Shown piece after piece: positions 1 through 64,000 of a stretch of DNA of 64,000 bases. Made by a program: the position numbers and the translations under genes. How positions within the stretch are numbered: the first letter of the stretch is position 1; every line of letters begins with the position of its first letter. The notes beneath the pieces were generated by a model, which was not told the origin of the DNA, did no database searches, and saw nothing but the letters and a program-made list of their open reading frames with translations. This stretch comes from Pseudomonadota bacterium (lineage in GTDB: Bacteria; Pseudomonadota; Gammaproteobacteria; Burkholderiales; Rhodocyclaceae). The stretch covers positions 38,624-102,623 of the forward strand of contig JAFEFC010000020.1 in NCBI GenBank assembly GCA_018240785.1, read 5' to 3'.

Positions 1-587
1 GCCTGCAGATGGACATCAAGATCCAGGGCATCACCAAGGAAATCATGCACGCCGCGCTGGAGCAGGCCAGGGCCGGCCGGCTGCACATCCTGAGCCTGAT
101 GAAGCAGTCGCTGGCGGCGTCGCGCGGCGAGGTGTCCGAGTACGCACCGCGCATGATCAACATGAAGATCAACCCCGAGAAGATCCGCGATGTGATCGGC
201 AAGGGTGGCGCAGTGATCCGCGCGCTGCAGGAAGAGACCGGCACCGTGATCGAGATCGAGGACGATGGTCAGATCACGATCTCGTCGGTCAGCGCCGAAG
301 GTGCGCAGGCCGCCAAGGCGAAGATCGAGGCGATCACCGCCGAAGTCGAGGTCGGCAAGGTGTATGAAGGCACGGTGATCCGCCTGCTGGACTTCGGCGC
401 CATCGTGAACATCATGCCGGGCCGCGATGGCCTGCTGCACGTGTCGCAGATCGCCAACGAGCGCGTCAATAACGTGGCCGACTACGTCAAGGAAGGCCAG
501 GCGGTGCGCGTGAAGGTGCTCGAGACCGACGAGCGTGGCAAGATCCGCCTGAGCATGAAGGCGCTGCTGAACGAGAACGCCGGCTGA
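1..587 (+). CDS. pnp: Polyribonucleotide nucleotidyltransferase (PNPase), C-terminal part
   Basis: 3'-to-5' phosphorolytic exoribonuclease of RNA turnover and a degradosome partner. Only the last 194 or so residues are in the window and the reading frame is open at the left edge, so this is the 3' end of a gene of about 700 codons. What is seen is a KH domain with the RNA-binding GKGG loop (sequence [15 protein letters not shown]) followed by an S1 domain (from [18 protein letters not shown] to [10 protein letters not shown]), the standard C-terminal order of PNPase. The tail after S1 is very short (LNENAG), so there is no long degradosome-type extension. A strong terminator follows about 50 bp downstream. 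Identification is secure; the catalytic RNase PH domains lie outside the window. Confidence 0.97.
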
Positions 588-632
588 GTCGTGCCGCTCG
601 CCTCCCTCCGAATGGGGGGAGGCAGCAAAAAC

Positions 633-661
633 AAAAGGGACGCCGCGGCGTCCCTTTTTTT
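633..661. terminator. Bidirectional intrinsic terminator between pnp and dksA
   Basis: A perfect GC-rich inverted repeat, GGGACGC-CGCG-GCGTCCC (637-654), is flanked by four A on the left and seven T on the right. It can therefore end transcription of pnp on the plus strand and of dksA on the minus strand. Confidence 0.93.
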
Positions 662-679
662 GTCGGTGGAGTTGATCGC

Positions 680-1105
680 TTATTTGGCGACCTGGCGCTC
701 GCGCATCTCTTCCAGAGTCTTGCAGTCGATGCACATGGTCGCGGTCGGGCGCGCTTCCAGGCGCTTCAGGCCGATCTCCACGCCGCAACTGTCGCAGTAG
801 CCATATTCGCCTGCGTCGATGCGACCGAGCGCCTCGTCGATCTTCTTGATCAGCTTGCGCTCGCGGTCGCGGTTGCGCAGCTCCAGTGCGATGTCGGACT
901 CCTGGCTGGCGCGATCGTTGGGGTCGGCGAACACGGTGGCCTCGTCCTGCATGGTATGCACCGTGCGCTCGATATCCTCCATCAGCTCGCTCTTGAGCGT
1001 GCCCAGGATCTCGCGGAAGTGGGCCATCTGCTTCTCGCTCATGTACTCCTCGCCAGCGGCGGGGACGTACGGCGGGAATTGCTTGTGCAGGGTATCTTCA
1101 GCCAT
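680..1105 (-). CDS. dksA: RNA polymerase-binding transcription factor DksA
   Basis: Secondary-channel regulator of RNA polymerase that works with ppGpp in the stringent response. The 141-residue protein has the N-terminal helical coiled coil with the DxxDxA tip motif (DPNDRA) and the C-terminal four-cysteine zinc finger (CDSC ... CIDC), i.e. the canonical C4 DksA. I chose the ATG at 1105 (MAEDTLHKQF) because a GGAAG ribosome site lies upstream; an in-frame start 11 codons further out would add a non-conserved MIQSPTYGSRF. The gene stands alone, convergent with pnp. The tRNA cluster upstream ends in its own terminator, so dksA probably has its own promoter in 1106-1250. Confidence 0.97.
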   Translation of the reverse strand: MAEDTLHKQFPPYVPAAGEEYMSEKQMAHFREILGTLKSELMEDIERTVHTMQDEATVFADPNDRASQESDIALELRNRDRERKLIKKIDEALGRIDAGEYGYCDSCGVEIGLKRLEARPTATMCIDCKTLEEMRERQVAK

Positions 1106-1251
1106 GAATCGACTTCCGTAGGTAGGTGATTGGATCAAGCGGACTTAATAGCAGAATCACGACGCGCCAGCAAGCGAGCCGTGGACGCTGCGGCGCAGCG
1201 CTCCGTTTTCGCGTTCGGCAAGGCGCCGCTGCAGACTGAGTCGCAAAAGAC

Positions 1252-1273
1252 AAAAACCGCCACGCAGGCGGTT
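1252..1273 (-). terminator. Intrinsic terminator of the tRNA cluster
   Basis: On the minus strand, 16 bp after tRNA-His, the stem AACCGCC-TGCGT-GGCGGTT runs directly into a T tract (five T). It separates the tRNA transcript from dksA. Confidence 0.85.
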
Positions 1274-1288
1274 CTCGTCATGAAAATC

Positions 1289-1365
1289 TGGGGCGACATA
1301 CCGGAATCGAACCGGTGACACCTGGAGCCACAATCCAGTGCTCTACCAACTGAGCTAATGCCGCC
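1289..1365 (-). tRNA. tRNA-His (GTG)
   Basis: The 77-nt cloverleaf on the minus strand has anticodon GTG in the loop of stem CTGGA/TCCAG. The extra 5' G(-1) faces discriminator C73, the identity feature of tRNA-His, and the CCA end is encoded. It is the last of three tRNAs transcribed Pro-Arg-His. Confidence 0.97.
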
Positions 1366-1409
1366 ATTACTACCGAACTCCGGGAAACCCGTCGTCCAAA
1401 AACTCGTCC

Positions 1410-1486
1410 TGGCCTGCCCGGCAGGGATCGAACCTGCAACCCCCAGCTTAGAAGGCTGGTGCTCTATCCAGTTGAGCTACGGGCAG
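1410..1486 (-). tRNA. tRNA-Arg (TCT)
   Basis: The 77-nt cloverleaf has acceptor stem CTGCCCG/CGGGCAG, anticodon TCT between CCAGC and GCTGG, a normal T-loop GGTTCGATCC, discriminator G and an encoded CCA. It reads AGA codons, which are rare in a high-GC genome. Confidence 0.97.
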
Positions 1487-1513
1487 ATTCCCGCGGGCAA
1501 TCGGAGTGTGAGC

Positions 1514-1590
1514 TGGTCGGGGTGGAGGGATTCGAACCCCCGACATCTTGCTCCCAAAGCAAGCGCGCTACCGGACTGCGCTACACCCCG
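1514..1590 (-). tRNA. tRNA-Pro (TGG)
   Basis: The 77-nt cloverleaf has acceptor stem CGGGGTG/CACCCCG, anticodon TGG between CTTGC and GCAAG, discriminator A and an encoded CCA. It is the first tRNA of the cluster, directly behind a strong promoter. Confidence 0.97.
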
Positions 1591-1600
1591 AGAGCCGCGC

Positions 1601-1629
1601 ACTATATAGATCTCCGCCCGGTACGTCAA
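1601..1629 (-). promoter_or_regulatory. Sigma70-type promoter of the tRNA Pro-Arg-His cluster
   Basis: On the minus strand, TTGACG (1629-1624) and TATAGT (1606-1601) are separated by exactly 17 bp. The predicted start near 1594 is preceded by a GC-rich discriminator (GCGCGGC), the feature that makes stable-RNA promoters sensitive to ppGpp/DksA. The -35 overlaps the last codons of the upstream membrane-protein gene. Confidence 0.82.
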
Positions 1630-2936
1630 ACATATTTTTCGCCTTCTGCGGCGGCGGCCGGATTCCACCGCCCGCCCGCCCTTTGCCAGGCCAGAACGAT
1701 GCGGGCGAGGTTGCCGAGAAGCCAGCCGAATTCGAGCATGACGGCTGCGCCGGCTGCGTAGGACAGCAGCGGCAGGAACACCGCGCCCAGCAGCAGGGCC
1801 AGTGCGGCGGCGTGAGTGATGAGCTGTCGCCGAACCGGCAGGTCGGGGGACAATTTCTTCACGTTGGGTGCCTTGATCCCGGCCTGGGTCAGATGCAGCC
1901 AGGCGAGGAAGGGCACGATCTTGTAGAGCATTGCGCTGATGACACCGACGAAGCCGCCATGCAGGATCAGGATGCCGGCCAGCAAGGACAGGGCGTCTGC
2001 TTCGGTGACGAGGGAACCCAGTATTGCGACCGAGCCGGCGATGATCGAGGTCATCGCAAGCCTGAAGGCGAGAAAGGATGCATCCGGCGTGCTGCGGCGG
2101 GAACGCGCCTGCAGGCGCAAGGTCGTTGCGCCGAAGCCGATCGCCAGCGCGCACAGGAGCCCCGCCAGGGCGATGCCGGTGCCGTGCAGGGAGGCGATTG
2201 CGGCGATCGACCACAAGGCCAGCAGGATCAGTACCGACGGCGCCCAGACGCGCGTCAGGCGTTGAGGGTAGGCGGGGGTGATCTGGAACATCGGCACGAT
2301 CACCCAACTGGTTGCAGCCACCAGCATCGCGCCCCAGCCCATCCAGGCCCATCCCGCGTGAAGATTGACCAGCGCAGGCAGGTCGATCGGCAGGGACAAG
2401 CCACGGGCCAGCGTGGTCGCCAGAATGACGCCCAGCGCCGCGGTGACCAGTAGTCCGATGAGCGCGAGGCGCAGGTCGCGCGGTGTATCGCTGCGACCCC
2501 GTGCCGATGGGGCGCGGCGGAAGGCCAGGGCGGCGGCAAGGAGGAAGATGGCCAGGCCGGCCGCGAGGAGCGCTGCACCAGCCAGTGTGGCGCCCGGCTG
2601 CCCCTGCCACAGTCCCCAGCTCAGACCGACGCTGCCCCCTGCCAGCAGCGGGTGGGTGAGGCGCGCGGTGCGTAGCGGCGTGAGCAGCGATGCGCCCGCG
2701 ACGACTGGCAGGATCTGCATCAACGCGCCCAGCATCACCTGCAGCATGCTGCCGGTGGCAACAAGGTGCACCGCGCCAAGCGCCGCGGGCGACCAGCGCG
2801 AACCCAGTGCACTTCCGTCGATCAGCAGCAATGCGCCGGCGGCGATGCCGAAGAGCGGCGCGGTCAGGAAGTAGCGCAGCGGCACCGAGAACGGCGGCGC
2901 GTCCTCATACGACAGGCCGGGGTTGGCACTGCTCAT
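1626..2936 (-). CDS. Polytopic membrane protein, heme-copper-oxidase subunit I / NnrS-like
   Basis: A 436-residue protein made almost entirely of hydrophobic segments, about twelve by eye. Histidines sit inside or at the edge of several of them (AVHLVATGSM, NLHAGWAWMGWG, LHGGFVGVISAMLYKIVPFLAWLH), a spacing reminiscent of heme-ligating helices in NnrS and the subunit I fold of heme-copper oxidases. No binuclear-centre signature of a true terminal oxidase is evident, so I assign only the family resemblance. It is the last gene of a three-gene operon (hemerythrin, DUF2249, this gene) joined by ATGA overlaps and preceded by an FNR-type box. This suggests a role under low oxygen or nitrosative stress; the molecular function is unknown. 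Confidence 0.72.
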   Translation of the reverse strand: MSSANPGLSYEDAPPFSVPLRYFLTAPLFGIAAGALLLIDGSALGSRWSPAALGAVHLVATGSMLQVMLGALMQILPVVAGASLLTPLRTARLTHPLLAGGSVGLSWGLWQGQPGATLAGAALLAAGLAIFLLAAALAFRRAPSARGRSDTPRDLRLALIGLLVTAALGVILATTLARGLSLPIDLPALVNLHAGWAWMGWGAMLVAATSWVIVPMFQITPAYPQRLTRVWAPSVLILLALWSIAAIASLHGTGIALAGLLCALAIGFGATTLRLQARSRRSTPDASFLAFRLAMTSIIAGSVAILGSLVTEADALSLLAGILILHGGFVGVISAMLYKIVPFLAWLHLTQAGIKAPNVKKLSPDLPVRRQLITHAAALALLLGAVFLPLLSYAAGAAVMLEFGWLLGNLARIVLAWQRAGGRWNPAAAAEGEKYV

Positions 2937-3151
2937 GGTCGGGTGATGCGGATCTCGACCACGCCGTCATCGCGAACCGTCTCCTCGTGCCGATAGCCGT
3001 CGCGGTCGAGGATGCGGAACAGGGGGTAGGGCATGCGATCGATCAATAGCGTCAGCTCGCCACCCGGGGCCAGATCTGCGACCCCTTCCATTGCGCGTTC
3101 GAAAGGCTCCGGCGGCTCCAGGCCGCGTGCATCGACAAGGATTGCGCTCAT
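2933..3151 (-). CDS. DUF2249 domain protein
   Basis: A 72-residue soluble protein with the DUF2249 signature: N-terminal DARGLEPPEPFERAME, a central LAPGGELTLLIDRMPYPLFRIL strand-loop, and a GYRHEE turn. It resembles the TusA/SirA-like fold. The start ATG overlaps the stop of the hemerythrin gene (ATGA), and its own stop overlaps the start of the membrane-protein gene the same way, so the three are almost certainly co-translated. The family commonly sits with hemerythrin-like and denitrification genes; its biochemical role is not established. Confidence 0.85.
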   Translation of the reverse strand: MSAILVDARGLEPPEPFERAMEGVADLAPGGELTLLIDRMPYPLFRILDRDGYRHEETVRDDGVVEIRITRP

Positions 3152-3603
3152 GCCGGCATTTTCCGGCTGATGCGCTGTCCCAGCGCCTCGGTCAGCGCGT
3201 CGCGCTCGGTCGCCAGGCGGGCGTCGCACATCGGATAGAGCATGTTCTCTTCCTTCATGTTGTGCTGCTGCATCATGATCAGCAGGGTTTCCGCCTCGCC
3301 GGCGAAGTCGTCCGCATCGCGCCGGGCGAGGGCATCCTTGAGGCTGGCGACGATGGAACGCATGTCGGCATGTTCCCCGCGCATGACCTCGGTGGGGCCA
3401 TGGGTCATGCCGGTGACGGCTTCGAAGCGCGGAAATAGTTGCTCCTCCTCGGCGCGGAAGTGCGTCTCGAGCGCAGCGGCGAAGGCATTTACGGCCTTGG
3501 CGGCAGCGTCCCAGTCGCGGCGCGCGACGAGGCTCTCGGCGAGGGCGAATTCATGGTCGCAGTCGCGGTGGTCCTGGGTCATCAGGGAGGAAATCAGGCT
3601 CAT
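3148..3603 (-). CDS. Hemerythrin-like (HHE) di-iron protein
   Basis: A 151-residue four-helix protein with all the ligands expected for a di-iron site: H12/H17 (QDHRDCDHE), H48 and E52 (HFRAE), H78 (RGEHADM), H114 and E118 (QQHNMKEEN). The HxxxE pairs are the hallmark of hemerythrin and HHE domains that bind O2 or NO or help repair iron-sulfur clusters. The start at 3603 is supported by a GGAGC ribosome site. It is the first gene of the operon and lies 55 bp from an FNR-type box, with a plausible -10 AATACT (3633-3628), giving the geometry of an activated class II promoter. I infer an oxygen- or NO-responsive protective protein. Confidence 0.9.
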   Translation of the reverse strand: MSLISSLMTQDHRDCDHEFALAESLVARRDWDAAAKAVNAFAAALETHFRAEEEQLFPRFEAVTGMTHGPTEVMRGEHADMRSIVASLKDALARRDADDFAGEAETLLIMMQQHNMKEENMLYPMCDARLATERDALTEALGQRISRKMPA

Positions 3604-3657
3604 GTGCAGCTCCGGTCGGGGTGTTGGAGTATTTTCTCCGGGCAATCCCCGGCGGCA

Positions 3658-3671
3658 TTGATACGAGTCAA
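3658..3671. promoter_or_regulatory. FNR/DNR-type operator
   Basis: TTGAT-ACGA-GTCAA matches the FNR/DNR/Anr consensus TTGAT-N4-ATCAA at nine of ten positions. It sits between the divergent hemerythrin operon and the MFS gene. Its centre is about 43 bp from the start predicted from the -10 AATACT on the hemerythrin side, and about 41 bp from position 3706 on the other. Confidence 0.78.
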
Positions 3672-3774
3672 GTCGGCCCGTGCGGATGCCCGACATGCGT
3701 CGTAAATGCAGCTGGCCTGGAAGCCCGACGGGCCGAACGGGCACAATGCAGCTCCCGCAGCGAATCGAGACGGC

Positions 3775-5049
3775 ATGGCACTTCCACTCCTTCCGCGCGC
3801 CGGGCTGAGGATCTTCCTGCCCTTTGCCCTCGGCTATTTCCTGTCCTACCTGCTGCGCACGGTCAATGCCGTGATCTCTCCGGTGTTGACGGGGGAACTG
3901 GGGCTTTCCGCCGCGGATCTCGGCCTGCTCACCAGCACCTATTTCCTCGCCTTCGGGCTGGCGCAGATCCCGGTCGGTGTTGCGCTCGACCGTCTTGGCC
4001 CGCGGCGCGTGGAGGGCACGCTGCTGCTCGTCACCGCGGTCGGCGCGGCCAGCTATGCGCTGGGCGATTCGCTCGCTGCGCTCGGGCTTGCGCGCGCGCT
4101 CATCGGCCTGGGCGTGTCGGCTTGCCTGATGGCGGCCTTGAGCGGATTCGCGCGCTGGTATCCGCGCGAGCGGCAGAGCTCGATGACCGGTTTCATCATG
4201 TCCGCAGGGGCGGTGGGGGCGCTCACGGCCAGCGTGCCGGTGGAGGCGGCGCTGCCGCTGATGGGCTGGCGCGCCGTATTCTGGATCGTCGCCGGGGTTG
4301 CGCTGGCTGCTTCGGTGCTGATCTTCCGCCTGCTGCCCGACGACGCCGGGCCCGGCGGACGCGAGTCGGCGGGCGAGGCGCTCAGGCTGGTCGCGGGGAT
4401 CTACCTGTCGCCGCAGTTCCTGCGCTTCGCCGGGTCGTCGCTGTGCTTCGTCGGCGGCTTCATGGCGCTGCAGAGCCTGTGGGTGGTGCCCTGGCTGATG
4501 AACGTCAATCGACTGGACATCGGCCACGCGGCACGCATTCTGGTGCTGCTCAACCTCGGCATGCTGGGTGGCCAGCTCTCGATCGGCCTGCTCGGCACCT
4601 CGCTTGCGCGCAGGGGAGTGAAGCCGCTCAACCTGATGCAGATCGGCTATTGCCTGGTGCTGCTGGTCGAGCTGCTCATCCTGTTCGATGGCGGCCCGCC
4701 CGCCGCACTGTGGTTCCTGCTCGGCCTGCTGTCGGCGGTGAATTCGCAGACCTATCTCGCCAGCGCGACACATTTCCCGCGCACGCTGTTCGGGCGCGTC
4801 AGCACGGCGACCAACCTGATGGCCTTCGCGGGTGCGTTCCTCATGCAGTGGGGCATGGGGCTCACGCTGGATGCGCTCAAGGATGCGGGCTACGCGATGG
4901 ACACGGCGCTGCGGTGCGTCTTCGCGGGCCTCATTGCGCTGCAGGGGCTGGCGATCCTGCCCTTGTTGCGGGAAGCCAGGCTATCGTTCCGGCGCAGCGG
5001 CGAGAGCCCGGTGCCCGCCGCGAGCCGCCGTGATCCGCGCGACGGTTGA
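3775..5049 (+). CDS. MFS transporter
   Basis: A 424-residue inner-membrane permease with about twelve transmembrane segments. The MFS signature loop between TM2 and TM3 is visible (GVALDRLGPRRVEG), and TM1 begins near residue 10 (LRIFLPFALGYFLSYLLR). An upstream in-frame ATG at 3706 would add 23 hydrophilic residues, but if the FNR-type box at 3658-3671 acts as a class II site the transcript would begin near 3706, so the ATG at 3775 fits better. Sharing the box with the hemerythrin operon suggests anaerobic expression. The substrate is unknown; nitrate/nitrite-type NarK motifs are not evident. Confidence 0.85.
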   Translation: MALPLLPRAGLRIFLPFALGYFLSYLLRTVNAVISPVLTGELGLSAADLGLLTSTYFLAFGLAQIPVGVALDRLGPRRVEGTLLLVTAVGAASYALGDSLAALGLARALIGLGVSACLMAALSGFARWYPRERQSSMTGFIMSAGAVGALTASVPVEAALPLMGWRAVFWIVAGVALAASVLIFRLLPDDAGPGGRESAGEALRLVAGIYLSPQFLRFAGSSLCFVGGFMALQSLWVVPWLMNVNRLDIGHAARILVLLNLGMLGGQLSIGLLGTSLARRGVKPLNLMQIGYCLVLLVELLILFDGGPPAALWFLLGLLSAVNSQTYLASATHFPRTLFGRVSTATNLMAFAGAFLMQWGMGLTLDALKDAGYAMDTALRCVFAGLIALQGLAILPLLREARLSFRRSGESPVPAASRRDPRDG

Positions 5050-5302
5050 GGGCGCGCCGTTCGCGCCTGCGCGGCCCCGGCGCGGCCCAGGACCGATAGA
5101 ATCGCGCGCTTTGCGACGGTCGATCGCGTCGGCGAGCGAACCGGGCGTCGCAAGCGGATGCCGCCCTGCACCCCGGACAGGTACCGGCAGTTGCGAAAGC
5201 GGCGCAAAATATGCCCCGCGTCGCGTCAGGGCGGTGGCTGCCGTCCGTCCAGGGCGCGCAGGCATGAAACAATGAAAAAGAGCGAGACCAGGGAGTGCCT
5301 TC

Positions 5303-8300
5303 ATGACTGAAACCACCACCAGTGCGGCTGCGCCGAGCGCCCTGCGACGCTATGCACGCGCCGCGAAGTGGGTGGCGGGCGTGCTCGTCGCCGTGGCCGC
5401 GATCGGCTTCGGCGTGGTGCCGCCTGTAGCGAAACACTATGCGACGAAGATTGCCAGCGACGTGCTCGGGCGCGTGGTGAGCGTGGACGCGGTGCGCGTC
5501 AACCCCTTCGCATTGACGGCGGAACTGCACGGCGTACGCGTGATGGAAGCGGACGGCAGCACCGAGGCCCTGGGTTTCGACATGCTGCGCGTCAACGGCG
5601 AGCTGGAGTCCCTCGTCCGCGGTGGCGTCGTACTGCACGAGGTGTCGCTCGACGGGCCGCGGGTGAACGTGGTGCTGCAGGACGGTGGGCGGAGCAACTG
5701 GCAGGACGTGCTCGACCGCCTCGCGGCGCAGCCGAAGAGCGAATCCAAGGGCCAGACGCTGTTCTCGATCGGCAACATCCACGTCGGCAACGGCCGTATC
5801 GCCGTCAATGACCAGCCGCGCGGCCTCAAGCACGAACTCAGCGGCATCGAGCTCGGCGTGCCCTTCGTGTCCAACCTGCCGGTGAAGGTGGATGTCTTCA
5901 TCGAACCCAAGTTCGCGGCGACGCTCGATGGCGACCCGATCGGGCTGAGCGCGCGCAGCAAGCCGTTCAAGGACACGCACGAAACCATCCTCGAGCTGGC
6001 GCTGAAGGAGTTCGATCTCGCGCCCTGGATGGCGTACCTGCCGTTCGAGCCCAGCTTCCGCCTGCCTTCCGGCCTGCTCACCACCAACCTGGAACTGGCT
6101 TTTGCGCAGCCGCCCGAAGCGGACGCCAAGCCGCTGGTGACGCTGCGCGGACAGGTGCAGGTGGAGAAGCTCGAAGTGCAGGACAAGACCGGCGCGCCCG
6201 CGGTGAAGGTGGCCGAGTTCGGACTGGAGCTTGCCGACGTCGAGCCCTTCGCCAACAAGTGGCATTTCACCCGCCTCCGCCTGCACCAGCCGGAAATCGA
6301 TCTCGTGCGGCTCAAGGATGGCGGCATCAACCTGGCGACGCTGGCGCCGCCGCCGTCCAAGGACCCTGCCCAGAACGCGCCGCAGGCCGATGAGGCCAAG
6401 CCGTCGCAGCCCGACTTCCTGCTGGCCGATGCGCGCATCCGCGAAGGCGTGGTGCGGCTCGAGGACCGCTCGCTGGCCGACCCTTTCCGTGCCCGCGTCG
6501 AGGCGATCAACCTCGACATGCGCGACCTCGCCAACACCGGCGACATGCCGGCCGAAATCCGGCTCGACTACGTCACCGACGGCGGCGAGAAGATCACCCA
6601 CGAGGACAAGCTGAGCCTGGCTCCTTTCGTCTTCGAAGGCGCGGCCACACTGGAAGCGATCAAGCCGGCGCGCTATGCAGCCTATGCCGCGGCGGCCTTG
6701 CCCGGCGGCGAGTTGCGCAGCGGCCAGCTCGACGGCTCGGTGCACTACCGCGTCGCGCTGAGTGCTGACGGCAAGCCCGACATCAAGGTCGGCAGCGACA
6801 ACCTTTCACTGCGCGATTTCGCGCTTGCGCTGAAGGGGCAGAAGGAGCCGGCGGTTCGCGTGCCCGAGCTCAACGTCAACAAGCTCGCGGTCGACGTCGG
6901 CGCACGCACCGTGAATCTGGCCGAGCTTGGCGTCAAGGGCGCTTCAGTGTCCGCCGTGCGCCTGAAGGACGGCCGCTTCGACCTCCTCGGACTCACCGGC
7001 GACAAGCCCAAGCCCAGCAGCGAGGGACCGGATTGGGTGGTCAAGGTGGACAAGCTGGCGCTCGAGAACGCTGCCGTGCGGCTGGAGGATCGCACCGTGG
7101 CGAAGCCCGTCGTCCTCGTGGTCGACGGGATCGGGCTGCAGCTCGACAACGTGTCGACCGCCAAGGGGGCGACGACGCAGCTCAAGCTCGATTCGCACAT
7201 CAACAAGCGCGGCCGGCTCGGCGCCAGTGGTGCGGTGACGCTGGAGCCCCTGAAGGCCGAGCTGAAGCTCGATCTGCGCAGCGTCGACCTGTTGCCGCTG
7301 CAGCCCTATGTGCTGGAAAAGACCAAGATCGCGATTTCGCGCGGCAACCTCACCACGCGCGGCAGCCTCGACCTGAACACGGCGAAGAACGGTAGCCTGC
7401 TCGGGCGCTTCAGGGGCGACGTCGGCGTGGCCGACTTCGCTTCGATCGACAAGCTCAATGCCACCGACTTCGTGCGCTGGCGCGCGCTCGACGTCGGCGG
7501 CATCGACCTCAAGCTGCAGCCTTTTGCGCTCGACATCGACAAGGTCGCACTGAACGACTTCTACACCCGCCTGATCCTCGATGAAAAAGGCCGCCTGAAC
7601 CTGCGCGAGATCCGCGGTGATGGCAGCGAGGCCGAGCCGGAGGCGAAGGCCGGGAGGCCCGCCGCCGAGGCCCCTGTGGCGGCTGAAGGGCCGGCGGGCG
7701 TCGGTGCGCCGCAGGCGGCCTCGGGCACAGACAGCGGCAAGCGCAGCGCCGAGCTGCCGCCACGCCGCGAACCGCCGCCGCCGATCCGTGTGGGCCGCAT
7801 CGACGTCAAGGGCGGCAATGTCGCCTTCAGCGACCGCTTCATCCGTCCGAACTACAACGTCAACCTGACCGGCATGGCGGGCTCGCTCACCGGCCTTTCG
7901 TCCGACCCGACGACGATCGCGAAGCTGGATCTCAGCGGCAAGGTGGACAACGCGGCGCCGGTCAAGGTCGTTGGCGAGCTCAACCCTTTCCGCCAGGATG
8001 CCCACCTGGACATCCTCGCCACGGTAAAGGACTTCGAGCTGACTGGCCTGTCGAGCTACTCGGGCAAGTACGTGGGTTACGGCATCGCCAAGGGCAAGCT
8101 GTCGGCCGAACTCAACTACAAGATCGAGGATCGCAAGCTCACCGCGACCAACCAGATCTTCCTCGACCAGCTCACCTTCGGTGACAAGGTCGACAGCCCC
8201 GATGCGCTGAACCTGCCGGTGCAGCTCGCGGTGTCGCTGCTGAAGAACGCGCGCGGCGAGATCGACCTCCACCTGCCGGTCAGCGGCACCCTCGACGACC

Positions 8301-8956
8301 CCCAGTTCAGCGTCTTCGGCCTCGTCGTCAAGGTGCTGGTGAACCTGATCGGCAAGGCGATCACCGCGCCGTTCGCGCTGCTCGGTTCGGTCCTCGGAGG
8401 CGGCGAGGAGCTCTCCAGCCTCGATCTCGCGCCGGGGCTCGCCCGGCCGGGTGAGGTGCAGCAGCAGAAGCTGAAGACGCTGGCGCAGGCGCTCGTCGAT
8501 CGTCCGGCGCTGCGCCTGGACATTACCGGCAGGGCCGATCCGGCGCGGGACACCGACGACCTGAAGCAGGCGATGCTGCAGCGCACGGTGCGGGCGCAGA
8601 AGCTGAAGGCGATGGTCGGCAAGGGACAGGATGCGCCGTCGGTGGACGACATGCAGATCAGCCCCCAGGAGTATCCCGAGCTCCTGAAAAAGGCCTACAA
8701 GGAGGCCGATTTCAAGAAGCCGCGCAACATGATCGGCCTCACCAAGGACCTGCCGGTGCCTGAGATGGAAGCGCTGATGATCGCCAACATCGCCGTCGGC
8801 GACGCCGACCTGCGCGCATTGGCCGAGCAGCGCGCGCAGGAAGTGAAGAACTGGCTGACCACCGAAGGCAAGGTACCTGCCGAGCGTGTCTTCCTGCTCG
8901 CGCCCAAGGTCGAGGCGATCGCCGAAGGCGGGCAGGTGCAGTTCGCGCTGCGCTGA
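5303..8956 (+). CDS. Large AsmA-like envelope protein (DUF748)
   Basis: A 1217-residue protein with a short cytoplasmic N-terminus, one transmembrane helix (about residues 22-42) and a very long repetitive beta-rich periplasmic region. It resembles the AsmA/YhdP/TamB class proposed to bridge inner and outer membranes for lipid movement; repeated units such as VEKLEVQDKTG, IREGVVRLEDRSL and ALENAAVRLEDRT are visible. A low-complexity Ala/Pro/Glu linker lies near residues 775-830. The last 150 residues (LRLDITGRADPARDTDDLKQAMLQRTVRAQKL) look like the OmpA-like tail frequent in DUF748 proteins. The start at 5303 follows a purine-rich GAGACCAGGGAG. It is monocistronic, convergent with the next gene after 9 bp. 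Confidence 0.88.
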   Translation: MTETTTSAAAPSALRRYARAAKWVAGVLVAVAAIGFGVVPPVAKHYATKIASDVLGRVVSVDAVRVNPFALTAELHGVRVMEADGSTEALGFDMLRVNGELESLVRGGVVLHEVSLDGPRVNVVLQDGGRSNWQDVLDRLAAQPKSESKGQTLFSIGNIHVGNGRIAVNDQPRGLKHELSGIELGVPFVSNLPVKVDVFIEPKFAATLDGDPIGLSARSKPFKDTHETILELALKEFDLAPWMAYLPFEPSFRLPSGLLTTNLELAFAQPPEADAKPLVTLRGQVQVEKLEVQDKTGAPAVKVAEFGLELADVEPFANKWHFTRLRLHQPEIDLVRLKDGGINLATLAPPPSKDPAQNAPQADEAKPSQPDFLLADARIREGVVRLEDRSLADPFRARVEAINLDMRDLANTGDMPAEIRLDYVTDGGEKITHEDKLSLAPFVFEGAATLEAIKPARYAAYAAAALPGGELRSGQLDGSVHYRVALSADGKPDIKVGSDNLSLRDFALALKGQKEPAVRVPELNVNKLAVDVGARTVNLAELGVKGASVSAVRLKDGRFDLLGLTGDKPKPSSEGPDWVVKVDKLALENAAVRLEDRTVAKPVVLVVDGIGLQLDNVSTAKGATTQLKLDSHINKRGRLGASGAVTLEPLKAELKLDLRSVDLLPLQPYVLEKTKIAISRGNLTTRGSLDLNTAKNGSLLGRFRGDVGVADFASIDKLNATDFVRWRALDVGGIDLKLQPFALDIDKVALNDFYTRLILDEKGRLNLREIRGDGSEAEPEAKAGRPAAEAPVAAEGPAGVGAPQAASGTDSGKRSAELPPRREPPPPIRVGRIDVKGGNVAFSDRFIRPNYNVNLTGMAGSLTGLSSDPTTIAKLDLSGKVDNAAPVKVVGELNPFRQDAHLDILATVKDFELTGLSSYSGKYVGYGIAKGKLSAELNYKIEDRKLTATNQIFLDQLTFGDKVDSPDALNLPVQLAVSLLKNARGEIDLHLPVSGTLDDPQFSVFGLVVKVLVNLIGKAITAPFALLGSVLGGGEELSSLDLAPGLARPGEVQQQKLKTLAQALVDRPALRLDITGRADPARDTDDLKQAMLQRTVRAQKLKAMVGKGQDAPSVDDMQISPQEYPELLKKAYKEADFKKPRNMIGLTKDLPVPEMEALMIANIAVGDADLRALAEQRAQEVKNWLTTEGKVPAERVFLLAPKVEAIAEGGQVQFALR

Positions 8957-8965
8957 GCGCGGGGC

Positions 8966-9826
8966 TCAGGCGGACAGGCGTTGCGCAAGTCGCAGCGCCT
9001 GTCCGCGTTCCAGTTGTTGCGCGAAACCCGGAAAATCCAGCCGCAGGCGTTTCTGCAGCTCGATGGCGATGGCGCGCATGAACTTCCAGCGCGGCGCGAA
9101 GCTGGCATCGCGAAAGGCGAACAGGATGTAGTTGCCGTCCTCGCGCACCGACATCGCGATCACTGCGTCGTCGAACGCGGTCAGCAAGCGCTCGACGTGG
9201 CGCGCATAGGTTTCCTTGTTGCCGGCGACGTTCATCACCAGTACGCCGCTCGCGGACAGCCGGCGGCGCGCCTGCTCGTAGAACTCGAAGCTGGCGAGCT
9301 CCTCGGCAACGCCGTCGGGGCCGAAGGCGTCGATCATCAGCACATCGATGCGCCCGGGGTGGTCCCTCACAAAGTCGGCGCCGTCGCCATGGATCACCTG
9401 CAGTCGCTCGTCGTCGGGCGGCACGCAGAATTGCTCGCGCAGGGCGATCACGTCCGCGTCGATTTCCACCACGGCAAGGCGGGTAGCAGGCAGGTGGCGA
9501 TGGCAGAAGTTCGCCAGCGAGCCGCCGCCCAGGCCGATCATCACCATCTGCCGTGGCCGCGGGTTGAACAGCAGGAAGGCCGTCATGCGCTGTGCGTAGC
9601 CGAGTTGCAGCGCGCAGGGGTCGGCGATCTTCATCACGCTCTGCACGTAGCCGAGGCTGAAATGCAGTGCGCGCAAGCCGCCGTTCTCGAGCACGAAAGG
9701 CCTGCCGTAGCTGCCGTCCCGCAGATGCGCGCGCAGGGCCTCGATGTCGCTGCCGGGCGGCTCCAGCAGACGGACGACACCCGGTTCCTCCGGGAAGGGG
9801 CTGGGGAATTCGATGAGGGCTTGCAA
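8966..9826 (-). CDS. Spermidine-synthase-like methyltransferase-fold protein
   Basis: A 286-residue Rossmann protein with the nucleotide-binding segment VMIGLGGGSLANFCHRHLP, the acidic ribose-binding end of strand 2 (LAVVEIDADV) and the motif GDGADFVRDHPGRIDVLMIDAFG, all typical of the spermidine synthase superfamily. It is a stand-alone SpeE-like copy of the kind common in betaproteobacteria; no speD is nearby, so true aminopropyltransferase activity is uncertain. It lies downstream of metY on the same strand but a terminator separates them. Confidence 0.8.
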   Translation of the reverse strand: MQALIEFPSPFPEEPGVVRLLEPPGSDIEALRAHLRDGSYGRPFVLENGGLRALHFSLGYVQSVMKIADPCALQLGYAQRMTAFLLFNPRPRQMVMIGLGGGSLANFCHRHLPATRLAVVEIDADVIALREQFCVPPDDERLQVIHGDGADFVRDHPGRIDVLMIDAFGPDGVAEELASFEFYEQARRRLSASGVLVMNVAGNKETYARHVERLLTAFDDAVIAMSVREDGNYILFAFRDASFAPRWKFMRAIAIELQKRLRLDFPGFAQQLERGQALRLAQRLSA

Positions 9827-9865
9827 GCGCGAGCGGAACGAGACGGGGGAACGAGACGGAAAAGG

Positions 9866-9890
9866 AAAGCGCCGCCCACCGGGGCGGCGC
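9866..9890 (-). terminator. Intrinsic terminator after metY
   Basis: Inverted repeat GCGCCGCCC ... GGGCGGCGC (9869-9890) followed on the minus strand by TTTCCTTTT. The same nine-base arms recur after prfB at 53725-53746. Confidence 0.75.
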
Positions 9891-9934
9891 GCATCGTGCG
9901 CCGGTGGACGAATCCCCCGGCGCAGGCGTGACGA

Positions 9935-11206
9935 TCAGACCGCGGCCAGGGCCTGGTCCAGATCGGCGAGGATGTCGTCGATATGCTCGATGCCGATCGA
10001 CAGCCGCACCATGTCGGGCGACACGCCGGCCTTGGCGAGCTCTTCCGGTGCAAGCTGGCGGTGGGTGGTGGAGGCGGGGTGGCAGGCGAGCGACTTGGCG
10101 TCGCCGATGTTCACCAGGCGGGTGACGAGCTTCAGCGCATCCTGGAAGCGGGCACCGGCCTCCAGTCCGCCTTTCACGCCGAAGGACAGGATGCCCGACG
10201 CGCGGCCGCCCATGTACTTCTGCACCAGCGCGTGATCCTTGTGGTCGGGCAACCCGGCGTAGTTCACCCAGGCGACCTTGCCATGGCCGCGCAGGAATTC
10301 GGCCACCTTCCTGGTGTTGGTGCAGATGCGGTCCATGCGCAGTGCCAGCGTCTCGATGCCCTGCAGGATCAGGAAGCTGTTGAAGGGCGAAATGGCTGCG
10401 CCGGTGTTGCGCAGCGGCACCACCCGCGCGCGCGCGATGAAGGCAGCCGCGCCGAGCGCCTCGGTATACACGACGCCGTGGTAGGACACGTCGGGCTCGT
10501 TCAGGCGGCGGAAGCGCGCCTTGTGCTCGGCCCACGGGAACTTGCCCGAATCGACGATGATGCCGCCGATCGAGTTGCCGTGCCCGCCCAGGTACTTCGT
10601 CAGCGCGTGCACCACGATGTCGGCGCCATGCTCGAAGGGGCGGCACAGGTAGGGGGAGGGCACGGTGTTGTCCACGATCAGCGGCACGCCGGCCTTGTGC
10701 GCGATCTCGGCCAGGCGGCCGATGTCGGTGACGTTGCCGAGCGGGTTGCCGACCGACTCGCAATAGATGGCCTTGGTGCGCTCGTCGATCAGACCGGCGA
10801 AGCTGTCCGGGTCGCGGTAGTCGGCAAAGCGTGCTTCGATGCCGAACTGCGGGAAAGTGTGGGCGAACAGGTTGTAGGTGCCGCCATACAGCGTCGACGC
10901 CGACACGATGTTGTCGCCCGCTTCGGCGATCGTCAGGATCGCGTAGGTGATCGCCGACATGCCCGAGGCCACCGCCAGCGCGCCGATGCCGCCTTCCATC
11001 GCCGCCACGCGCTGCTCGAGCACGGCGGTGGTCGGGTTCATGATGCGGGTGTAGATGTTGCCCTGCACCTTCAGGTCGAACAGATCGGCGCCGTGCTGCG
11101 TGTCGTCGAAGGCGTAGGACGTCGTCTGATAGATCGGCACCGCCACCGCCTTGGTGGTCGGATCGGGCGAATAGCCGCCGTGTACGGCGAGGGTCTCGAG
11201 CTTCAT
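9935..11206 (-). CDS. metY: O-acetylhomoserine (thiol)-lyase
   Basis: PLP-dependent Cys/Met metabolism enzyme of 423 residues that makes homocysteine from O-acetylhomoserine and sulfide. It shows the family N-terminus (METLAVHGGYSPDPTTKAVAVPIYQTTSYAF type), the cofactor region YTRIMNPTTAVLEQRVAAMEGG, the PLP aspartate in VDNTVPSPYLCRP, and the Schiff-base lysine in ALTKYLGGHGNSIGG. The start at 11206 has a clear AGGGGAGA ribosome site. The length is normal. The sequence favours the sulfhydrylase subgroup over cystathionine gamma-synthase, though the exact sulfur donor cannot be proven from sequence. Confidence 0.92.
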   Translation of the reverse strand: MKLETLAVHGGYSPDPTTKAVAVPIYQTTSYAFDDTQHGADLFDLKVQGNIYTRIMNPTTAVLEQRVAAMEGGIGALAVASGMSAITYAILTIAEAGDNIVSASTLYGGTYNLFAHTFPQFGIEARFADYRDPDSFAGLIDERTKAIYCESVGNPLGNVTDIGRLAEIAHKAGVPLIVDNTVPSPYLCRPFEHGADIVVHALTKYLGGHGNSIGGIIVDSGKFPWAEHKARFRRLNEPDVSYHGVVYTEALGAAAFIARARVVPLRNTGAAISPFNSFLILQGIETLALRMDRICTNTRKVAEFLRGHGKVAWVNYAGLPDHKDHALVQKYMGGRASGILSFGVKGGLEAGARFQDALKLVTRLVNIGDAKSLACHPASTTHRQLAPEELAKAGVSPDMVRLSIGIEHIDDILADLDQALAAV

Positions 11207-11312
11207 GCAGTGGTCTCCCCTGGTGGATGAGCCCGAGAGTATAGCCACTGCGCAATTCGGACCGAAGCGCTTGCGGCTGGTTCGGCGCCGATCGCCGGCT
11301 GCGCTTGTCCGC

Positions 11313-14300
11313 TCAATGAAAGTCCCGGCTGCGCGCATCCAGCGCGCCGAGCAGGGCGGAGTGGTCCACCGCGCGGCTGGCCTGCAGGTGCACCACCTTG
11401 CCCTGGCGGCTGATCTGGCCGTAGATGCCCAGCAGCCGGGCACCGAGCAGGATGCGGCGCTGGCGCTCGAGCAGTTCGGGACGGACGATGACGTTGATCA
11501 GCCCGGTTTCGTCTTCCAGCGTGATGAACATCGTGCCCTTGGCCGTGCCGGGGCGCTGGCGGCAGGTGACCAGCCCGGCGCCGCGTGCCAGCATGCGGTC
11601 GGGGGCGGCGGCGATGTCGGCGGCGGACAGGAAGCGCAGCGCAGCGAGTTCGCCTCGCAGCAGCGCGAGCGGATGACGGCCGAGGGTGAAGCCGAGGCGG
11701 GCGTAGTCTGCATGCAGGTCTTCGGCTTCGGAGGGGGCGGCGAGCAGGGTGGGCACGTCCGCGCCGGGCGCATCTGCGAGCAGGCCGGGCAGCGGCGTGC
11801 CGCCGGCGGCCTGCCACAGCGCCTGGCGGCGGTGGCCGGCGATGCTGGCCAGCGCGCCGGCGGTGGCCAGCGCATGCAGCGCGCCCGCATCGAGCGTTGC
11901 GCGCCGGGCGAGATCCTCGACGCTGGCAAAGCGCGCGCGCGCGTCATCGGCCGGCGGTGATCCATCGGCGGGGGCACTCGTTGCGGCACGGTCCGCCCGG
12001 GCGGCGACGATGCGTTCGGCGGCATCCGCCTGCAGGCCGCGCACCATGCGCAGGCCCAGTCGCACCGCCGGCCCGGTCGAGTCCTCGACGGCCTCCAGCG
12101 TGCAGTCGCGCGCGCTGGCATTGACGTCGGGCGGACGTACTTCGACGCCGTGGCGGCGTGCGTCCTGGATCAGTTGCGAAGGCGAGTAGAAACCCATCGG
12201 CTGGCTGTTCAGCAGACCGCACAGGAAGGCGGCGGGCTCGAAGCATTTCAGCCAGGCCGACGCATACACCAGCAGCGCGAAGCTGGCGGCGTGCGATTCC
12301 GGAAAACCGTAGCTGCCGAAGCCTTCGATCTGGCGGCACAGGCGCTCGGCGAAATCGGCGTCGTAACCCTTGGCGGCGAGGCCGTGCATGAGCTTGTCGC
12401 GGTAGCGTTCGAGTTCGCCCTTGCGCCGCCAGGCGCCCATGGCTCGCCGCAACTGGTCGGCTTCGCCGCCGGTGAAGCCGGCTGCGACCACCGCGAGCTG
12501 CATGACCTGCTCCTGGAAGATGGGCACGCCCATGGTGCGTGCGAGCACACCACGGATTTCCGGGCGCAGGTCGGCGAGCGGGTCTTCGCCACGCGCGTTG
12601 CGCGCACGTGCCTCGAGGTAGGGATGCACCATGCCGCCCTGGATGGGGCCGGGGCGCACGATGGCGACTTCCACCACCAGGTCGTAGAAGCGCGTGGGTT
12701 TCAGGCGCGGCAGCATGGTGAGCTGGGCGCGCGACTCGACCTGGAACACGCCGATCGCATCCGCCTGCGACAGCATCGCATACACCGCATCGACCTCGCG
12801 CGGGATGCTCGCCAGCGTCAGCGCCCGGCCGCGCCAGGCCGAGGCCAGGGCCAGGCTGCGGCGCAGCGCCGACAGCATGCCCAGCGCTAGCACGTCCACC
12901 TTGAGCAGGCCCAGCGTGTCGAGATCGTCCTTGTCCCACTGGATCACGGTGCGCTCCGCCATCGCGGCGTTTTCCACCGGCACCAGCTCGTCGAGCCGGC
13001 CGCGCGCGATGACGAAGCCACCGACATGCTGCGACAGGTGGCGCGGAAAACCGATCAGCTCTTCGGTGAGCGACACCAGCCGGCGCACCACCGGGCTGGC
13101 CGGATCGAGCCCGGCTTCCTGCAGCCGTTCGGCCAGGATGTGGCGGCCGTCGAACCAGAAGTGGTCGCGTGTCAGCCGTTCGATCTGCGCCTCGCCCAGG
13201 CCGAGTGCGCGGCCGATGTCGCGCAGCGCGCTGCGGGCGCGGTAGGTGATCACGGTGGCGGCTAGCGCGGCACGTTCGCGACCGTACTTGCGGTAGATGT
13301 ACTGGATGACCTCCTCGCGCCGGTCGTGCTCGAAATCGACGTCGATGTCGGGCGGCTCGTTGCGCTCGCGCGAGATGAAGCGCTCGACCAGCATGATGCC
13401 CAGCGCCGGGTCGACTTCGGTGATGCCCAGCGCCCAGCACACCACTGAATTGGCCGCCGAGCCGCGCCCCTGGCACAGGATGCCGGCGCCGCGCGCGAAG
13501 CGCACGATGTCGTGCACGGTGAGGAAATAGGCTTCATAGCCCAGTTCGGCGATCAGGGCCAGCTCGTGCTCGATCCGGCTGCGCACGGTGGGCGGGGCGG
13601 GATCGTCGGCTGCGGCGGGCGGCGCGGCGCTGGTGGCCGGGGTGGCGACCCTGGCGGCGGCCTGTTCCAGTGCCGGCTGGCAGCGGTAGCGCCATGCCAG
13701 GCCGCCTTCGACCAGCTTGCGCAGCCACGAACCCGCCGTTTCACCGGCCGGCACCAGCTCCTCCGGATATTCGTAGCGCAGCTCGTCCAGGCTGAACGTG
13801 CAGCGGGCTGCCACCTTCAGCGTTTCGGCCAGCAGCGCGGGCGGGTAGCGCCGCGCCAGCGCGTCGCGGCTGTGCAGGCGGCGTTCGGCATTGGGCGCGA
13901 GCTGCAGGCCGGCCTCGGCCACGCTGCAGTGCAGCTGGACCGCCGTCAGCGCGTCGGCAAGCGGGCGGCGCGCCGCATCGTGCATCAGCGCCCCGCTGGC
14001 AGCCACCACCGGCAGGCCCGCGGCGCGCGCGATGCGGCGCAGCAGGGTGAGGCGCGCGCGGTCGCGGCCGTCGAACACCACCGAGGCGGCCATCCAGCCA
14101 CGCTGCGGAAAGAGCCCTGCCAGCCACTGCGCTTCGGCGAGCAGGGCGTCCGCATCCGCCAGGCCGGGCGGTGGAACCAGCAGCGCGAGGCAGCCCGACA
14201 ACCGATCGGCCGCGGCTGCCTCGAAGGTGCTGCGATCGAGGCGGTACTCGCCCTTCGCCGCGGCGCGCCGCGCGGTGGAGATCAGCCGCGACAACTGCCC

Positions 14301-14573
14301 GTAGGCGTCGCGGCTGGTGGCCAGCAGCACCAGGCAGGGCCCGTCCGCGAGCCGGATCTCGCTGCCGACGATCAGCTTCGGCGCCGATTCCGGCGGCAGG
14401 TCGCGCAGCGCGCGATGCGCCCGCACCACGCCGGCGAGCGAACACTCGTCGGTGATCGCCAGCGCGGCGTAGCCGTATTCGGCCGCCCGCGCGACGAGCT
14501 CCTCGGGATGCGAGGCGCCGCGCTGGAAGCTGAAGTTGGTCAGGCAGTGCAGTTCGGCATAGGCTGGAAACAT
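11313..14573 (-). CDS. dnaE2: Error-prone DNA polymerase III alpha subunit DnaE2 (ImuC)
   Basis: A 1086-residue C-family polymerase for SOS translesion synthesis. The N-terminal PHP domain starts YAELHCLTNFSFQRGASHPEEL, the pattern that separates DnaE2 from replicative DnaE. The palm holds GRGSAANS (about 369-376) and the catalytic DIDVD (409-413), and a C-terminal OB fold follows. An Ala/Pro-rich stretch of about 30 residues near 305-335 is a local insertion. The ATG at 14573 (MFPAYAEL) is preferred: a LexA box (14581-14596) and promoter elements end immediately before it, so upstream ATG and TTG codons would lie in promoter DNA. No imuA or imuB gene is adjacent, unlike the usual cassette. 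Confidence 0.95.
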   Translation of the reverse strand: MFPAYAELHCLTNFSFQRGASHPEELVARAAEYGYAALAITDECSLAGVVRAHRALRDLPPESAPKLIVGSEIRLADGPCLVLLATSRDAYGQLSRLISTARRAAAKGEYRLDRSTFEAAAADRLSGCLALLVPPPGLADADALLAEAQWLAGLFPQRGWMAASVVFDGRDRARLTLLRRIARAAGLPVVAASGALMHDAARRPLADALTAVQLHCSVAEAGLQLAPNAERRLHSRDALARRYPPALLAETLKVAARCTFSLDELRYEYPEELVPAGETAGSWLRKLVEGGLAWRYRCQPALEQAAARVATPATSAAPPAAADDPAPPTVRSRIEHELALIAELGYEAYFLTVHDIVRFARGAGILCQGRGSAANSVVCWALGITEVDPALGIMLVERFISRERNEPPDIDVDFEHDRREEVIQYIYRKYGRERAALAATVITYRARSALRDIGRALGLGEAQIERLTRDHFWFDGRHILAERLQEAGLDPASPVVRRLVSLTEELIGFPRHLSQHVGGFVIARGRLDELVPVENAAMAERTVIQWDKDDLDTLGLLKVDVLALGMLSALRRSLALASAWRGRALTLASIPREVDAVYAMLSQADAIGVFQVESRAQLTMLPRLKPTRFYDLVVEVAIVRPGPIQGGMVHPYLEARARNARGEDPLADLRPEIRGVLARTMGVPIFQEQVMQLAVVAAGFTGGEADQLRRAMGAWRRKGELERYRDKLMHGLAAKGYDADFAERLCRQIEGFGSYGFPESHAASFALLVYASAWLKCFEPAAFLCGLLNSQPMGFYSPSQLIQDARRHGVEVRPPDVNASARDCTLEAVEDSTGPAVRLGLRMVRGLQADAAERIVAARADRAATSAPADGSPPADDARARFASVEDLARRATLDAGALHALATAGALASIAGHRRQALWQAAGGTPLPGLLADAPGADVPTLLAAPSEAEDLHADYARLGFTLGRHPLALLRGELAALRFLSAADIAAAPDRMLARGAGLVTCRQRPGTAKGTMFITLEDETGLINVIVRPELLERQRRILLGARLLGIYGQISRQGKVVHLQASRAVDHSALLGALDARSRDFH

Positions 14574-14579
14574 TCGAGA

Positions 14580-14609
14580 ACTGTAAAAAAATACAGTCAT
14601 CGAAGTCAA
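14580..14609 (-). promoter_or_regulatory. SOS-regulated dnaE2 promoter with LexA box
   Basis: On the minus strand, TTGACT (14609-14604) and TACAGT (14585-14580) are spaced 18 bp apart. The LexA box CTGT-N8-ACAG (14596-14581) lies in the spacer and overlaps the -10. Transcription would begin at about 14573, the A of the start codon, and there is no Shine-Dalgarno sequence, implying a leaderless or nearly leaderless mRNA. Confidence 0.82.
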
Positions 14610-14727
14610 GGCCCGCCGCTTCGGCTACCCGCGCTTACATACTTGCACGCCGTCAGGCTCCCCATCGCCTCCCATCCCCGGCACAATGCCGGGCTTGCCG
14701 CCAACGGCTCCCGTTTCCGACCTCCCG

Positions 14728-15984
14728 ATGCGTTATGAATTTCTCGTCGGCCTGCGCTACACCCGCTCACGCAAGCGGGCGCAGGGCCGCAACCGTTTCA
14801 TTTCCTTCATCTCCCTGGTATCGATGCTGGGCATCGCGCTGGGCGTCGCGGCACTGATCGTGGTGCTGTCGGTGATGAACGGCTTTCAGGAGGAACTGCG
14901 CACCCGCATCCTCGGCGTCGCCTCGCATGTGCAGATCCAGCGCATCGACGGCGGGCTGGCATCGTGGCAGCAGGTGGCCGACGAGGCCGGACGGCACCCC
15001 TCGGTGATCGCGGCGGCGCCATACGTGCAGGAACAGGGCTTGCTGTCCTTCGGCGAAGCGGTGCGCGGCACCATGGTGCGCGGCGTGATCCCGAGCGAGG
15101 AGGACAAGGTCGCCGACTTCGCCCGCCACATGAAGGCCGGCGCGTTCGACGCGCTGCAGCCGGGCCGCTTCGGCATCCTGCTCGGCCGCGACCTGGCGCT
15201 GGCGCTGCGCGTCACGCTGGGCGACAAGGTCACGCTGATCGCGCCGCAGGGGCTGGTGACGCCTGCCGCGGTGCTGCCGCGCGTCAAGCAGTTCGAGGTG
15301 GTCGGCATCTTCGAGGCCGGCATGTATGAGTACGATTCGGGCCTCGCGCTGATCCACCTCGCCGATGCCCAGGCGCTGTACCGCATGGGCGAAGACGTGA
15401 CCGGCGTGCGGCTCAAGCTCGACGACCTGTTCGCTGCGCCGCGGGTGGCGCGCCAACTGGCCGCCAGCCTGTCGGAGCCGGATCTCATCGTGGCCGACTG
15501 GACGCGCGCCCACGCCAACTTCTTCCGCGCGGTGGCACTGGAGAAGACGATGATGACGCTGATCCTGTTCCTGATCGTTGCCGTGGCCGCCTTCAACATC
15601 GTGTCCACGCTGGTGATGGCGGTGCAGGAGAAATACGCCGACATCGCCATCCTGCGCACGCTGGGCGCGAGCCCGGCATCGATCATGACGGTGTTCGTGC
15701 TGCAGGGCACCATCATCGGCTTCGTCGGGCTGGCCGCCGGCGTGGTCGGCGGGCTGCTGATCGCGCACAACCTCGATGTGGTGATTCCCGCGCTGGAGGG
15801 CGTCACTGGCATGACGCTGTGGAACAAGGAGGTCTATTACATCAACGAGCTGCCCTCCAAGGTGCTGTGGAGCGACGTGGTCAGCATCGTGTCGGTGTCT
15901 TTCCTGCTCACCCTGCTGGCGGCGCTCTATCCGAGCTGGCGGGCGTCGAAGGTGAATCCGGCGGAGGCGCTGCGCTATGAGTGA
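14728..15984 (+). CDS. lolC: Lipoprotein-releasing ABC transporter permease LolC/LolE
   Basis: A 418-residue inner-membrane permease that hands outer-membrane lipoproteins to LolA. It has the FtsX/LolCE architecture: TM1 near residues 25-50 ([27 protein letters not shown]), a large periplasmic loop, then three C-terminal TM segments ([18 protein letters not shown], a middle one, [31 protein letters not shown]). I start at the ATG at 14728 ([15 protein letters not shown]), the conserved beginning. The stop overlaps lolD by 8 bp. Only one permease gene is present, so it probably forms the homodimeric LolF type or pairs with a LolE elsewhere. Confidence 0.93.
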
Positions 15985-16702
15985 GAAGGTGATCGGGGCG
16001 GAAGCAATGGTGGCTGCGAATGCCGCGGACGGCTCGCCGGTGCTGGCGTGCGACGGGCTGGAGAAGCGCTTTCGCGAAGGTGCGGAGGCGGTGCAGGTGC
16101 TCGGCGGAGTGAGCCTCTCGGTGGCGCGCGGTGAGCGCCTGGCCATCGTCGGCGCCTCGGGGTCGGGCAAGAGCACGTTGCTGCACCTGCTGGGTGGGCT
16201 GGACACGCCTAGCGCCGGTGCGGTGCGGCTGATGGGCAGGGACTTCTCGACCCTGTCCGAGGCTGAACGTGGCCGGCTGCGCAACGCGGCGCTGGGCTTC
16301 GTCTATCAGTTCCACCACCTGCTGCCCGAATTCACCGCGCTGGAGAACGTCGCCATGCCGCTGTACATCCGCCGCATGAACCGGGCGGAGGCCAATGAGC
16401 AGGCCGCGGCGATGCTGCGCGAAGTGGGGCTCGGCCATCGCCTCGACCACACCCCGGGAGAGCTTTCCGGCGGCGAGCGCCAGCGTGCCGCGATCGCGCG
16501 CGCGCTGGTGACGCAGCCGGCCTGCGTGCTGGCCGATGAGCCGACCGGCAACCTGGATCGCCGCACCGCTGAAGCGGTGTTCGACCTGATGCTGTCGCTC
16601 AACCAGCGCCTGGCCACCAGCTTCGTCATCGTGACGCATGACGAGAGCCTGGCACGCCGCGCCGAGCGTACGCTGCGGCTCGACGACGGCCGCCTCGCCT
16701 GA
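15977..16702 (+). CDS. lolD: Lipoprotein-releasing ABC transporter ATPase LolD
   Basis: A 241-residue ABC ATPase of the LolCDE complex. Walker A is GASGSGKST, the Q-loop is in [19 protein letters not shown], the signature is LSGGERQR, Walker B is [11 protein letters not shown] and the switch histidine is in IVTHD. The [14 protein letters not shown] segment is typical of LolD. It overlaps lolC by 8 bp and is surely co-translated with it. Confidence 0.95.
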
Positions 16703-16760
16703 GGGTCTATCTGCGGCGTGTGCCGAGAGGGGCGTGCAAGACTTGGTGCCGCGTTCCGCT

Positions 16761-17312
16761 TCAGCCCGGACGCCGGCCGCGCAGTGCCTGGCGCCTGCGC
16801 CAGTGGCGGATCAGCCACCAGCGCCAGCCACCCCTTACCACCAGATAGCCGGTGATCGAAAGGGTCGCCGCCAGCAGCACGAGGCCCAGCGCCAGCGGCT
16901 TGCCCAGGCCGGCCATCCAGGCGATCAGCGCGGCGACCCAGCCCGCCAGGTCGACGCCCGACATCTCCGGCGGCGGCGTGAAATGCGCGCCGCCATTGCC
17001 CATCACCCAATCGCCCAGGCCGTAGGCGAGCACGTAAAGGGGCACGATGGTGAGCGGGTTCGTGTACAGCGTGCAGATCAGCGCCAGCGGCAGATTCACC
17101 CGCAGCACGACGCAGCAGATCGCCGCGCCCAGCATCTGCAGCGGGCCGGGAATCAGTCCGCAGAACAGGCCCACCGCCACCGCGCCGGCTGCCGAATGGC
17201 GATTGAGGTGCCACAGCCGCGGGTGCAGCAGCGTTCCGGCGAACGGACGCAGCCAGCGGTTTTCGCGCACGGCGTCGTGATTCGGGAGGAGTTTCTTGAG
17301 GCGTTTGCGCAT
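16761..17312 (-). CDS. DUF2062 membrane protein
   Basis: A 183-residue protein with a basic N-terminus (MRKRLKKLLPNHD), the DUF2062 core (AAGAVAVGLFCGLIPGPLQMLGAAI ... TNPLTIVPLYVLAYGLG) and three or four membrane segments, ending in an arginine-rich tail. The start at 17312 matches the conserved MRKRLKK beginning. Function is unknown. It is convergent with lolD and divergent from comEC. Confidence 0.85.
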   Translation of the reverse strand: MRKRLKKLLPNHDAVRENRWLRPFAGTLLHPRLWHLNRHSAAGAVAVGLFCGLIPGPLQMLGAAICCVVLRVNLPLALICTLYTNPLTIVPLYVLAYGLGDWVMGNGGAHFTPPPEMSGVDLAGWVAALIAWMAGLGKPLALGLVLLAATLSITGYLVVRGGWRWWLIRHWRRRQALRGRRPG

Positions 17313-17402
17313 GGTCGTGGGCGCCGTCGATTCTAGCAGCGGCAACCGGCCGCCAGGCGTGGACTTGCTGCCGCGTGTTTGACATTGGCATTATTCGATG
17401 CC

Positions 17403-19796
17403 ATGAGTATTGCGATCATCCTGTTCGGTGTCGGGGTCTGGCTTTTCCAGCAACAGGCCGACCTGCTGGCGCCTGGCTGGCGCATCGGTGGCTGGGCTGC
17501 GTTGACCCTGGGGCTGGCGGCCTTGTTCCGTCTGCGGCGCGGCATGTGCCTATCGTCGCCGCCCAGCCACGGTCCGGTCGCGTGCCGCGCCATCGTCCTG
17601 ACCGCCTGGCTGCTGGCGCTGGCTGCCGGCTTCCTGTGGGCTGCGCAGCGCGCGGAATGGCGACTTGCCGACTCGCTGCCCATGGCGCGTGAAGGCGAAG
17701 ACCTCGCCCTCACCGGCAGGGTGGTCGAGCTGCCGCAGCAATTGCCCGACGGTGTGCGCTTCGCCTTCGTGCCCGATGGGGGAAGCGCGGGCGTGCCGGA
17801 TCGGATCCTGCTGTCGTGGTATCGGCTGCAGGACGACGAGCTGGCTCCGCCGGTCGTCGTCGCCGGCGAGCGCTGGCGTTTCGTGGTGCGCATCAAGCGT
17901 CCGCACGGCTTCGTCAACCCGGAGGGCTTCGACTACGAGGCCTGGCTGCTCGAGCGGGAGTTGCGGGCCACCGGCTACGTGCGCGGCGGCGCCCGCCGGC
18001 TCGATGCCGGCCCGGGGTCGTTCATGCACCGCGTGCACCGTGCGCGCGGCGAGATCCGCGACCGCTTCCTGGGCGTACTGGGCGAGGCGCCGTATGCGGG
18101 GGTGCTGGCTGCGCTGGTGATCGGCGACCAGCGCGCCATTCCGGCCGCGCAATGGGATGTCTTCCGCCGCACCGGCATCTCGCACCTGGTGGCCATCTCC
18201 GGCATGCACATCTCGCTCATCGGCCTGCTGGGCGCGGCGCTGGTCGGCGCCGCGTGGCGTCGCGTGCCCTGGCTGGTGCTGCGGCTGCCGGCGCGCAAGG
18301 CGGCAGCGCTGGCCGCGATCGTCGCGGCGAGCGCCTATGCGCTGCTCGCCGGCATGGGGATTCCGGTGCAGCGCGCGCTCATCATGCTGTGCGTGGTGGG
18401 CATCGCGCTGCTGCTGGGGCGCGCGCCGTCGCCGGGGCGGGTCCTGCTGCTGGCGCTGGCCGGGGTGCTGCTGGTCGACCCCTGGGCGGTGCTGGCGGCG
18501 GGGTTCTGGCTGTCGTTCGGTGCCGTCGGCATCATCATGCTGGTGCTGGGAGCGCGCCACGGCAGGCGCGAGCGCGGCGCCGGCTGGCGCGCAGCGGTGA
18601 AGACGCAGGCGGCGATCACGCTCGCGACGATGCCGCTGCTGATCGCGCTGTTCCAGTCCTTCTCCATCGTTTCGCCGCTGGCCAACGCGCTCGCGATCCC
18701 GGTGGTGAGCTTCGTCGTCACCCCGCTGGCGCTGCTGGCGGCGATCCTGCCGTTCGACTTCCTGCTGCACCTGGCCCACGGCAGCTTTGCTGTGCTGATG
18801 CAGCCGGTGGATTGGCTGGCCGCAGTGCCGGTGGCGCTGTGGCGTCAGGCAGCACCGCCGGCCTGGCTGGTCGGAGCGGGCGTGGCGGCGGTGCTGCTGC
18901 TGTTGCTGCCGCGGCCCACGCCGGCGCGCATGCCGGCCGTCTTCGTGCTCGCCGGACTGCTGCTATGGCAGCCCGGCCGCCCGGCCGCCGGAGACTTCGT
19001 TGCCACGGTGCTCGATGTGGGGCAGGGCCTGGCCGTCCATGTGCAGACGGCGACACACGCGCTGCTGTACGACGCCGGCCCGCCCTATGGCGATGCGGCG
19101 GATGCCGGCGAGCGGGTGATCCTGCCGTTCCTGGCCGCGTCCGGCGTGGTCCGGATCGACCGTCTGGTGCTGTCGCATGACGATGCCGATCATGTGGGCG
19201 GAGCGCGCAGCGTGCTCGAAGGCGTCGATGTGGGCGGCGTGCTGGCGTCCGAGGGCGATGTCGCGGGTTTCTGGACCGACGCCGCAGGCCGCGGAGCCGG
19301 CGTCGAGCGCCTGGCCTGCAGCGACGGCCAGCGCTGGGAGTGGGATGGCGTGCGTTTCGAGGTGCTGCATCCGTGGGGCGATGGCCGGCGCGTGCGCCGC
19401 AACAACGATCTGTCGTGCGTGCTCAAGGTGACCGGTGCGGGTGGTTCGCTGCTGCTGGCGGGCGATCTTGAGACGCGCGGCGAGGCGGCGATGATCGCGC
19501 GCCATGGGGCGGAAGCGCTGGCGAGCTCGGTCGTCGTCGTCGGCCACCATGGCAGCCGCACCTCGTCGTCGGCAGCCTTCGTCGAGGCGGTGCTGCCCGA
19601 AGCCGCGATCCATTCCGCCGGCTACCGCAACCGCTTCGGTCATCCCTTTCCCGCGGTGTGGGCGCGCTGGGCGGAGGCGGGCGCACGCAACTGGCGGACG
19701 GACAGCCAGGGCGCCATCCGTGTCGAGGTGACGGCGTCCGGAGCCGACGTCACCGCTGCGCGGCAGCAGGATCCGCGTTACTGGCATGGGCGCTGA
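17403..19796 (+). CDS. comEC: DNA internalization competence protein ComEC/Rec2
   Basis: A 797-residue polytopic channel protein for transport of single-stranded DNA across the inner membrane in natural transformation. It has an N-terminal DUF4131-type region, the central Competence domain (HLVAISGMHISLIGLLGAALVGA, about residues 260-500) and a C-terminal metallo-beta-lactamase-like nuclease domain with LVLSHDDADHVGG and VVGHHGSRTSSS. All three parts are intact. I start at ATG 17403 (MSIAIILFGVGVWLF); a TTG eight codons upstream lacks support. No other competence genes are in the window. Confidence 0.93.
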   Translation: MSIAIILFGVGVWLFQQQADLLAPGWRIGGWAALTLGLAALFRLRRGMCLSSPPSHGPVACRAIVLTAWLLALAAGFLWAAQRAEWRLADSLPMAREGEDLALTGRVVELPQQLPDGVRFAFVPDGGSAGVPDRILLSWYRLQDDELAPPVVVAGERWRFVVRIKRPHGFVNPEGFDYEAWLLERELRATGYVRGGARRLDAGPGSFMHRVHRARGEIRDRFLGVLGEAPYAGVLAALVIGDQRAIPAAQWDVFRRTGISHLVAISGMHISLIGLLGAALVGAAWRRVPWLVLRLPARKAAALAAIVAASAYALLAGMGIPVQRALIMLCVVGIALLLGRAPSPGRVLLLALAGVLLVDPWAVLAAGFWLSFGAVGIIMLVLGARHGRRERGAGWRAAVKTQAAITLATMPLLIALFQSFSIVSPLANALAIPVVSFVVTPLALLAAILPFDFLLHLAHGSFAVLMQPVDWLAAVPVALWRQAAPPAWLVGAGVAAVLLLLLPRPTPARMPAVFVLAGLLLWQPGRPAAGDFVATVLDVGQGLAVHVQTATHALLYDAGPPYGDAADAGERVILPFLAASGVVRIDRLVLSHDDADHVGGARSVLEGVDVGGVLASEGDVAGFWTDAAGRGAGVERLACSDGQRWEWDGVRFEVLHPWGDGRRVRRNNDLSCVLKVTGAGGSLLLAGDLETRGEAAMIARHGAEALASSVVVVGHHGSRTSSSAAFVEAVLPEAAIHSAGYRNRFGHPFPAVWARWAEAGARNWRTDSQGAIRVEVTASGADVTAARQQDPRYWHGR

Positions 19797-19868
19797 GCCG
19801 GCGGCCGGGCGCCTTCGGCTGCGCGCAATGCTAGACTCGTGGCTGATTTTGCCGACAGGAAGTCCGCC

Positions 19869-20783
19869 ATGAGCCTCATTTCCGACATCCGCCAGACCTT
19901 CGAGCCGCAGCGGCCGACTCCGACGCTGCGCGAACGCAACGTGCAGTGCATGGGGCCGCATGGACTGCATCGAATGGCCTATGCGGAATGGGGGCACCGC
20001 GACAATCCGCGCGTGGTCGTCTGCGCCCATGGGCTGACGCGGAACGGCCGCGATTTCGACGATCTGGCACGCGCGCTGGCGGAAGATTTCCGCGTGATCT
20101 GCCCGGATGTCGCAGGCCGTGGCCGCAGCGACTGGCTCGGCGTGAAGACGGACTACGGTTTCCCGGTTTATGTGCCGGACATGATCACGCTGATCGCACG
20201 CCTGGATGTGGAGTCGGTGTCGTGGGTCGGGACCTCGATGGGTGGGCTCATCGGCATGTTCATCGCCAGCCAGCCGCATAGCCCGATCGCTCGCCTGGTC
20301 CTCAACGATGTGGGGCCGGTGATCACCGCCCCGTCGCTGCAGCGCATCGGAGAATACGTCGGCAGGGCGCCGGTCTTCGCGTCGATGCAGGAGGCCGAGG
20401 CCTACATCCGCGAAGTGAGCGCGCCCTTCGGCCCGCTCACCGACGCCCAGTGGCGCCATCTCACCGAGCATTCGGTGCGCCCTGTCCGTAGCGAAGCGGG
20501 CGTCGGTTTCGCGATGGTCTACGACCCCGCCATCGGCGATGTCTTCCGCCACACTCCCGTCCAGGAGGATGTCGACCTGTGGGCCGTCTATGAGCGCATC
20601 GCCTGCCCGACCCTGGTGCTGCGAGGTGCCGAGTCCGACCTGCTGGAGCGTTCCACGCTGGAGCAGATGGCCGCGCGCGGGCCGCGTGCGCAGACGGCGG
20701 AGTTCCCCGGTGTCGGCCATGCACCCATGCTGATGGATGCGGCGCAGATCGCGGTGGTGCGCGATTTCCTGCTGGCGGCCTGA
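19869..20783 (+). CDS. Alpha/beta hydrolase
   Basis: A 304-residue cytoplasmic alpha/beta-hydrolase. The oxyanion HG is in VVCAHGLTRNGRDFDDLA, the nucleophile elbow is GTSMGG (S123), the acid is probably in LRGAESDLL and the catalytic histidine in PGVGHAPML. The start ATG at 19869 has an AGGAAG ribosome site. The substrate cannot be read from sequence. DUF599 follows 12 bp downstream, probably in the same transcript. Confidence 0.85.
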   Translation: MSLISDIRQTFEPQRPTPTLRERNVQCMGPHGLHRMAYAEWGHRDNPRVVVCAHGLTRNGRDFDDLARALAEDFRVICPDVAGRGRSDWLGVKTDYGFPVYVPDMITLIARLDVESVSWVGTSMGGLIGMFIASQPHSPIARLVLNDVGPVITAPSLQRIGEYVGRAPVFASMQEAEAYIREVSAPFGPLTDAQWRHLTEHSVRPVRSEAGVGFAMVYDPAIGDVFRHTPVQEDVDLWAVYERIACPTLVLRGAESDLLERSTLEQMAARGPRAQTAEFPGVGHAPMLMDAAQIAVVRDFLLAA

Positions 20784-20795
20784 AGAGGCGGCGGC

Positions 20796-21503
20796 GTGCT
20801 GGCGAGCGTCTTTTCAGTCATCAGCTACGCGGATGCGGCTGGCCTGGCTTGGTTCCTGGTCGTCTGGTTCGGCTACGGCTGGCTCTCCGAGCACAGCCCG
20901 TGGGCGCGTCGCGGCCTTGCTGACGTGGGCGACCGCCATCGACTCGAATGGGCGCGTCAGATGCTGCGCCGCGACGCGCGCATGCCGGATGCGGCGCTGG
21001 TCGGCAACCTGATGCGGAGCGTGTCGTTCTATGCCAACACCACCATCTACATCATTGCCGGCGTGCTCGCCCTGCTGGGCACGCTGGACAAGGTGATCAT
21101 CTTTGCCGAGGAGTTGCCCTTCGCGCGCGAGGCGTCGCGCGGACTGTGGGAAATCAAGCTGGTGCTGCTGTTCGGCATCTTTGCCTTCGCCTATTTCAAG
21201 TTCACCTGGTCGCTGCGCCAGTTCAACCTGCTGTCCATCCTCATCGGCAGCACGCCGGTGATCAAGGAGGGCGACGGCTTCGATCCGCAGCGTGCCGAAG
21301 CGGCCGCGCGCCGGCTCGGCAGGGTCAATTCGCTGGCGGGGGACGAATTCAACCGTGGCATCCGTGCCTATTACTTCGGCCTGGCTGCGGTGGCCTGGTT
21401 CGTGCAGCCCTGGGTCTTCATCGCCATGACGACGATGATCGCCGTGGTGCTCTACCGGCGCGACTTCGCCTCACCGCTGCTGCGGGCATTGCGCGAGGAA
21501 TGA
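20796..21503 (+). CDS. DUF599 membrane protein
   Basis: A 235-residue inner-membrane protein with TM segments near residues 10-30, 70-95, 115-140 and 190-225. It carries the family features NTTIYIIAGVLALLGTLDK and FKFTWSLRQFNLLSILIGS. The start is a GTG at 20796 behind an AGAGG ribosome site; no earlier ATG is available in frame. Function is unknown. It is probably co-transcribed with the hydrolase and convergent with rsgA. Confidence 0.83.
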   Translation: MLASVFSVISYADAAGLAWFLVVWFGYGWLSEHSPWARRGLADVGDRHRLEWARQMLRRDARMPDAALVGNLMRSVSFYANTTIYIIAGVLALLGTLDKVIIFAEELPFAREASRGLWEIKLVLLFGIFAFAYFKFTWSLRQFNLLSILIGSTPVIKEGDGFDPQRAEAAARRLGRVNSLAGDEFNRGIRAYYFGLAAVAWFVQPWVFIAMTTMIAVVLYRRDFASPLLRALREE

Positions 21504-21533
21504 CGGGCGGCGCGCATTGCCGCTTGCCCATCG

Positions 21534-22475
21534 CTACCAGCCAGGGTTGAGCCGCTTGGCCTCGGCGATCTCGCCGCGGATGGTGCGGAAGTGCTCGAAG
21601 CGGCGGGCGTTGATCGCGCCGGACGCGAGCGCGGCGAGCAGCGCGCAGCCCGGTTCCGCCTCGTGCCGGCAGTCGCGGAAGCGGCACTGGCCCAGCAGCG
21701 GACGGAATTCGACGAAGCTTTCGGCGAGCGTCTCCGGCGTCAGGTGGGCGAGCCCGAAGGCCTGCAGGCCGGGGCTGTCGATCAGCCAGCCGTCGCGCTG
21801 CAGGTCTTCGCCGAAGACGTAGAGGCGGGCGAAGGTGGTGGTGTGCTTGCCGGTATCGAGCGCGGTCGAGATCTCGCGCGTTGCCGCTTTTGCTTCGGGA
21901 ATCAGCGCATTGGTGAGCGTCGATTTGCCCATGCCGGACTGGCCGACGAGGATGGCATGCGTGGCGGCCAGCCGCGCGCGCAGGGCCTGCGCGCCATCGA
22001 GCGCGGAGAGCTCGATCACCTCGTAACCCAGCGCCCTGAACGGAGCGAGCTGCGAGCGCGCAGCGTCCAGGCGATCGACCAGGTCGGCCTTGTTCAGGAT
22101 GATCAGCGGCGTGATGTCCTGGCTTTCGGCAGCGGCGATGCAGCGCGAGATCAGCAGATCGGAGAAGCCCGGCTCGGTGGCGACGACGATGGCGATGTGG
22201 CTCAGGTTGGCGGCGATCAGCTTCTCGCGGAAGGCCTCCGACCGCCACAGCAGGTTGCGCCGCGGGCAGAGCCGCTCGATGACGCCCTGGCCGTCGGCTC
22301 CGGGCAGGACGTCGACCTCGTCGCCGCAGGCGAAGGTGTTCTTCTTGCCGCGAGTGGTGCACTGCAGCCGGCCGTCCGTGGTCGCGACTTCATAGCTGCG
22401 GCCGAACGCCGCCACGATCACGCCGTGGATTACACCATGCGTCGAGCCAGCCGGCTTGCGTCCAGGCTGCACCAT
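21534..22475 (-). CDS. rsgA: Ribosome small subunit-dependent GTPase RsgA
   Basis: A 313-residue circularly permuted GTPase that checks 30S maturation. It has an N-terminal OB fold (IVAAFGRSYEV ... CGDEVDV), then G4 NKAD, G1 GQSGMGKST, G3 DSPG in permuted order, and a C-terminal zinc knuckle (CRFRDCRHEAEPGC). Its start overlaps by one base the stop of the M48 protease gene upstream, so the pair is an operon; the downstream neighbour is convergent. Confidence 0.96.
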   Translation of the reverse strand: MVQPGRKPAGSTHGVIHGVIVAAFGRSYEVATTDGRLQCTTRGKKNTFACGDEVDVLPGADGQGVIERLCPRRNLLWRSEAFREKLIAANLSHIAIVVATEPGFSDLLISRCIAAAESQDITPLIILNKADLVDRLDAARSQLAPFRALGYEVIELSALDGAQALRARLAATHAILVGQSGMGKSTLTNALIPEAKAATREISTALDTGKHTTTFARLYVFGEDLQRDGWLIDSPGLQAFGLAHLTPETLAESFVEFRPLLGQCRFRDCRHEAEPGCALLAALASGAINARRFEHFRTIRGEIAEAKRLNPGW

Positions 22476-23734
22476 CAGCCCATGGCCTGCAGTCGGGCCA
22501 CGCGCAGCGCCGCCGGTGGGTGGGAGTCGAAGAAGCGCGAATACAGGGGATCGGGCGTCAGCGTGGAGGCGTTGTCGCGGTACAGCTTGACCAGCGCCGC
22601 CACCAGGTCGGCCGCGCGCGTCTGCTGCGCCGCATAGGCATCGGCCTCGTATTCATGTACCCGCGACCAATGACTCGCCACTGGCGACAGCATGAAGGTG
22701 AAGGACGGCAGCACGAGGAAGAACAGCGCCAGCGCCGTCGCGGTGTCGGCAGCGTGGGCGCCGAGGCCGGCGAAGAACCAGCCCTGCTGCATCAGCCAGC
22801 CCAGCAGCGCGAGCATGGCCAGCGTCGCCGGCGCCAGCAACGCCATGCGCTTGAGGATGTGGCGATGGCGGAAATGCCCCAGCTCGTGCGCCAGCACCGC
22901 TTCCACTTCCTCCGGGCTGAGCTTGTCGAGCAGGGTGTCGAAGAACACGATGCGCTTGGCGGCGCCGAAGCCGGTGAAATAGGCATTGCCGTGTGCCGAG
23001 CGGCGCGAGCCGTCCATCACGAACAGGCCCTTGGACTGGAAGCCGCAGCGGGCGAGCAAGGCTTCCACCCGCGCCTTCAGGTCCTGGTCGGCGAGCGGTG
23101 TGAACTTGTTGAACAGCGGCGCGATGAAGGTCGGCCAGATCAGCATCACCAGCACGTTGAACACCAGCCAGAAGGCCCATACCCAGAGCCACCAGAACGT
23201 GCCCATCGCCTGCATCAGCCAAAGCACCAGGGCGATCAGCGGCAGGCCGATCGCCGCGCCCAGCGCCGCCTCCTTGAGCGCGTCGGCGATGAAGAGGGCC
23301 GGCGTCATGCGGTTGAAGCCGAAGCGCTTCTCGATCACGAAGGTGCGGTAAAGCACCGCCGGCAGGTCGACGATCCAGCCGATCACGCTGAGGGTGGCGA
23401 GCAGCGCCACGCCGTGGGCGATGCCGCCTGCCGTCAGCACCCCGGCCCAGGCTGAGTGCAGCGCCTGCAACCCGCCGCCCAGGGTCAGCACCACGGTCAG
23501 CAGTGCGCCGACCACGGTGGCGACCAGCGACAGGCGCATGCGTGCGCAGGTGTAGTCGGCCGCACGCTGATGCGCCTCCAGGCCGATCGTGCCGGCGAAT
23601 GCCGCCGGCACCGCGTCGCGGCAGGCGCCGACGTGGCGGATCTGGCGGCGCATCAGCACCGTCCGCGTCGCCACGCTGGCGAGCAGCATGGCGACAAAGA
23701 CGAGGGTCAGCAGGGTGGCGTGATCGACGGGCAT
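22475..23734 (-). CDS. M48 family metallopeptidase (Ste24/CAAX protease-like)
   Basis: A 419-residue integral-membrane zinc protease. The HELGH motif (AVLAHELGHFRHRH) gives two zinc ligands and HEYEADAYAAQ the third; membrane segments flank it, with an N-terminal helix, several before the catalytic site and a helical pair after. The Ste24-like N-terminal region (FVIEKRFGFNRMTPALFIADALKE) is conserved. In proteobacteria these proteins act in membrane quality control. It is the first gene of a two-gene operon with rsgA. Confidence 0.92.
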   Translation of the reverse strand: MPVDHATLLTLVFVAMLLASVATRTVLMRRQIRHVGACRDAVPAAFAGTIGLEAHQRAADYTCARMRLSLVATVVGALLTVVLTLGGGLQALHSAWAGVLTAGGIAHGVALLATLSVIGWIVDLPAVLYRTFVIEKRFGFNRMTPALFIADALKEAALGAAIGLPLIALVLWLMQAMGTFWWLWVWAFWLVFNVLVMLIWPTFIAPLFNKFTPLADQDLKARVEALLARCGFQSKGLFVMDGSRRSAHGNAYFTGFGAAKRIVFFDTLLDKLSPEEVEAVLAHELGHFRHRHILKRMALLAPATLAMLALLGWLMQQGWFFAGLGAHAADTATALALFFLVLPSFTFMLSPVASHWSRVHEYEADAYAAQQTRAADLVAALVKLYRDNASTLTPDPLYSRFFDSHPPAALRVARLQAMG

Positions 23735-23926
23735 GTTGCGTAGGACGGATGAGCCAGGTGCATGAATCAGGTGGGGGCAGCAGGGTGACAGGCCGGAAGG
23801 CCGGCTGCGATGGTGCAGTGCTGGGCCTTTGCGATGTGTGACACAATCGCGCCCGGTTAGGTTTCACCCGCGGGCTTTCGTCGCGAAAGCCCGAATCTGC
23901 TGGCATTGCAAGGAAGCGCACGGATT

Positions 23927-24472
23927 ATGGCACAGGACCCCAAGCACCTGATATGGCTGGACATGGAGATGACCGGCCTCGAGCCCGACCGCGATCGCAT
24001 CATCGAGATCGCCGTCGTCATCACCAACGAGCAGCTCGAAACCGTGGCCGAGGCGCCGGTCATCGTCGTGCATCAGCCCGACGCGGTGCTCGACGCGATG
24101 GACGACTGGAACAAGAACACGCACGGCAAGTCGGGGCTCATCGACCGCGTGCGCGCCTCGACCGTGAGCGAGGCCGAGGCCGAGACGCAGATGCTTGCCT
24201 TCCTGCAGGAGTGGGTGCCGGCGCGCAGCTCGCCGATGTGCGGCAACTCGGTGTGCCAGGACCGGCGCTTCCTGGCCCGCTACATGCCGAAGTTCGAAGA
24301 TTGGTTCCATTACCGCAACCTGGACGTCTCCACGCTGAAGGAGCTGGCCAAGCGCTGGCGGCCGGAGGTCTATGGTGGCGTGTCGAAGAAGGGCGCTCAC
24401 ACCGCGCTGTCGGACATCCAGGAGTCGATCGGCGAGCTGCGGCATTACCGCGACAACTTCCTGCGCCTGTAA
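23927..24472 (+). CDS. orn: Oligoribonuclease
   Basis: A 181-residue DEDDh 3'-to-5' exoribonuclease that clears di- and oligoribonucleotides and the pGpG from c-di-GMP turnover. The motif residues are D and E in [17 protein letters not shown] in [11 protein letters not shown] and the H/D pair in [19 protein letters not shown]. The start at 23927 follows AAGGAAG; length matches the family. It is monocistronic and divergent from the protease operon. Confidence 0.97.
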
Positions 24473-24505
24473 GGCCGGGCGGCCGGGCCGGCGCGCGCGC
24501 GGGCC

Positions 24506-26152
24506 TCAGGCCGGCGTGCGCTTGTACAGCGCGAACGACTCCTGCTGCCGGCCGCCGCCGCGGCGGTGATCCCAGACGATGTGCCACTCGGGTGCCAGCT
24601 CCGGGGTGTCGATGCGGCGGTTCTCGTAGACGAGCACCAGGGAGCACGGCGTGGCGTCGCCCTGCACCCGCACCGTGCGGATGCCGGCAAAGTAATCCAG
24701 CGAGCTGCGCAAGGCATCGGGCAGGCCGGTGGTGGCGATGCAGTCGACGACTTCGCCGGCAACCGCCTGCTCGAGGGACTTCATCACGCGGCGGTAGCTG
24801 CGGTCGTGGTCGAACCACGGCATCAGCAGGCTTACCGCCAGGCACCACAGCATGGTCATGCCCATCGCCCAGTTCGACGGGCTGCGCGAGGCCGTGCGCG
24901 GCAGGCGCCACACCAGCAGCAGCCAGAGCCCGCTGATGACGAGGCCGGGCACCAGTTGCGTGGCGCCGCCATGCAGCACGAAATTGGGTGCCACGCGGCT
25001 GACATGCCGCGCAAGACCGGGCGGCCAGGCGTAGGCCTGTGCCGTCCATGCCAGCCAGATCAGCAGCCCGAACACGCCGAAGGTCATCAGGCCGAACCAG
25101 TCGAAGGCGTTCGCCGCGCCGCGCCTCAGCGTGGGCACGCCGCCGGCGGCCAGCAGCGCAAGCCCCGGCAGCAGCGGCAGCGCAGCAACCTGCGCGAGCT
25201 CGCCATCGACCAGCAGCCAGGCCAAGGCGATCGCACTGGACAGCAGCGGCAACAGCAGCGGCAGCGCGCCGAGGTTGCGGCGTCCCCGCCACAGGGCCCA
25301 CAGCGCGATTGGCCACAAGGGCCAGGTGAACCAGCTCAGCAGTTCGACCACGCGCACCGCGTCCGAAGGACCCAGCGGGCCGGAGGAGATGTCGCGCCAG
25401 CTCGCATTCAGCCACAAGGCGAATGCTTCCGGCTGCTGCAGCAGGATGGCGAGCGGCCAGAGTGCGCCGGCCCCGAGCGCGATTGACAGGCCGAGCAGCA
25501 GGCCGCCGCTGGCGTGCGGGGTGTGGCAGTCGCGGCTGAGCGTCATCACCAGCGGAAACAGGGGCAGGGTCAGCACCGCGCCTTGCAAGCCACCCGAGAG
25601 GATGGCCAGCGCGCTGCCCACTCCCGCGGTGATGCTGCCGACGACAGGCTGCTGCGGCACGCGCGCAAGGCCGCGCAGCGTCAGTGCGAGCATGGCGACC
25701 ACCGCAACGAGCGGCTGCGTCTCATGCGCGTGCAGCACGAGGCCCAGCGAGCCCAGCGTCAACATCGCGGCGGGGGTGCGCGCCGGCCGGCCGTACATGA
25801 CTTCGGCGGCACGGGCGATGCAATAGACGGCGATGGCGGTGAAGATTGCCGTCGCCAGTCGCGCGCCGTCATGCGGCGCCAGGAAAGGGGAGGTGGCCCA
25901 GGCGGTGAGCGCAGCCAGCCAGTAATACAGCGGCGGGTAGTCAGCGAAGGGCTCGCCGGCAAGCTGCGGGAAGAGCAGGCCCTCGCCGCGCAGCATCGAC
26001 CACACCGGGCCGAAATAGCGCGCATCGTCGCCGCGCCAGGGGTCGTGGCCGGTGAGACCGACGATCAGGTAGAGGCCGACCAGCAGGGTGATGCCCAGGG
26101 TGCCGTAGATCCGGCGCTGCAGCAGGGAGGTCGGTCGTGAGTCGCTGATCAT
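24506..26152 (-). CDS. GT39/ArnT-like membrane glycosyltransferase
   Basis: A 548-residue protein with about eleven membrane segments and a soluble C-terminal domain. The N-terminal periplasmic loop carries the acidic motif expected for GT-C enzymes using polyprenyl-phosphate sugars (GHDPWRGDDARYFGPVWSML, then FADYPPLYYWLAAL). It resembles ArnT-like or dolichyl-phosphate-mannose mannosyltransferases. The start at 26152 (MISDSRPTSLL) is preferred over one 15 codons upstream. Acceptor unknown. It stands alone; rpmE lies upstream on the same strand behind a terminator. Confidence 0.84.
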   Translation of the reverse strand: MISDSRPTSLLQRRIYGTLGITLLVGLYLIVGLTGHDPWRGDDARYFGPVWSMLRGEGLLFPQLAGEPFADYPPLYYWLAALTAWATSPFLAPHDGARLATAIFTAIAVYCIARAAEVMYGRPARTPAAMLTLGSLGLVLHAHETQPLVAVVAMLALTLRGLARVPQQPVVGSITAGVGSALAILSGGLQGAVLTLPLFPLVMTLSRDCHTPHASGGLLLGLSIALGAGALWPLAILLQQPEAFALWLNASWRDISSGPLGPSDAVRVVELLSWFTWPLWPIALWALWRGRRNLGALPLLLPLLSSAIALAWLLVDGELAQVAALPLLPGLALLAAGGVPTLRRGAANAFDWFGLMTFGVFGLLIWLAWTAQAYAWPPGLARHVSRVAPNFVLHGGATQLVPGLVISGLWLLLVWRLPRTASRSPSNWAMGMTMLWCLAVSLLMPWFDHDRSYRRVMKSLEQAVAGEVVDCIATTGLPDALRSSLDYFAGIRTVRVQGDATPCSLVLVYENRRIDTPELAPEWHIVWDHRRGGGRQQESFALYKRTPA

Positions 26153-26274
26153 GCGGTGAGGGGCTTGGTGTTTTCCGGGTTGCGGCGCCCAGGGCAAGGG
26201 GCCAAGGGCCGGATTCTAAGGCCTGCGGGGTTTCCAGCCTAACGGGCTGTCGGAGGCTGTCGGCGCAGGGCAAC

Positions 26275-26296
26275 AAAAAAGGCAGCCGTGGCTGCC
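26275..26296 (-). terminator. Intrinsic terminator after rpmE
   Basis: Perfect stem GGCAGCC-AC-GGCTGCC (26281-26296) followed on the minus strand by six T. The opposite strand has four T, so weak bidirectional action is possible. Confidence 0.9.
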
Positions 26297-26340
26297 TTTT
26301 CGCGAGGGCGCCAGCGGCGCCGCGTCCGATGTCGGGCGGA

Positions 26341-26559
26341 TCAACCCAGGCGCTGGACGTTGCCGTATTTCTGGCGGAAGCGCTCCACGCGGCCGGCGGT
26401 GTCGACGATCTTCTGCTTGCCGGTGTAGAACGGGTGGCAGGCGGCGCACACTTCGACGTGCAGGTCGGACCTGGTGATCGTCGAACGGGTGACGAAGGTG
26501 TTGCCGCACGAGCAGGTCACGTTGACTTCGTTGTACTTGGGATGAGTGTCCGCTTTCAT
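26341..26559 (-). CDS. rpmE: 50S ribosomal protein L31
   Basis: A 72-residue ribosomal protein of the zinc-binding type, with C16, C18, C38 and C41 (CSC ... CAAC). This is the C+ form, which can be replaced by a zinc-free paralogue under zinc starvation. The sequence [20 protein letters not shown] is canonical. The start at 26559 has an AGGAAAG ribosome site. Confidence 0.97.
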
Positions 26560-26724
26560 GATTCTTTCCTGGCGCAAGCGGGCGGCGGGTGTGACCGCCC
26601 TGATTTGAAGAATTCAAGATTATCCGCGCACTGGTGAATCTAGGCAAGCCCGGCAAGCGCTCAACTCGACTACAATCGCGCGCTTTCGGACATGCCCCGG
26701 CGTGGCGGGCGGGAGTGGGCGACG

Positions 26725-27750
26725 GTGTATCTGCTGCTGGCACCGATGGAAGGGCTGCTGGACGACGTGCTGCGTGCGGTGATCACGCCTTGCGGCGGCT
26801 ACGACTACGCCGTCACCGAGTTCGCGCGTGTCTCCGGCACCCTGCTGCCGGAGCGCTTCTTTCGCCGCATCGCGCCGGAACTGGACAACGGCAGCCGCAC
26901 CGCGGGCGGCACGCCGGTGCGGGTGCAGTTGCTCGGCTCCGATCCGGCCTGCATGGCCGACAACGCGGCGCAGCTCGCGAGGCTGGCGCCTGCGGGCATC
27001 GATCTCAACTTCGGCTGTCCGGCGCCGACGGTCAATCGCCACCGCGGCGGCGCGGTGCTGCTCGACGAGCCCGAGCTGCTGCATGCGATCGCGCGCGCGG
27101 TGTGCCAGGCGACGCCGGCAGAGGTGCCGGTGACGGCGAAGATGCGCCTCGGCGTGCGCGATGCCGGGCGCGCAGTGGAATGCGCGCAGGCGCTTGCCGA
27201 CGGTGGCGTGGCGGGGATAGTCATCCATGCGCGCACCAAGCTCGACGGTTATCGCCCGCCGGCGCACTGGCCCTGGGTCGGCCGCGTCGCCGAGGCGGTG
27301 AAGGTGCCGGTGGTGGCAAATGGCGAGGTCTGGAACGCCGACGACTGGCAGCGTTGTCGCGCCGAATCCGGCGTTTGCGACATCATGCTCGGCCGCGGTG
27401 CAGTGGCCGACCCCTTCCTCGCGCGTCGGCTGCGTGCCGGGCAGCTCGAGGCACCGGACGCCGAAATGCGCGCCGGCGAATGGGAGGAGCTGCGCCCGAT
27501 GCTCGGCGATTTCCGCCAGCGCGTGCTGCGCAAGGTGGAGCCGCGCCATGCGCCGGGCCGCATCAAGCAATGGCTGAACCTGTTGCGGCGCAATTACATC
27601 CAGGCCGAGGGCCTGTTCCAGCAGATCCGCAGCCTTAAGACGATCGCCGAGATTGATTGCGTGTTCGCCGCCACCGGCATCGCCACCGCAGGAATCCGTC
27701 CGGCAACACCGTACCCGCGCCTTCAACCGATGTTGCGGAGGGCAGCATGA
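26725..27750 (+). CDS. dusC: tRNA-dihydrouridine synthase, DusC type
   Basis: An FMN enzyme of 341 residues that reduces uridines in tRNA. It opens with [15 protein letters not shown] (FMN-binding beta1), has the catalytic cysteine in [17 protein letters not shown], phosphate binding in [13 protein letters not shown] and [12 protein letters not shown], and the helical C-terminal domain. The GTG at 26725 behind GGGAGTG places the start as in DusC homologues; an ATG at 26692 would add 11 residues. The stop overlaps the next gene (ATGA), so the methyltransferase is translationally coupled to it. Confidence 0.92.
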
Positions 27751-28412
27751 GCTACGCGAATTCGCGCATCCCCGACAGCGCGCAGCAGGGGGTGCATGAG
27801 AACCTTGCGCGCGTCGTCGTGCGGCACCTCGCCGAGCCGTTCCGCAAGCCGTACGCCGATTACAACCGCAGCGCCTTCGAGGCCAGCCTCGCGGGCTGGG
27901 ACGGCCGTGCGCCGCTGATCCTGGATGCCGGCTGCGGCGTCGGCCACAGCACGATCCAGATCGCCCGCGCGAACCCGGATCACTGGGTGATCGGCGTGGA
28001 CCAGTCCGAAGACCGCCTGCAGCGGCGCAAGCCTTACCCTGAGGCGCTGCTGCCGAAGAACATGGTCTTCGTGCGCGCTGACCTGGTGGATTACTGGCGC
28101 CTGATGCACGACGCCGGCCTGAGCCTGGCGCAGCACTACATCCTGTATCCCAACCCCTGGCCGAAGATCGGGCACCTGGCGCGGCGCTGGCACGCGCACC
28201 CTGTCTTCCCCTGGATTCCCCGCCTGGGCGGTCGGCTGGAGTGCCGCAGCAACTGGCGCGTCTATATTGAAGAAATGGCCGTGGCGCTGACGCTGGTGCT
28301 GGGCCGGGACGTGCCGTGGGAAGCCTTCGAGGCGCCAGCCCCGCTGACGCCCTTCGAACGCAAGTACCGCGATTCCGGGCAGACCCTGTATCGACTCGTG
28401 GTGGACCTCTAG
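27747..28412 (+). CDS. TrmB-like SAM-dependent methyltransferase
   Basis: A 221-residue Rossmann methyltransferase related to tRNA (guanine-46-N7) methyltransferase. SAM motif I is [16 protein letters not shown], the acidic ribose loop is [14 protein letters not shown], and the family motif appears as YPNPWPK. It departs from orthodox TrmB: the usual PDPWPK is NPWPK, and the usual TDxxxY near the C-terminus is SNWRVY. It may be a paralogue with another target, or a lineage variant. It is coupled to dusC by a 4-bp overlap, which supports a tRNA-modification role. Confidence 0.82.
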
Positions 28413-28480
28413 ACACCGAAATATCGCTTGCCCCGGCGCGGCCGATCGGCCACGCTGCACCCCATTTCCGGAGATCGAAC

Positions 28481-29260
28481 ATGAGCGACACGCCCGCCGC
28501 GGACAACCCTGCCGACAACCCCCATCTGATGAGCGACGAGGCTTTCGAGGCGCTGGAGGAAATCCTCACTTCCGACGTCGTGCCCGAGGACTGCATGGAC
28601 CTCGAGATGCTCGACGGCTTCCTCGCCGGCGTGCTGCTGTCGCCGCGCGTCATCGCCGTCGATCGCTGGCTGCCGGGGGTGTGGTCGGCGCACGAGGACG
28701 GTGTCAGCTTCGGCTCGGGCAGCGGCGTGCAGCGCGCGATCCGGCTGGTCCTGTCCTACTACAACGAGATGGCGACCACCCTCGGCCTCGACGAGGAGGA
28801 AGAGGCCTGCTGGGAGCCGTTCTGCTTCGCCATTGCCGACGGTGACACGCTCAAGCTCGGTGACGAGTGGATCGAAGGTTTCGCCCAGGGCCTGGAGCTG
28901 TGGCCGCAGGACTGGGAGCAGGGCCTGTCGGAAGACACGATCGAGGCAGTGCAGTCCACGCTGGATGAAGTGCTGGCCCCGTGGCGGCCGGGCGGTGGCG
29001 ATGAGGAGGCCGATGAGAACGCTCCGTCGCTGGCCGACGGCGATGCCGACGACGAAACTCGTCTGGGCTGGCTCGCCGCCGTCGGCGAGGGCGTCAACGA
29101 CATCTTCGCGCACTGGCGCGATGTCGGCCTGCCCGCCCCCCAGCCGGTGGCGATCGAACTGCCGCAGGCGGCCGCGCGCGGCGGTCCGGGACGCAACGAC
29201 CCTTGTCCCTGCGGCAGTGGCAAGAAATACAAGAAGTGCTGCGGCGCCGACAAGTTCTGA
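28481..29260 (+). CDS. UPF0149 (YecA-like) protein with SEC-C zinc motif
   Basis: A 259-residue soluble acidic protein. The first 160 residues are the helical UPF0149 domain ([32 protein letters not shown] ... CWEPFCFAI), followed by an acidic linker and a C-terminal SEC-C motif ([18 protein letters not shown]) that binds zinc and resembles the SecA tail. E. coli YecA binds SecB and ribosomal partners, so a link to nascent-chain handling is plausible. The start at 28481 follows a GGAG ribosome site. Confidence 0.88.
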
Positions 29261-29329
29261 TGCCTGCGGCGGTGTGAAGCGTCATGTAGGCGCGGTCGAA
29301 CGAGCCGGGGCCGATCGTCGCGACGGCGT

Positions 29330-30226
29330 TCAGGCCGGCAGGCCGACTGCCGACAGTACCGCGAGCGGCCCGGCCTCGCGCAATTCCTCGATCTGCTGCG
29401 GCGTGCGGGCGAACAGCGAGCCGGCATACGCCAGCGAATTGACCGAGACGTGCCGCCACTTCTCGCAGCGGCGCGGCACCAGCAGCAGCCAGTCGCGGGT
29501 CACCAGCAGGTTGTAGGGCGCCATCGGCTCGCGCTGAGGCGGCATGTCCGTCGCCTGCCAGGCTGCGGCAAAGGCCTGCTGCAGCATCACGCCGGCCTGG
29601 TCGGGGTGCGGCCACGCGGTGGTGTCGAGTGCGACGAAGGCGTGCCGCCAGGGGAGTGCGGGATTGGCGATCGGCTGTCCAGGTGTGCTCGCCGGCAGGC
29701 CGGCGCCAAGGCAGCCGGGGGCGTCCAGCCGCGGCGGCGAGCCATCGTCCTGCAGGTGCGGGACCCACTGCAGGTGCTTGTGCGGCTGGCTTGCGCCGGC
29801 CTCGGTGCCGCCGTTGTAGAAGCCGAGGCCGCCATGGGGGCCGACGACGCCGGCCAGCGCGGTGAAATCCGCCAGCGTCAGCGGGGCCGACTGTGCTTCC
29901 CAGGCGCGGGTGACGATCAGCAGGTGATGGTCGATCACCGGGAACTTGTTCAGCACCAGCAGGTGCGCGTCGCCCAGCGCGTCCACCGTCAGGTCCGGCT
30001 CGGGCGGCAGGAAGGGGTTGAAGTCGGGGTTGCGCCGGCTCACCGTGGCGACGCGGGCCTGATCCTTCAGCGCCAGCGACGACACCCAGCGCACCGAAAA
30101 GCGCAGTCCGCGCTCCTCGATGGTCGTCTGGTTGGTGCGGATCGGCAGCAGGGCGCCAGACTCCAGGGCCTTGCGCGTGACGAGGGCGCTGCGTTCGAGG
30201 ATCGTGCTGCTGGTCTTGCTGGTCAT
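29330..30226 (-). CDS. Ap4A phosphorylase / ATP adenylyltransferase (HIT-like)
   Basis: A 298-residue nucleotide phosphorylase that splits diadenosine tetraphosphate. The HIT-like catalytic motif is SQPHKHLQWVPH, with an upstream LLVLNKFPVIDHHLLIVTR strand pair and a C-terminal ATP_transf_2-type region (YNLLVTRDWLLLVPRR). The start is ATG 30226 (MTSKTSSTILE). Size and motifs match the yeast APA1-like bacterial group. It is convergent with the UPF0149 gene. Confidence 0.88.
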   Translation of the reverse strand: MTSKTSSTILERSALVTRKALESGALLPIRTNQTTIEERGLRFSVRWVSSLALKDQARVATVSRRNPDFNPFLPPEPDLTVDALGDAHLLVLNKFPVIDHHLLIVTRAWEAQSAPLTLADFTALAGVVGPHGGLGFYNGGTEAGASQPHKHLQWVPHLQDDGSPPRLDAPGCLGAGLPASTPGQPIANPALPWRHAFVALDTTAWPHPDQAGVMLQQAFAAAWQATDMPPQREPMAPYNLLVTRDWLLLVPRRCEKWRHVSVNSLAYAGSLFARTPQQIEELREAGPLAVLSAVGLPA

Positions 30227-30324
30227 CGGAGCGATGGTCGAAGGACAATGGCGGGATTCTGACACGGGACGCGAGCCGGGCTCGATGGCTGCGTCCGATT
30301 CATCCATTCATTACGAGACACATC

Positions 30325-30546
30325 ATGTCCATCACTTTCGCCGTGCGCGGCGACTACATCCAGCTCGATCAACTGCTCAAGGCTGCAAATCTGGTCACCT
30401 CCGGCGGCGAGGCGCACGCGGCCGTCGAGGCCGGCCAGGTGAAGGTGGATGGCAAGCCGGAGCAGCGCAAGCGCGCCAAGCTCCGGCCTGGGCAGCGGGT
30501 CAGCTTCAATGGCCAGCAGATCGTGCTGGTGGCCGCTGGCGACTGA
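30325..30546 (+). CDS. Small S4-domain RNA-binding protein (YbcJ-like)
   Basis: A 73-residue protein made of a single S4 fold: YIQLDQLLKAANLVTSGGEAHAAVEAGQVKVDGKPEQRKRAKLRPGQRVSF. This matches the YbcJ/YaaA S4 group, small RNA-binding proteins probably working on the ribosome or tRNA. It is monocistronic, convergent with the GST gene after 9 bp. Confidence 0.9.
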   Translation: MSITFAVRGDYIQLDQLLKAANLVTSGGEAHAAVEAGQVKVDGKPEQRKRAKLRPGQRVSFNGQQIVLVAAGD

Positions 30547-30555
30547 CCGCCCGTC

Positions 30556-31161
30556 TCACTTCAGCAAGCCTTCGGCGCGCAGCGCGGCCTGCACCGCCGG
30601 GCGTTCGCCTACGCGCTGCGAGAAAGCCTGCAGCGCCGGCCACGGCGACATGTCGATCTTCACGAAGCCGGTCCAGCTCAGCACGGTGAAGAGGTAGGCG
30701 TCGGCCACGCTGAAGCGCTCGCCCATCAGGAAGGGGTTCGTCGCCAGGCGTTGCGCGACGAGGTCGAAACGGCGCCGGATGTTGTCCAGCGCGGCGTTCT
30801 TCCACTCGTCGCCGGCGCCGCGGAACAGTGGCGTGAACGACTTGTGCAGCTCGGTGGAGATCATGTTCAGCCACTCCTGCAGCCGCGCGCGCTCCAGCGT
30901 GCCCGGCGCGGGCGCGAGGCCGGCCGCGGGGTGCTGGTCGGCGACGTACTGGATGATGGCGGGGCCTTCGGTCAGCAGTTCGCCGTTGTCGAGCTGCAGT
31001 GCAGGCACGTAGCCCTTGGGGTTGACCGCCAGGTAGTCGCTGCCGTCCTCCAGCTTCTTGGTCTTGAGGTCGACGCGCACGAGGGTGAAATCGGCGCCCG
31101 CCTCACGCAGGACGATGTGCGGCGACAGCGAGCAGGCGCCCGGGCTGTAATAGAGCTTCAT
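30556..31161 (-). CDS. gstA: Glutathione S-transferase, beta-class-like
   Basis: A 201-residue GST. The thioredoxin-like N-domain starts MKLYYSPGACSLSPHIVLREAG, with a cysteine at position 10 as in bacterial beta-class enzymes; VNPKGYVPAL supplies the cis-proline glutathione site and LTEGPAIIQYVAD the Glu/Gly contact. The C-terminal helical domain has the usual FSVADAYLFTVLSW N-capping motif. The start at 31161 has an AAGGAG ribosome site. Cytosolic detoxification is inferred; the substrate is unknown. Confidence 0.93.
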   Translation of the reverse strand: MKLYYSPGACSLSPHIVLREAGADFTLVRVDLKTKKLEDGSDYLAVNPKGYVPALQLDNGELLTEGPAIIQYVADQHPAAGLAPAPGTLERARLQEWLNMISTELHKSFTPLFRGAGDEWKNAALDNIRRRFDLVAQRLATNPFLMGERFSVADAYLFTVLSWTGFVKIDMSPWPALQAFSQRVGERPAVQAALRAEGLLK

Positions 31162-31193
31162 GCAAGGGTCTCCTTGGGGTGGTTGCTGCAGTG

Positions 31194-32966
31194 TCAGGCC
31201 CGTGGTCGGACCCGGTGTGTGGAACTTCGTTCGCCATCGACTTGCCGCGGCGCTGCCTTCCTTGCGCGCGACAGCCGCTCCCAGATCCAGCCGCCCGGCA
31301 GGTCCGTGCCGGTGAGCACGTAGTTGAGCGCATGTTCGTTGGCGATGGCAAGCATGAAGCTGTTGCGGCTGCCCGGCTTGCCGGCCAGCAGGATCTCGTC
31401 GCCCGCACGCAGCGTGGTGCCGGCATCGGGCGCCATGCGATGGTCGTCGGAGTCGCGGTCGAGGTACAGCACTTCGCATTCAAGTCGCTCCGTGCGGTCT
31501 TCCGGCGAACGCAGCAGCGCCGCCAGCGTGATGTCCTCGCCCCGCATCAGGCGGCGGTACAGGGCGGGTGCGGTGGCGAGGTTGATGCGCGTGCTCCATA
31601 CCTCCGGTACTTCCCAGCCGAGGCGGCTCGTCAGGCGCTCGAACAGCCCGGCGCACCAGGCCGGGTCGGTGCGCCGCAGTTCGTTCAGGAAGGGCACGAG
31701 CAGCGGGGTGCTGAGGATCGCCAGGCACTCGTGGCCGATGATCTCGCTTGGCACGACGTTGATGTCAGCGTCGTAGGCCTCGAACAGCGCGCGGTTGGCG
31801 TACTGGTTCTGGTGCAGGATCACGAACAGTGAAGGGTTGAGCTCGCGCGCCGCCACCGCGATCGACAGGTTGTCGATGTCCGAGCGCGTCGCCGCGATGA
31901 TGCCCGCGGCCGTCATCACGCCGGCCTGGCGCAGCGCATCGGGGTTCGTTCCCTCGCCATGCACCCAGCGGTGGCCGAGGTCGTCCGGCAGGTCGCGATC
32001 GACGATGGTCACCGGCACGTCCTCGGCGTCCATCGCGCTCACCATCTGCTGCCCGAAGCGGCCGTGCCCGCACAGGATCCAGGCCCCCCGTGGTGGGTTG
32101 CGGTAGCGCTCGACGGTGGTGCCGGGCAGGCCGGTGAGCCAGTTGGTAAGCTGCCATGCGGCCGGCGCGTGCAGCGCCAGCGCGAGCATCTCGGCGAACT
32201 CCTGGAAAGGGTTGATGACGTGGCGCGTACCGAACGCGGCCATCGTCGTCGCCGTCTCGATGCCCTGCGCGCGGCACAGCACCGGGATCTTCGGCGCCAG
32301 CAGGCGCGCGGCGATCGCCACCGCCAGGTTGCTGGCGTCGTCGTTGGTGAGCGCGATCACGCCCACGCAGTGCGGATGCGTCAGCCCGGCGAACTTGAGG
32401 ATCTCCGGGTTGCGCGCGTCGGCGTCGATCGCCGGCACGTCGGCCGCATAGCCCTGCAGCTCGATCTCGCCCACCTTCGATTCGTCCAGCTCGATCACCA
32501 CCGCGCGGTGGCGCAGGCGGTCCAGCGCGTCGCACACCAGGCGTCCGGTCTCGCCGTAGCCGCACACCAGGTAGAAGGGCTCGCGCAGCCGCCGCACCGC
32601 GCGCGAGAAGCGCTGGATGGCGAAGGCCTGCTGCAGGTTGCGGTCGGACAGCAGCGAGAACACGCTGCCCAGCGTGTAAGCCCAGCCGATCACCGACAGG
32701 TAGATGCAGATCGTCACCCACAGCCGCTGCTGGTCGGAGAATGCGTAGGGAATCTCGCCGAAACCGATCGTGGTGGCGGTGTAGCTGATGAAGTAGAAGG
32801 CATGGAAGAAGCTCAGGTACTGGACCTTGCCTTCCGCATCGACACCGGGGGCCAGCGTGAGGCCCAGCACCGACACGGCCATGATCACGATGAGCAGGAT
32901 CAGCGGCGCGCGCATGCGCCGCAGGATCAGGAAGAAGATGCTCTGGTGCCGCGGCAGCGGATTCAT
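31194..32966 (-). CDS. Potassium channel protein with two RCK/TrkA-N domains
   Basis: A 590-residue channel subunit. TM1 lies near residues 20-40, a pore helix and filter near 55-71 (SYTATTIGFGE) and TM2 near 82-105. Two NAD-binding RCK domains follow, one from about 130 (FYLVCGYGETGRLV) and one from about 316 (AWILCGHGRFGQQM), with a TrkA-C-like segment at the end. The filter reads TIGFGE, not TVGYGD. I prefer the ATG at 32966; a GTG three codons upstream is possible. It follows a DUF6394 gene with a 46-bp gap on the same strand, so they are likely co-transcribed. Confidence 0.88.
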   Translation of the reverse strand: MNPLPRHQSIFFLILRRMRAPLILLIVIMAVSVLGLTLAPGVDAEGKVQYLSFFHAFYFISYTATTIGFGEIPYAFSDQQRLWVTICIYLSVIGWAYTLGSVFSLLSDRNLQQAFAIQRFSRAVRRLREPFYLVCGYGETGRLVCDALDRLRHRAVVIELDESKVGEIELQGYAADVPAIDADARNPEILKFAGLTHPHCVGVIALTNDDASNLAVAIAARLLAPKIPVLCRAQGIETATTMAAFGTRHVINPFQEFAEMLALALHAPAAWQLTNWLTGLPGTTVERYRNPPRGAWILCGHGRFGQQMVSAMDAEDVPVTIVDRDLPDDLGHRWVHGEGTNPDALRQAGVMTAAGIIAATRSDIDNLSIAVAARELNPSLFVILHQNQYANRALFEAYDADINVVPSEIIGHECLAILSTPLLVPFLNELRRTDPAWCAGLFERLTSRLGWEVPEVWSTRINLATAPALYRRLMRGEDITLAALLRSPEDRTERLECEVLYLDRDSDDHRMAPDAGTTLRAGDEILLAGKPGSRNSFMLAIANEHALNYVLTGTDLPGGWIWERLSRARKAAPRQVDGERSSTHRVRPRA

Positions 32967-33012
32967 CGTCGTCACGCCTGGGCGCCGGTCGCCGGGCTGC
33001 GCATGCGCGCCT

Positions 33013-33396
33013 TCAGCGGCGCTGCATGATGGTTTCAGAAATGAGGATGATCACCGACACCACGTTGGCGAACAGCGCGCCGCCGGACATCGACACGATG
33101 CGCGCGACCATTTCGGGCGTCACGCCAGCGGGCGACACGTGGGCCGCATAACCCCAGATCATCGCCGCGGCGAAGAGCTGCAGGTCGGCGACGAGGCTGG
33201 TCGAAAGATGCACCGCGCCGATCTGCGTACGGTCACCGAACTTGAGCACCGTCGCCACCAGGCTGACGACCAGCGCTGCGAACAGTTCGTAAATGTCGTG
33301 GTGCGTCGGGTTGTCGAGTTCGCCGACAAAGAAGCCGAAGTTCAGCGTCGCGGCCAGCACGATGAAGAAACCGAAGACGACCTTCTCGAGGTTCAT
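33013..33396 (-). CDS. DUF6394 small membrane protein
   Basis: A 127-residue protein with three or four hydrophobic helices (VVFGFFIVLAATLNFGFFVG, IYELFAALVVSLVATVLKFG, LQLFAAAMIWGYAAH, GGALFANVVSVIILISE). It precedes the K+ channel gene in the same direction, suggesting an accessory of that channel. No catalytic motif is visible and its function is unknown. Confidence 0.78.
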   Translation of the reverse strand: MNLEKVVFGFFIVLAATLNFGFFVGELDNPTHHDIYELFAALVVSLVATVLKFGDRTQIGAVHLSTSLVADLQLFAAAMIWGYAAHVSPAGVTPEMVARIVSMSGGALFANVVSVIILISETIMQRR

Positions 33397-33484
33397 GATT
33401 TTTCTCGTCCCGCAGGGTGTCCGATCCGATGCGTGATGCGCAACGGATTATAGGCGCGCACGACGGCCGCGGCGCTGAGCGGCG

Positions 33485-33871
33485 TCAATCTTGGATGTCG
33501 CCGTCAACGTAGTACCAGCGGCCATCCTCGCGCACGAAGCGGCTCGTCTCATGCAGCCGCTGCGCCCGTCCGCCGACCCGGAAGCGGGCGACGAATTCGA
33601 CTTCGGCGTGATCTTCATCCACCTGCCGGTGCGCACGAATCGCGAGTCCGATCCATTTCGGCCGCGGCTGCGCGTCCAGCTCGAGCGTCGTCGGTCGGCT
33701 GCGGGCGTGCCAGGTGGCGAGCAGGTAGGCGGCCTCGCCGAGGCTATAGGCGACATAACGCGAACGCATCAACGCTTCGGCGTCAGGCGCCGGACGCTGC
33801 CCGCTGAGCGCGGGCTCACAGCAGGCGGCGAACGGGCGGCCGGAGCCGCAGGGGCAGGCAACAGCTTTCAT
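33485..33871 (-). CDS. ychJ: YchJ-family SEC-C protein (UPF0225)
   Basis: A 128-residue protein starting with a SEC-C zinc motif (CPCGSGRPFAACC) followed by an NTF2-like fold (ALMRSRYVAYSLGEAAYLLATWHARSRP ... VEFVARFRVGGRAQRLHETSRFVREDGRWYYVDG). This is the YchJ arrangement. Two start codons are possible, ATG 33871 (MKAVACPCGSG) or 33883 (MPIRMKAV); neither has a convincing ribosome site. Cellular role unknown. Confidence 0.88.
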   Translation of the reverse strand: MKAVACPCGSGRPFAACCEPALSGQRPAPDAEALMRSRYVAYSLGEAAYLLATWHARSRPTTLELDAQPRPKWIGLAIRAHRQVDEDHAEVEFVARFRVGGRAQRLHETSRFVREDGRWYYVDGDIQD

Positions 33872-33913
33872 GCGAATGGGCATCCAGAGGAAACGCCGGG
33901 CCGCTCCAGCATT

Positions 33914-33947
33914 TCTTCGGCCCCCTTGGGGGTGGAACCGCCGAAGA
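33914..33947. repeat. Structured palindrome, possible REP-like element
   Basis: Outer arms TCTTCGG (33914-33920) and CCGAAGA (33941-33947) enclose an inner hairpin CCCCC-TT-GGGGG (33921-33932). It lies between ychJ and acnA outside any gene. I see no second copy in this window, so repeat status is a guess. Confidence 0.4.
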
Positions 33948-34037
33948 CGTTTCCTGGGGGCGTCCACAGGCGGGGCGGTGGTGGGCACAGCAGGCATCGT
34001 GCCTGCGCATGCGGCCGGCGACAACACGAGGGCCAGC

Positions 34038-34060
34038 GGCCGGGGACGTTCGTCCCGGCC
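34038..34060. terminator. GC-rich hairpin after acnA
   Basis: GGCCGGG(G)ACG-TT-CGTCCCGGCC lies 13 bp beyond the acnA stop. There is no T tract, so it may slow or stabilise rather than terminate on its own. Confidence 0.4.
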
Positions 34061-34072
34061 GGGCCACCGCAC

Positions 34073-36769
<2,697 letters not shown>

Positions 36770-36952
36770 TGCGGGTCTCCATGTCGCTGGTTTTTCGGGG
36801 ACGGGCCTACATGCGACCGATCGGCGGGGGCGATGTTCCCGGTGGCATGGCCGGCACCGCACCGGCGTCCGTCGCGGGGAGTAGAATGCGCCACTGTCGA
36901 ATGCACCACTTTCCGGTCTCGTCCCGGACAATTGTGCTGCACTGCACCCCAA

Positions 36953-36973
36953 GTCTTATAAAAGACATATAAT
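36953..36973 (+). promoter_or_regulatory. acnB promoter with palindromic operator
   Basis: A perfect TATAAT -10 lies at 36968-36973. Immediately upstream is the inverted repeat GTCTT-ATAA-AAGAC (36953-36966), in the promoter spacer. No good -35 is visible, which suggests regulation through the palindrome. Confidence 0.6.
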
Positions 36974-36983
36974 CTGTCCAGAT

Positions 36984-37006
36984 CCGCACGGGCGATCCCC
37001 GTGCGG
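36984..37006 (+). promoter_or_regulatory. Hairpin in the acnB 5' leader
   Basis: CCGCACGGG (36984-36992) and CCCGTGCGG (36998-37006) form a 9-bp stem with a 5-nt loop. It would begin within about five bases of the transcript start predicted from TATAAT at 36968-36973. Confidence 0.55.
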
Positions 37007-37043
37007 GGCCCTGATCACCGCCACGAAAAGTGAGGAAGTCGCC

Positions 37044-39653
37044 GTGCTTGAAGCCTACCGTGCCCATGTCGCCGAACGTGCCGCCCTCGGAATCCCGCCG
37101 CTGCCGCTGTCCAAGCAGCAGGCCACCGAACTCGTCGCACTGCTGAAGAATCCCCCCGCCGGCGAGGAGGCTTTCCTCGTCGAGCTGCTCACCTATCGCG
37201 TCCCCGCCGGTGTGGATGACGCCGCCAAGGTCAAGGCCGAGTTCCTCGCCAAGGTCGCCACGGGCGAGGAAGCCTGTGCGCTGGTGTCGCGCGCCAAGGC
37301 CACCGAGCTGCTCGGCACCATGCTGGGCGGCTTCAACATCAAGCCGATGATCGACCTGCTGGGCGATGCCGAAGTGGGCGCGGTCGCCGCCGAGGGCCTG
37401 AAGAAGACCCTGCTGATGTTCGATTACTTCCACGACGTCAAGGAGCTGGCTGAGAAGGGCAACGCCAACGCCAAGGCCGTGATGCAGTCGTGGGCCGACG
37501 CCGAGTGGTTCACCAGCCGTCCGGAAGTCCCTGCCTCGCAGAAGCTGACCGTGTTCAAGGTCACCGGCGAAACCAACACCGACGACCTGTCGCCCGCGCC
37601 GGACGCCTGGTCGCGCCCCGACATCCCGCTGCACGCGCTGGCCATGCTCAAGAACCCGCGCCCGGGCATCACCCCGGAAGAAGCCGGCGTGCGTGGCCCG
37701 GTCAAGTTCCTGGAAGAACTGCGTGCCAAGGGCAACCTGGTCGCCTACGTCGGTGACGTGGTCGGTACCGGTTCCTCGCGCAAGTCCGCCACCAACTCGG
37801 TGCTGTGGTTCACCGGCGAGGACATCCCCTTCGTGCCGAACAAGCGCTTCGGCGGCGTGTGCCTGGGCTCCAAGATCGCGCCGATCTTCTTCAACACCAT
37901 GGAAGACGCGGGCGCGCTGCCGATCGAGATCGACGCTGGCCAGATGGACATGGGCGACGAGATCGAGCTCAAGGTCGACCAGGCCAGCGGCAAGGTCACC
38001 GCGCTCAAGAACGGCGCCGTGATCGCCGAATCGCAGCTCAAGACCCTGGTGATCCTCGACGAAGTGCGCGCCGGTGGCCGCATCCCGCTGATCATCGGCC
38101 GCGGCCTCACTTCCAAGGCGCGCGAAGCGCTGGGCCTGCCGCCCTCGACCCTGTTCCGCCTGCCGCAGGCTCCCGCCGACACCGGCAAGGGCTTCTCGCT
38201 GGCGCAGAAGATGGTCGGCCGCGCCTGCGGCCTGCCGCTCATTGACGGAAATCAGCAGGGCATCCGCCCGGGCACCTACTGCGAACCCAAGATGACCACC
38301 GTCGGCTCGCAGGACACCACCGGCCCGATGACCCGTGATGAGCTCAAGGACCTCGCCTGCCTCGGCTTCTCGGCCGACCTGGTGATGCAGTCCTTCTGCC
38401 ACACCGCCGCCTACCCGAAGCTGGTCGACGTCAAGATGCACCGCGAGCTGCCGAGCTTCATCAGCACCCGCGGCGGCGTCGCGCTGCGTCCGGGCGACGG
38501 CGTGATCCACTCCTGGCTCAACCGCCTGCTGCTGCCCGACACCGTCGGCACCGGCGGCGACAGCCACACCCGCTTCCCGATCGGCATCTCCTTCCCGGCC
38601 GGCTCCGGCCTCGTGGCCTTCGCCGCGGCGACCGGCGTCATGCCGCTCGACATGCCGGAATCGGTGCTGGTGCGCTTCAAGGGCACCATGCAGCCGGGCG
38701 TCACCCTGCGTGACCTGGTCAACGCCATCCCGCTGTACGCGATCCGCCAGGGCCTGCTGACCGTCGAGAAGAAGGGCAAGAAGAACATCTTCTCCGGCCG
38801 CATCCTCGAGATCGAAGGCCTGCCGGATCTCAAGGTCGAACAGGCCTTCGAGCTCACCGACGCCTCGGCCGAGCGCTCCGCCGCCGGCTGCACGGTCCAC
38901 CTCAACAAGGAACCGATCGTCGAGTACATGAACTCGAACATCACCCTGATGAAGTGGATGATCGCCAACGGCTACCAGGACGCCCGCACCCTCAAGCGCC
39001 GCATCAAGGCCATGGAGGACTGGATCGCCAACGGCACGCTGCTGTCGGGCGATGCCGACGCCGATTACGCCGCGGTGATCGAGATCGACCTCGCCGACAT
39101 CAAGGAGCCGATCGTCGCCTGCCCGAACGACCCGGACGACGTCAAGCTGCTGTCCGAAGTCGCCGGTGACAAGATCGACGAAGTCTTCATCGGCTCGTGC
39201 ATGACCAACATCGGCCACTTCCGTGCCGCGGGCAAGGTGCTGGACGGCAAGTCCGACATCCCCACCCGCCTGTGGATCGCCCCGCCCACCAAGATGGACG
39301 CGATGATCCTCAACGAGGAAGGCTACTACGGCGTGCTCGGCAAGTCGGGCGCCCGCATGGAGATGCCCGGCTGCTCGCTGTGCATGGGCAACCAGGCGCA
39401 GATCCGCAAGGGCAGCACCGCGATGTCGACCTCGACGCGCAACTTCCCGAACCGTCTCGGCATCGACACCCGCGTCTATCTGGGCTCCGCCGAGCTGGCC
39501 GCGGTGTGCGCGCTGATGGGCAAGATCCCGACGGTCGAGGAGTACATGGCGCAGGTGGAAGTGGTCAACAAGAAGGCCGCCGACATCTACCGCTACATGA
39601 ACTTCGACCAGATCGAGGAGTTCCGCTCGGTCGCGGACACGGTGGAAGTCTGA
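37044..39653 (+). CDS. acnB: Aconitate hydratase B
   Basis: An 869-residue bifunctional aconitase of the TCA cycle, also able to hydrate 2-methylaconitate in some species. The N-terminal HEAT-like domain ([26 protein letters not shown]) is specific to AcnB, followed by the swivel domain ([43 protein letters not shown]). Cluster ligands are in [16 protein letters not shown] and [13 protein letters not shown]. The start is a GTG at 37044 behind GAGGAAG. The codon choice is unusually biased toward a few GC-ending codons, as expected for a highly expressed gene. Confidence 0.96.
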
Positions 39654-39674
39654 CGCGGTAACACGCTGAACTGG

Positions 39675-39737
39675 GGCGGCCGCGAGGCCGCCTTGTAGAA
39701 GAGACCCCTCGTCAGGAATGGCGGGGGGTTTTCCTTT
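39675..39737 (+). terminator. Terminator region after acnB
   Basis: A perfect stem GGCGGCC-GCGA-GGCCGCC (39675-39692) is followed by a short TTG only. A second, weaker stem ACCCC ... GGGGT (39704-39729) runs into TTTTCCTTTTT and is the more likely release point. Confidence 0.6.
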
Positions 39738-39823
39738 TTGGTGCGGCGACCTAGGGCGGCGACTGCCACCGCGCCCCGCGTCATCAAGCCTGTTCCGTGC
39801 CCATCCACCCAATCGAGCACACG

Positions 39824-40096
39824 ATGACTCAGCACCAACCCAAAAACCCGCTGCACGGCCTCACCCTGGAGCGCATGCTCACCGAGCTGGTCGAGGCCTT
39901 CGGCTGGCCAGCGCTTGGCCGGCAGATCAGCATCCGCTGCTTCAATCACGAGCCCAGCATCGCCTCGAGCATGAAGTTCCTGCGGCGCACGCCGTGGGCG
40001 AGGGCGCAGGTCGAGGCCCTCTACCTCGACATGGTGCAGTCGCGCGGTGGCGTGAGCGCCCGACGGGGCGGAACGGGTACGCCGTCGCAAGGGTGA
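39824..40096 (+). CDS. VF530 family DNA-binding protein (DUF2132)
   Basis: A 90-residue protein with the VF530 signature: NPLHGLTLERMLTELVEAFGWPALGRQISIRCFNHEPSIASSMKFLRRTPWARAQVEALYL. The structural prototype from Vibrio is a small putative DNA-binding fold. ATG 39824 is used; a GTG at 39797 is possible. It sits 6 bp before arfB on the same strand, so the two are probably co-transcribed. Confidence 0.88.
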   Translation: MTQHQPKNPLHGLTLERMLTELVEAFGWPALGRQISIRCFNHEPSIASSMKFLRRTPWARAQVEALYLDMVQSRGGVSARRGGTGTPSQG

Positions 40097-40102
40097 CCGC
40101 CG

Positions 40103-40507
40103 ATGGCCGTCCGCTTCACTCTCGCGCCGGATGAAATCGAGATCACGGCCATCCGTGCGCAGGGGGCGGGCGGGCAGAACGTCAACAAGGTGTCGAACGC
40201 GGTGCATCTGCGCTTCGACATCGCTGCCTCCAGCCTGCCCGACGACATCCGGACGCGGCTGCTGCAACTGCGCGACCATCGCATCAGCAGGGACGGCATC
40301 GTGATCATCAAGGCGCAGAAGTTTCGCAGCCTGGAAAAGAACCGCGCCGAGGCGCTGTGCCGCCTGGAGGAACTGATCGAAAGCGTCGCGGCGCCCCCCA
40401 AAGCCCGCCGCGCAACACGGCCGACACGCGCGTCCGTCGCCAGAAGGCTGGAGGGCAAGTCGCAGCGCGCATCGGTCAAGATGCTGCGCGCAAAAGTGAG
40501 CGACTGA
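40103..40507 (+). CDS. arfB: Alternative ribosome-rescue factor ArfB (YaeJ)
   Basis: A 134-residue peptidyl-tRNA hydrolase that frees ribosomes stalled without a stop codon. The release-factor GGQ loop is GAGGQNVNKVSNAVHLRFD (G23-G24-Q25). After the globular domain comes a basic tail from about residue 97 (KARRATRPTRASVARRLEGKSQRASVKMLRAK) that enters the empty mRNA channel. It lacks codon-recognition domains 2 and 4 of true release factors. All functional parts are intact. Confidence 0.94.
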   Translation: MAVRFTLAPDEIEITAIRAQGAGGQNVNKVSNAVHLRFDIAASSLPDDIRTRLLQLRDHRISRDGIVIIKAQKFRSLEKNRAEALCRLEELIESVAAPPKARRATRPTRASVARRLEGKSQRASVKMLRAKVSD

Positions 40508-40588
40508 GGGCAGGGCGCCGACTGGCAATCTGCCTGAGTGAGGGCGCGCCGGTCGACTACGCCAGAAGGAGCGGATGGCGCCGCGCAG

Positions 40589-41305
40589 TCAGCCCAGCTC
40601 CGCCGCGGCCAGCGTGATCCACGCCGCCCCCGGACGTTTCTCCACCGTGATCTGCCCTGCCTCCAGCCGATAGGTCAACTGGCAGTGGTGCCTGGGGTTG
40701 GAAAGCACGCCCGGGTTGAAGATCGCGAAGTTCTCGCCGGCGCGCCGGCGAACCGACTGGATCAGAAGTCCCGGGTGCCCCTCGTGATGAATCCGCGCCC
40801 CCACCGACTGGGGGAAGGCGTAATCGGACGGATGCAGCAGGTCGCGATGCTCGGCCGTGGCCTTGCGGAAGTCCAGCAGCGCGGCGCCGCAGGCCACCAG
40901 GTAGACCTTGCGTTCGGCACTCACCGTCTCGCGCTCAAACCCGGCATCGCACAGCAGGCCCCGATACCAGTGGTAGGCCGACTCGAAGACCGTCGTCTCG
41001 ACCGACTCCGATCCATACCACACACCGTAGGAACCGTCGGAAAACCGGCTCGCCTGCCAGTGCCTGAAGGGCCAGACAATGGCATTGAACCAGGCGGCAT
41101 CCTCGAAGGGCCGGTCGATGATCGGCGTGGGCGACCGATACGACGGCGGCCTGACTTCCGCCTCCACCTTCTGCGCCAGCAGCCACTCGGCCGGATCGTC
41201 GGTCAGGTCGTCGAACAGATCCTGCGACTGTCTCAGCGACACGATATTCCTCGCCACGTCCTGATGGACGTCGGTCAGCGTGACGCGAGCGAAGAGCGAT
41301 TTCAT
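40589..41305 (-). CDS. RES-domain toxin
   Basis: A 238-residue toxin candidate of the RES family, whose studied members (MbcT, ParT) attack NAD+ or ADP-ribosylate targets. The core shows the conserved R87, Y97 and E108 ([25 protein letters not shown]) and a late serine in [14 protein letters not shown]. The start is ATG 41305, 13 bp after the antitoxin stop. It is the second gene of a two-gene operon in the antitoxin-then-toxin order usual for RES/Xre pairs. The ORF is intact. Confidence 0.9.
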
Positions 41306-41318
41306 TCAGCAGCCCGGC

Positions 41319-41714
41319 TCAGACGCCACGGGCACGGTCGAGATAGCCACGCACCATCAGCAGCCCGGCAAACCCCCACTCCTTCACCACCTCGACGGGC
41401 GTCAGGTTGTCGAAAGCCTTGTTGCGGGTGCTCATCCAGCGATAGGCCAGATCCCGGTTCTGCGGGAACAGCAGACGCAAATTCTTGTGGATGCCCAGCA
41501 GGTGGCCCACCCGGTCGTACTGGTCGCGACTCGTCCCGATCGGTTTGCCGCTGCGATAGTTCGACAGCGCCGCCCGGTTGCTGGCCGCAATGCCCAGCAA
41601 CGCCGCCTGGTCTTCGGTGCTCAACTTCCAGTGGTCGAGCAGGGTCATGACCATCCTCGCCAGCGCACCGCGGTCTTCGGATGCGTCCACTTGACGCTCG
41701 GCAAAGGCGCTCAT
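41319..41714 (-). CDS. Xre/MbcA/ParS-type antitoxin
   Basis: A 131-residue antitoxin. The N-terminal half is a helix-turn-helix ([36 protein letters not shown]) and the C-terminal half is the DUF2384 toxin-binding domain ([62 protein letters not shown]). I choose ATG 41714, which has an AGGGAG ribosome site; an in-frame ATG at 41753 lies inside the -10 element and has none. It probably represses its own promoter through a palindrome at 41755-41775. Confidence 0.9.
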
Positions 41715-41748
41715 GGGGGCTCCCTGGCTGGTGGTGATCGGTACGTTG

Positions 41749-41777
41749 AGCATAGTTTTCTGTTTTTAAGAAAACAA
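41749..41777 (-). promoter_or_regulatory. Toxin-antitoxin promoter with palindromic operator
   Basis: On the minus strand, TTGTTT (41777-41772) and TATGCT (41754-41749) are spaced 17 bp. The spacer is filled by the inverted repeat GTTTTCT-N7-AGAAAAC (41755-41775). Binding of the antitoxin there would block the promoter. Confidence 0.72.
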
Positions 41778-42076
41778 GAAGTGGAGGAATAAAAACATAT
41801 TGACTCTCCTGAAACGTCAAGCCCAAAGGAATGCCAGGCGACCGGAATACGCATGACCGCTGTATCTATAATGGCGAGCAGCTTATTCGTGAGGCGTTTC
41901 CGTCATGCGGCGCAGCAGTGTTTCCGCCGCGCCTGCAAACCGATCAATATGACGCTCGCCAGCTCAAATGCATGAGCGGAAAACCATGGCCGGCCGTTTG
42001 CGCAAAACCGTAAGTTCTAAGTTCCTGGAACTCGCTCGACTCCGCGCTGCTGGTGCCGGCGGATATTGGAAGGCCT
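41778..42076. other. AT-rich intergenic stretch between toxin-antitoxin pair and helicase
   Basis: About 300 bp, clearly less GC-rich than its surroundings. It has a TATAAT at 41867-41872 without a good -35, and a GGAAGG ribosome site right before the helicase start. A 60-codon ORF at 41831-42013 has no recognizable domain. No repeat, tRNA fragment or integrase site is seen. Confidence 0.5.
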
Positions 42077-45000
42077 ATGGCATTACCTGACGGTCTCTAT
42101 GACCAGCTACTGACAGAGGCGCTTCTGGAGGCCGTCGTCAGGAGAACTGAAGAGCATAGCCATACCCTCAAACCCCTCACCGCCGAAGACGCCCCTGAGC
42201 GATTGGCCGATGCGCTTGCCTCCCAACTTTCCAGAATCCTTGATGACCTCCACGGTGACGGCGCGGAGAAGCTCCGCCAGCAGCTCGACCTCGTCAATTT
42301 CCTCCTCGTCAGCTTAAAGCAGCGCCTCGGCAAGCGCGCAGGCGACGCTGAGACGCTGTCCGTTCCGCCACAGATTCTCCAGGCCATACACCAGCAGTCG
42401 CCCAAGCCGGCGATCCCGGAGACCGGCCTGGCCTTCCCCTGGCTCTTCACCGCTGGGAAGGGCTCGCCGTCGTTGCTGACCGAGTTGCGCCGCGAGCTGG
42501 CGGCCTGCGATCAGGTGGACATCCTGGTGAGCTTCATCACGCATTCGGGCGTGCGCAAGCTGCTCGACATCCTCCAGTCCATCACCGCGGTCGGGCCGGA
42601 TGGCAAGTCGCGCACGCGGCTGCGGGTGCTGACCACCACCTACACCGGCGCCACTGAGATCCTGGCGCTGGACGAACTTGCCCGGCTGCCAGGTTGCGAG
42701 ATCCGGGTGTCGCTGGACGGCCGTCGTACCCGACTGCATGCCAAGGCCTGGCTGTTTCGTCGCCGCACGGGCTTTGGCTCCGCCTACGTGGGCAGCGCCA
42801 ACCTGTCGGGTGCCGCGTTGATGGGCGGACTCGAATGGACGGTGAAGTTCACCGAGCGCGGCCAGCCCGATCTGTTCGAGCGCGCCAGCGCACACTTCGA
42901 GACGCTTTGGGAAGACAACGAGTTCCAGCGCTACGATTCCGCCGACCCCGCGCACCGAAAGGCCCTGGGTGAGGCGCTCAAGCGGGAGTCCGGCGACGAT
43001 CTCGTTGCTCGCCCGACCTATTTCGACCTCGAGCCCAAGGCCTACCAGCAGGAGATGCTCGACCAACTGCAGATCGAGCGTGATCATGGTCGCTGGCGCA
43101 ATCTGGTCGTGGCTGCGACGGGCACCGGCAAGACGGTGGTGGCGGCGTTCGACTACAAGCGGCTCTGCCTGCAGGTGGGCGGGCAGCCGCGGCTGCTCTT
43201 CGTCGCGCACCGTGAAGAGATCCTGAAGCAGGCGCTGCGGACCTATCGCGAGGTACTTCGCGACCACGCGTTTGGGGAATTGCTGGCCGGTGGTGCGCAG
43301 CCTGAGCGCTTCGACCATCTGTTCGCCACCATCGACAGCGTGTCCGCACGTGAGTTGGTTTATCGCTGCGGCGAGGATTACTGGCACACCGTGGTGGTCG
43401 ACGAGTGCCACCGCCTGGCGGCTGATCGCTTCCATGCCTTTGTGAGCGTGGTGCGTCCACGCGTGCTGCTCGGCCTGACGGCGACCCCAGAGCGCAGCGA
43501 TGGCAAGCCGATCCTGAACTACTTCTGCAATCGGCCCGATGGATCGCCAGCGGTCGAGCTTCGGCTCTGGCATGCGCTCGATCAGCAGTTGCTGTGTCCC
43601 TTCGAGTATTACGCCTGCGACGACGAGACGGATTTCTCAGCCGTGCCCTGGCAGCAGGCAGGGGAGGTGGCGGCGATCGAGAAGCTCGTGACTGGAAACG
43701 ATGTGCGTGCGCGACTGGTGCTCGACGAGTGGCGGCGCCTGACGGGCGACCCGACGCGTGGGCGCGCGTTGGTGTTCTGCGTCTCCGTGGCGCATGCGCG
43801 GGACATGACCGCGCGGCTGAACCAGGCCGGCATCAAGGCGATATGCGTCGTCAGCGATACCCCCACCGATGAACGCAGGCGCGCGCCCGAACTGCTGGCA
43901 CGCGGCGAGGTTGTCGCGCTGGTGACCTGCGATCTTTACAACGAGGGCGTCGACCTGCCGCATGTCGATACCCTGCTCTTGCTTCGCCCGACGCAGAGCC
44001 CGGTGTTGTTCCAGCAGCAGATTGGCCGCGGCTTGCGTCTGGCCAAGGGCAAGGAAAGCTGCCTGATCCTCGACTTCGTCGGCCGGCACCGTGAAGAGTT
44101 TCGCTTCGATCGTCTGCTGTCGACGATCACCGGACTCTCCCGTGCGCAGTTGATCGAGGCGTTAGACAAGGGCTTCGGCATGCTGCCGCCCGGTTGCCAC
44201 ATTCACCTGCAGCGCCAGACGCGAGAGCAGGTTCTGCGCAGCCTGCGCAAGCTGGTGCAACAGAACTGGCGCAGGCTGAAGACGGAACTGCAGGCCTATG
44301 CCGCACTGCGCGGACGGACGGACATTGAGCTCGCGAGCTTCCTGAGTGAGCAGGCGATCGAACTGGATGATCTCTATCGCAGCAGCGGTCGCTCGGGCTG
44401 GACCAATCTCAAGCGCGATGCGGGGCTGCTGAGCACGCCGCCCGGCAGTGAGGATGATTACTTCGGGCGTCGATTCGGTAGTCTGCTGCATATCGACGAT
44501 CCGGCGCGGACCGATCTGCTGCTCTCACTGCGAGAGCCCGAGGCCGCCTACCGTGCGCAGAACGATAGGGATCGCCTCTTGTTGCAGATGCTCGCCTATC
44601 AGGTCGACGCGCAGCAGCATCAAAAAGGGAGTGGCAATGACTTCCTAGAGCGGCTGCAGCGGCACCCCGAGCAGGCGGTTGAGCTTGCCGAGCTTGGCGG
44701 GATCTTGCAGGCGAGAAGCAGCTTGCGGACGCGGCCCGTTCCGGGCCTTGAGAATGTGCCGCTTTGCCTTCACGCGGCCTACGGCATTCGCGAGATTCTG
44801 ACTGCTCTCGGTTGGTTGAGTCCGGTCCGGCGCACGCCTTTTCAGGCGGGGGTACTTGCGCTGCGTGAGCGCAAGGTCGAGTTGCTGTTCGTCACCCTCG
44901 ACAAGCGCGCGGGCTATCACGAACGCATCGCGTACCGTGACTATGCGATCAGTCCCGAACGGTTTCACTGGCAGTCGCAGAACTCGGCGGGGCCGGAGAC

Positions 45001-45211
45001 CCCTGTGGGCCGTCGCTATCTGGAGAGCCCCGGCAACGGCTGGCGTTTCCAGTTGTTTGTTCGCACGGATCCCAATGCTCCTTACCATGCGTGCGGCCCG
45101 GTGACGCTGGAGCGCGCGGAAGGAGCGAAGCCGATGAGCATTCACTGGCGGCTCAGCGTGCCCTTGCCGAGCCGCCTGTTCCGAGAATTCAGCATTTTGC
45201 GGGGCGAATGA
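42077..45211 (+). CDS. PLD nuclease-like / SF2 helicase / DUF3427 protein
   Basis: A 1044-residue multidomain protein. Residues 1-110 are helical and of unknown type. Residues 115-280 form a phospholipase-D-like domain with one HxK (H221, K223) and GSANLS (239-244). The SF2 helicase follows: motif I ATGTGKT (347-353), DECH box (442-445), LTATPE (467-472) and motif VI QQIGRGLRLAKG. Residues from about 680 to the end match DUF3427. The ATG at 42077 has a GGAAGG ribosome site. Such fusions are frequent in defence islands, and the RES/Xre pair next door fits. I infer a single-gene restriction or anti-phage nuclease-helicase; this is not proven. Codon use is less GC-biased than in neighbours. Confidence 0.88.
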   Translation: MALPDGLYDQLLTEALLEAVVRRTEEHSHTLKPLTAEDAPERLADALASQLSRILDDLHGDGAEKLRQQLDLVNFLLVSLKQRLGKRAGDAETLSVPPQILQAIHQQSPKPAIPETGLAFPWLFTAGKGSPSLLTELRRELAACDQVDILVSFITHSGVRKLLDILQSITAVGPDGKSRTRLRVLTTTYTGATEILALDELARLPGCEIRVSLDGRRTRLHAKAWLFRRRTGFGSAYVGSANLSGAALMGGLEWTVKFTERGQPDLFERASAHFETLWEDNEFQRYDSADPAHRKALGEALKRESGDDLVARPTYFDLEPKAYQQEMLDQLQIERDHGRWRNLVVAATGTGKTVVAAFDYKRLCLQVGGQPRLLFVAHREEILKQALRTYREVLRDHAFGELLAGGAQPERFDHLFATIDSVSARELVYRCGEDYWHTVVVDECHRLAADRFHAFVSVVRPRVLLGLTATPERSDGKPILNYFCNRPDGSPAVELRLWHALDQQLLCPFEYYACDDETDFSAVPWQQAGEVAAIEKLVTGNDVRARLVLDEWRRLTGDPTRGRALVFCVSVAHARDMTARLNQAGIKAICVVSDTPTDERRRAPELLARGEVVALVTCDLYNEGVDLPHVDTLLLLRPTQSPVLFQQQIGRGLRLAKGKESCLILDFVGRHREEFRFDRLLSTITGLSRAQLIEALDKGFGMLPPGCHIHLQRQTREQVLRSLRKLVQQNWRRLKTELQAYAALRGRTDIELASFLSEQAIELDDLYRSSGRSGWTNLKRDAGLLSTPPGSEDDYFGRRFGSLLHIDDPARTDLLLSLREPEAAYRAQNDRDRLLLQMLAYQVDAQQHQKGSGNDFLERLQRHPEQAVELAELGGILQARSSLRTRPVPGLENVPLCLHAAYGIREILTALGWLSPVRRTPFQAGVLALRERKVELLFVTLDKRAGYHERIAYRDYAISPERFHWQSQNSAGPETPVGRRYLESPGNGWRFQLFVRTDPNAPYHACGPVTLERAEGAKPMSIHWRLSVPLPSRLFREFSILRGE

Positions 45212-45271
45212 TCCGCTGTGGCGCCTGTATTGACGGGAGGGGGAGCGCCTGAGGTCTGTGATAATCCGGCC

Positions 45272-46084
45272 ATGAACTCACGCCGCCTTCCCTCCCGTAT
45301 CGTCTGCCTGACCACCGAAACCGTCGAAGTACTCTACGCCCTGGGCGAGGAGGACCGCATTGCCGGGATCAGCGGTTACACCGTGATCCCGCCGCGCGCA
45401 CGCAAGGAGAAGCCCAAGGTCTTTGCCTTTTCCAGCGGCGACATGGAGAAGATCCTCGCGGTCGAGCCTGATCTGGTGCTGGGGTTCTCCGACATGCAGG
45501 CGGACGTGGCACGCGACCTGATCAAGGCGGGCGTGGCGGTGCATGTGTTCAACCAGCGCAGCGTCGAGGGCATCCTGGCAATGATCGAGACGTTGGGCCG
45601 GCTGGTGGGGGCGGAAGAGCGCGCGCTTGCCCTGGTGGCTGAGCTGGAGGCGACCATCGATGCGGTGCGCGCGCAGGCGGCCTCGCTGCCGCGTCGGCCA
45701 CGGGTGTATTTCGAGGAGTGGGACGAGCCGCAGATCAGTGCGGTTGGCTGGGTGTCGGAGCTGATCGGGATCGCCGGGGGTGAGGACGTCTTCGCCGAGC
45801 TGGCGCGGCATCCTGGGGCGGCGCAGCGCATCCTGGCCGATCCGCTGGAGGCAGCGCGACGCACGCCTGACATCATCGTCGGTTCATGGTGCGGCAAGCG
45901 CTTCCGCCCGGAGCGGGTGGCCGCGCGCGCCGGCTGGCAGGAGGTGCCGGCGGTGCGCGACGGCGAACTGCACGAGGTGAAGTCGGCGGTGATCCTTGCG
46001 CCCGGACCGGTGGCGATCCGCGAGGGGTTGCCGGCGCTGGCGGGGATCATCGCGCGCTGGGCGGCGCGTCAGGCCAGCTCCTGA
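45272..46084 (+). CDS. Cobalamin/iron-siderophore-type binding protein without signal peptide
   Basis: A 270-residue protein of the BtuF/periplasmic binding type: RIVCLTTETVEVLYALGEEDRIAGISGYTVIP at the N-terminus, VFAFSSGDMEKILAVEPDLVLGFSDMQ, and a C-terminal lobe with IIVGSWCGKRF. Unlike transported binding proteins, it shows no signal peptide or lipobox after MNSRRLPSR, so it appears cytoplasmic. No permease or ATPase is adjacent. The ATG at 45272 is the first that gives the family N-terminus. It may carry cobalamin or a corrinoid inside the cell; that is inference. Confidence 0.82.
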   Translation: MNSRRLPSRIVCLTTETVEVLYALGEEDRIAGISGYTVIPPRARKEKPKVFAFSSGDMEKILAVEPDLVLGFSDMQADVARDLIKAGVAVHVFNQRSVEGILAMIETLGRLVGAEERALALVAELEATIDAVRAQAASLPRRPRVYFEEWDEPQISAVGWVSELIGIAGGEDVFAELARHPGAAQRILADPLEAARRTPDIIVGSWCGKRFRPERVAARAGWQEVPAVRDGELHEVKSAVILAPGPVAIREGLPALAGIIARWAARQASS

Positions 46085-46155
46085 CCGCCGCCTTCGCTGC
46101 CGACCTTGGTTCGGGCAGCGGACCGCCCTGAGGCAAGGGCGAACCGCATTTCCCT

Positions 46156-48948
46156 TCAATCCACCGCCCGCTGCAGCACGCCGATGGGCGGTGCCCAGTC
46201 GTTGCCCGGCTGCTTCTTGCGCGTGACCAGCGTGAGCTGGGCGGGGGCGAAGACATTGGCGTTGTGGGTCACCGGGGTAGTGATGAGGTATTGCGCGCGG
46301 GTGGCGCGCAGGAAGGTGCCGACGCGGTCGATGTTGGCGACGTCCAGGTGCGCGAACGGCTCGTCGATGAAGACGAAGCCGCCGGGGCGGGCGTCGTCCA
46401 TCAGCAGGCCGATGAGCAGGATCAGCGACTTCATGACCTGCTGGCCGCCCGAGGCTTCGCCGTCGTTGAGACCCACCGCGCCCTTGCGGTCGAAGTCGAA
46501 GCGCACTTCCAGACCGGCCTGGGCGAGCGAGACGTCGTCGTTTTCCAGGTGCGGGGTGGGGCAGTCCACGCTGACGTTGGCGAGCTCGCCCAGCGCCTTC
46601 AGGTTCTTGGCGTACTGGCGCACCGTGGCGCGCAGCTTGGCGATGTAGGCGGCGCGCGCGGCTTCGGAGTGCTTGCGTGCGGTGGCGCAGTAGCCCTGGC
46701 GGTCGCGGTAGTCGCGCTCGCGCAGCGCGACGTCGGCGGCGAGGCGGTCGCGCACGGTGAGCACCGCCGGGTCGGTGATCCAGTCGCCCTCGTCGAGATG
46801 GCGGCGCAGGCGGTCGGCCTGCAGGCGGGCGCCGCGCGCGTCGCCGTACCTTTCCGCGAGCAGCGCGAGATCGGCTGCATCCAGCCAGTGCGCCGGCATG
46901 CCGCGCCGGCGGCGGCGCAGGCTCAGGATGCGTTCGGCCTGGGCGCGGCGGCGCGGGCCGTGCTCGCGCGCGATGTCGGCCAGGCGCAGGTCGATCGCCT
47001 TCTGCTCGCGCACGCGGCGGTCGACCTCGATCTGGATGCCGCTCAGCTTCTCGCCCAGCGCCTCCAGCGCGCCGCGCGTGTCCGCGCGGTCGGCGATGGC
47101 CTCGGTGAGTGCCTTGCGCGCCTGCGGCAGCTCGGCTTCGGCGGTGGCGTAGCGCTCGGCGTTGGCGGCCAGCAACTGGGCCGACTGCAGGCCGAGCATG
47201 CGCTGGCGCAGCGAGGCGAGGCGGGCGGCGGTTTCGTCCAGCCTGGGGCGCAGCGCCTGCAACTGCTTGTCGAGGCCGGCGATCTCGTCCTGCAGCGCGG
47301 CGATGCGTGACTGGCGGGCGAGTTCGCCGAAGTGGAACTCCTGCGGCCGGCCGAGGTGGCGCGCGCCGCGCCGTTCGCGGTGGTAGCCGTCTCGGGTGAT
47401 CCATTCCTGCTCGCGCGGCAGGTCGCGCGCCGCGTCGGCATCCTCGACGCGGCGGATGCGGTTGAGCAGGTCGGCGAGCCAGCGCGGCACCGGCGCCGAG
47501 AACTGCACCACCTCGGCCAGGCTCAGCGGCCGCGGCGGCGGCGCGGGCTCGCGCTCGGCGACGATGAAGTGGCGGAAGCGTTCGCGCTCGCCCAGCGCCC
47601 AGGCGGCGTGGCGGTCGCCTTCGCGCTCGAGCAGGATCAGGTGGCGGTAGGGCCGCAGGATGGCTTCCAGCGCCGCCTGCCAGGCGGGGTCTGTGACTTC
47701 GACGACTTCGGCCAGGCTGGCGTGGGCGATGCCCTCTGCGCTCAGCCGCACGCGGAAGCGCGCGACTTCGGCATCGCCCGGCGGACCGCTGCGATTGCGC
47801 TCATGGCGCAGGGTCTCGCTGCGCTCCTCGAAGGCGGCGACGAGCTGACGTTCCTTGGTGCGCAGGTGGGCGAGCACGGCGTCGGCTTCGGCGTGCTGCT
47901 GCTCCAGCGCGACGGCGTCGGCGCCGTGCTCGGCAGCGAGCTGGGCGCGCAGGGCGTCGCGCTCGGCGAGCAGCTTCTCCAGATCGCGCACGCGGTCGTG
48001 CGCGGCGAGGTGGCGCTGCTCGGCGTCGCCGTCGTGCTGCTTGAGGCGCTTGCGTTCGGCGGCGGCGGCGTCCTGCTCCGCCTTCAACTTGTCGAGTCGG
48101 GCGCGCGCCTCGCGCTGTTCGGCGAGCTTCTCGCTGCGCTCGTGATCCACGCGGTGCAAAGCCTCGCGCTCGGCGGCGATCTCGCGCGCCAGCTCGGCGA
48201 CCTCCAGCCGCGGCACGATCTCGGCCTGCAGCGCCCGGGCCTCGTCGGCGAGCTGCTTCCATTCCAGGTAGCGGTTGGCCTCGGCCTTCTTCTCCTCGGC
48301 CTGGGTCTTCAGCCGGTCGAGGTCGATGCCGAGCTCGTCCAGCTCGCGCTCGGCGTTCTTCTGTTCCTCGCGCGCGGCCTGGTAGTTGTCCAGCACCTCC
48401 TTGTCGCCGAAGACGTCGAACACCAGCTCGAGCAGAGCTTTGGGCGAGTATTCGCACAGCTTGTCGGTGTCGCCCTGTTCCAGCGCCAGCACCTTGGTGA
48501 TGGCCGGCGTCAGTCCGCCCCAGGCGAGCCGGTTCTGGTAGTCGCGCAGGCCGATCCAGTCGCTGGTGGCCTCCAGCGCCTCGATGTCCTGGTCGCCGTC
48601 GACGATCGTGTAGTCGCGGATCCAGTCGCCGCCAGCCTTGCGGATGCGGCAGGCGAGGGTGACTTCGTCCGACAGACAAGGGAAGAAAGGCCGCCGGCCG
48701 GTGCTGCCGGGCAGGTTGGCGACGATGGCGCGGATCCACGCAAAGCTGCGGTCGGCGCGGCGCACGTAGCGGCGGAAGTCGCGCTTGCCCGAGCAGCGCA
48801 GCGCGAACAGGGTGCGCAGCGCATCCAGCAGGGTGGTCTTGCCCGAACCGTTGGGGCCGACGATGGTGATGATCTGGGCGTCGAGCGGCAGCGAGAAGCG
48901 GCGCCAGAAGTCCCAATGGACGAGTTCTAGGGTCTTGATGTGGAACAT
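46156..48948 (-). CDS. SMC-like ATPase of a Muk/Mks-type complex
   Basis: A 930-residue SMC-family protein. The N-terminal head has Walker A GPNGSGKT (31-38) and the Q-loop LALEQGD (about 158). Two long charged heptad regions (about 190-410 and 610-800) flank a hinge-like globular segment (about 430-600, LAEVVEVTDPAWQAALEAIL ... LSLAEVVQFSAPVPRWLADLL). The C-terminal head has the signature ASGGQ (832-836) and Walker B FVFIDEP (858-864), then an H-loop-like TTPVTHN. It is shorter than MukB and comparable to MksB or Wadjet JetC. Kleisin-like and KITE-like genes lie 1.5 kb upstream on the same strand, separated by two opposite-strand genes. Confidence 0.87.
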   Translation of the reverse strand: MFHIKTLELVHWDFWRRFSLPLDAQIITIVGPNGSGKTTLLDALRTLFALRCSGKRDFRRYVRRADRSFAWIRAIVANLPGSTGRRPFFPCLSDEVTLACRIRKAGGDWIRDYTIVDGDQDIEALEATSDWIGLRDYQNRLAWGGLTPAITKVLALEQGDTDKLCEYSPKALLELVFDVFGDKEVLDNYQAAREEQKNAERELDELGIDLDRLKTQAEEKKAEANRYLEWKQLADEARALQAEIVPRLEVAELAREIAAEREALHRVDHERSEKLAEQREARARLDKLKAEQDAAAAERKRLKQHDGDAEQRHLAAHDRVRDLEKLLAERDALRAQLAAEHGADAVALEQQHAEADAVLAHLRTKERQLVAAFEERSETLRHERNRSGPPGDAEVARFRVRLSAEGIAHASLAEVVEVTDPAWQAALEAILRPYRHLILLEREGDRHAAWALGERERFRHFIVAEREPAPPPRPLSLAEVVQFSAPVPRWLADLLNRIRRVEDADAARDLPREQEWITRDGYHRERRGARHLGRPQEFHFGELARQSRIAALQDEIAGLDKQLQALRPRLDETAARLASLRQRMLGLQSAQLLAANAERYATAEAELPQARKALTEAIADRADTRGALEALGEKLSGIQIEVDRRVREQKAIDLRLADIAREHGPRRRAQAERILSLRRRRRGMPAHWLDAADLALLAERYGDARGARLQADRLRRHLDEGDWITDPAVLTVRDRLAADVALRERDYRDRQGYCATARKHSEAARAAYIAKLRATVRQYAKNLKALGELANVSVDCPTPHLENDDVSLAQAGLEVRFDFDRKGAVGLNDGEASGGQQVMKSLILLIGLLMDDARPGGFVFIDEPFAHLDVANIDRVGTFLRATRAQYLITTPVTHNANVFAPAQLTLVTRKKQPGNDWAPPIGVLQRAVD

Positions 48949-49124
48949 CGGCAGCTCGGGGTGGGGCGCGCCCGCGGGCGACGCGGGCTGGGGGCGACAT
49001 GCGAGGCGCGAAGTGTACCGAGGGCCCCGGGCGCCGGCAAACTGCGTGAAATGAGCTGCATCAATGCGGTGTGGCGGAGGCGCCGCAACAATGCCCGGGT
49101 CCAAGAACCTCAGCGAGGCAGCCC

Positions 49125-49754
49125 ATGCAGTTTCCCGATTTCTTCCGTCTCGTGCCGCGCATCCGCGTGCGTGATCCGCTGGCCGAATTCCTCGGTGCCG
49201 CCGAGGGCGGGGTGCTGGAGTATGGCTATGAGGACGCGGTGCGGCTCGCCGGCCATTCCTGCCCGACGGTGGCCTCGGCCTTCGTGATGGCCTGCCGGGC
49301 GATGGCGCTGTTGTATCCGGGCGAACTGCCCGAGCGTGGCGGAGTGCGCGTCGATTTCGCCGAACCGCTGGAGCATGGCGTCACCGGTGTCATCGCCAGC
49401 GTGCTGACGCTCATCACCGGCGCGGCGCAGCAGGGCGGCTTCAAGGGCATCGCCGGGCATTTCGTCCGCCGCGACCTGCAGGCCTTCCATTCCGACATCC
49501 CGCTGACGTTGCGCGTCACCCGCCTCGATACCGGCGCGGCGATCGACGCGGCCGCCGACCTGTCGCGCGTGCCGGCTGCACCGGAAATGTCCGGGCTGCT
49601 GCAGCGCTGCATCCGCGGTGAGGCGGACGAGGCGCAGCGCCGGCAGTTTGCGATCTTGTGGCAGCAGCGCGTGCAACGCATCCTGCTCGAACACTGGGAC
49701 GACGACGCGGTGTTCCACTTCCGCACTCACGCAACCGATACGGCGCACTCCTGA
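49125..49754 (+). CDS. FmdE-domain protein
   Basis: A 209-residue protein whose first 130 residues resemble the FmdE family (subunit E of formylmethanofuran dehydrogenase and stand-alone relatives). The metal-binding GHxCP motif is present as LAGHSCPTVASAFVMACRAM, and GVTGVIASVLTLITGAAQQGGFKGIAG is the glycine-rich continuation. A helical C-terminal extension follows. There is no methanofuran pathway in sight, so the function is unknown. The stop is 2 bp before the amidotransferase start, so the two genes are translationally coupled. Confidence 0.75.
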   Translation: MQFPDFFRLVPRIRVRDPLAEFLGAAEGGVLEYGYEDAVRLAGHSCPTVASAFVMACRAMALLYPGELPERGGVRVDFAEPLEHGVTGVIASVLTLITGAAQQGGFKGIAGHFVRRDLQAFHSDIPLTLRVTRLDTGAAIDAAADLSRVPAAPEMSGLLQRCIRGEADEAQRRQFAILWQQRVQRILLEHWDDDAVFHFRTHATDTAHS

Positions 49755-49756
49755 CC

Positions 49757-50455
49757 ATGCACGCACACATCCTGCAGCACGTCGCATTCGAGGGCCCCGG
49801 CAGCATCGGCGCCTGGCTGGAGATGGCCGGCTACGACCTCGGTTACACCCGCTTTTTCGAGGGCGAAGCGCTGCCCGATCCGGCCACCGTCGACCTGCTG
49901 GTGGTCATGGGCGGGCCGATGAGCGTCAATGACGAGGCCGAATTTCCCTGGCTGGCCGCCGAGAAGCGTTTCATCGCCGACATGGTCCGCAGCGGCCGGC
50001 CGGTGCTGGGCGTGTGCCTGGGGGCCCAGCTCATCGCCAGCGCGCTGGGCGCGCGCGTGTCTCGAAATCGCGAGCGTGAGATCGGCTGGTTTGCGATCGA
50101 AGGCGTGGCGCACGAGGACGCGTCGCTGTTCCGCTTTCCGCCGTCGGTCGAGGTCTTCCACTGGCACGGCGAGACTTTCGATCTGCCGGCAGGCGCGGTG
50201 CGCCTGGCGCGCAGCACGGTCTGCGACAACCAGGCCTTCCAGCTCGGCAAGACGGTGATCGGCCTGCAGTTCCACCTCGAGACCACGCCGGGCTCGGCGC
50301 AGCAGCTCGTCGACCATGGCCGCGCCGAACTGCAGCCGGCGCCTTACGTCCAGTCCGAGGCCGAGATCCTCGCCGCGCCGATCGACAAATACCTGGCGAT
50401 CAATGACCTGATGGGCGAGGTGCTGGCGTTCCTGCGCGCTGCCGGCGGGCGCTGA
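49757..50455 (+). CDS. Class I glutamine amidotransferase-like protein
   Basis: A 232-residue protein of the GMP-synthase glutamine amidotransferase type. The nucleophile elbow is GVCLGAQLIA and the His/Glu pair is in IGLQFHLETT; MGGPMSVNDE is the oxyanion region. It lacks a synthetase domain, like many stand-alone GATase1 proteins that act as gamma-glutamyl hydrolases or deglycase-like enzymes. It is coupled to the FmdE gene. Substrate unknown. Confidence 0.87.
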   Translation: MHAHILQHVAFEGPGSIGAWLEMAGYDLGYTRFFEGEALPDPATVDLLVVMGGPMSVNDEAEFPWLAAEKRFIADMVRSGRPVLGVCLGAQLIASALGARVSRNREREIGWFAIEGVAHEDASLFRFPPSVEVFHWHGETFDLPAGAVRLARSTVCDNQAFQLGKTVIGLQFHLETTPGSAQQLVDHGRAELQPAPYVQSEAEILAAPIDKYLAINDLMGEVLAFLRAAGGR

Positions 50456-50475
50456 AGCGGGCGGGGGCGGCCGCG

Positions 50476-51180
50476 TCAGGCGTCCCCTTCATCCTTCTCT
50501 TCATCCTCGGCGTCGGCGGCGGCATCCGCCGCATCTGCCTGCGGCAGGTTGTGCCCGGCAGCGGCGAGCACCTCGCCCAGCGTGCCGTGGATGATGCGGT
50601 CGGCCATCACGCGGTAGTCGAGTGCCACGTCGAGCAGCGGACCTTCGCCGATCACGCCGTTGCGGCGCTCGATGAAGCCCAGGCGGGAGAGCTTGCCCAG
50701 GGCGATGCCCATCTTCGTCTTGCCGCCCAGGCGCGGTCCGAAGTCGGCCAGCAGCGACGCCTCGGACAGGCTGCCGGACACGCTGTCGCCATGCGCCACC
50801 GGCTTGTCGCCGCCGAACATGTCCGCCTGGCCGTCGTCGACGACTTCGCGGCGGGTGACCTGGCGCTCGCGCTTGGGCAGCACGATCAGCGACCAGATCA
50901 CCACCAGCAGCGCGATCTCGTCGCGCCCCAGGCCGAGGTTGCTGGCGGCGTATTCGCGGCCGGCGCCGAACACCGGTTCGGCCATGTCGGGCTGCAACGC
51001 CACGCCGACATGAGCGGCGTAGGGGTTGTCCAGCAACTGCATGCCGACTTCGGCCAGGCGGCGGTCCAGTTCCAGGCGGAAGCTCTCGTCGACCAGCGCG
51101 CGGCGCACCAGGCGGTCGTTGCGCGGCAGCCAGCGCTGGGCGAGCAGGCGGGCGGTGAGGGTCCTGATGTCGTGATCCAT
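50476..51180 (-). CDS. MksE-like (KITE) subunit of an SMC complex
   Basis: A 234-residue protein with the layout of MukE/MksE (DUF4194-like) subunits: an N-terminal RNDRLVRRALVDESFRLELDRRLAEVGMQLLDNPYAAHVGVAL module, a winged-helix core (DEIALLVVIWSLIVLPKRERQVTRREVV ... ASLLADFGPRLGGKTKMGIALGKLSRLGFIERRNGVIGEGPLLDVAL) and an acidic tail rich in Asp, Glu and Ala. It starts 10 bp after the kleisin-like gene. The assignment is by pattern and context, not by a profile search. Confidence 0.75.
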   Translation of the reverse strand: MDHDIRTLTARLLAQRWLPRNDRLVRRALVDESFRLELDRRLAEVGMQLLDNPYAAHVGVALQPDMAEPVFGAGREYAASNLGLGRDEIALLVVIWSLIVLPKRERQVTRREVVDDGQADMFGGDKPVAHGDSVSGSLSEASLLADFGPRLGGKTKMGIALGKLSRLGFIERRNGVIGEGPLLDVALDYRVMADRIIHGTLGEVLAAAGHNLPQADAADAAADAEDEEKDEGDA

Positions 51181-51190
51181 GGGGCGGTGC

Positions 51191-52510
51191 TCAGGCAGGA
51201 AGGGGGGCGTCCGGGGTGCGCGGGTCCCGGTCCGAAGCTGGACGCGAAACTCGGCGCGAGACGTCGCCGGCATTGATCGCGGCGATCTCGTCTTCGCCCA
51301 CCGGCACGAGCGTGTCGCCGAAGCGCACGTCGAGCGGCAGGCGCATGAAGTCGGCGACAGGGCCGCTGGCCGGGCTGGCGTCCTCGCCGTCGGCCAGCAG
51401 GGCGAGCAGCGACAGGCGGTAGCTGGCCAGCGCGAAACCGCCGCCGGCGACGACCCGGTGCAGCGGTTGTGCGTCCGGCAGTGTCTCGAGCCTGCGCGTG
51501 AAATGCTGCAGCAGGGCGAGGTCCTCGCTTTCGGGCGCGAGGCTGACCGGCGCGGCGTCCGCTGGCGGCAAGGGGGCCTCGGCGCCGCTGCGCAGGCGCT
51601 CGTCGCCGAGCGCCGATTCGGCGCGGTCGAGCAGTTCGTGGCCGCCCGCGAGCAGCGGCACATCGGGCACCAGCGCCAGCGCGTCGGCGGCCAGCGCGGC
51701 GACCGTGGCCGCATCCAGCCGGCGCAGCCAGGCGGCGACGTCCGACGACGAAATGCCCGAGCCGCCCAGCGTGACCCGCTGTGCCTCGATCTTGTTCAGC
51801 GCGCGCTGGAAGGCGGCGTCGACCCGCGCCAGCCGCGACTGCGCGAGACCGATGCGCTGCGCGATGCGGGCGATGTCGAAATCCACCTCGGGGTCGGCCA
51901 GCAGCGCGTTGAGCAGCTCGGTGCCGCGCTGCAGCCAGCGGCCGTTGGCCGACAGCCGGCGGCGGGCGTCGAGGATGCGGAACTCCGAGCCCGAGGCGAT
52001 CGCCTCCTCGAAATGCCAGGTGAGGTCGTTGAGCTTGGACAGCAGGTGGCCGAGCGATTCGGCATTGATGCCGCCCACCGCCTGCAGGCCGGCGAGCTGG
52101 GCAGTGAGGAAGCCGAGCTCGGCGTCCTCCTCCTCGCCGAAGCGCAGCAGCATGGCGATCGCCGCCACCGCGTTGCGGCCCATGTCCGACAGGTGGTACA
52201 GGCCGTCCTCGCCGATGCCGAGCAGCGTGTTGTCGCGCAGGCGCTTGAGCACGGTCTCGAGCTTGACCGCATCCAGATAGACGAAGCGGGCGCGCAGCGC
52301 TTCCGGCGACCAGCGCGGTGCTTCGGCTTCGCGGCCGATCTCGCGCAGCACCAGCAGGCGCATCAGCACTTCGGCCTCGGTGCCGCGGAACAGCGTGATG
52401 AAGGCGTCGAGCAGCGGACGCGCGGCATGCAGCGCGGTCAGCTCGGGCACTTCGTCTGCGTCGACGCCGGGGGCGAGGAAGTCGTGATACGGGGCGGAGA
52501 TTTCGTTCAA
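51191..52510 (-). CDS. MksF-like (kleisin) subunit of an SMC complex
   Basis: A 439-residue protein with an N-terminal winged-helix region (LLDAFITLFRGTEAEVLMRLLVLREIG ... LRDNTLLGIGEDGLYHLSDMGRNAVAAI), a long helical middle (LNDLTWHFEEAIASGSEFRILDARRRLSANGRWLQRGTELLNALL) and a C-terminal domain, the general plan of MukF/MksF kleisins. The start is probably TTG at 52510 (LNEISAPYHDFLAP) with an AGCAGG ribosome site: the only upstream in-frame ATG, 52678, lies beyond a TATAAT at 52619-52614 that is likely the promoter. It is followed after 10 bp by the MksE-like gene. Confidence 0.72.
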   Translation of the reverse strand: MNEISAPYHDFLAPGVDADEVPELTALHAARPLLDAFITLFRGTEAEVLMRLLVLREIGREAEAPRWSPEALRARFVYLDAVKLETVLKRLRDNTLLGIGEDGLYHLSDMGRNAVAAIAMLLRFGEEEDAELGFLTAQLAGLQAVGGINAESLGHLLSKLNDLTWHFEEAIASGSEFRILDARRRLSANGRWLQRGTELLNALLADPEVDFDIARIAQRIGLAQSRLARVDAAFQRALNKIEAQRVTLGGSGISSSDVAAWLRRLDAATVAALAADALALVPDVPLLAGGHELLDRAESALGDERLRSGAEAPLPPADAAPVSLAPESEDLALLQHFTRRLETLPDAQPLHRVVAGGGFALASYRLSLLALLADGEDASPASGPVADFMRLPLDVRFGDTLVPVGEDEIAAINAGDVSRRVSRPASDRDPRTPDAPLPA

Positions 52511-52613
52511 GGACAGCCTGCTCGAGGGTGGGCCTGCGACCGCGACAGCGGGGCGTGCGCATGCCGGAGGACACGCCCGGGCGCGCGCGGCGCGAAGCGC
52601 GGGATTATAGCCG

Positions 52614-52619
52614 TGCGGC
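52614..52619 (-). promoter_or_regulatory. Probable -10 element of the kleisin/KITE operon
   Basis: A perfect TATAAT on the minus strand gives a leader of about 100 nt before the TTG start at 52510. The -35 region is weak. Confidence 0.5.
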
Positions 52620-52746
52620 TTACTGATCCTTACATCTTGCTGCCTGCGCGCCGCCCGCCGCAGAGCGAGAATTTCCATGGATTTCACGCCGGCCGTGCCC
52701 GGTGGAGCGGGCCGCCGGCGATTTCGCGGCTGCAGGAGAAGACACC

Positions 52747-53175
52747 ATGAAAGTTCCTCTGAATCGCCTTGCCCGTGTTGCAGGTCTGGCCTGCATTGCT
52801 GCAGCCACGGCAGGCTTCGTGCTGCCCGCCCACGCCGACCGGGGCGACTTCCGCGGCCGGCCGGCGGCCCGCCACTTCGACCATCACGAGTGGCGCGGCG
52901 GCCAATGGGTGCGAGGCCATCACGATGGCCACCTCGGCTGGTGGTGGGTGGTGGCGGGAACCTGGTTCCTTTACCCACGGCCGGTCTATCCGTATCCGCC
53001 GGTGGTGGTGCAACCGCCCGAGCCCGAGCCGGTGATCGTGCAGCCTGCGCCCCGGGCCGCGCCGCCGGTGTGGTACTTCTGCCCCGAGTCCGACGCCTAC
53101 TACCCCTACGTGCAGCGCTGCCCGAGGGGGTGGCGCACGGTGCCGGCAGTGCCGCCGGGGCTGCGTGAAGACTGA
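52747..53175 (+). CDS. Secreted proline-rich protein
   Basis: A 142-residue protein with a clear Sec signal peptide (MKVPLNRLARVAGLACIAAATAGFVLPAHAD, cleavage after AHA). The mature part is rich in His, Trp, Pro and Tyr (DHHEWRGGQWVRGHHDGHLGWWW ... YPRPVYPYPPVVVQPPEPEPV) and ends with a cysteine-containing segment (WYFCPESDAYYPYVQRCPRGWRTVP). This pattern is common in small envelope proteins of betaproteobacteria; function unknown. A ribosome site GGAG lies upstream. Confidence 0.8.
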   Translation: MKVPLNRLARVAGLACIAAATAGFVLPAHADRGDFRGRPAARHFDHHEWRGGQWVRGHHDGHLGWWWVVAGTWFLYPRPVYPYPPVVVQPPEPEPVIVQPAPRAAPPVWYFCPESDAYYPYVQRCPRGWRTVPAVPPGLRED

Positions 53176-53199
53176 GCGGGACTGTCGATTGGGAGAACG

Positions 53200-53709
53200 A
53201 TGATGAAACGCCTCTACATGGTGTTGCCGCTGGCCTTGCTGACCGGCTGCGTTGCCGTCCCGACCGGCCCGCGCGTTGCCGTGATGCCGGCGCCGGGCAA
53301 ACCCTTCGACCTGTTCGTGCAGGAGGAGCGCGAGTGCCGCTACTACGCCGAGCAGTCCATCGGCCTGACGCGCAACGACGTGTCGGCGCAGAACGTGGTG
53401 GGCAGCGCGGCGGTGGGCACCGCGGTGGGCGCGGCGGCCGGCGCGCTGGTCGGCGGCAATCGGGGCGCCGCGACCGGCGCGGGGGTCGGCCTGCTGGCCG
53501 GAACGGCGAGCGGCTCGTCGCAGGCGGCGTATGCCGGCGCCGATGCCCAGCGCCGCTACGACATCGCCTACCAGCAGTGCATGTACGCCAAGGGCAACCA
53601 GATTCCCGGCTATTCGCGGCCCTACCGCTATCGCCAGTGGGCGCCGTCCGATGCGCCGGACGAGCCCTCGGATTACTACTACCCGCCTCCGCCTCCGCCG
53701 CGCCGCTGA
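53200..53709 (+). CDS. Glycine-zipper lipoprotein
   Basis: A 169-residue lipoprotein with lipobox LLTGC, then a short linker and a glycine-zipper membrane-insertion segment (GSAAVGTAVGAAAGALVGGNRGAATGAGVGLLAGTASG). The C-terminus is Pro/Tyr-rich, ending in a row of prolines. It is 24 bp from the preceding secreted-protein gene, so the two are likely co-expressed. Probably an outer-membrane structural protein. Confidence 0.85.
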   Translation: MMKRLYMVLPLALLTGCVAVPTGPRVAVMPAPGKPFDLFVQEERECRYYAEQSIGLTRNDVSAQNVVGSAAVGTAVGAAAGALVGGNRGAATGAGVGLLAGTASGSSQAAYAGADAQRRYDIAYQQCMYAKGNQIPGYSRPYRYRQWAPSDAPDEPSDYYYPPPPPPRR

Positions 53710-53720
53710 GGGTGTCAACG

Positions 53721-53746
53721 AAAAGCGCCGCCCGGGAGGGCGGCGC
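53721..53746 (-). terminator. Intrinsic terminator after prfB
   Basis: GCGCCGCCC-GGGA-GGGCGGCGC stem (53725-53746) followed on the minus strand by TTTT. The arms match those of the metY terminator. Confidence 0.8.
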
Positions 53747-53791
53747 GTCGCGTGAGACGGCAATGGCGGGCAGGCCGCCCGCCTGCCGGGA

Positions 53792-54896
53792 TCAGACGCC
53801 CTGCTTGAGGCTCGCCGCGATGAAATCGTCGAGGTCGCCGTCGAGCACCGACTGGGTGTTGCCCACTTCGTGGTTGGTGCGCAGGTCCTTGATGCGCGAC
53901 TGGTCGAGCACGTAGCTGCGGATCTGGTGGCCCCAGCCGATGTCGCTCTTGCTGTCTTCCAGCTTCTGCTGTTCGGCCTGGCGCTTGCGCAGTTCCAGCT
54001 CATACAGGCGCGCCTTCAGCATCGACATCGCCTCGGCCTTGTTCTTGTGCTGCGAGCGGTCGTTCTGGCACTGCACCACGGTGTTGGTCGGCACGTGGGT
54101 GATGCGCACCGCCGAGTCCGTCTTGTTGATGTGCTGGCCGCCGGCGCCGGAGGCGCGGTAGGTGTCGATGCGCAGGTCGGCGGGGTTGATCTCGACCTCG
54201 ATCGATTCATCCACTTCCGGGAACACGAACACCGAGGTGAAGCTGGTGTGGCGGCGCGCGTTGGAGTCGAACGGGCTCTTGCGCACCAGGCGGTGGATGC
54301 CGGTTTCGGTGCGCAGGAAGCCGTAGGCGTATTCGCCGCTGATCTTGATCGTGCAATTCTTCAGGCCGGCGACTTCGCCTTCGGTTTCTTCCAGCACCTC
54401 GACGCCGAAACCCTTCTTCTCGCAGTAGCGCAGGTACATGCGCTCGAGCATGCCGGCCCAGTCCTGCGCCTCGGTGCCGCCGGCGCCGGCCTGGATCTCG
54501 ATGAAGCAGTTGTTCGGGTCCATCGGGTTGCTGAACATGCGGCGGAACTCGAGCTTCTCGACTTCCGCCTGCAGGCCGCCGAGGTCGCCTTCCACCGCTT
54601 CGAAGGTGTCGTCGTCGTTCTCGGCCTCGGCCAGGTCGTAGAGATCCTGCAGGTCGCGCGCCTGGGCGTCGATCTTCTGCAGCGTGACCACCACGTCCTC
54701 GAGCTGGCGCTTCTCCTTGCCCAGCTCCTGCGCGCGCTCGGCGTTGTTCCACACGGCCGGGTCTTCCAGCGCGCGATTGACCTCTTCGAGCTTCGATGCT
54801 TTCACATCGTAGTCAAAGATACCTCCGTAGTTCGCGGCCCCGGGCGCCGAGGTCGGCGAGTTTTTCGGCGATGGCATTGAGGCGTTCGGCGTCCAT
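53792..54896 (-). CDS. prfB: Peptide chain release factor 2, with programmed +1 frameshift
   Basis: RF2 releases peptides at UGA and UAA. The gene is in two frames: codons 1-27 from ATG 54896 ([20 protein letters not shown]...) end at an in-frame TGA (54815-54813). The slip site CTT-TGA-C, with CGGAGG three bases upstream, shifts ribosomes +1, and reading continues to 53792 for a total of 367 residues. The GGQ loop is in [18 protein letters not shown] and the stop-recognition SPF in [14 protein letters not shown]. This autoregulatory frameshift makes RF2 output respond to its own level. It is not a pseudogene. Confidence 0.96.
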
Positions 54897-55061
54897 GGAA
54901 CTGCTCCGGCTGAATCTGGGAAACCGCGAAGTATACCCGCTGTGCGGCTCCGGCGTGGCGCGTCGTCGGACGGTCAAGCGGCGGCAGGACTTGCTCCGGA
55001 ACGCAGATTCGATGAGGCCGTGAGATCATGCGGGCGAACTTAGGCAGCATGAGCCAGCGTG

Positions 55062-56297
55062 ATGATGGAAACAACCGGCCTTGATTCAGCACCTGTCGCG
55101 CGCAGCCGCCGGCTGCGCCACCTTGCGGTGGCACTGGCAGTCGGCGTGGCGGCAGCCTCGCTGCTGGCGTTCAGGAGCGAGAAGGTCGACGTGGTGCTGG
55201 CCCGCCAGGGCGAGCTGCGCCAGTCGGTAGTGGCGAGCGGCCGCGTGCGTACGCCGCAGCGCATCGAAGTCGCAGCGCAGATCACCGGGCGCGTGCTGGA
55301 TGTCGCAGTACGCGAAGGCGATGCCATACGGGCCGGGCAGCCTCTGATCCGCATCGACGAGCGGGAATGGGCGGCTGCCGCGGCGCAGGCCCGCGCTGCG
55401 GTGGTGCAGGCCGAAGCGCGCCTGCGCCAGTTGCGCGAGCTTGGCCTGCCGGTGGCCGAACAGGCGCTGCGCCAGGCCGAGGCCAACGCGCTGCAGGCGC
55501 GGCGGCAGCATCAGCGGGTGGGCGAACTCGTCGCGCGCGGCTTCTACAGCCAGGCGCAGCTCGACGACGCCCGCCGGGCGCAGGAAGTGGCTGACAGCCA
55601 GGTGCGCAGCGCACGCCTGCAGCTCGACAGCCAGCAGGCGAACGGCAGCGAGGTCGAGCTGGCACGCAGCGCGCTGGAGCAGGCGCGCGCGGCGCTTGCG
55701 GTTGCGGAGGCCCGGCTCGCCTATGCGACCTTGCGCGCGCCGGTCGCTGGCACCGTACTCACACGCAGCGTGGAGCCCGGCGACACCGTGCAGCCCGGCC
55801 GCGCGCTGCTGACGCTGGCGCCTGCGGGCGATACCGAACTGACGGTGCAGATCGATGAGAAGAACCTCGCCCTGCTCCGGCTGGGGCAGCGCGCGATGGC
55901 ATCGGCCGATGCCTACCCCCACGAGCGCTTCGCCGCCCAGGTGGATTACATCGCGCCGTCGGTCGATGCGCTGCGCGGCTCGGTCGAGGTCCGCCTGCGG
56001 GTGCCCGAGCCGCCGGCCTACCTGAGGCACGAGATGACGGTGTCGATCGACATCGAGGCCGCGCGCAGCGCGCAGGCGGTGATCGTGCCGGCCGACGCGG
56101 TGCGCGACGCCGGCGCTGCGCAACCCTGGGTGCTGGCCGTGCGCGAGGGGCGCACCTGGCGGCAGCCGGTGCGCATCGGGCTGCGGGGCCCGGGCCAGGT
56201 GGAGGTACTCGAGGGCGTCGCGCCCGGCGACGCGGTGCTGCCTGCGGCGGTCGATCTGCCGGAAGGGCGGTCGGTACGGGCGCGCGTGCAGCCGTGA
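55062..56297 (+). CDS. HlyD/MacA-like periplasmic adaptor
   Basis: A 411-residue membrane-fusion protein. It has an N-terminal TM anchor (about residues 20-37), a lipoyl half-motif (VAAQITGRVLDVAVREGDAIRAGQPLIRID), a long alpha-hairpin (about 75-185), the second lipoyl half (TLRAPVAGTVLTRSVEPGDTVQPGRALLTL) and beta-barrel/membrane-proximal domains. It leads an operon with an FtsX-type permease and an ATPase, forming a MacAB-like exporter. No outer-membrane factor is encoded nearby. Cargo unknown. Confidence 0.9.
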   Translation: MMETTGLDSAPVARSRRLRHLAVALAVGVAAASLLAFRSEKVDVVLARQGELRQSVVASGRVRTPQRIEVAAQITGRVLDVAVREGDAIRAGQPLIRIDEREWAAAAAQARAAVVQAEARLRQLRELGLPVAEQALRQAEANALQARRQHQRVGELVARGFYSQAQLDDARRAQEVADSQVRSARLQLDSQQANGSEVELARSALEQARAALAVAEARLAYATLRAPVAGTVLTRSVEPGDTVQPGRALLTLAPAGDTELTVQIDEKNLALLRLGQRAMASADAYPHERFAAQVDYIAPSVDALRGSVEVRLRVPEPPAYLRHEMTVSIDIEAARSAQAVIVPADAVRDAGAAQPWVLAVREGRTWRQPVRIGLRGPGQVEVLEGVAPGDAVLPAAVDLPEGRSVRARVQP

Positions 56298-57506
56298 GGC
56301 GCTGGATGCCCTTCGAGTGGATCGCCGCGCTGCGCTTCCTGCGCGAGGGGCGCATGCAGTCGTTGCTGATCATCGTCGGCGTGGGCGTCGGCGTGGCGGT
56401 GATCGTGTTCATGTCGGCGCTGCTGTCTGGCCTGCAGGCCAATCTCGTGCGCCGCACACTGAGTTCGCAGGCGCACATCGTGCTGTTGCCGGCCGAGGAG
56501 GTGGCGCGGCCGCAGGACGCGTCGGGCAACGCCGCCGTCCGGCTGCAGAAGCAGGCGCAGCGGCTGCGCTCGATCGATCAGTGGCAGACGATCCGTGACC
56601 GCCTGCAGGGCTGGCCGGAGATCCTCGCCGTGTCGCCGGTCGCCGCCGGCCCGGCCTTCGCGGTGCGCGGTGATGCCAGCAAGGCCGTCACGTTGCTGGG
56701 GATCGAGCCGGAGCGTTACAACCAGGTCATCGCGCTCGAGGAACGCCTGGTGGCGGGCCGGCTGCGCGTTGCGGCCGGCGAAGCGGTGATCGGGATCGAG
56801 CTGGCGAAGGATCTCGGCGCGGACGTGGGCGACAAGCTGCGCATCAGCAGCGCCCAGGGCGACGCCGAAACGCTGACCGTGACCGGCCTGTTCGATCTGG
56901 GCAACAAGGCGGTGAATGCGCGCAACGTCTATGTGGGCCTGCGCACCGGCCAGACGCTGCTCGATCTGGTGGGCGGCGTGTCCAATATCGACCTGGCCCT
57001 GCACGATCTCGACGAGGCCGAGGTCGTCGCCCGCCGCATCGCCGCCGAGACCGGCCTGATCGCCGATAGCTGGATCCGCACCAACGCGCAGTTCGTCACC
57101 GCGCTGAGTTCACAGCGGGTGTCGAGCAACGTGATCCGTTTCTTCGTCGGGCTGTCGGTCGCCTTCGGCATTGCCAGCGTGCTGGTGGTGTCGGTGATCC
57201 AGCGCAGCAAGGAGATCGGCATCCTGCGCGCGATGGGCGCCACGCGCGCGCAGATGCTGCGCATCTTCCTGCTGCAGGGCGGCATCGTCGGCTTCTTCGG
57301 CTCGCTGCTCGGCTCCGCGCTGGCATGGTGCTTCCTGCTGCTGTGGCAACTGATGGCGCGCAATCCGGACGGCACGCCGCTGTTCGTGATCGCGTTCGAG
57401 CCGGCGCTGGTCGGCATCGCGGCGGGGGGCGCGAGCCTGGTCGGCATCCTCGCCGCGTTGTTGCCGGCGCGTCGCGCGGCCCGCCTCGATCCGGTGGTGG
57501 CGATCC

Positions 57507-57514
<8 letters not shown>
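56294..57514 (+). CDS. ABC transporter permease, FtsX/MacB type
   Basis: A 406-residue permease with one N-terminal TM (about 22-45), a large periplasmic domain (about 50-275) and three C-terminal TMs ending in [18 protein letters not shown], the characteristic MacB/FtsX tail. The start may be GTG 56294, overlapping the adaptor stop, or ATG 56306. Its stop overlaps the ATPase by 8 bp. Confidence 0.9.
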
Positions 57515-58226
<712 letters not shown>

Positions 58227-58376
58227 GCAGCAAGGCGGGGCCTTGCGGAAAGTCGCGCTCGATTCCATCCGTCGCGCGGGCGCTCAGCGCGGTGCCGGCC
58301 CGATGTATCTTCCAGTGACCCGACGATGCAGCGCTCTCGGCGGGCTGATCTTTTCTTCGATCGAATGAGTGCCGAC

Positions 58377-58796
58377 ATGGGTGCTGAACTTGGACGGTGG
58401 GTGGCTGGCGCTCTGACGGCCGGTGCGACGGCGCTGGCGATGGCGGCCGGCCACGCACGTGCCGACGCGCCGGCGGAAGTCCCGGTGATGATCGGCGGCG
58501 AGGCGGAGCTGGACGCGTGCGCATCGACCGGCATCGTCTCGGGGCTGCGCGGCGGGGTGGGGAGTTTTCTGGCGGTCCGACGCGGGCCAGGGCTGCGCTT
58601 CGCGACCACGGATCGGCTCCGCAACGGCGCACGGCTGTGGCTGTGCGATGCGCGGGGCGGCTGGCTGGGGGTCGTGTATGCGGCGGACGGGCGCGACTGC
58701 GGCGTGTCCTCGCCGCAACCCGCGCGCCAGCCTTACCGCGGGCCGTGCACTTCGGGCTGGGTTTCCGAGCGCTTCGTGCGTCGCGAGGCCGGCTGA
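58377..58796 (+). CDS. Secreted SH3-like domain protein
   Basis: A 139-residue protein with a probable signal peptide (MGAELGRWVAGALTAGATALAMAAGHARADA) and a bacterial SH3-like core (LRGGVGSFLAVRRGPGLRFATTDRLRNGARLWLCDARGGWLGVVYA). Cysteine pairs in the mature part suggest a disulfide. In-frame starts also exist at 58326 and 58365, so the N-terminus is uncertain. Such domains often bind peptidoglycan. Confidence 0.72.
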   Translation: MGAELGRWVAGALTAGATALAMAAGHARADAPAEVPVMIGGEAELDACASTGIVSGLRGGVGSFLAVRRGPGLRFATTDRLRNGARLWLCDARGGWLGVVYAADGRDCGVSSPQPARQPYRGPCTSGWVSERFVRREAG

Positions 58797-58902
58797 CACC
58801 GGGTTTCGGTTGCGCGCGGGTGCAGTGTGCCGGCTCGGCTCCGATCTCGCGGGGCGCTGCGCCCGCTTCGCCAGGGCTGAAGCTCGATGCGGTCCGTTGC
58901 GT

Positions 58903-59610
58903 TCAGGCTTCGTTCTGCGACAGCACCTTGCCCTGCTTGTCGGCCAGCCGGACGATGCCGGTCGGCGGCGGCACGGTGCGTGGCCAGCGTGCCTGCACCA
59001 GTCGATCGCGCGCCAGCCGAGTGATGGTCACCGCATTGCTCTGGTTGCCGCCGAGGATGTGATAGGCCTCGTCGTCCTCGGCCCAGTAGAAGCCCACATG
59101 GCCGAGGCCGCTGGTTTTCGAGCCGCGCCAGAACACCATCACCGCCCCCAGTTGCGGGGTGGCCTTGAGGCCGAATTTCTCCCACGCGCGCGCGCCGAGC
59201 GGGTTGTTCGGCAACGCTTCGTCCGGCAACTGGGAGCCGATGCAATGCGCGACGAAGAGGCCGCACCAGGGGATGTCGTCGTCGTTGTAGGACAGGATCT
59301 CGAGATCGTGCGCCCAGCCGAGGATCGCCTCGTTGGACCCCTTGCCGGGTTTCTCGCGCGTGCCCATCAGTTCGAAGGCGGTCTGCAGCCAGGGCATCGT
59401 GCCCGGGGTGTCGAAGCGCGCGCCGGCCGGCGCCGTGCCCTTGAAGAGTTTCTCGGCTGTCTTCGGGCCGACGATGCCGTCGGCTGGCAGCCCGTTCTTC
59501 TGCTGGAAGGCCTTGATCGCCGCGATCGTGTTCCTGCCGCGCACGCCGTCGATCGGGCCAGGGTCGAATCCGGCGGCCTTCAGTGCGGTCTGTATGTCGC
59601 GTACATTCAT
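58903..59610 (-). CDS. Endolysin-like protein (PG-binding plus TIGR02594/CHAP-like)
   Basis: A 235-residue protein. Residues 1-58 are a PG_binding_1 domain (IQTALKAAGFDPGPIDGVRGRNTIAAIKAFQQKNGLPADGIVGPKTAEKL). The rest matches the TIGR02594 cysteine-peptidase type, with the catalytic Cys in DDIPWCGLFVAHC and the His in GLGHVGFYWAED. There is no signal peptide, as in phage endolysins needing a holin. No other phage gene is nearby. It may be a domesticated lysin. Confidence 0.83.
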   Translation of the reverse strand: MNVRDIQTALKAAGFDPGPIDGVRGRNTIAAIKAFQQKNGLPADGIVGPKTAEKLFKGTAPAGARFDTPGTMPWLQTAFELMGTREKPGKGSNEAILGWAHDLEILSYNDDDIPWCGLFVAHCIGSQLPDEALPNNPLGARAWEKFGLKATPQLGAVMVFWRGSKTSGLGHVGFYWAEDDEAYHILGGNQSNAVTITRLARDRLVQARWPRTVPPPTGIVRLADKQGKVLSQNEA

Positions 59611-59852
59611 GACTCACCTCCGCGAAATGGCGCGCCGTCCTGGGCTGGCAGGCGGCCCGCTGCGATGGACTGTCTCAACATAGACAACGGCCGGGGACTT
59701 GCAAGATGAATCTTGGCCGCTCCGCGTGGCCTGGCCTGGCATCGTATCGATTCGCCCACGGGCACTGTTTCGGCGGGGGAAGGCGCTCGATGGAGCACTC
59801 GATGGAGCGCGATGGCACGCCTATAGTTAATACGATCGTCGGGGAATAAAGA

Positions 59853-60152
59853 ATGACTCGAACGCTTGCCCTTGCCTTGATGCTCACCTCCGCCGTCGCA
59901 TCGGCCGCCGGCGCGCCCGTGGTGCGCGATCCGGGGCGAGGGGAACTCCTTTACGCGACCCACTGCGACGCCTGCCACAACGTGCAGGTGCACTGGCGCA
60001 ACAAGAAGGCGGTGACCGACTGGAAGAGCCTGGAGTTCGAGGTGCGTCGCTGGCAGGACGTCGCCGGGCTGGGATGGAGCGACGCGGATGTCGCCGAGGT
60101 CGCCCGCTACCTCAACGCGCGGCATTACCACTTCCCGCCGCGGACGCCCTAG
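59853..60152 (+). CDS. Small periplasmic c-type cytochrome
   Basis: A 99-residue protein with a signal peptide (MTRTLALALMLTSAVASAAGA) and one heme site CDACH (C38, C41, H42). The rest of the mature chain has no methionine, so the usual Met axial ligand is missing; histidines H47, H92 and H94 are candidates. Length suits a small electron carrier. No partner gene is adjacent apart from the HAD gene downstream. Confidence 0.87.
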   Translation: MTRTLALALMLTSAVASAAGAPVVRDPGRGELLYATHCDACHNVQVHWRNKKAVTDWKSLEFEVRRWQDVAGLGWSDADVAEVARYLNARHYHFPPRTP

Positions 60153-60178
60153 CAAACAGGCGCGCGCCATCGGTTACC

Positions 60179-60880
60179 ATGGCAGCCATGCTGAAGATAG
60201 AACGCATCAAGGCGATCTCGCTGGATCTGGACGACACCCTGTGGCCGATCTGGCCCACCATCGAGCGTGCGGAGCGGGTGCTCCACGACTGGCTTGCCGT
60301 CAATGCGCCGGCAACGGCCGCTCGCTACGCCAGCCCCCAGGCATTGCGCGAGGTGCGCGAAGCCGTCGGACGGCAGCGCCCCGAGCTGGCACACGACTTG
60401 ACGGCCCTGCGTCGGGAGTCGATCCGCATCGCACTGTGCTCGGCTGGCGACGACCCCGGACTGGCCGGGGCGGCGTTCGACGTCTTCATCGCCGAGCGCC
60501 ACAACGTCAGTTTCTATCCGGACGCGCTCCCGGCGCTGGAATTCCTTGCCGCGCGCTATCCCCTGGTCAGCCTGTCGAACGGCAACGCCGAGCCCGCGCG
60601 GCTGGGGCTTGGGCCTTTCTTCGTCGCCAGCGTGGCTTCACGCGAAGTGGGCATCTCCAAGCCCGACCCCCGCATCTTCCATGTCGCTGCGCAGGCGGTG
60701 GGCGTGCAGCCGGAAGAGGTGCTGCACGTCGGCGACGATGCCTTGCTGGACGTGATCGCGGCGTGCGCCGCCGGCATGCAGGCGGCGTGGGTCAATCGTG
60801 GCGACGCACCGTGGCCGCATGAGCCGACGCCGCATCTGGAACTGGCTGACCTGAGCGAGCTGGTTGCGGCGCTGGGGTAG
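60179..60880 (+). CDS. HAD-superfamily phosphatase
   Basis: A 233-residue hydrolase with motif I SLDLDDTLWP (nucleophile DxD), motif II LVSLSNGN, motif III lysine in GISKPDPRIF and motif IV HVGDDALLDV, the order of HAD subfamily IA. Two ATG codons (60179, 60188) are possible starts. It follows the cytochrome gene by 26 bp. The substrate is unknown. Confidence 0.88.
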   Translation: MAAMLKIERIKAISLDLDDTLWPIWPTIERAERVLHDWLAVNAPATAARYASPQALREVREAVGRQRPELAHDLTALRRESIRIALCSAGDDPGLAGAAFDVFIAERHNVSFYPDALPALEFLAARYPLVSLSNGNAEPARLGLGPFFVASVASREVGISKPDPRIFHVAAQAVGVQPEEVLHVGDDALLDVIAACAAGMQAAWVNRGDAPWPHEPTPHLELADLSELVAALG

Positions 60881-60956
60881 CTCGCGCCGCGGAGGCGGCG
60901 CGCTGAGCGGCGTTTGGCGCAGGGGGGCCCCGTCGGCACCCGACCTGTGGGCTCCC

Positions 60957-62515
<1,559 letters not shown>

Positions 62516-62519
<4 letters not shown>

Positions 62520-63787
62520 GACAGGCTCTTCTTGAACAGTTCACGGAACACCGGATAGATGTCGGCCGGCGACTGGATGCGCTGCATGGCGAAGTTGTTG
62601 CGCGAGGCGCGTACGGTCTCATACTCCTGCCACAGGTTCTGAGGGTCGCCGTCGGTGATCTCGATGTAGGCGAAGTACTGGCAGGCGGGCAGGATGTCCT
62701 GGGTCAGCAGGTCGCGGCTGACGGCGCAGTCGTTCTGCCAGTTGTCGCCGTCCGAAGCCTGCGCGCCGTAGATGTTCCACTGGCCGTTGGCATAGCGCTC
62801 GTGGATGATGTCGCGCATCAGCACCAGCGCGCTGGACACCACGGTGCCACCCGATTCGCGCGAGTGGAAGAACTCCTCCTCGTCGGTTTCCTGGGCCACC
62901 GTGTGGTGGCGGATGAAGACCACCTCGATGTGTTCATAGGTGCGCGTCAGGAAGAGGTGCAGCAGCATGAAGAAGCGCTTGGCAGTGGCCTTGCGGTCTT
63001 CGTCCATCGAGCCGGACACGTCCATCAGGCAGAACATCACCGCCTGCGTGGTCGGCTGCGGCACCTTCACCCGGTTGTTGTAGCGCAGGTCGAAACTGTC
63101 GATGAAGGGGATGTTGTCGATCTTCGCCCGCACGCGGCCGATCTGGTCGCGCAGCGCCAGCACGTTGGCGCTGTCTTCGCCTTCCTCGGCGAGTGCCTGC
63201 TCGAGTTCCTGTTGCAGCTCGCGCAGCCGCGCGTTGTAGGGGGAACCGAGCGCGAGGCGGCGGCCGAGCGCGCCGCGCAACGAGCGCACGACGTTGATGT
63301 TGGCCGGCACGCCGTCGGAGGTGAAGCCGGCGCGGCGCGTCTTGTAGTCGGTGATGCAGGCGAGCTGGGTGCGGATCAGTCGCGGCAACTCCAGATCCTC
63401 GAAGAACAGGTCGAGGAACTCCTCGCGCGACAACTGGAACACGAAGTCGTCCTCGTGCTCGCCCTCGTTGCCGGCTTCGCCCTTGCCGCCACCGCCGCCA
63501 CCTCCGCCGCCGGACGGACGCTTGATGAGGTCGCCGCCGACGAACTGGTCGTTGCCGGTGAACACCTGTTCCCAGATGCCGCCGCGGCCCTGGTGCAGGA
63601 TGGGCTCGGACAGGTCGCGCGCGGGAATGCTGACCTGCTCGCCATTGTCGAGGTCGCGGATCGAGCGGCCATGGATCGCCTCCGACACCGCCTTGCGGAT
63701 CTGGTGCTTGAAGCGGCGCATGAAGCGTTGGCGATTGACCGTGCTCTTGCCCTTGCTGTCGAAACGTCGATCGATGATGCGGGCCAT
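62516..63787 (-). CDS. yeaH: YeaH/YhbH family VWA protein (DUF444)
   Basis: A 423-residue protein of the DUF444 family: MARIIDRRFDSKGKSTVNRQRFMRRFKHQIRKAV at the N-terminus, a glycine-only linker near residue 95, and a von Willebrand A domain with the MIDAS DxSGS (MDVSGSMDED). The ATG at 63787 is canonical. It sits between prkA and spoVR in the stress operon and probably acts with the PrkA kinase. Confidence 0.94.
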
Positions 63788-63887
63788 GATGCCTCCTCGA
63801 TGGTGTCCGGTCCGGACGTCCGCCTGGATGTCCGGGCCGCGGCCGCGGCGCACGACTGGTGCGCCGCGCTTCAGCCGGTCGCTGCGC

Positions 63888-64000
63888 TCATGACGACTTG
63901 CGCACGCGCAGATACCACTCGCACAGCAGGCGCACCTCCTTCTCGGTGTAGCCCTTCTCGATCATGCGATAGACGAAGTCCTGGTGCTTCTTCTCCTCGC
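63888..64000 (-). CDS. PrkA-family serine protein kinase, C-terminal end (partial)
   Basis: The last 36 codons of a minus-strand gene that runs off the right edge. The visible tail HQDFVYRMIEKGYTEKEVRLLCEWYLRVRKSS matches the C-terminus of YeaG/PrkA kinases, as expected upstream of DUF444 and SpoVR. The catalytic AAA and kinase regions are outside the window. Confidence 0.85.
   Translation of the reverse strand, partial: EEKKHQDFVYRMIEKGYTEKEVRLLCEWYLRVRKSS

Follow-up and report, generated by a model that had tools for sequence, protein, structure and literature searches.

A Wadjet-like SMC complex without JetD as a probable accessory condensin in a Thauera-like genome

Three genes at positions 46156–52510 of the window (the whole 64,000-nucleotide stretch of DNA analysed here, from a Thauera-like genome) encode an SMC ATPase (930 aa), a KITE-like protein (234 aa) and a kleisin-like protein (439 aa). 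They most probably form one SMC complex of Wadjet-like descent that has lost its nuclease JetD and would work as an accessory condensin beside Smc–ScpAB, with a likely role on the chromosome, a reading to which we assign a probability of roughly two in three. The open reading frames bear out the gene content and layout described in the first-pass annotation: the kleisin-like and KITE-like genes lie 10 bp apart, and the KITE stop is separated from the SMC start by 1527 bp holding two genes on the opposite (plus) strand. The features are as follows.

46156–48948, minus strand: SMC ATPase subunit (JetC/MksB-like), ATG start, 930 aa; heads at about residues 1–210 and 770–930, coiled coils, and hinge at about 390–560, with boundaries set by the analysts
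49012–49040, minus strand: TTGCCG-N17-TACACT, a promoter-like element that precedes the displaced SMC gene, picked by eye in an alignment of six Thauera loci
49071–49754, plus strand: intruding gene whose best resemblance is to FmdE (E 0.02, below cut-off)
about 49757–50455, plus strand: intruding class I glutamine amidotransferase gene (PF00117, 2.5e-19), start codon chosen by the analysts
50476–51180, minus strand: KITE-like subunit (JetB/MksE-like), 234 aa, with an acidic C-terminal tail
51191–52510, minus strand: kleisin-like subunit (JetA/MukF/MksF-like), TTG start, 439 aa
53792–54877, minus strand: presumably prfB (peptide chain release factor 2), judging by its sequence; the upstream neighbour of the complex in the window's family

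In 12 aligned SMC proteins, including that of the window, the head motifs GPNGSGKTT (with a nearly invariant proline), GEASGGQQ and FVFIDEPFAHLD are invariant; we take these to be the Walker A motif, the signature motif and the Walker B region, respectively. Pfam matched the window SMC to SMC_N (8.1e-15), with SMC_hinge (9.7e-4) and MukB (0.0099) below cut-off, and its top PADLOC match was JetC1 (2e-25), mostly over the coiled coil and hinge. In whole-length hhalign comparisons, JetC (E 1.3e-18) came ahead of the host's own Smc (represented by one sequence; 1.1e-7) and MukB (1.2e-5), and the N-terminal head gave the same order (9e-13, 1.1e-7 and 1.6e-6), whereas the C-terminal head alone was about as close to MukB (1.8e-4) as to JetC (1.1e-4). 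A PDB sequence search with the SMC profile placed Smc heads first (2.1e-6) and JetC at 7.6e-4, and the best NCBIfam model, SMC_prok_B (6.1e-34), scored 117 bits versus the 567 needed. By profile comparison, the window SMC is therefore nearest to Wadjet JetC, with the PDB search, NCBIfam and the C-terminal head less clear. If translation began instead at the TTG found upstream, at position 49104, the protein would be 982 aa long; relatives are mostly 929–931 aa.

The kleisin and KITE assignments are tentative and come mainly from fold matches to MukF and JetB. The AF2 model of the kleisin (pLDDT 79.7, pTM 0.45) has an N-terminal winged helix, long helices and a C-terminal helix-and-strand domain; in Foldseek, ranks 1–5 and 10 were MukF or MukBEF chains (best E 3.1e-3, TM about 0.2), with nothing at E 0.001. 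The predicted KITE model is poor (pLDDT 58.9); it contains a winged helix at about residues 137–179 (pLDDT mostly 70–80) and a less certain N-terminal half, and its first-ranked Foldseek match was JetB (8dk1_F), at a weak E of 0.12. Together with the affinity of the SMC for JetC, these matches agree with the initial placement of the complex in the Muk/Mks/Wadjet kind. Among 15 members, the kleisin matched neither JetA nor any other kleisin model in Pfam or PADLOC, while DUF4194 matched four of the 15 KITE proteins (best E 0.0033; not that of the window) and PADLOC JetB1 matched one (E 0.0098). Neither partner had a Pfam match to the ScpA or ScpB families, and PDB sequence searches returned nothing for the kleisin and one chance-level match for the KITE protein (E 0.36). 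Alignment of both proteins by hhalign with JetA, JetB, MukF, MukE, ScpA and ScpB gave no match, but the known pairs JetA–MukF and JetB–MukE failed too; in these reference sets, family models selected only JetA (PF11855), MukF (PF03882) and ScpA (PF02616), and the remaining subunits were chosen as neighbouring genes of suitable position and size. Profile searches, named in the first-pass annotation as able to place the 234- and 439-residue proteins outside the KITE and kleisin families, did not do so, but they were nearly silent either way. Because both proteins escape Pfam and PADLOC almost wholly, annotation may miss the complex.

The kleisin was found in 41 of 150 genomes of the window's family, a distribution that is patchy for a core condensin and counts against the preferred reading. 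The KITE search gave 51 loci in relatives; as loci found through the kleisin and through KITE share species (identical rows), locus counts are not counts of independent species. KITE was present in 42 of 43 genomes and all 11 genera of the related family f250 (42/42 of its high-quality genomes), where all nine loci examined were without JetD, as judged within those loci. This occurrence in nearly every genome suggests housekeeping work on the chromosome; the complex that annotation may miss has a KITE gene carried by almost all genomes of one family or more. A first search of the phylum with a KITE profile gave 7 of 398, including a weak match (E 4.2e-4), and a wider KITE profile (A12) matched 46 of 300 genomes in the order, 40 of which were sampled as order-level loci (left out were the window's own genome, G000, together with G050, G442 and G498, from earlier searches, and G943 and G885). 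An SMC-profile search of 274 genomes of the class, taking at most the three best candidates from each, matched in the window's own genome alone, a depth too shallow to be read as absence elsewhere. In searches of mobile elements, the window KITE had no match in 50,697 phage records and one partial match in 72,556 plasmid records.

The genomic setting is stable within the window's family. Across the 75 loci whose kleisin gene is complete, prfB lay upstream on the same strand in all 72 that showed both (41/72 within 100 bp), and the pieces L024, L077 and L079 showed no prfB. Among eight farther loci, prfB was seen only in L094 and L095, and it was not seen in the 40 order-level loci, which mostly cover about 1.2 kb upstream; in families f250 and f262, the gene upstream of the complex encodes an obg-type GTPase. 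Elsewhere in its genome, the host also has ScpA and a canonical Smc; PF03882 (the MukF family) was not found there, and PF11855 gave one sub-cut-off match, on another contig.

The usual arrangement among relatives is a contiguous kleisin–KITE–SMC operon, and in 44 of 73 loci no more than 110 bp lie between KITE and SMC. Of the 40 order-level loci, which were located by their KITE gene, 39 have all three genes. In L056, SMC lies elsewhere in the same genome, about 10 kb downstream by coordinates if the contig is the same record. The genes at the junction vary by Thauera lineage: the window has the glutamine amidotransferase and FmdE-like genes, and L036 and L037 have a tRNA-U5-methyltransferase-type gene. 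The 49071–49754 gene also occurs in L031, L032, L033, L034, L035 and L081 (the L032 copy being FmdE-like at E 1.2e-4, likewise below cut-off), and the glutamine amidotransferase gene in L031, L033, L034, L035 and L081. Since KITE and SMC are mostly close in relatives and the intruding genes differ among Thauera, the split in the window is, on gene order, derived. The proposal that the complex represents a distinct subfamily is supported, but the split layout as its mark is ruled out by the contiguous operon usual in relatives. The element TTGCCG-N17-TACACT is a putative promoter of the displaced SMC gene; L081 carries TACCCT in place of TACACT, and a consensus promoter scan found no promoter.

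The first-pass annotation saw no JetD, and wider searching agreed: tblastn of the window with the JetD proteins of eight relatives gave nothing at 1e-3, a JetD profile search of the host genome found none among the best 12 of 46 candidates, and PF09983, a model weak on this JetD group, found none in the host up to E 1. The accompanying idea of a divergent condensin survives in that a chromosome role is plausible, but the family is no stranger to JetD, which some relatives, a minority, do carry. A JetD-like gene follows SMC in 11 of 52 loci (a count that takes in the window as well as its copy L097), with 36 loci lacking JetD and five undecided, and in 7 of the 40 order-level loci. The assignment of these genes is carried by PADLOC JetD1 matches in all six scanned relatives (best 4.8e-15) and by TOPRIM residues; hhalign of the relatives' JetD set against the JetD of DUF3375 loci gave no match.

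On the tree of the complex (83 rows; L001, which duplicates the window, was excluded, and 11 rows of unknown JetD status were not counted), JetD presence takes 12 changes, 11 of them forced by starred branches. As the pattern needs some 11–12 changes, JetD was probably ancestral and often lost, a polarity read from an unrooted tree. The reverse history, in which JetD was added several times to an old three-gene condensin, differs from the preferred explanation in history only and is unlikely. It would accommodate the many JetD-less clades, some lying deep in an unrooted tree (66 rows chosen by the analysts; the piece L193 has no SMC), and the one transfer seen, that of L034, whose JetD falls with Pseudothauera in conflict with the tree of the complex and shows that JetD can also be regained. 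However, JetD distances follow those of the complex (Mantel r 0.75, p 1e-4, 11 taxa), and in the distant members L090, L096, L047 and L063 the start of JetD either overlaps the SMC stop or is no more than about 5 bp from it.

Pairwise dN/dS was 0.018–0.239 over all three genes in 12 pairs lacking JetD, some of which have a member in common, and the JetD-less copies are under purifying selection. This selection, and the fact that JetD-less loci are the majority (36/52), weigh against continued plasmid exclusion, in which the complex would sense small circular DNA and recruit an unlinked nuclease in trans. JetABC is described as the sensor part of Wadjet (PMC10586767), and a weakly PLD-like helicase is encoded close to the window's SMC gene, but the searches of the host genome described above turned up no JetD, and the helicase was seen in only 2 of 81 loci (L031 and L081, many loci being too short to reach it). 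On that count it is rejected as a replacement for JetD, and exclusion in trans is unlikely. Control of foreign DNA without any nuclease, by compacting, silencing or mis-segregating plasmids uncut, is quite improbable: the machinery would be Wadjet minus JetD, with plasmids as a plausible target, but a KITE gene in every high-quality f250 genome and housekeeping neighbours are not what one would expect if it were an accessory defence. Decay of a Wadjet remnant after JetD loss, to which the patchiness in the window's family (41/150) and an SMC gene missing its middle in L096 might point, is rejected as extremely improbable on the dN/dS of the JetD-less pairs, and JetD-less clades span whole families.

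The accessory condensin would then have arisen from a JetABCD Wadjet-like ancestor through loss of JetD in this lineage. As in the families to which its subunits are likened, two SMC subunits would be joined at the hinge, their heads bridged by a kleisin carrying KITE dimers, and the complex, powered by ATP hydrolysis, would entrap DNA and extrude loops on the chromosome. Without JetD, an encounter with DNA would not end in cleavage, and the complex is for this reason probably a second, accessory condensin like MksBEF in Pseudomonas aeruginosa. The chances are about even that it represents an unrecognised bacterial condensin class, part of the core genome in one betaproteobacterial family and perhaps in several, that emerged from a defence system by repeated, independent nuclease loss. 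If so, close JetD-bearing and JetD-less relatives would offer a natural experiment in the conversion of a DNA-cutting immune motor into a chromosome organiser. MksBEF, and perhaps MukBEF, have been proposed to derive from Wadjet by loss of JetD (PMC10586767), and because JetD presence switches some dozen times among relatives whose other three genes are conserved, this idea could be tested between close species.

Compared with known systems, the complex shares with type I Wadjet (JetABCD, also MksBEFG) the kleisin–KITE–SMC order, an SMC that is JetC-like by profile and, in a minority of relatives, a JetD1-like TOPRIM nuclease after SMC. It differs in that JetD is absent from the window and was not found in the host genome, the SMC is shorter (930 aa versus about 1120–1180 in DUF3375 loci), and the Pfam and PADLOC models of JetA and JetB do not match the window's proteins; the complex is also fixed near prfB or an obg-type GTPase, with KITE near-universal in one family. 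MukBEF has the same subunit types and gene order, and its MukF is the best match of the kleisin model, but the window SMC is far from the 1484–1508 aa of MukB and over its whole length closer to JetC; with PF03882 not found in the host, the complex is, on these sequence comparisons, not MukBEF. Smc–ScpAB has the general SMC design in common, but the window's partners lack ScpA or ScpB family matches, and the host's canonical Smc and ScpA are encoded elsewhere, which sets the complex apart from Smc–ScpAB.

Nuclease-free MksBEF resembles the window in having kleisin, KITE and SMC genes without MksG, the kleisin and KITE identities here being mainly fold-based. The Pseudomonas gene order is given as mksFEBG, and in P. 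putida KT2440 mksB itself is split (PMC10123090), which is another kind of split from the displaced SMC gene of the window. In P. aeruginosa, MksBEF is described as an F–E–B complex that arose by JetD loss and aids chromosome organisation beside SMC (PMC10586767, PMC7485682); the window complex is likened to it by gene content and may function similarly.

In the window, part of a Thauera-like genome, three genes would encode the complex:

51191-52510, minus strand: kleisin-like gene, 439 aa, start codon TTG
50476-51180, minus strand: KITE-like gene, 234 aa, 10 bp past the kleisin-like gene
46156-48948, minus strand: SMC gene, 930 aa

Two plus-strand genes occupy the 1527 bp between the KITE-like and SMC genes, which bears out the claim of the first-pass annotation that the SMC gene is set apart by two opposite-strand genes from a closely spaced KITE/kleisin pair. 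The kleisin-plus-KITE row nearest to that of the window in the tree is Thauera sp. 2A1 (95% identity). Across relatives, the kleisin-KITE gap was at most 50 bp in 69 of 74 loci, while the KITE-SMC gap was at most 110 bp in 44/73 (a one-base overlap in 20 of the 44) and wider in 29/73. The intruders at the window's KITE-SMC junction are a GATase and an FmdE-like gene, both also present in some Thauera; the intruder in loci L036 and L037 is a tRNA-U5-methyltransferase-type gene, unlike those of the window. Read from gene order, the separation of the SMC gene from KITE is a derived state. The element TTGCCG-N17-TACACT (49040-49012), upstream of the displaced SMC gene, is a likely promoter, judged by eye; it is kept in six Thauera loci, with the second hexamer altered in one, and was not called by a consensus promoter scan. 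A large protein (ResIII/Helicase_C/DUF3427), whose N-terminus has a weak PLD-like match, is encoded at 42053-45211 (plus strand) and also lies near the SMC gene in L031 and L081.

The SMC protein was compared with JetC proteins from DUF3375 (JetA) loci, with MukB proteins of MukF loci and, as a single sequence, with the host's Smc. Over its whole length JetC was nearest (E 1.3e-18 over 625 columns; Smc 1.1e-7; MukB 1.2e-5), as it was for the N-head alone (9e-13, versus 1.1e-7 for Smc and 1.6e-6 for MukB), and 143 columns of the hinge aligned with JetC (E 0.0038); at the C-head, MukB (1.8e-4) was about as close as JetC (1.1e-4). Database tests placed JetC1 first in PADLOC (2e-25), SMC_prok_B first in NCBIfam (6.1e-34, far under cut-off) and Smc heads first in a PDB sequence search (2.1e-6, with JetC at 7.6e-4), while Pfam gave SMC_N (8.1e-15) and SMC_hinge below cut-off. 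A JetC-like SMC is the best reading of the sequence, with the PADLOC, NCBIfam and PDB tests less clear. Motifs that we take to be Walker A, signature and Walker B were invariant in 12 aligned SMC proteins, and the Walker A Pro was nearly so.

Neither Pfam nor PADLOC gave any match for the window's kleisin-like and KITE-like proteins. Scanned member by member, DUF4194 (the JetB family) was matched by 4/15 KITE members (best E 0.0033) and JetB1 by 1/15; kleisin members gave no JetA and no kleisin match. Profile-profile comparison of kleisin and KITE was uninformative, as known pairs failed too. AlphaFold2 models built from 26-row alignments were fair for the kleisin (pLDDT 79.7, pTM 0.45) and poor for the KITE (pLDDT 58.9). 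Both models were searched with Foldseek against 350,542 PDB chains. With the kleisin model, ranks 1-5 and 10 went to chains from MukF or MukBEF entries, the best at E 3.1e-3 and no match reaching 1e-3; with the KITE model, the first hit was JetB from the JetABC structure of P. aeruginosa (E 0.12), and a chain from an Nse1-Nse3-Nse4 complex came ninth. Weak as these values are, the top match for each model is the protein type predicted by operon position. The KITE protein (50476-51180, minus strand) carries an acidic C-terminal tail, as do many family members; it is short or absent in L077 and L079.

In some relatives, a gene of ~400-430 aa follows the SMC gene. PADLOC JetD1 models matched all six of these JetD-like proteins scanned (best 4.8e-15), and Pfam DUF2399 was above cut-off in two of the six. 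The TOPRIM E and DxD were kept in 10/10 aligned proteins and, with order-level loci (from a wider KITE-profile search of the order) and one further relative added, both were kept in 16/17 covering the site. In the L177 protein (frame 5556-6836, minus strand), His replaces the second Asp of DxD, possibly marking a nuclease on its way out. Among 52 loci that include the SMC C-terminus, 11 carried JetD (that of L058 is cut by the contig end), 36, each with at least 2 kb downstream, lacked it, and five were left unscored; the count includes the window, one of the 36, and its copy. The annotation had also seen no JetD, and profile searches of the window's genome turned up none. Among 150 genomes of its own family, kleisin was detected in 41, JetD in nine and both in eight; in one genome (G084, 79% complete) JetD was matched but kleisin was not. 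A diverged JetD branch follows the SMC gene in L190, L196 and L202 of family f266 (E about 1e-66 to 2e-65), with TOPRIM residues kept. In L096, the SMC gene (2123-3098) matches query positions 1-112 and 725-930 only, either an assembly fault or a true deletion; kleisin, KITE and JetD frames are present.

The JetD label takes 12 changes on the kleisin-plus-KITE tree (83 rows; 11 forced by well supported branches) and nine on the SMC tree, which includes other families (66 rows; seven so forced). With the root not fixed, we infer a JetABCD ancestor that would have lost JetD repeatedly. Across 11 taxa, distances of JetD and the complex correlate (Mantel r 0.75, p 1e-4). One conflict lies at L034 (Thauera butanivorans), where JetD (14614-15918), about 0.7 kb behind the SMC gene, joins Pseudothauera JetD against the complex tree. 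There has therefore been at least one JetD transfer, which suggests that the L034 JetD was re-acquired. The SMC tree mostly matches family codes, as mostly vertical descent would give; the exceptions are L208 (f262), inside f250, and L094 (f1) and L093 (f2), beside f6. Chitinimonas taiwanensis falls in f262 (identical SMC row).

Across the three genes, dN/dS was 0.018 to 0.239 in 12 pairs without JetD, some of which have a member in common, and 0.080 to 0.230 in three JetD-bearing pairs. In 72/75 loci with a full kleisin gene, a gene that we take to be prfB stands upstream in the same orientation (at most 100 bp away in 41 of the 72); it was not seen on the available pieces of L024, L077 and L079 or in any of the 40 order-level loci. 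Other families have a common upstream gene at 8/8 f262 and 5/9 f250 loci, GTP1_OBG in both examples scanned. Of 72,556 plasmid records, one, an 816-kb replicon, partially matched the window's KITE; 50,697 phage records gave no match. The wider KITE profile matched 46/300 genomes of the order (25/135 genera); 39 of the 40 loci fetched had all three genes and seven had JetD, one cut by a contig end. In family f250, KITE was found in 42/43 genomes (42/42 of good quality; 11/11 genera), and JetD was absent from all nine loci fetched.

Titles and abstracts listed from the open-licence literature searched held no account of this lineage, which does not imply absence from print; the one match joining Thauera and Wadjet was a phage-community study, MksB matches there included no Azoarcus, and Chromobacterium violaceum was named in none of the Chromobacterium and SMC matches listed (best 20 of 581). 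According to PMC10586767, JetABC resembles MukBEF, the kleisin N-terminus joins two motors, and JetD of Wadjet is thought to cut once loop extrusion of a small circle completes. The review also proposes that MksBEF of P. aeruginosa derives from a system that lost JetD, and gives it a part in organising the chromosome alongside SMC. With JetD taken away, the motor of the complex would stay. The host genome also carries ScpA and Smc, and both condensins of P. aeruginosa organise and segregate the chromosome, according to PMC7485682. Because a motor would be left without JetD in a host that has ScpA and Smc, and with the P. aeruginosa condensins as a parallel, the complex is most likely an accessory condensin.
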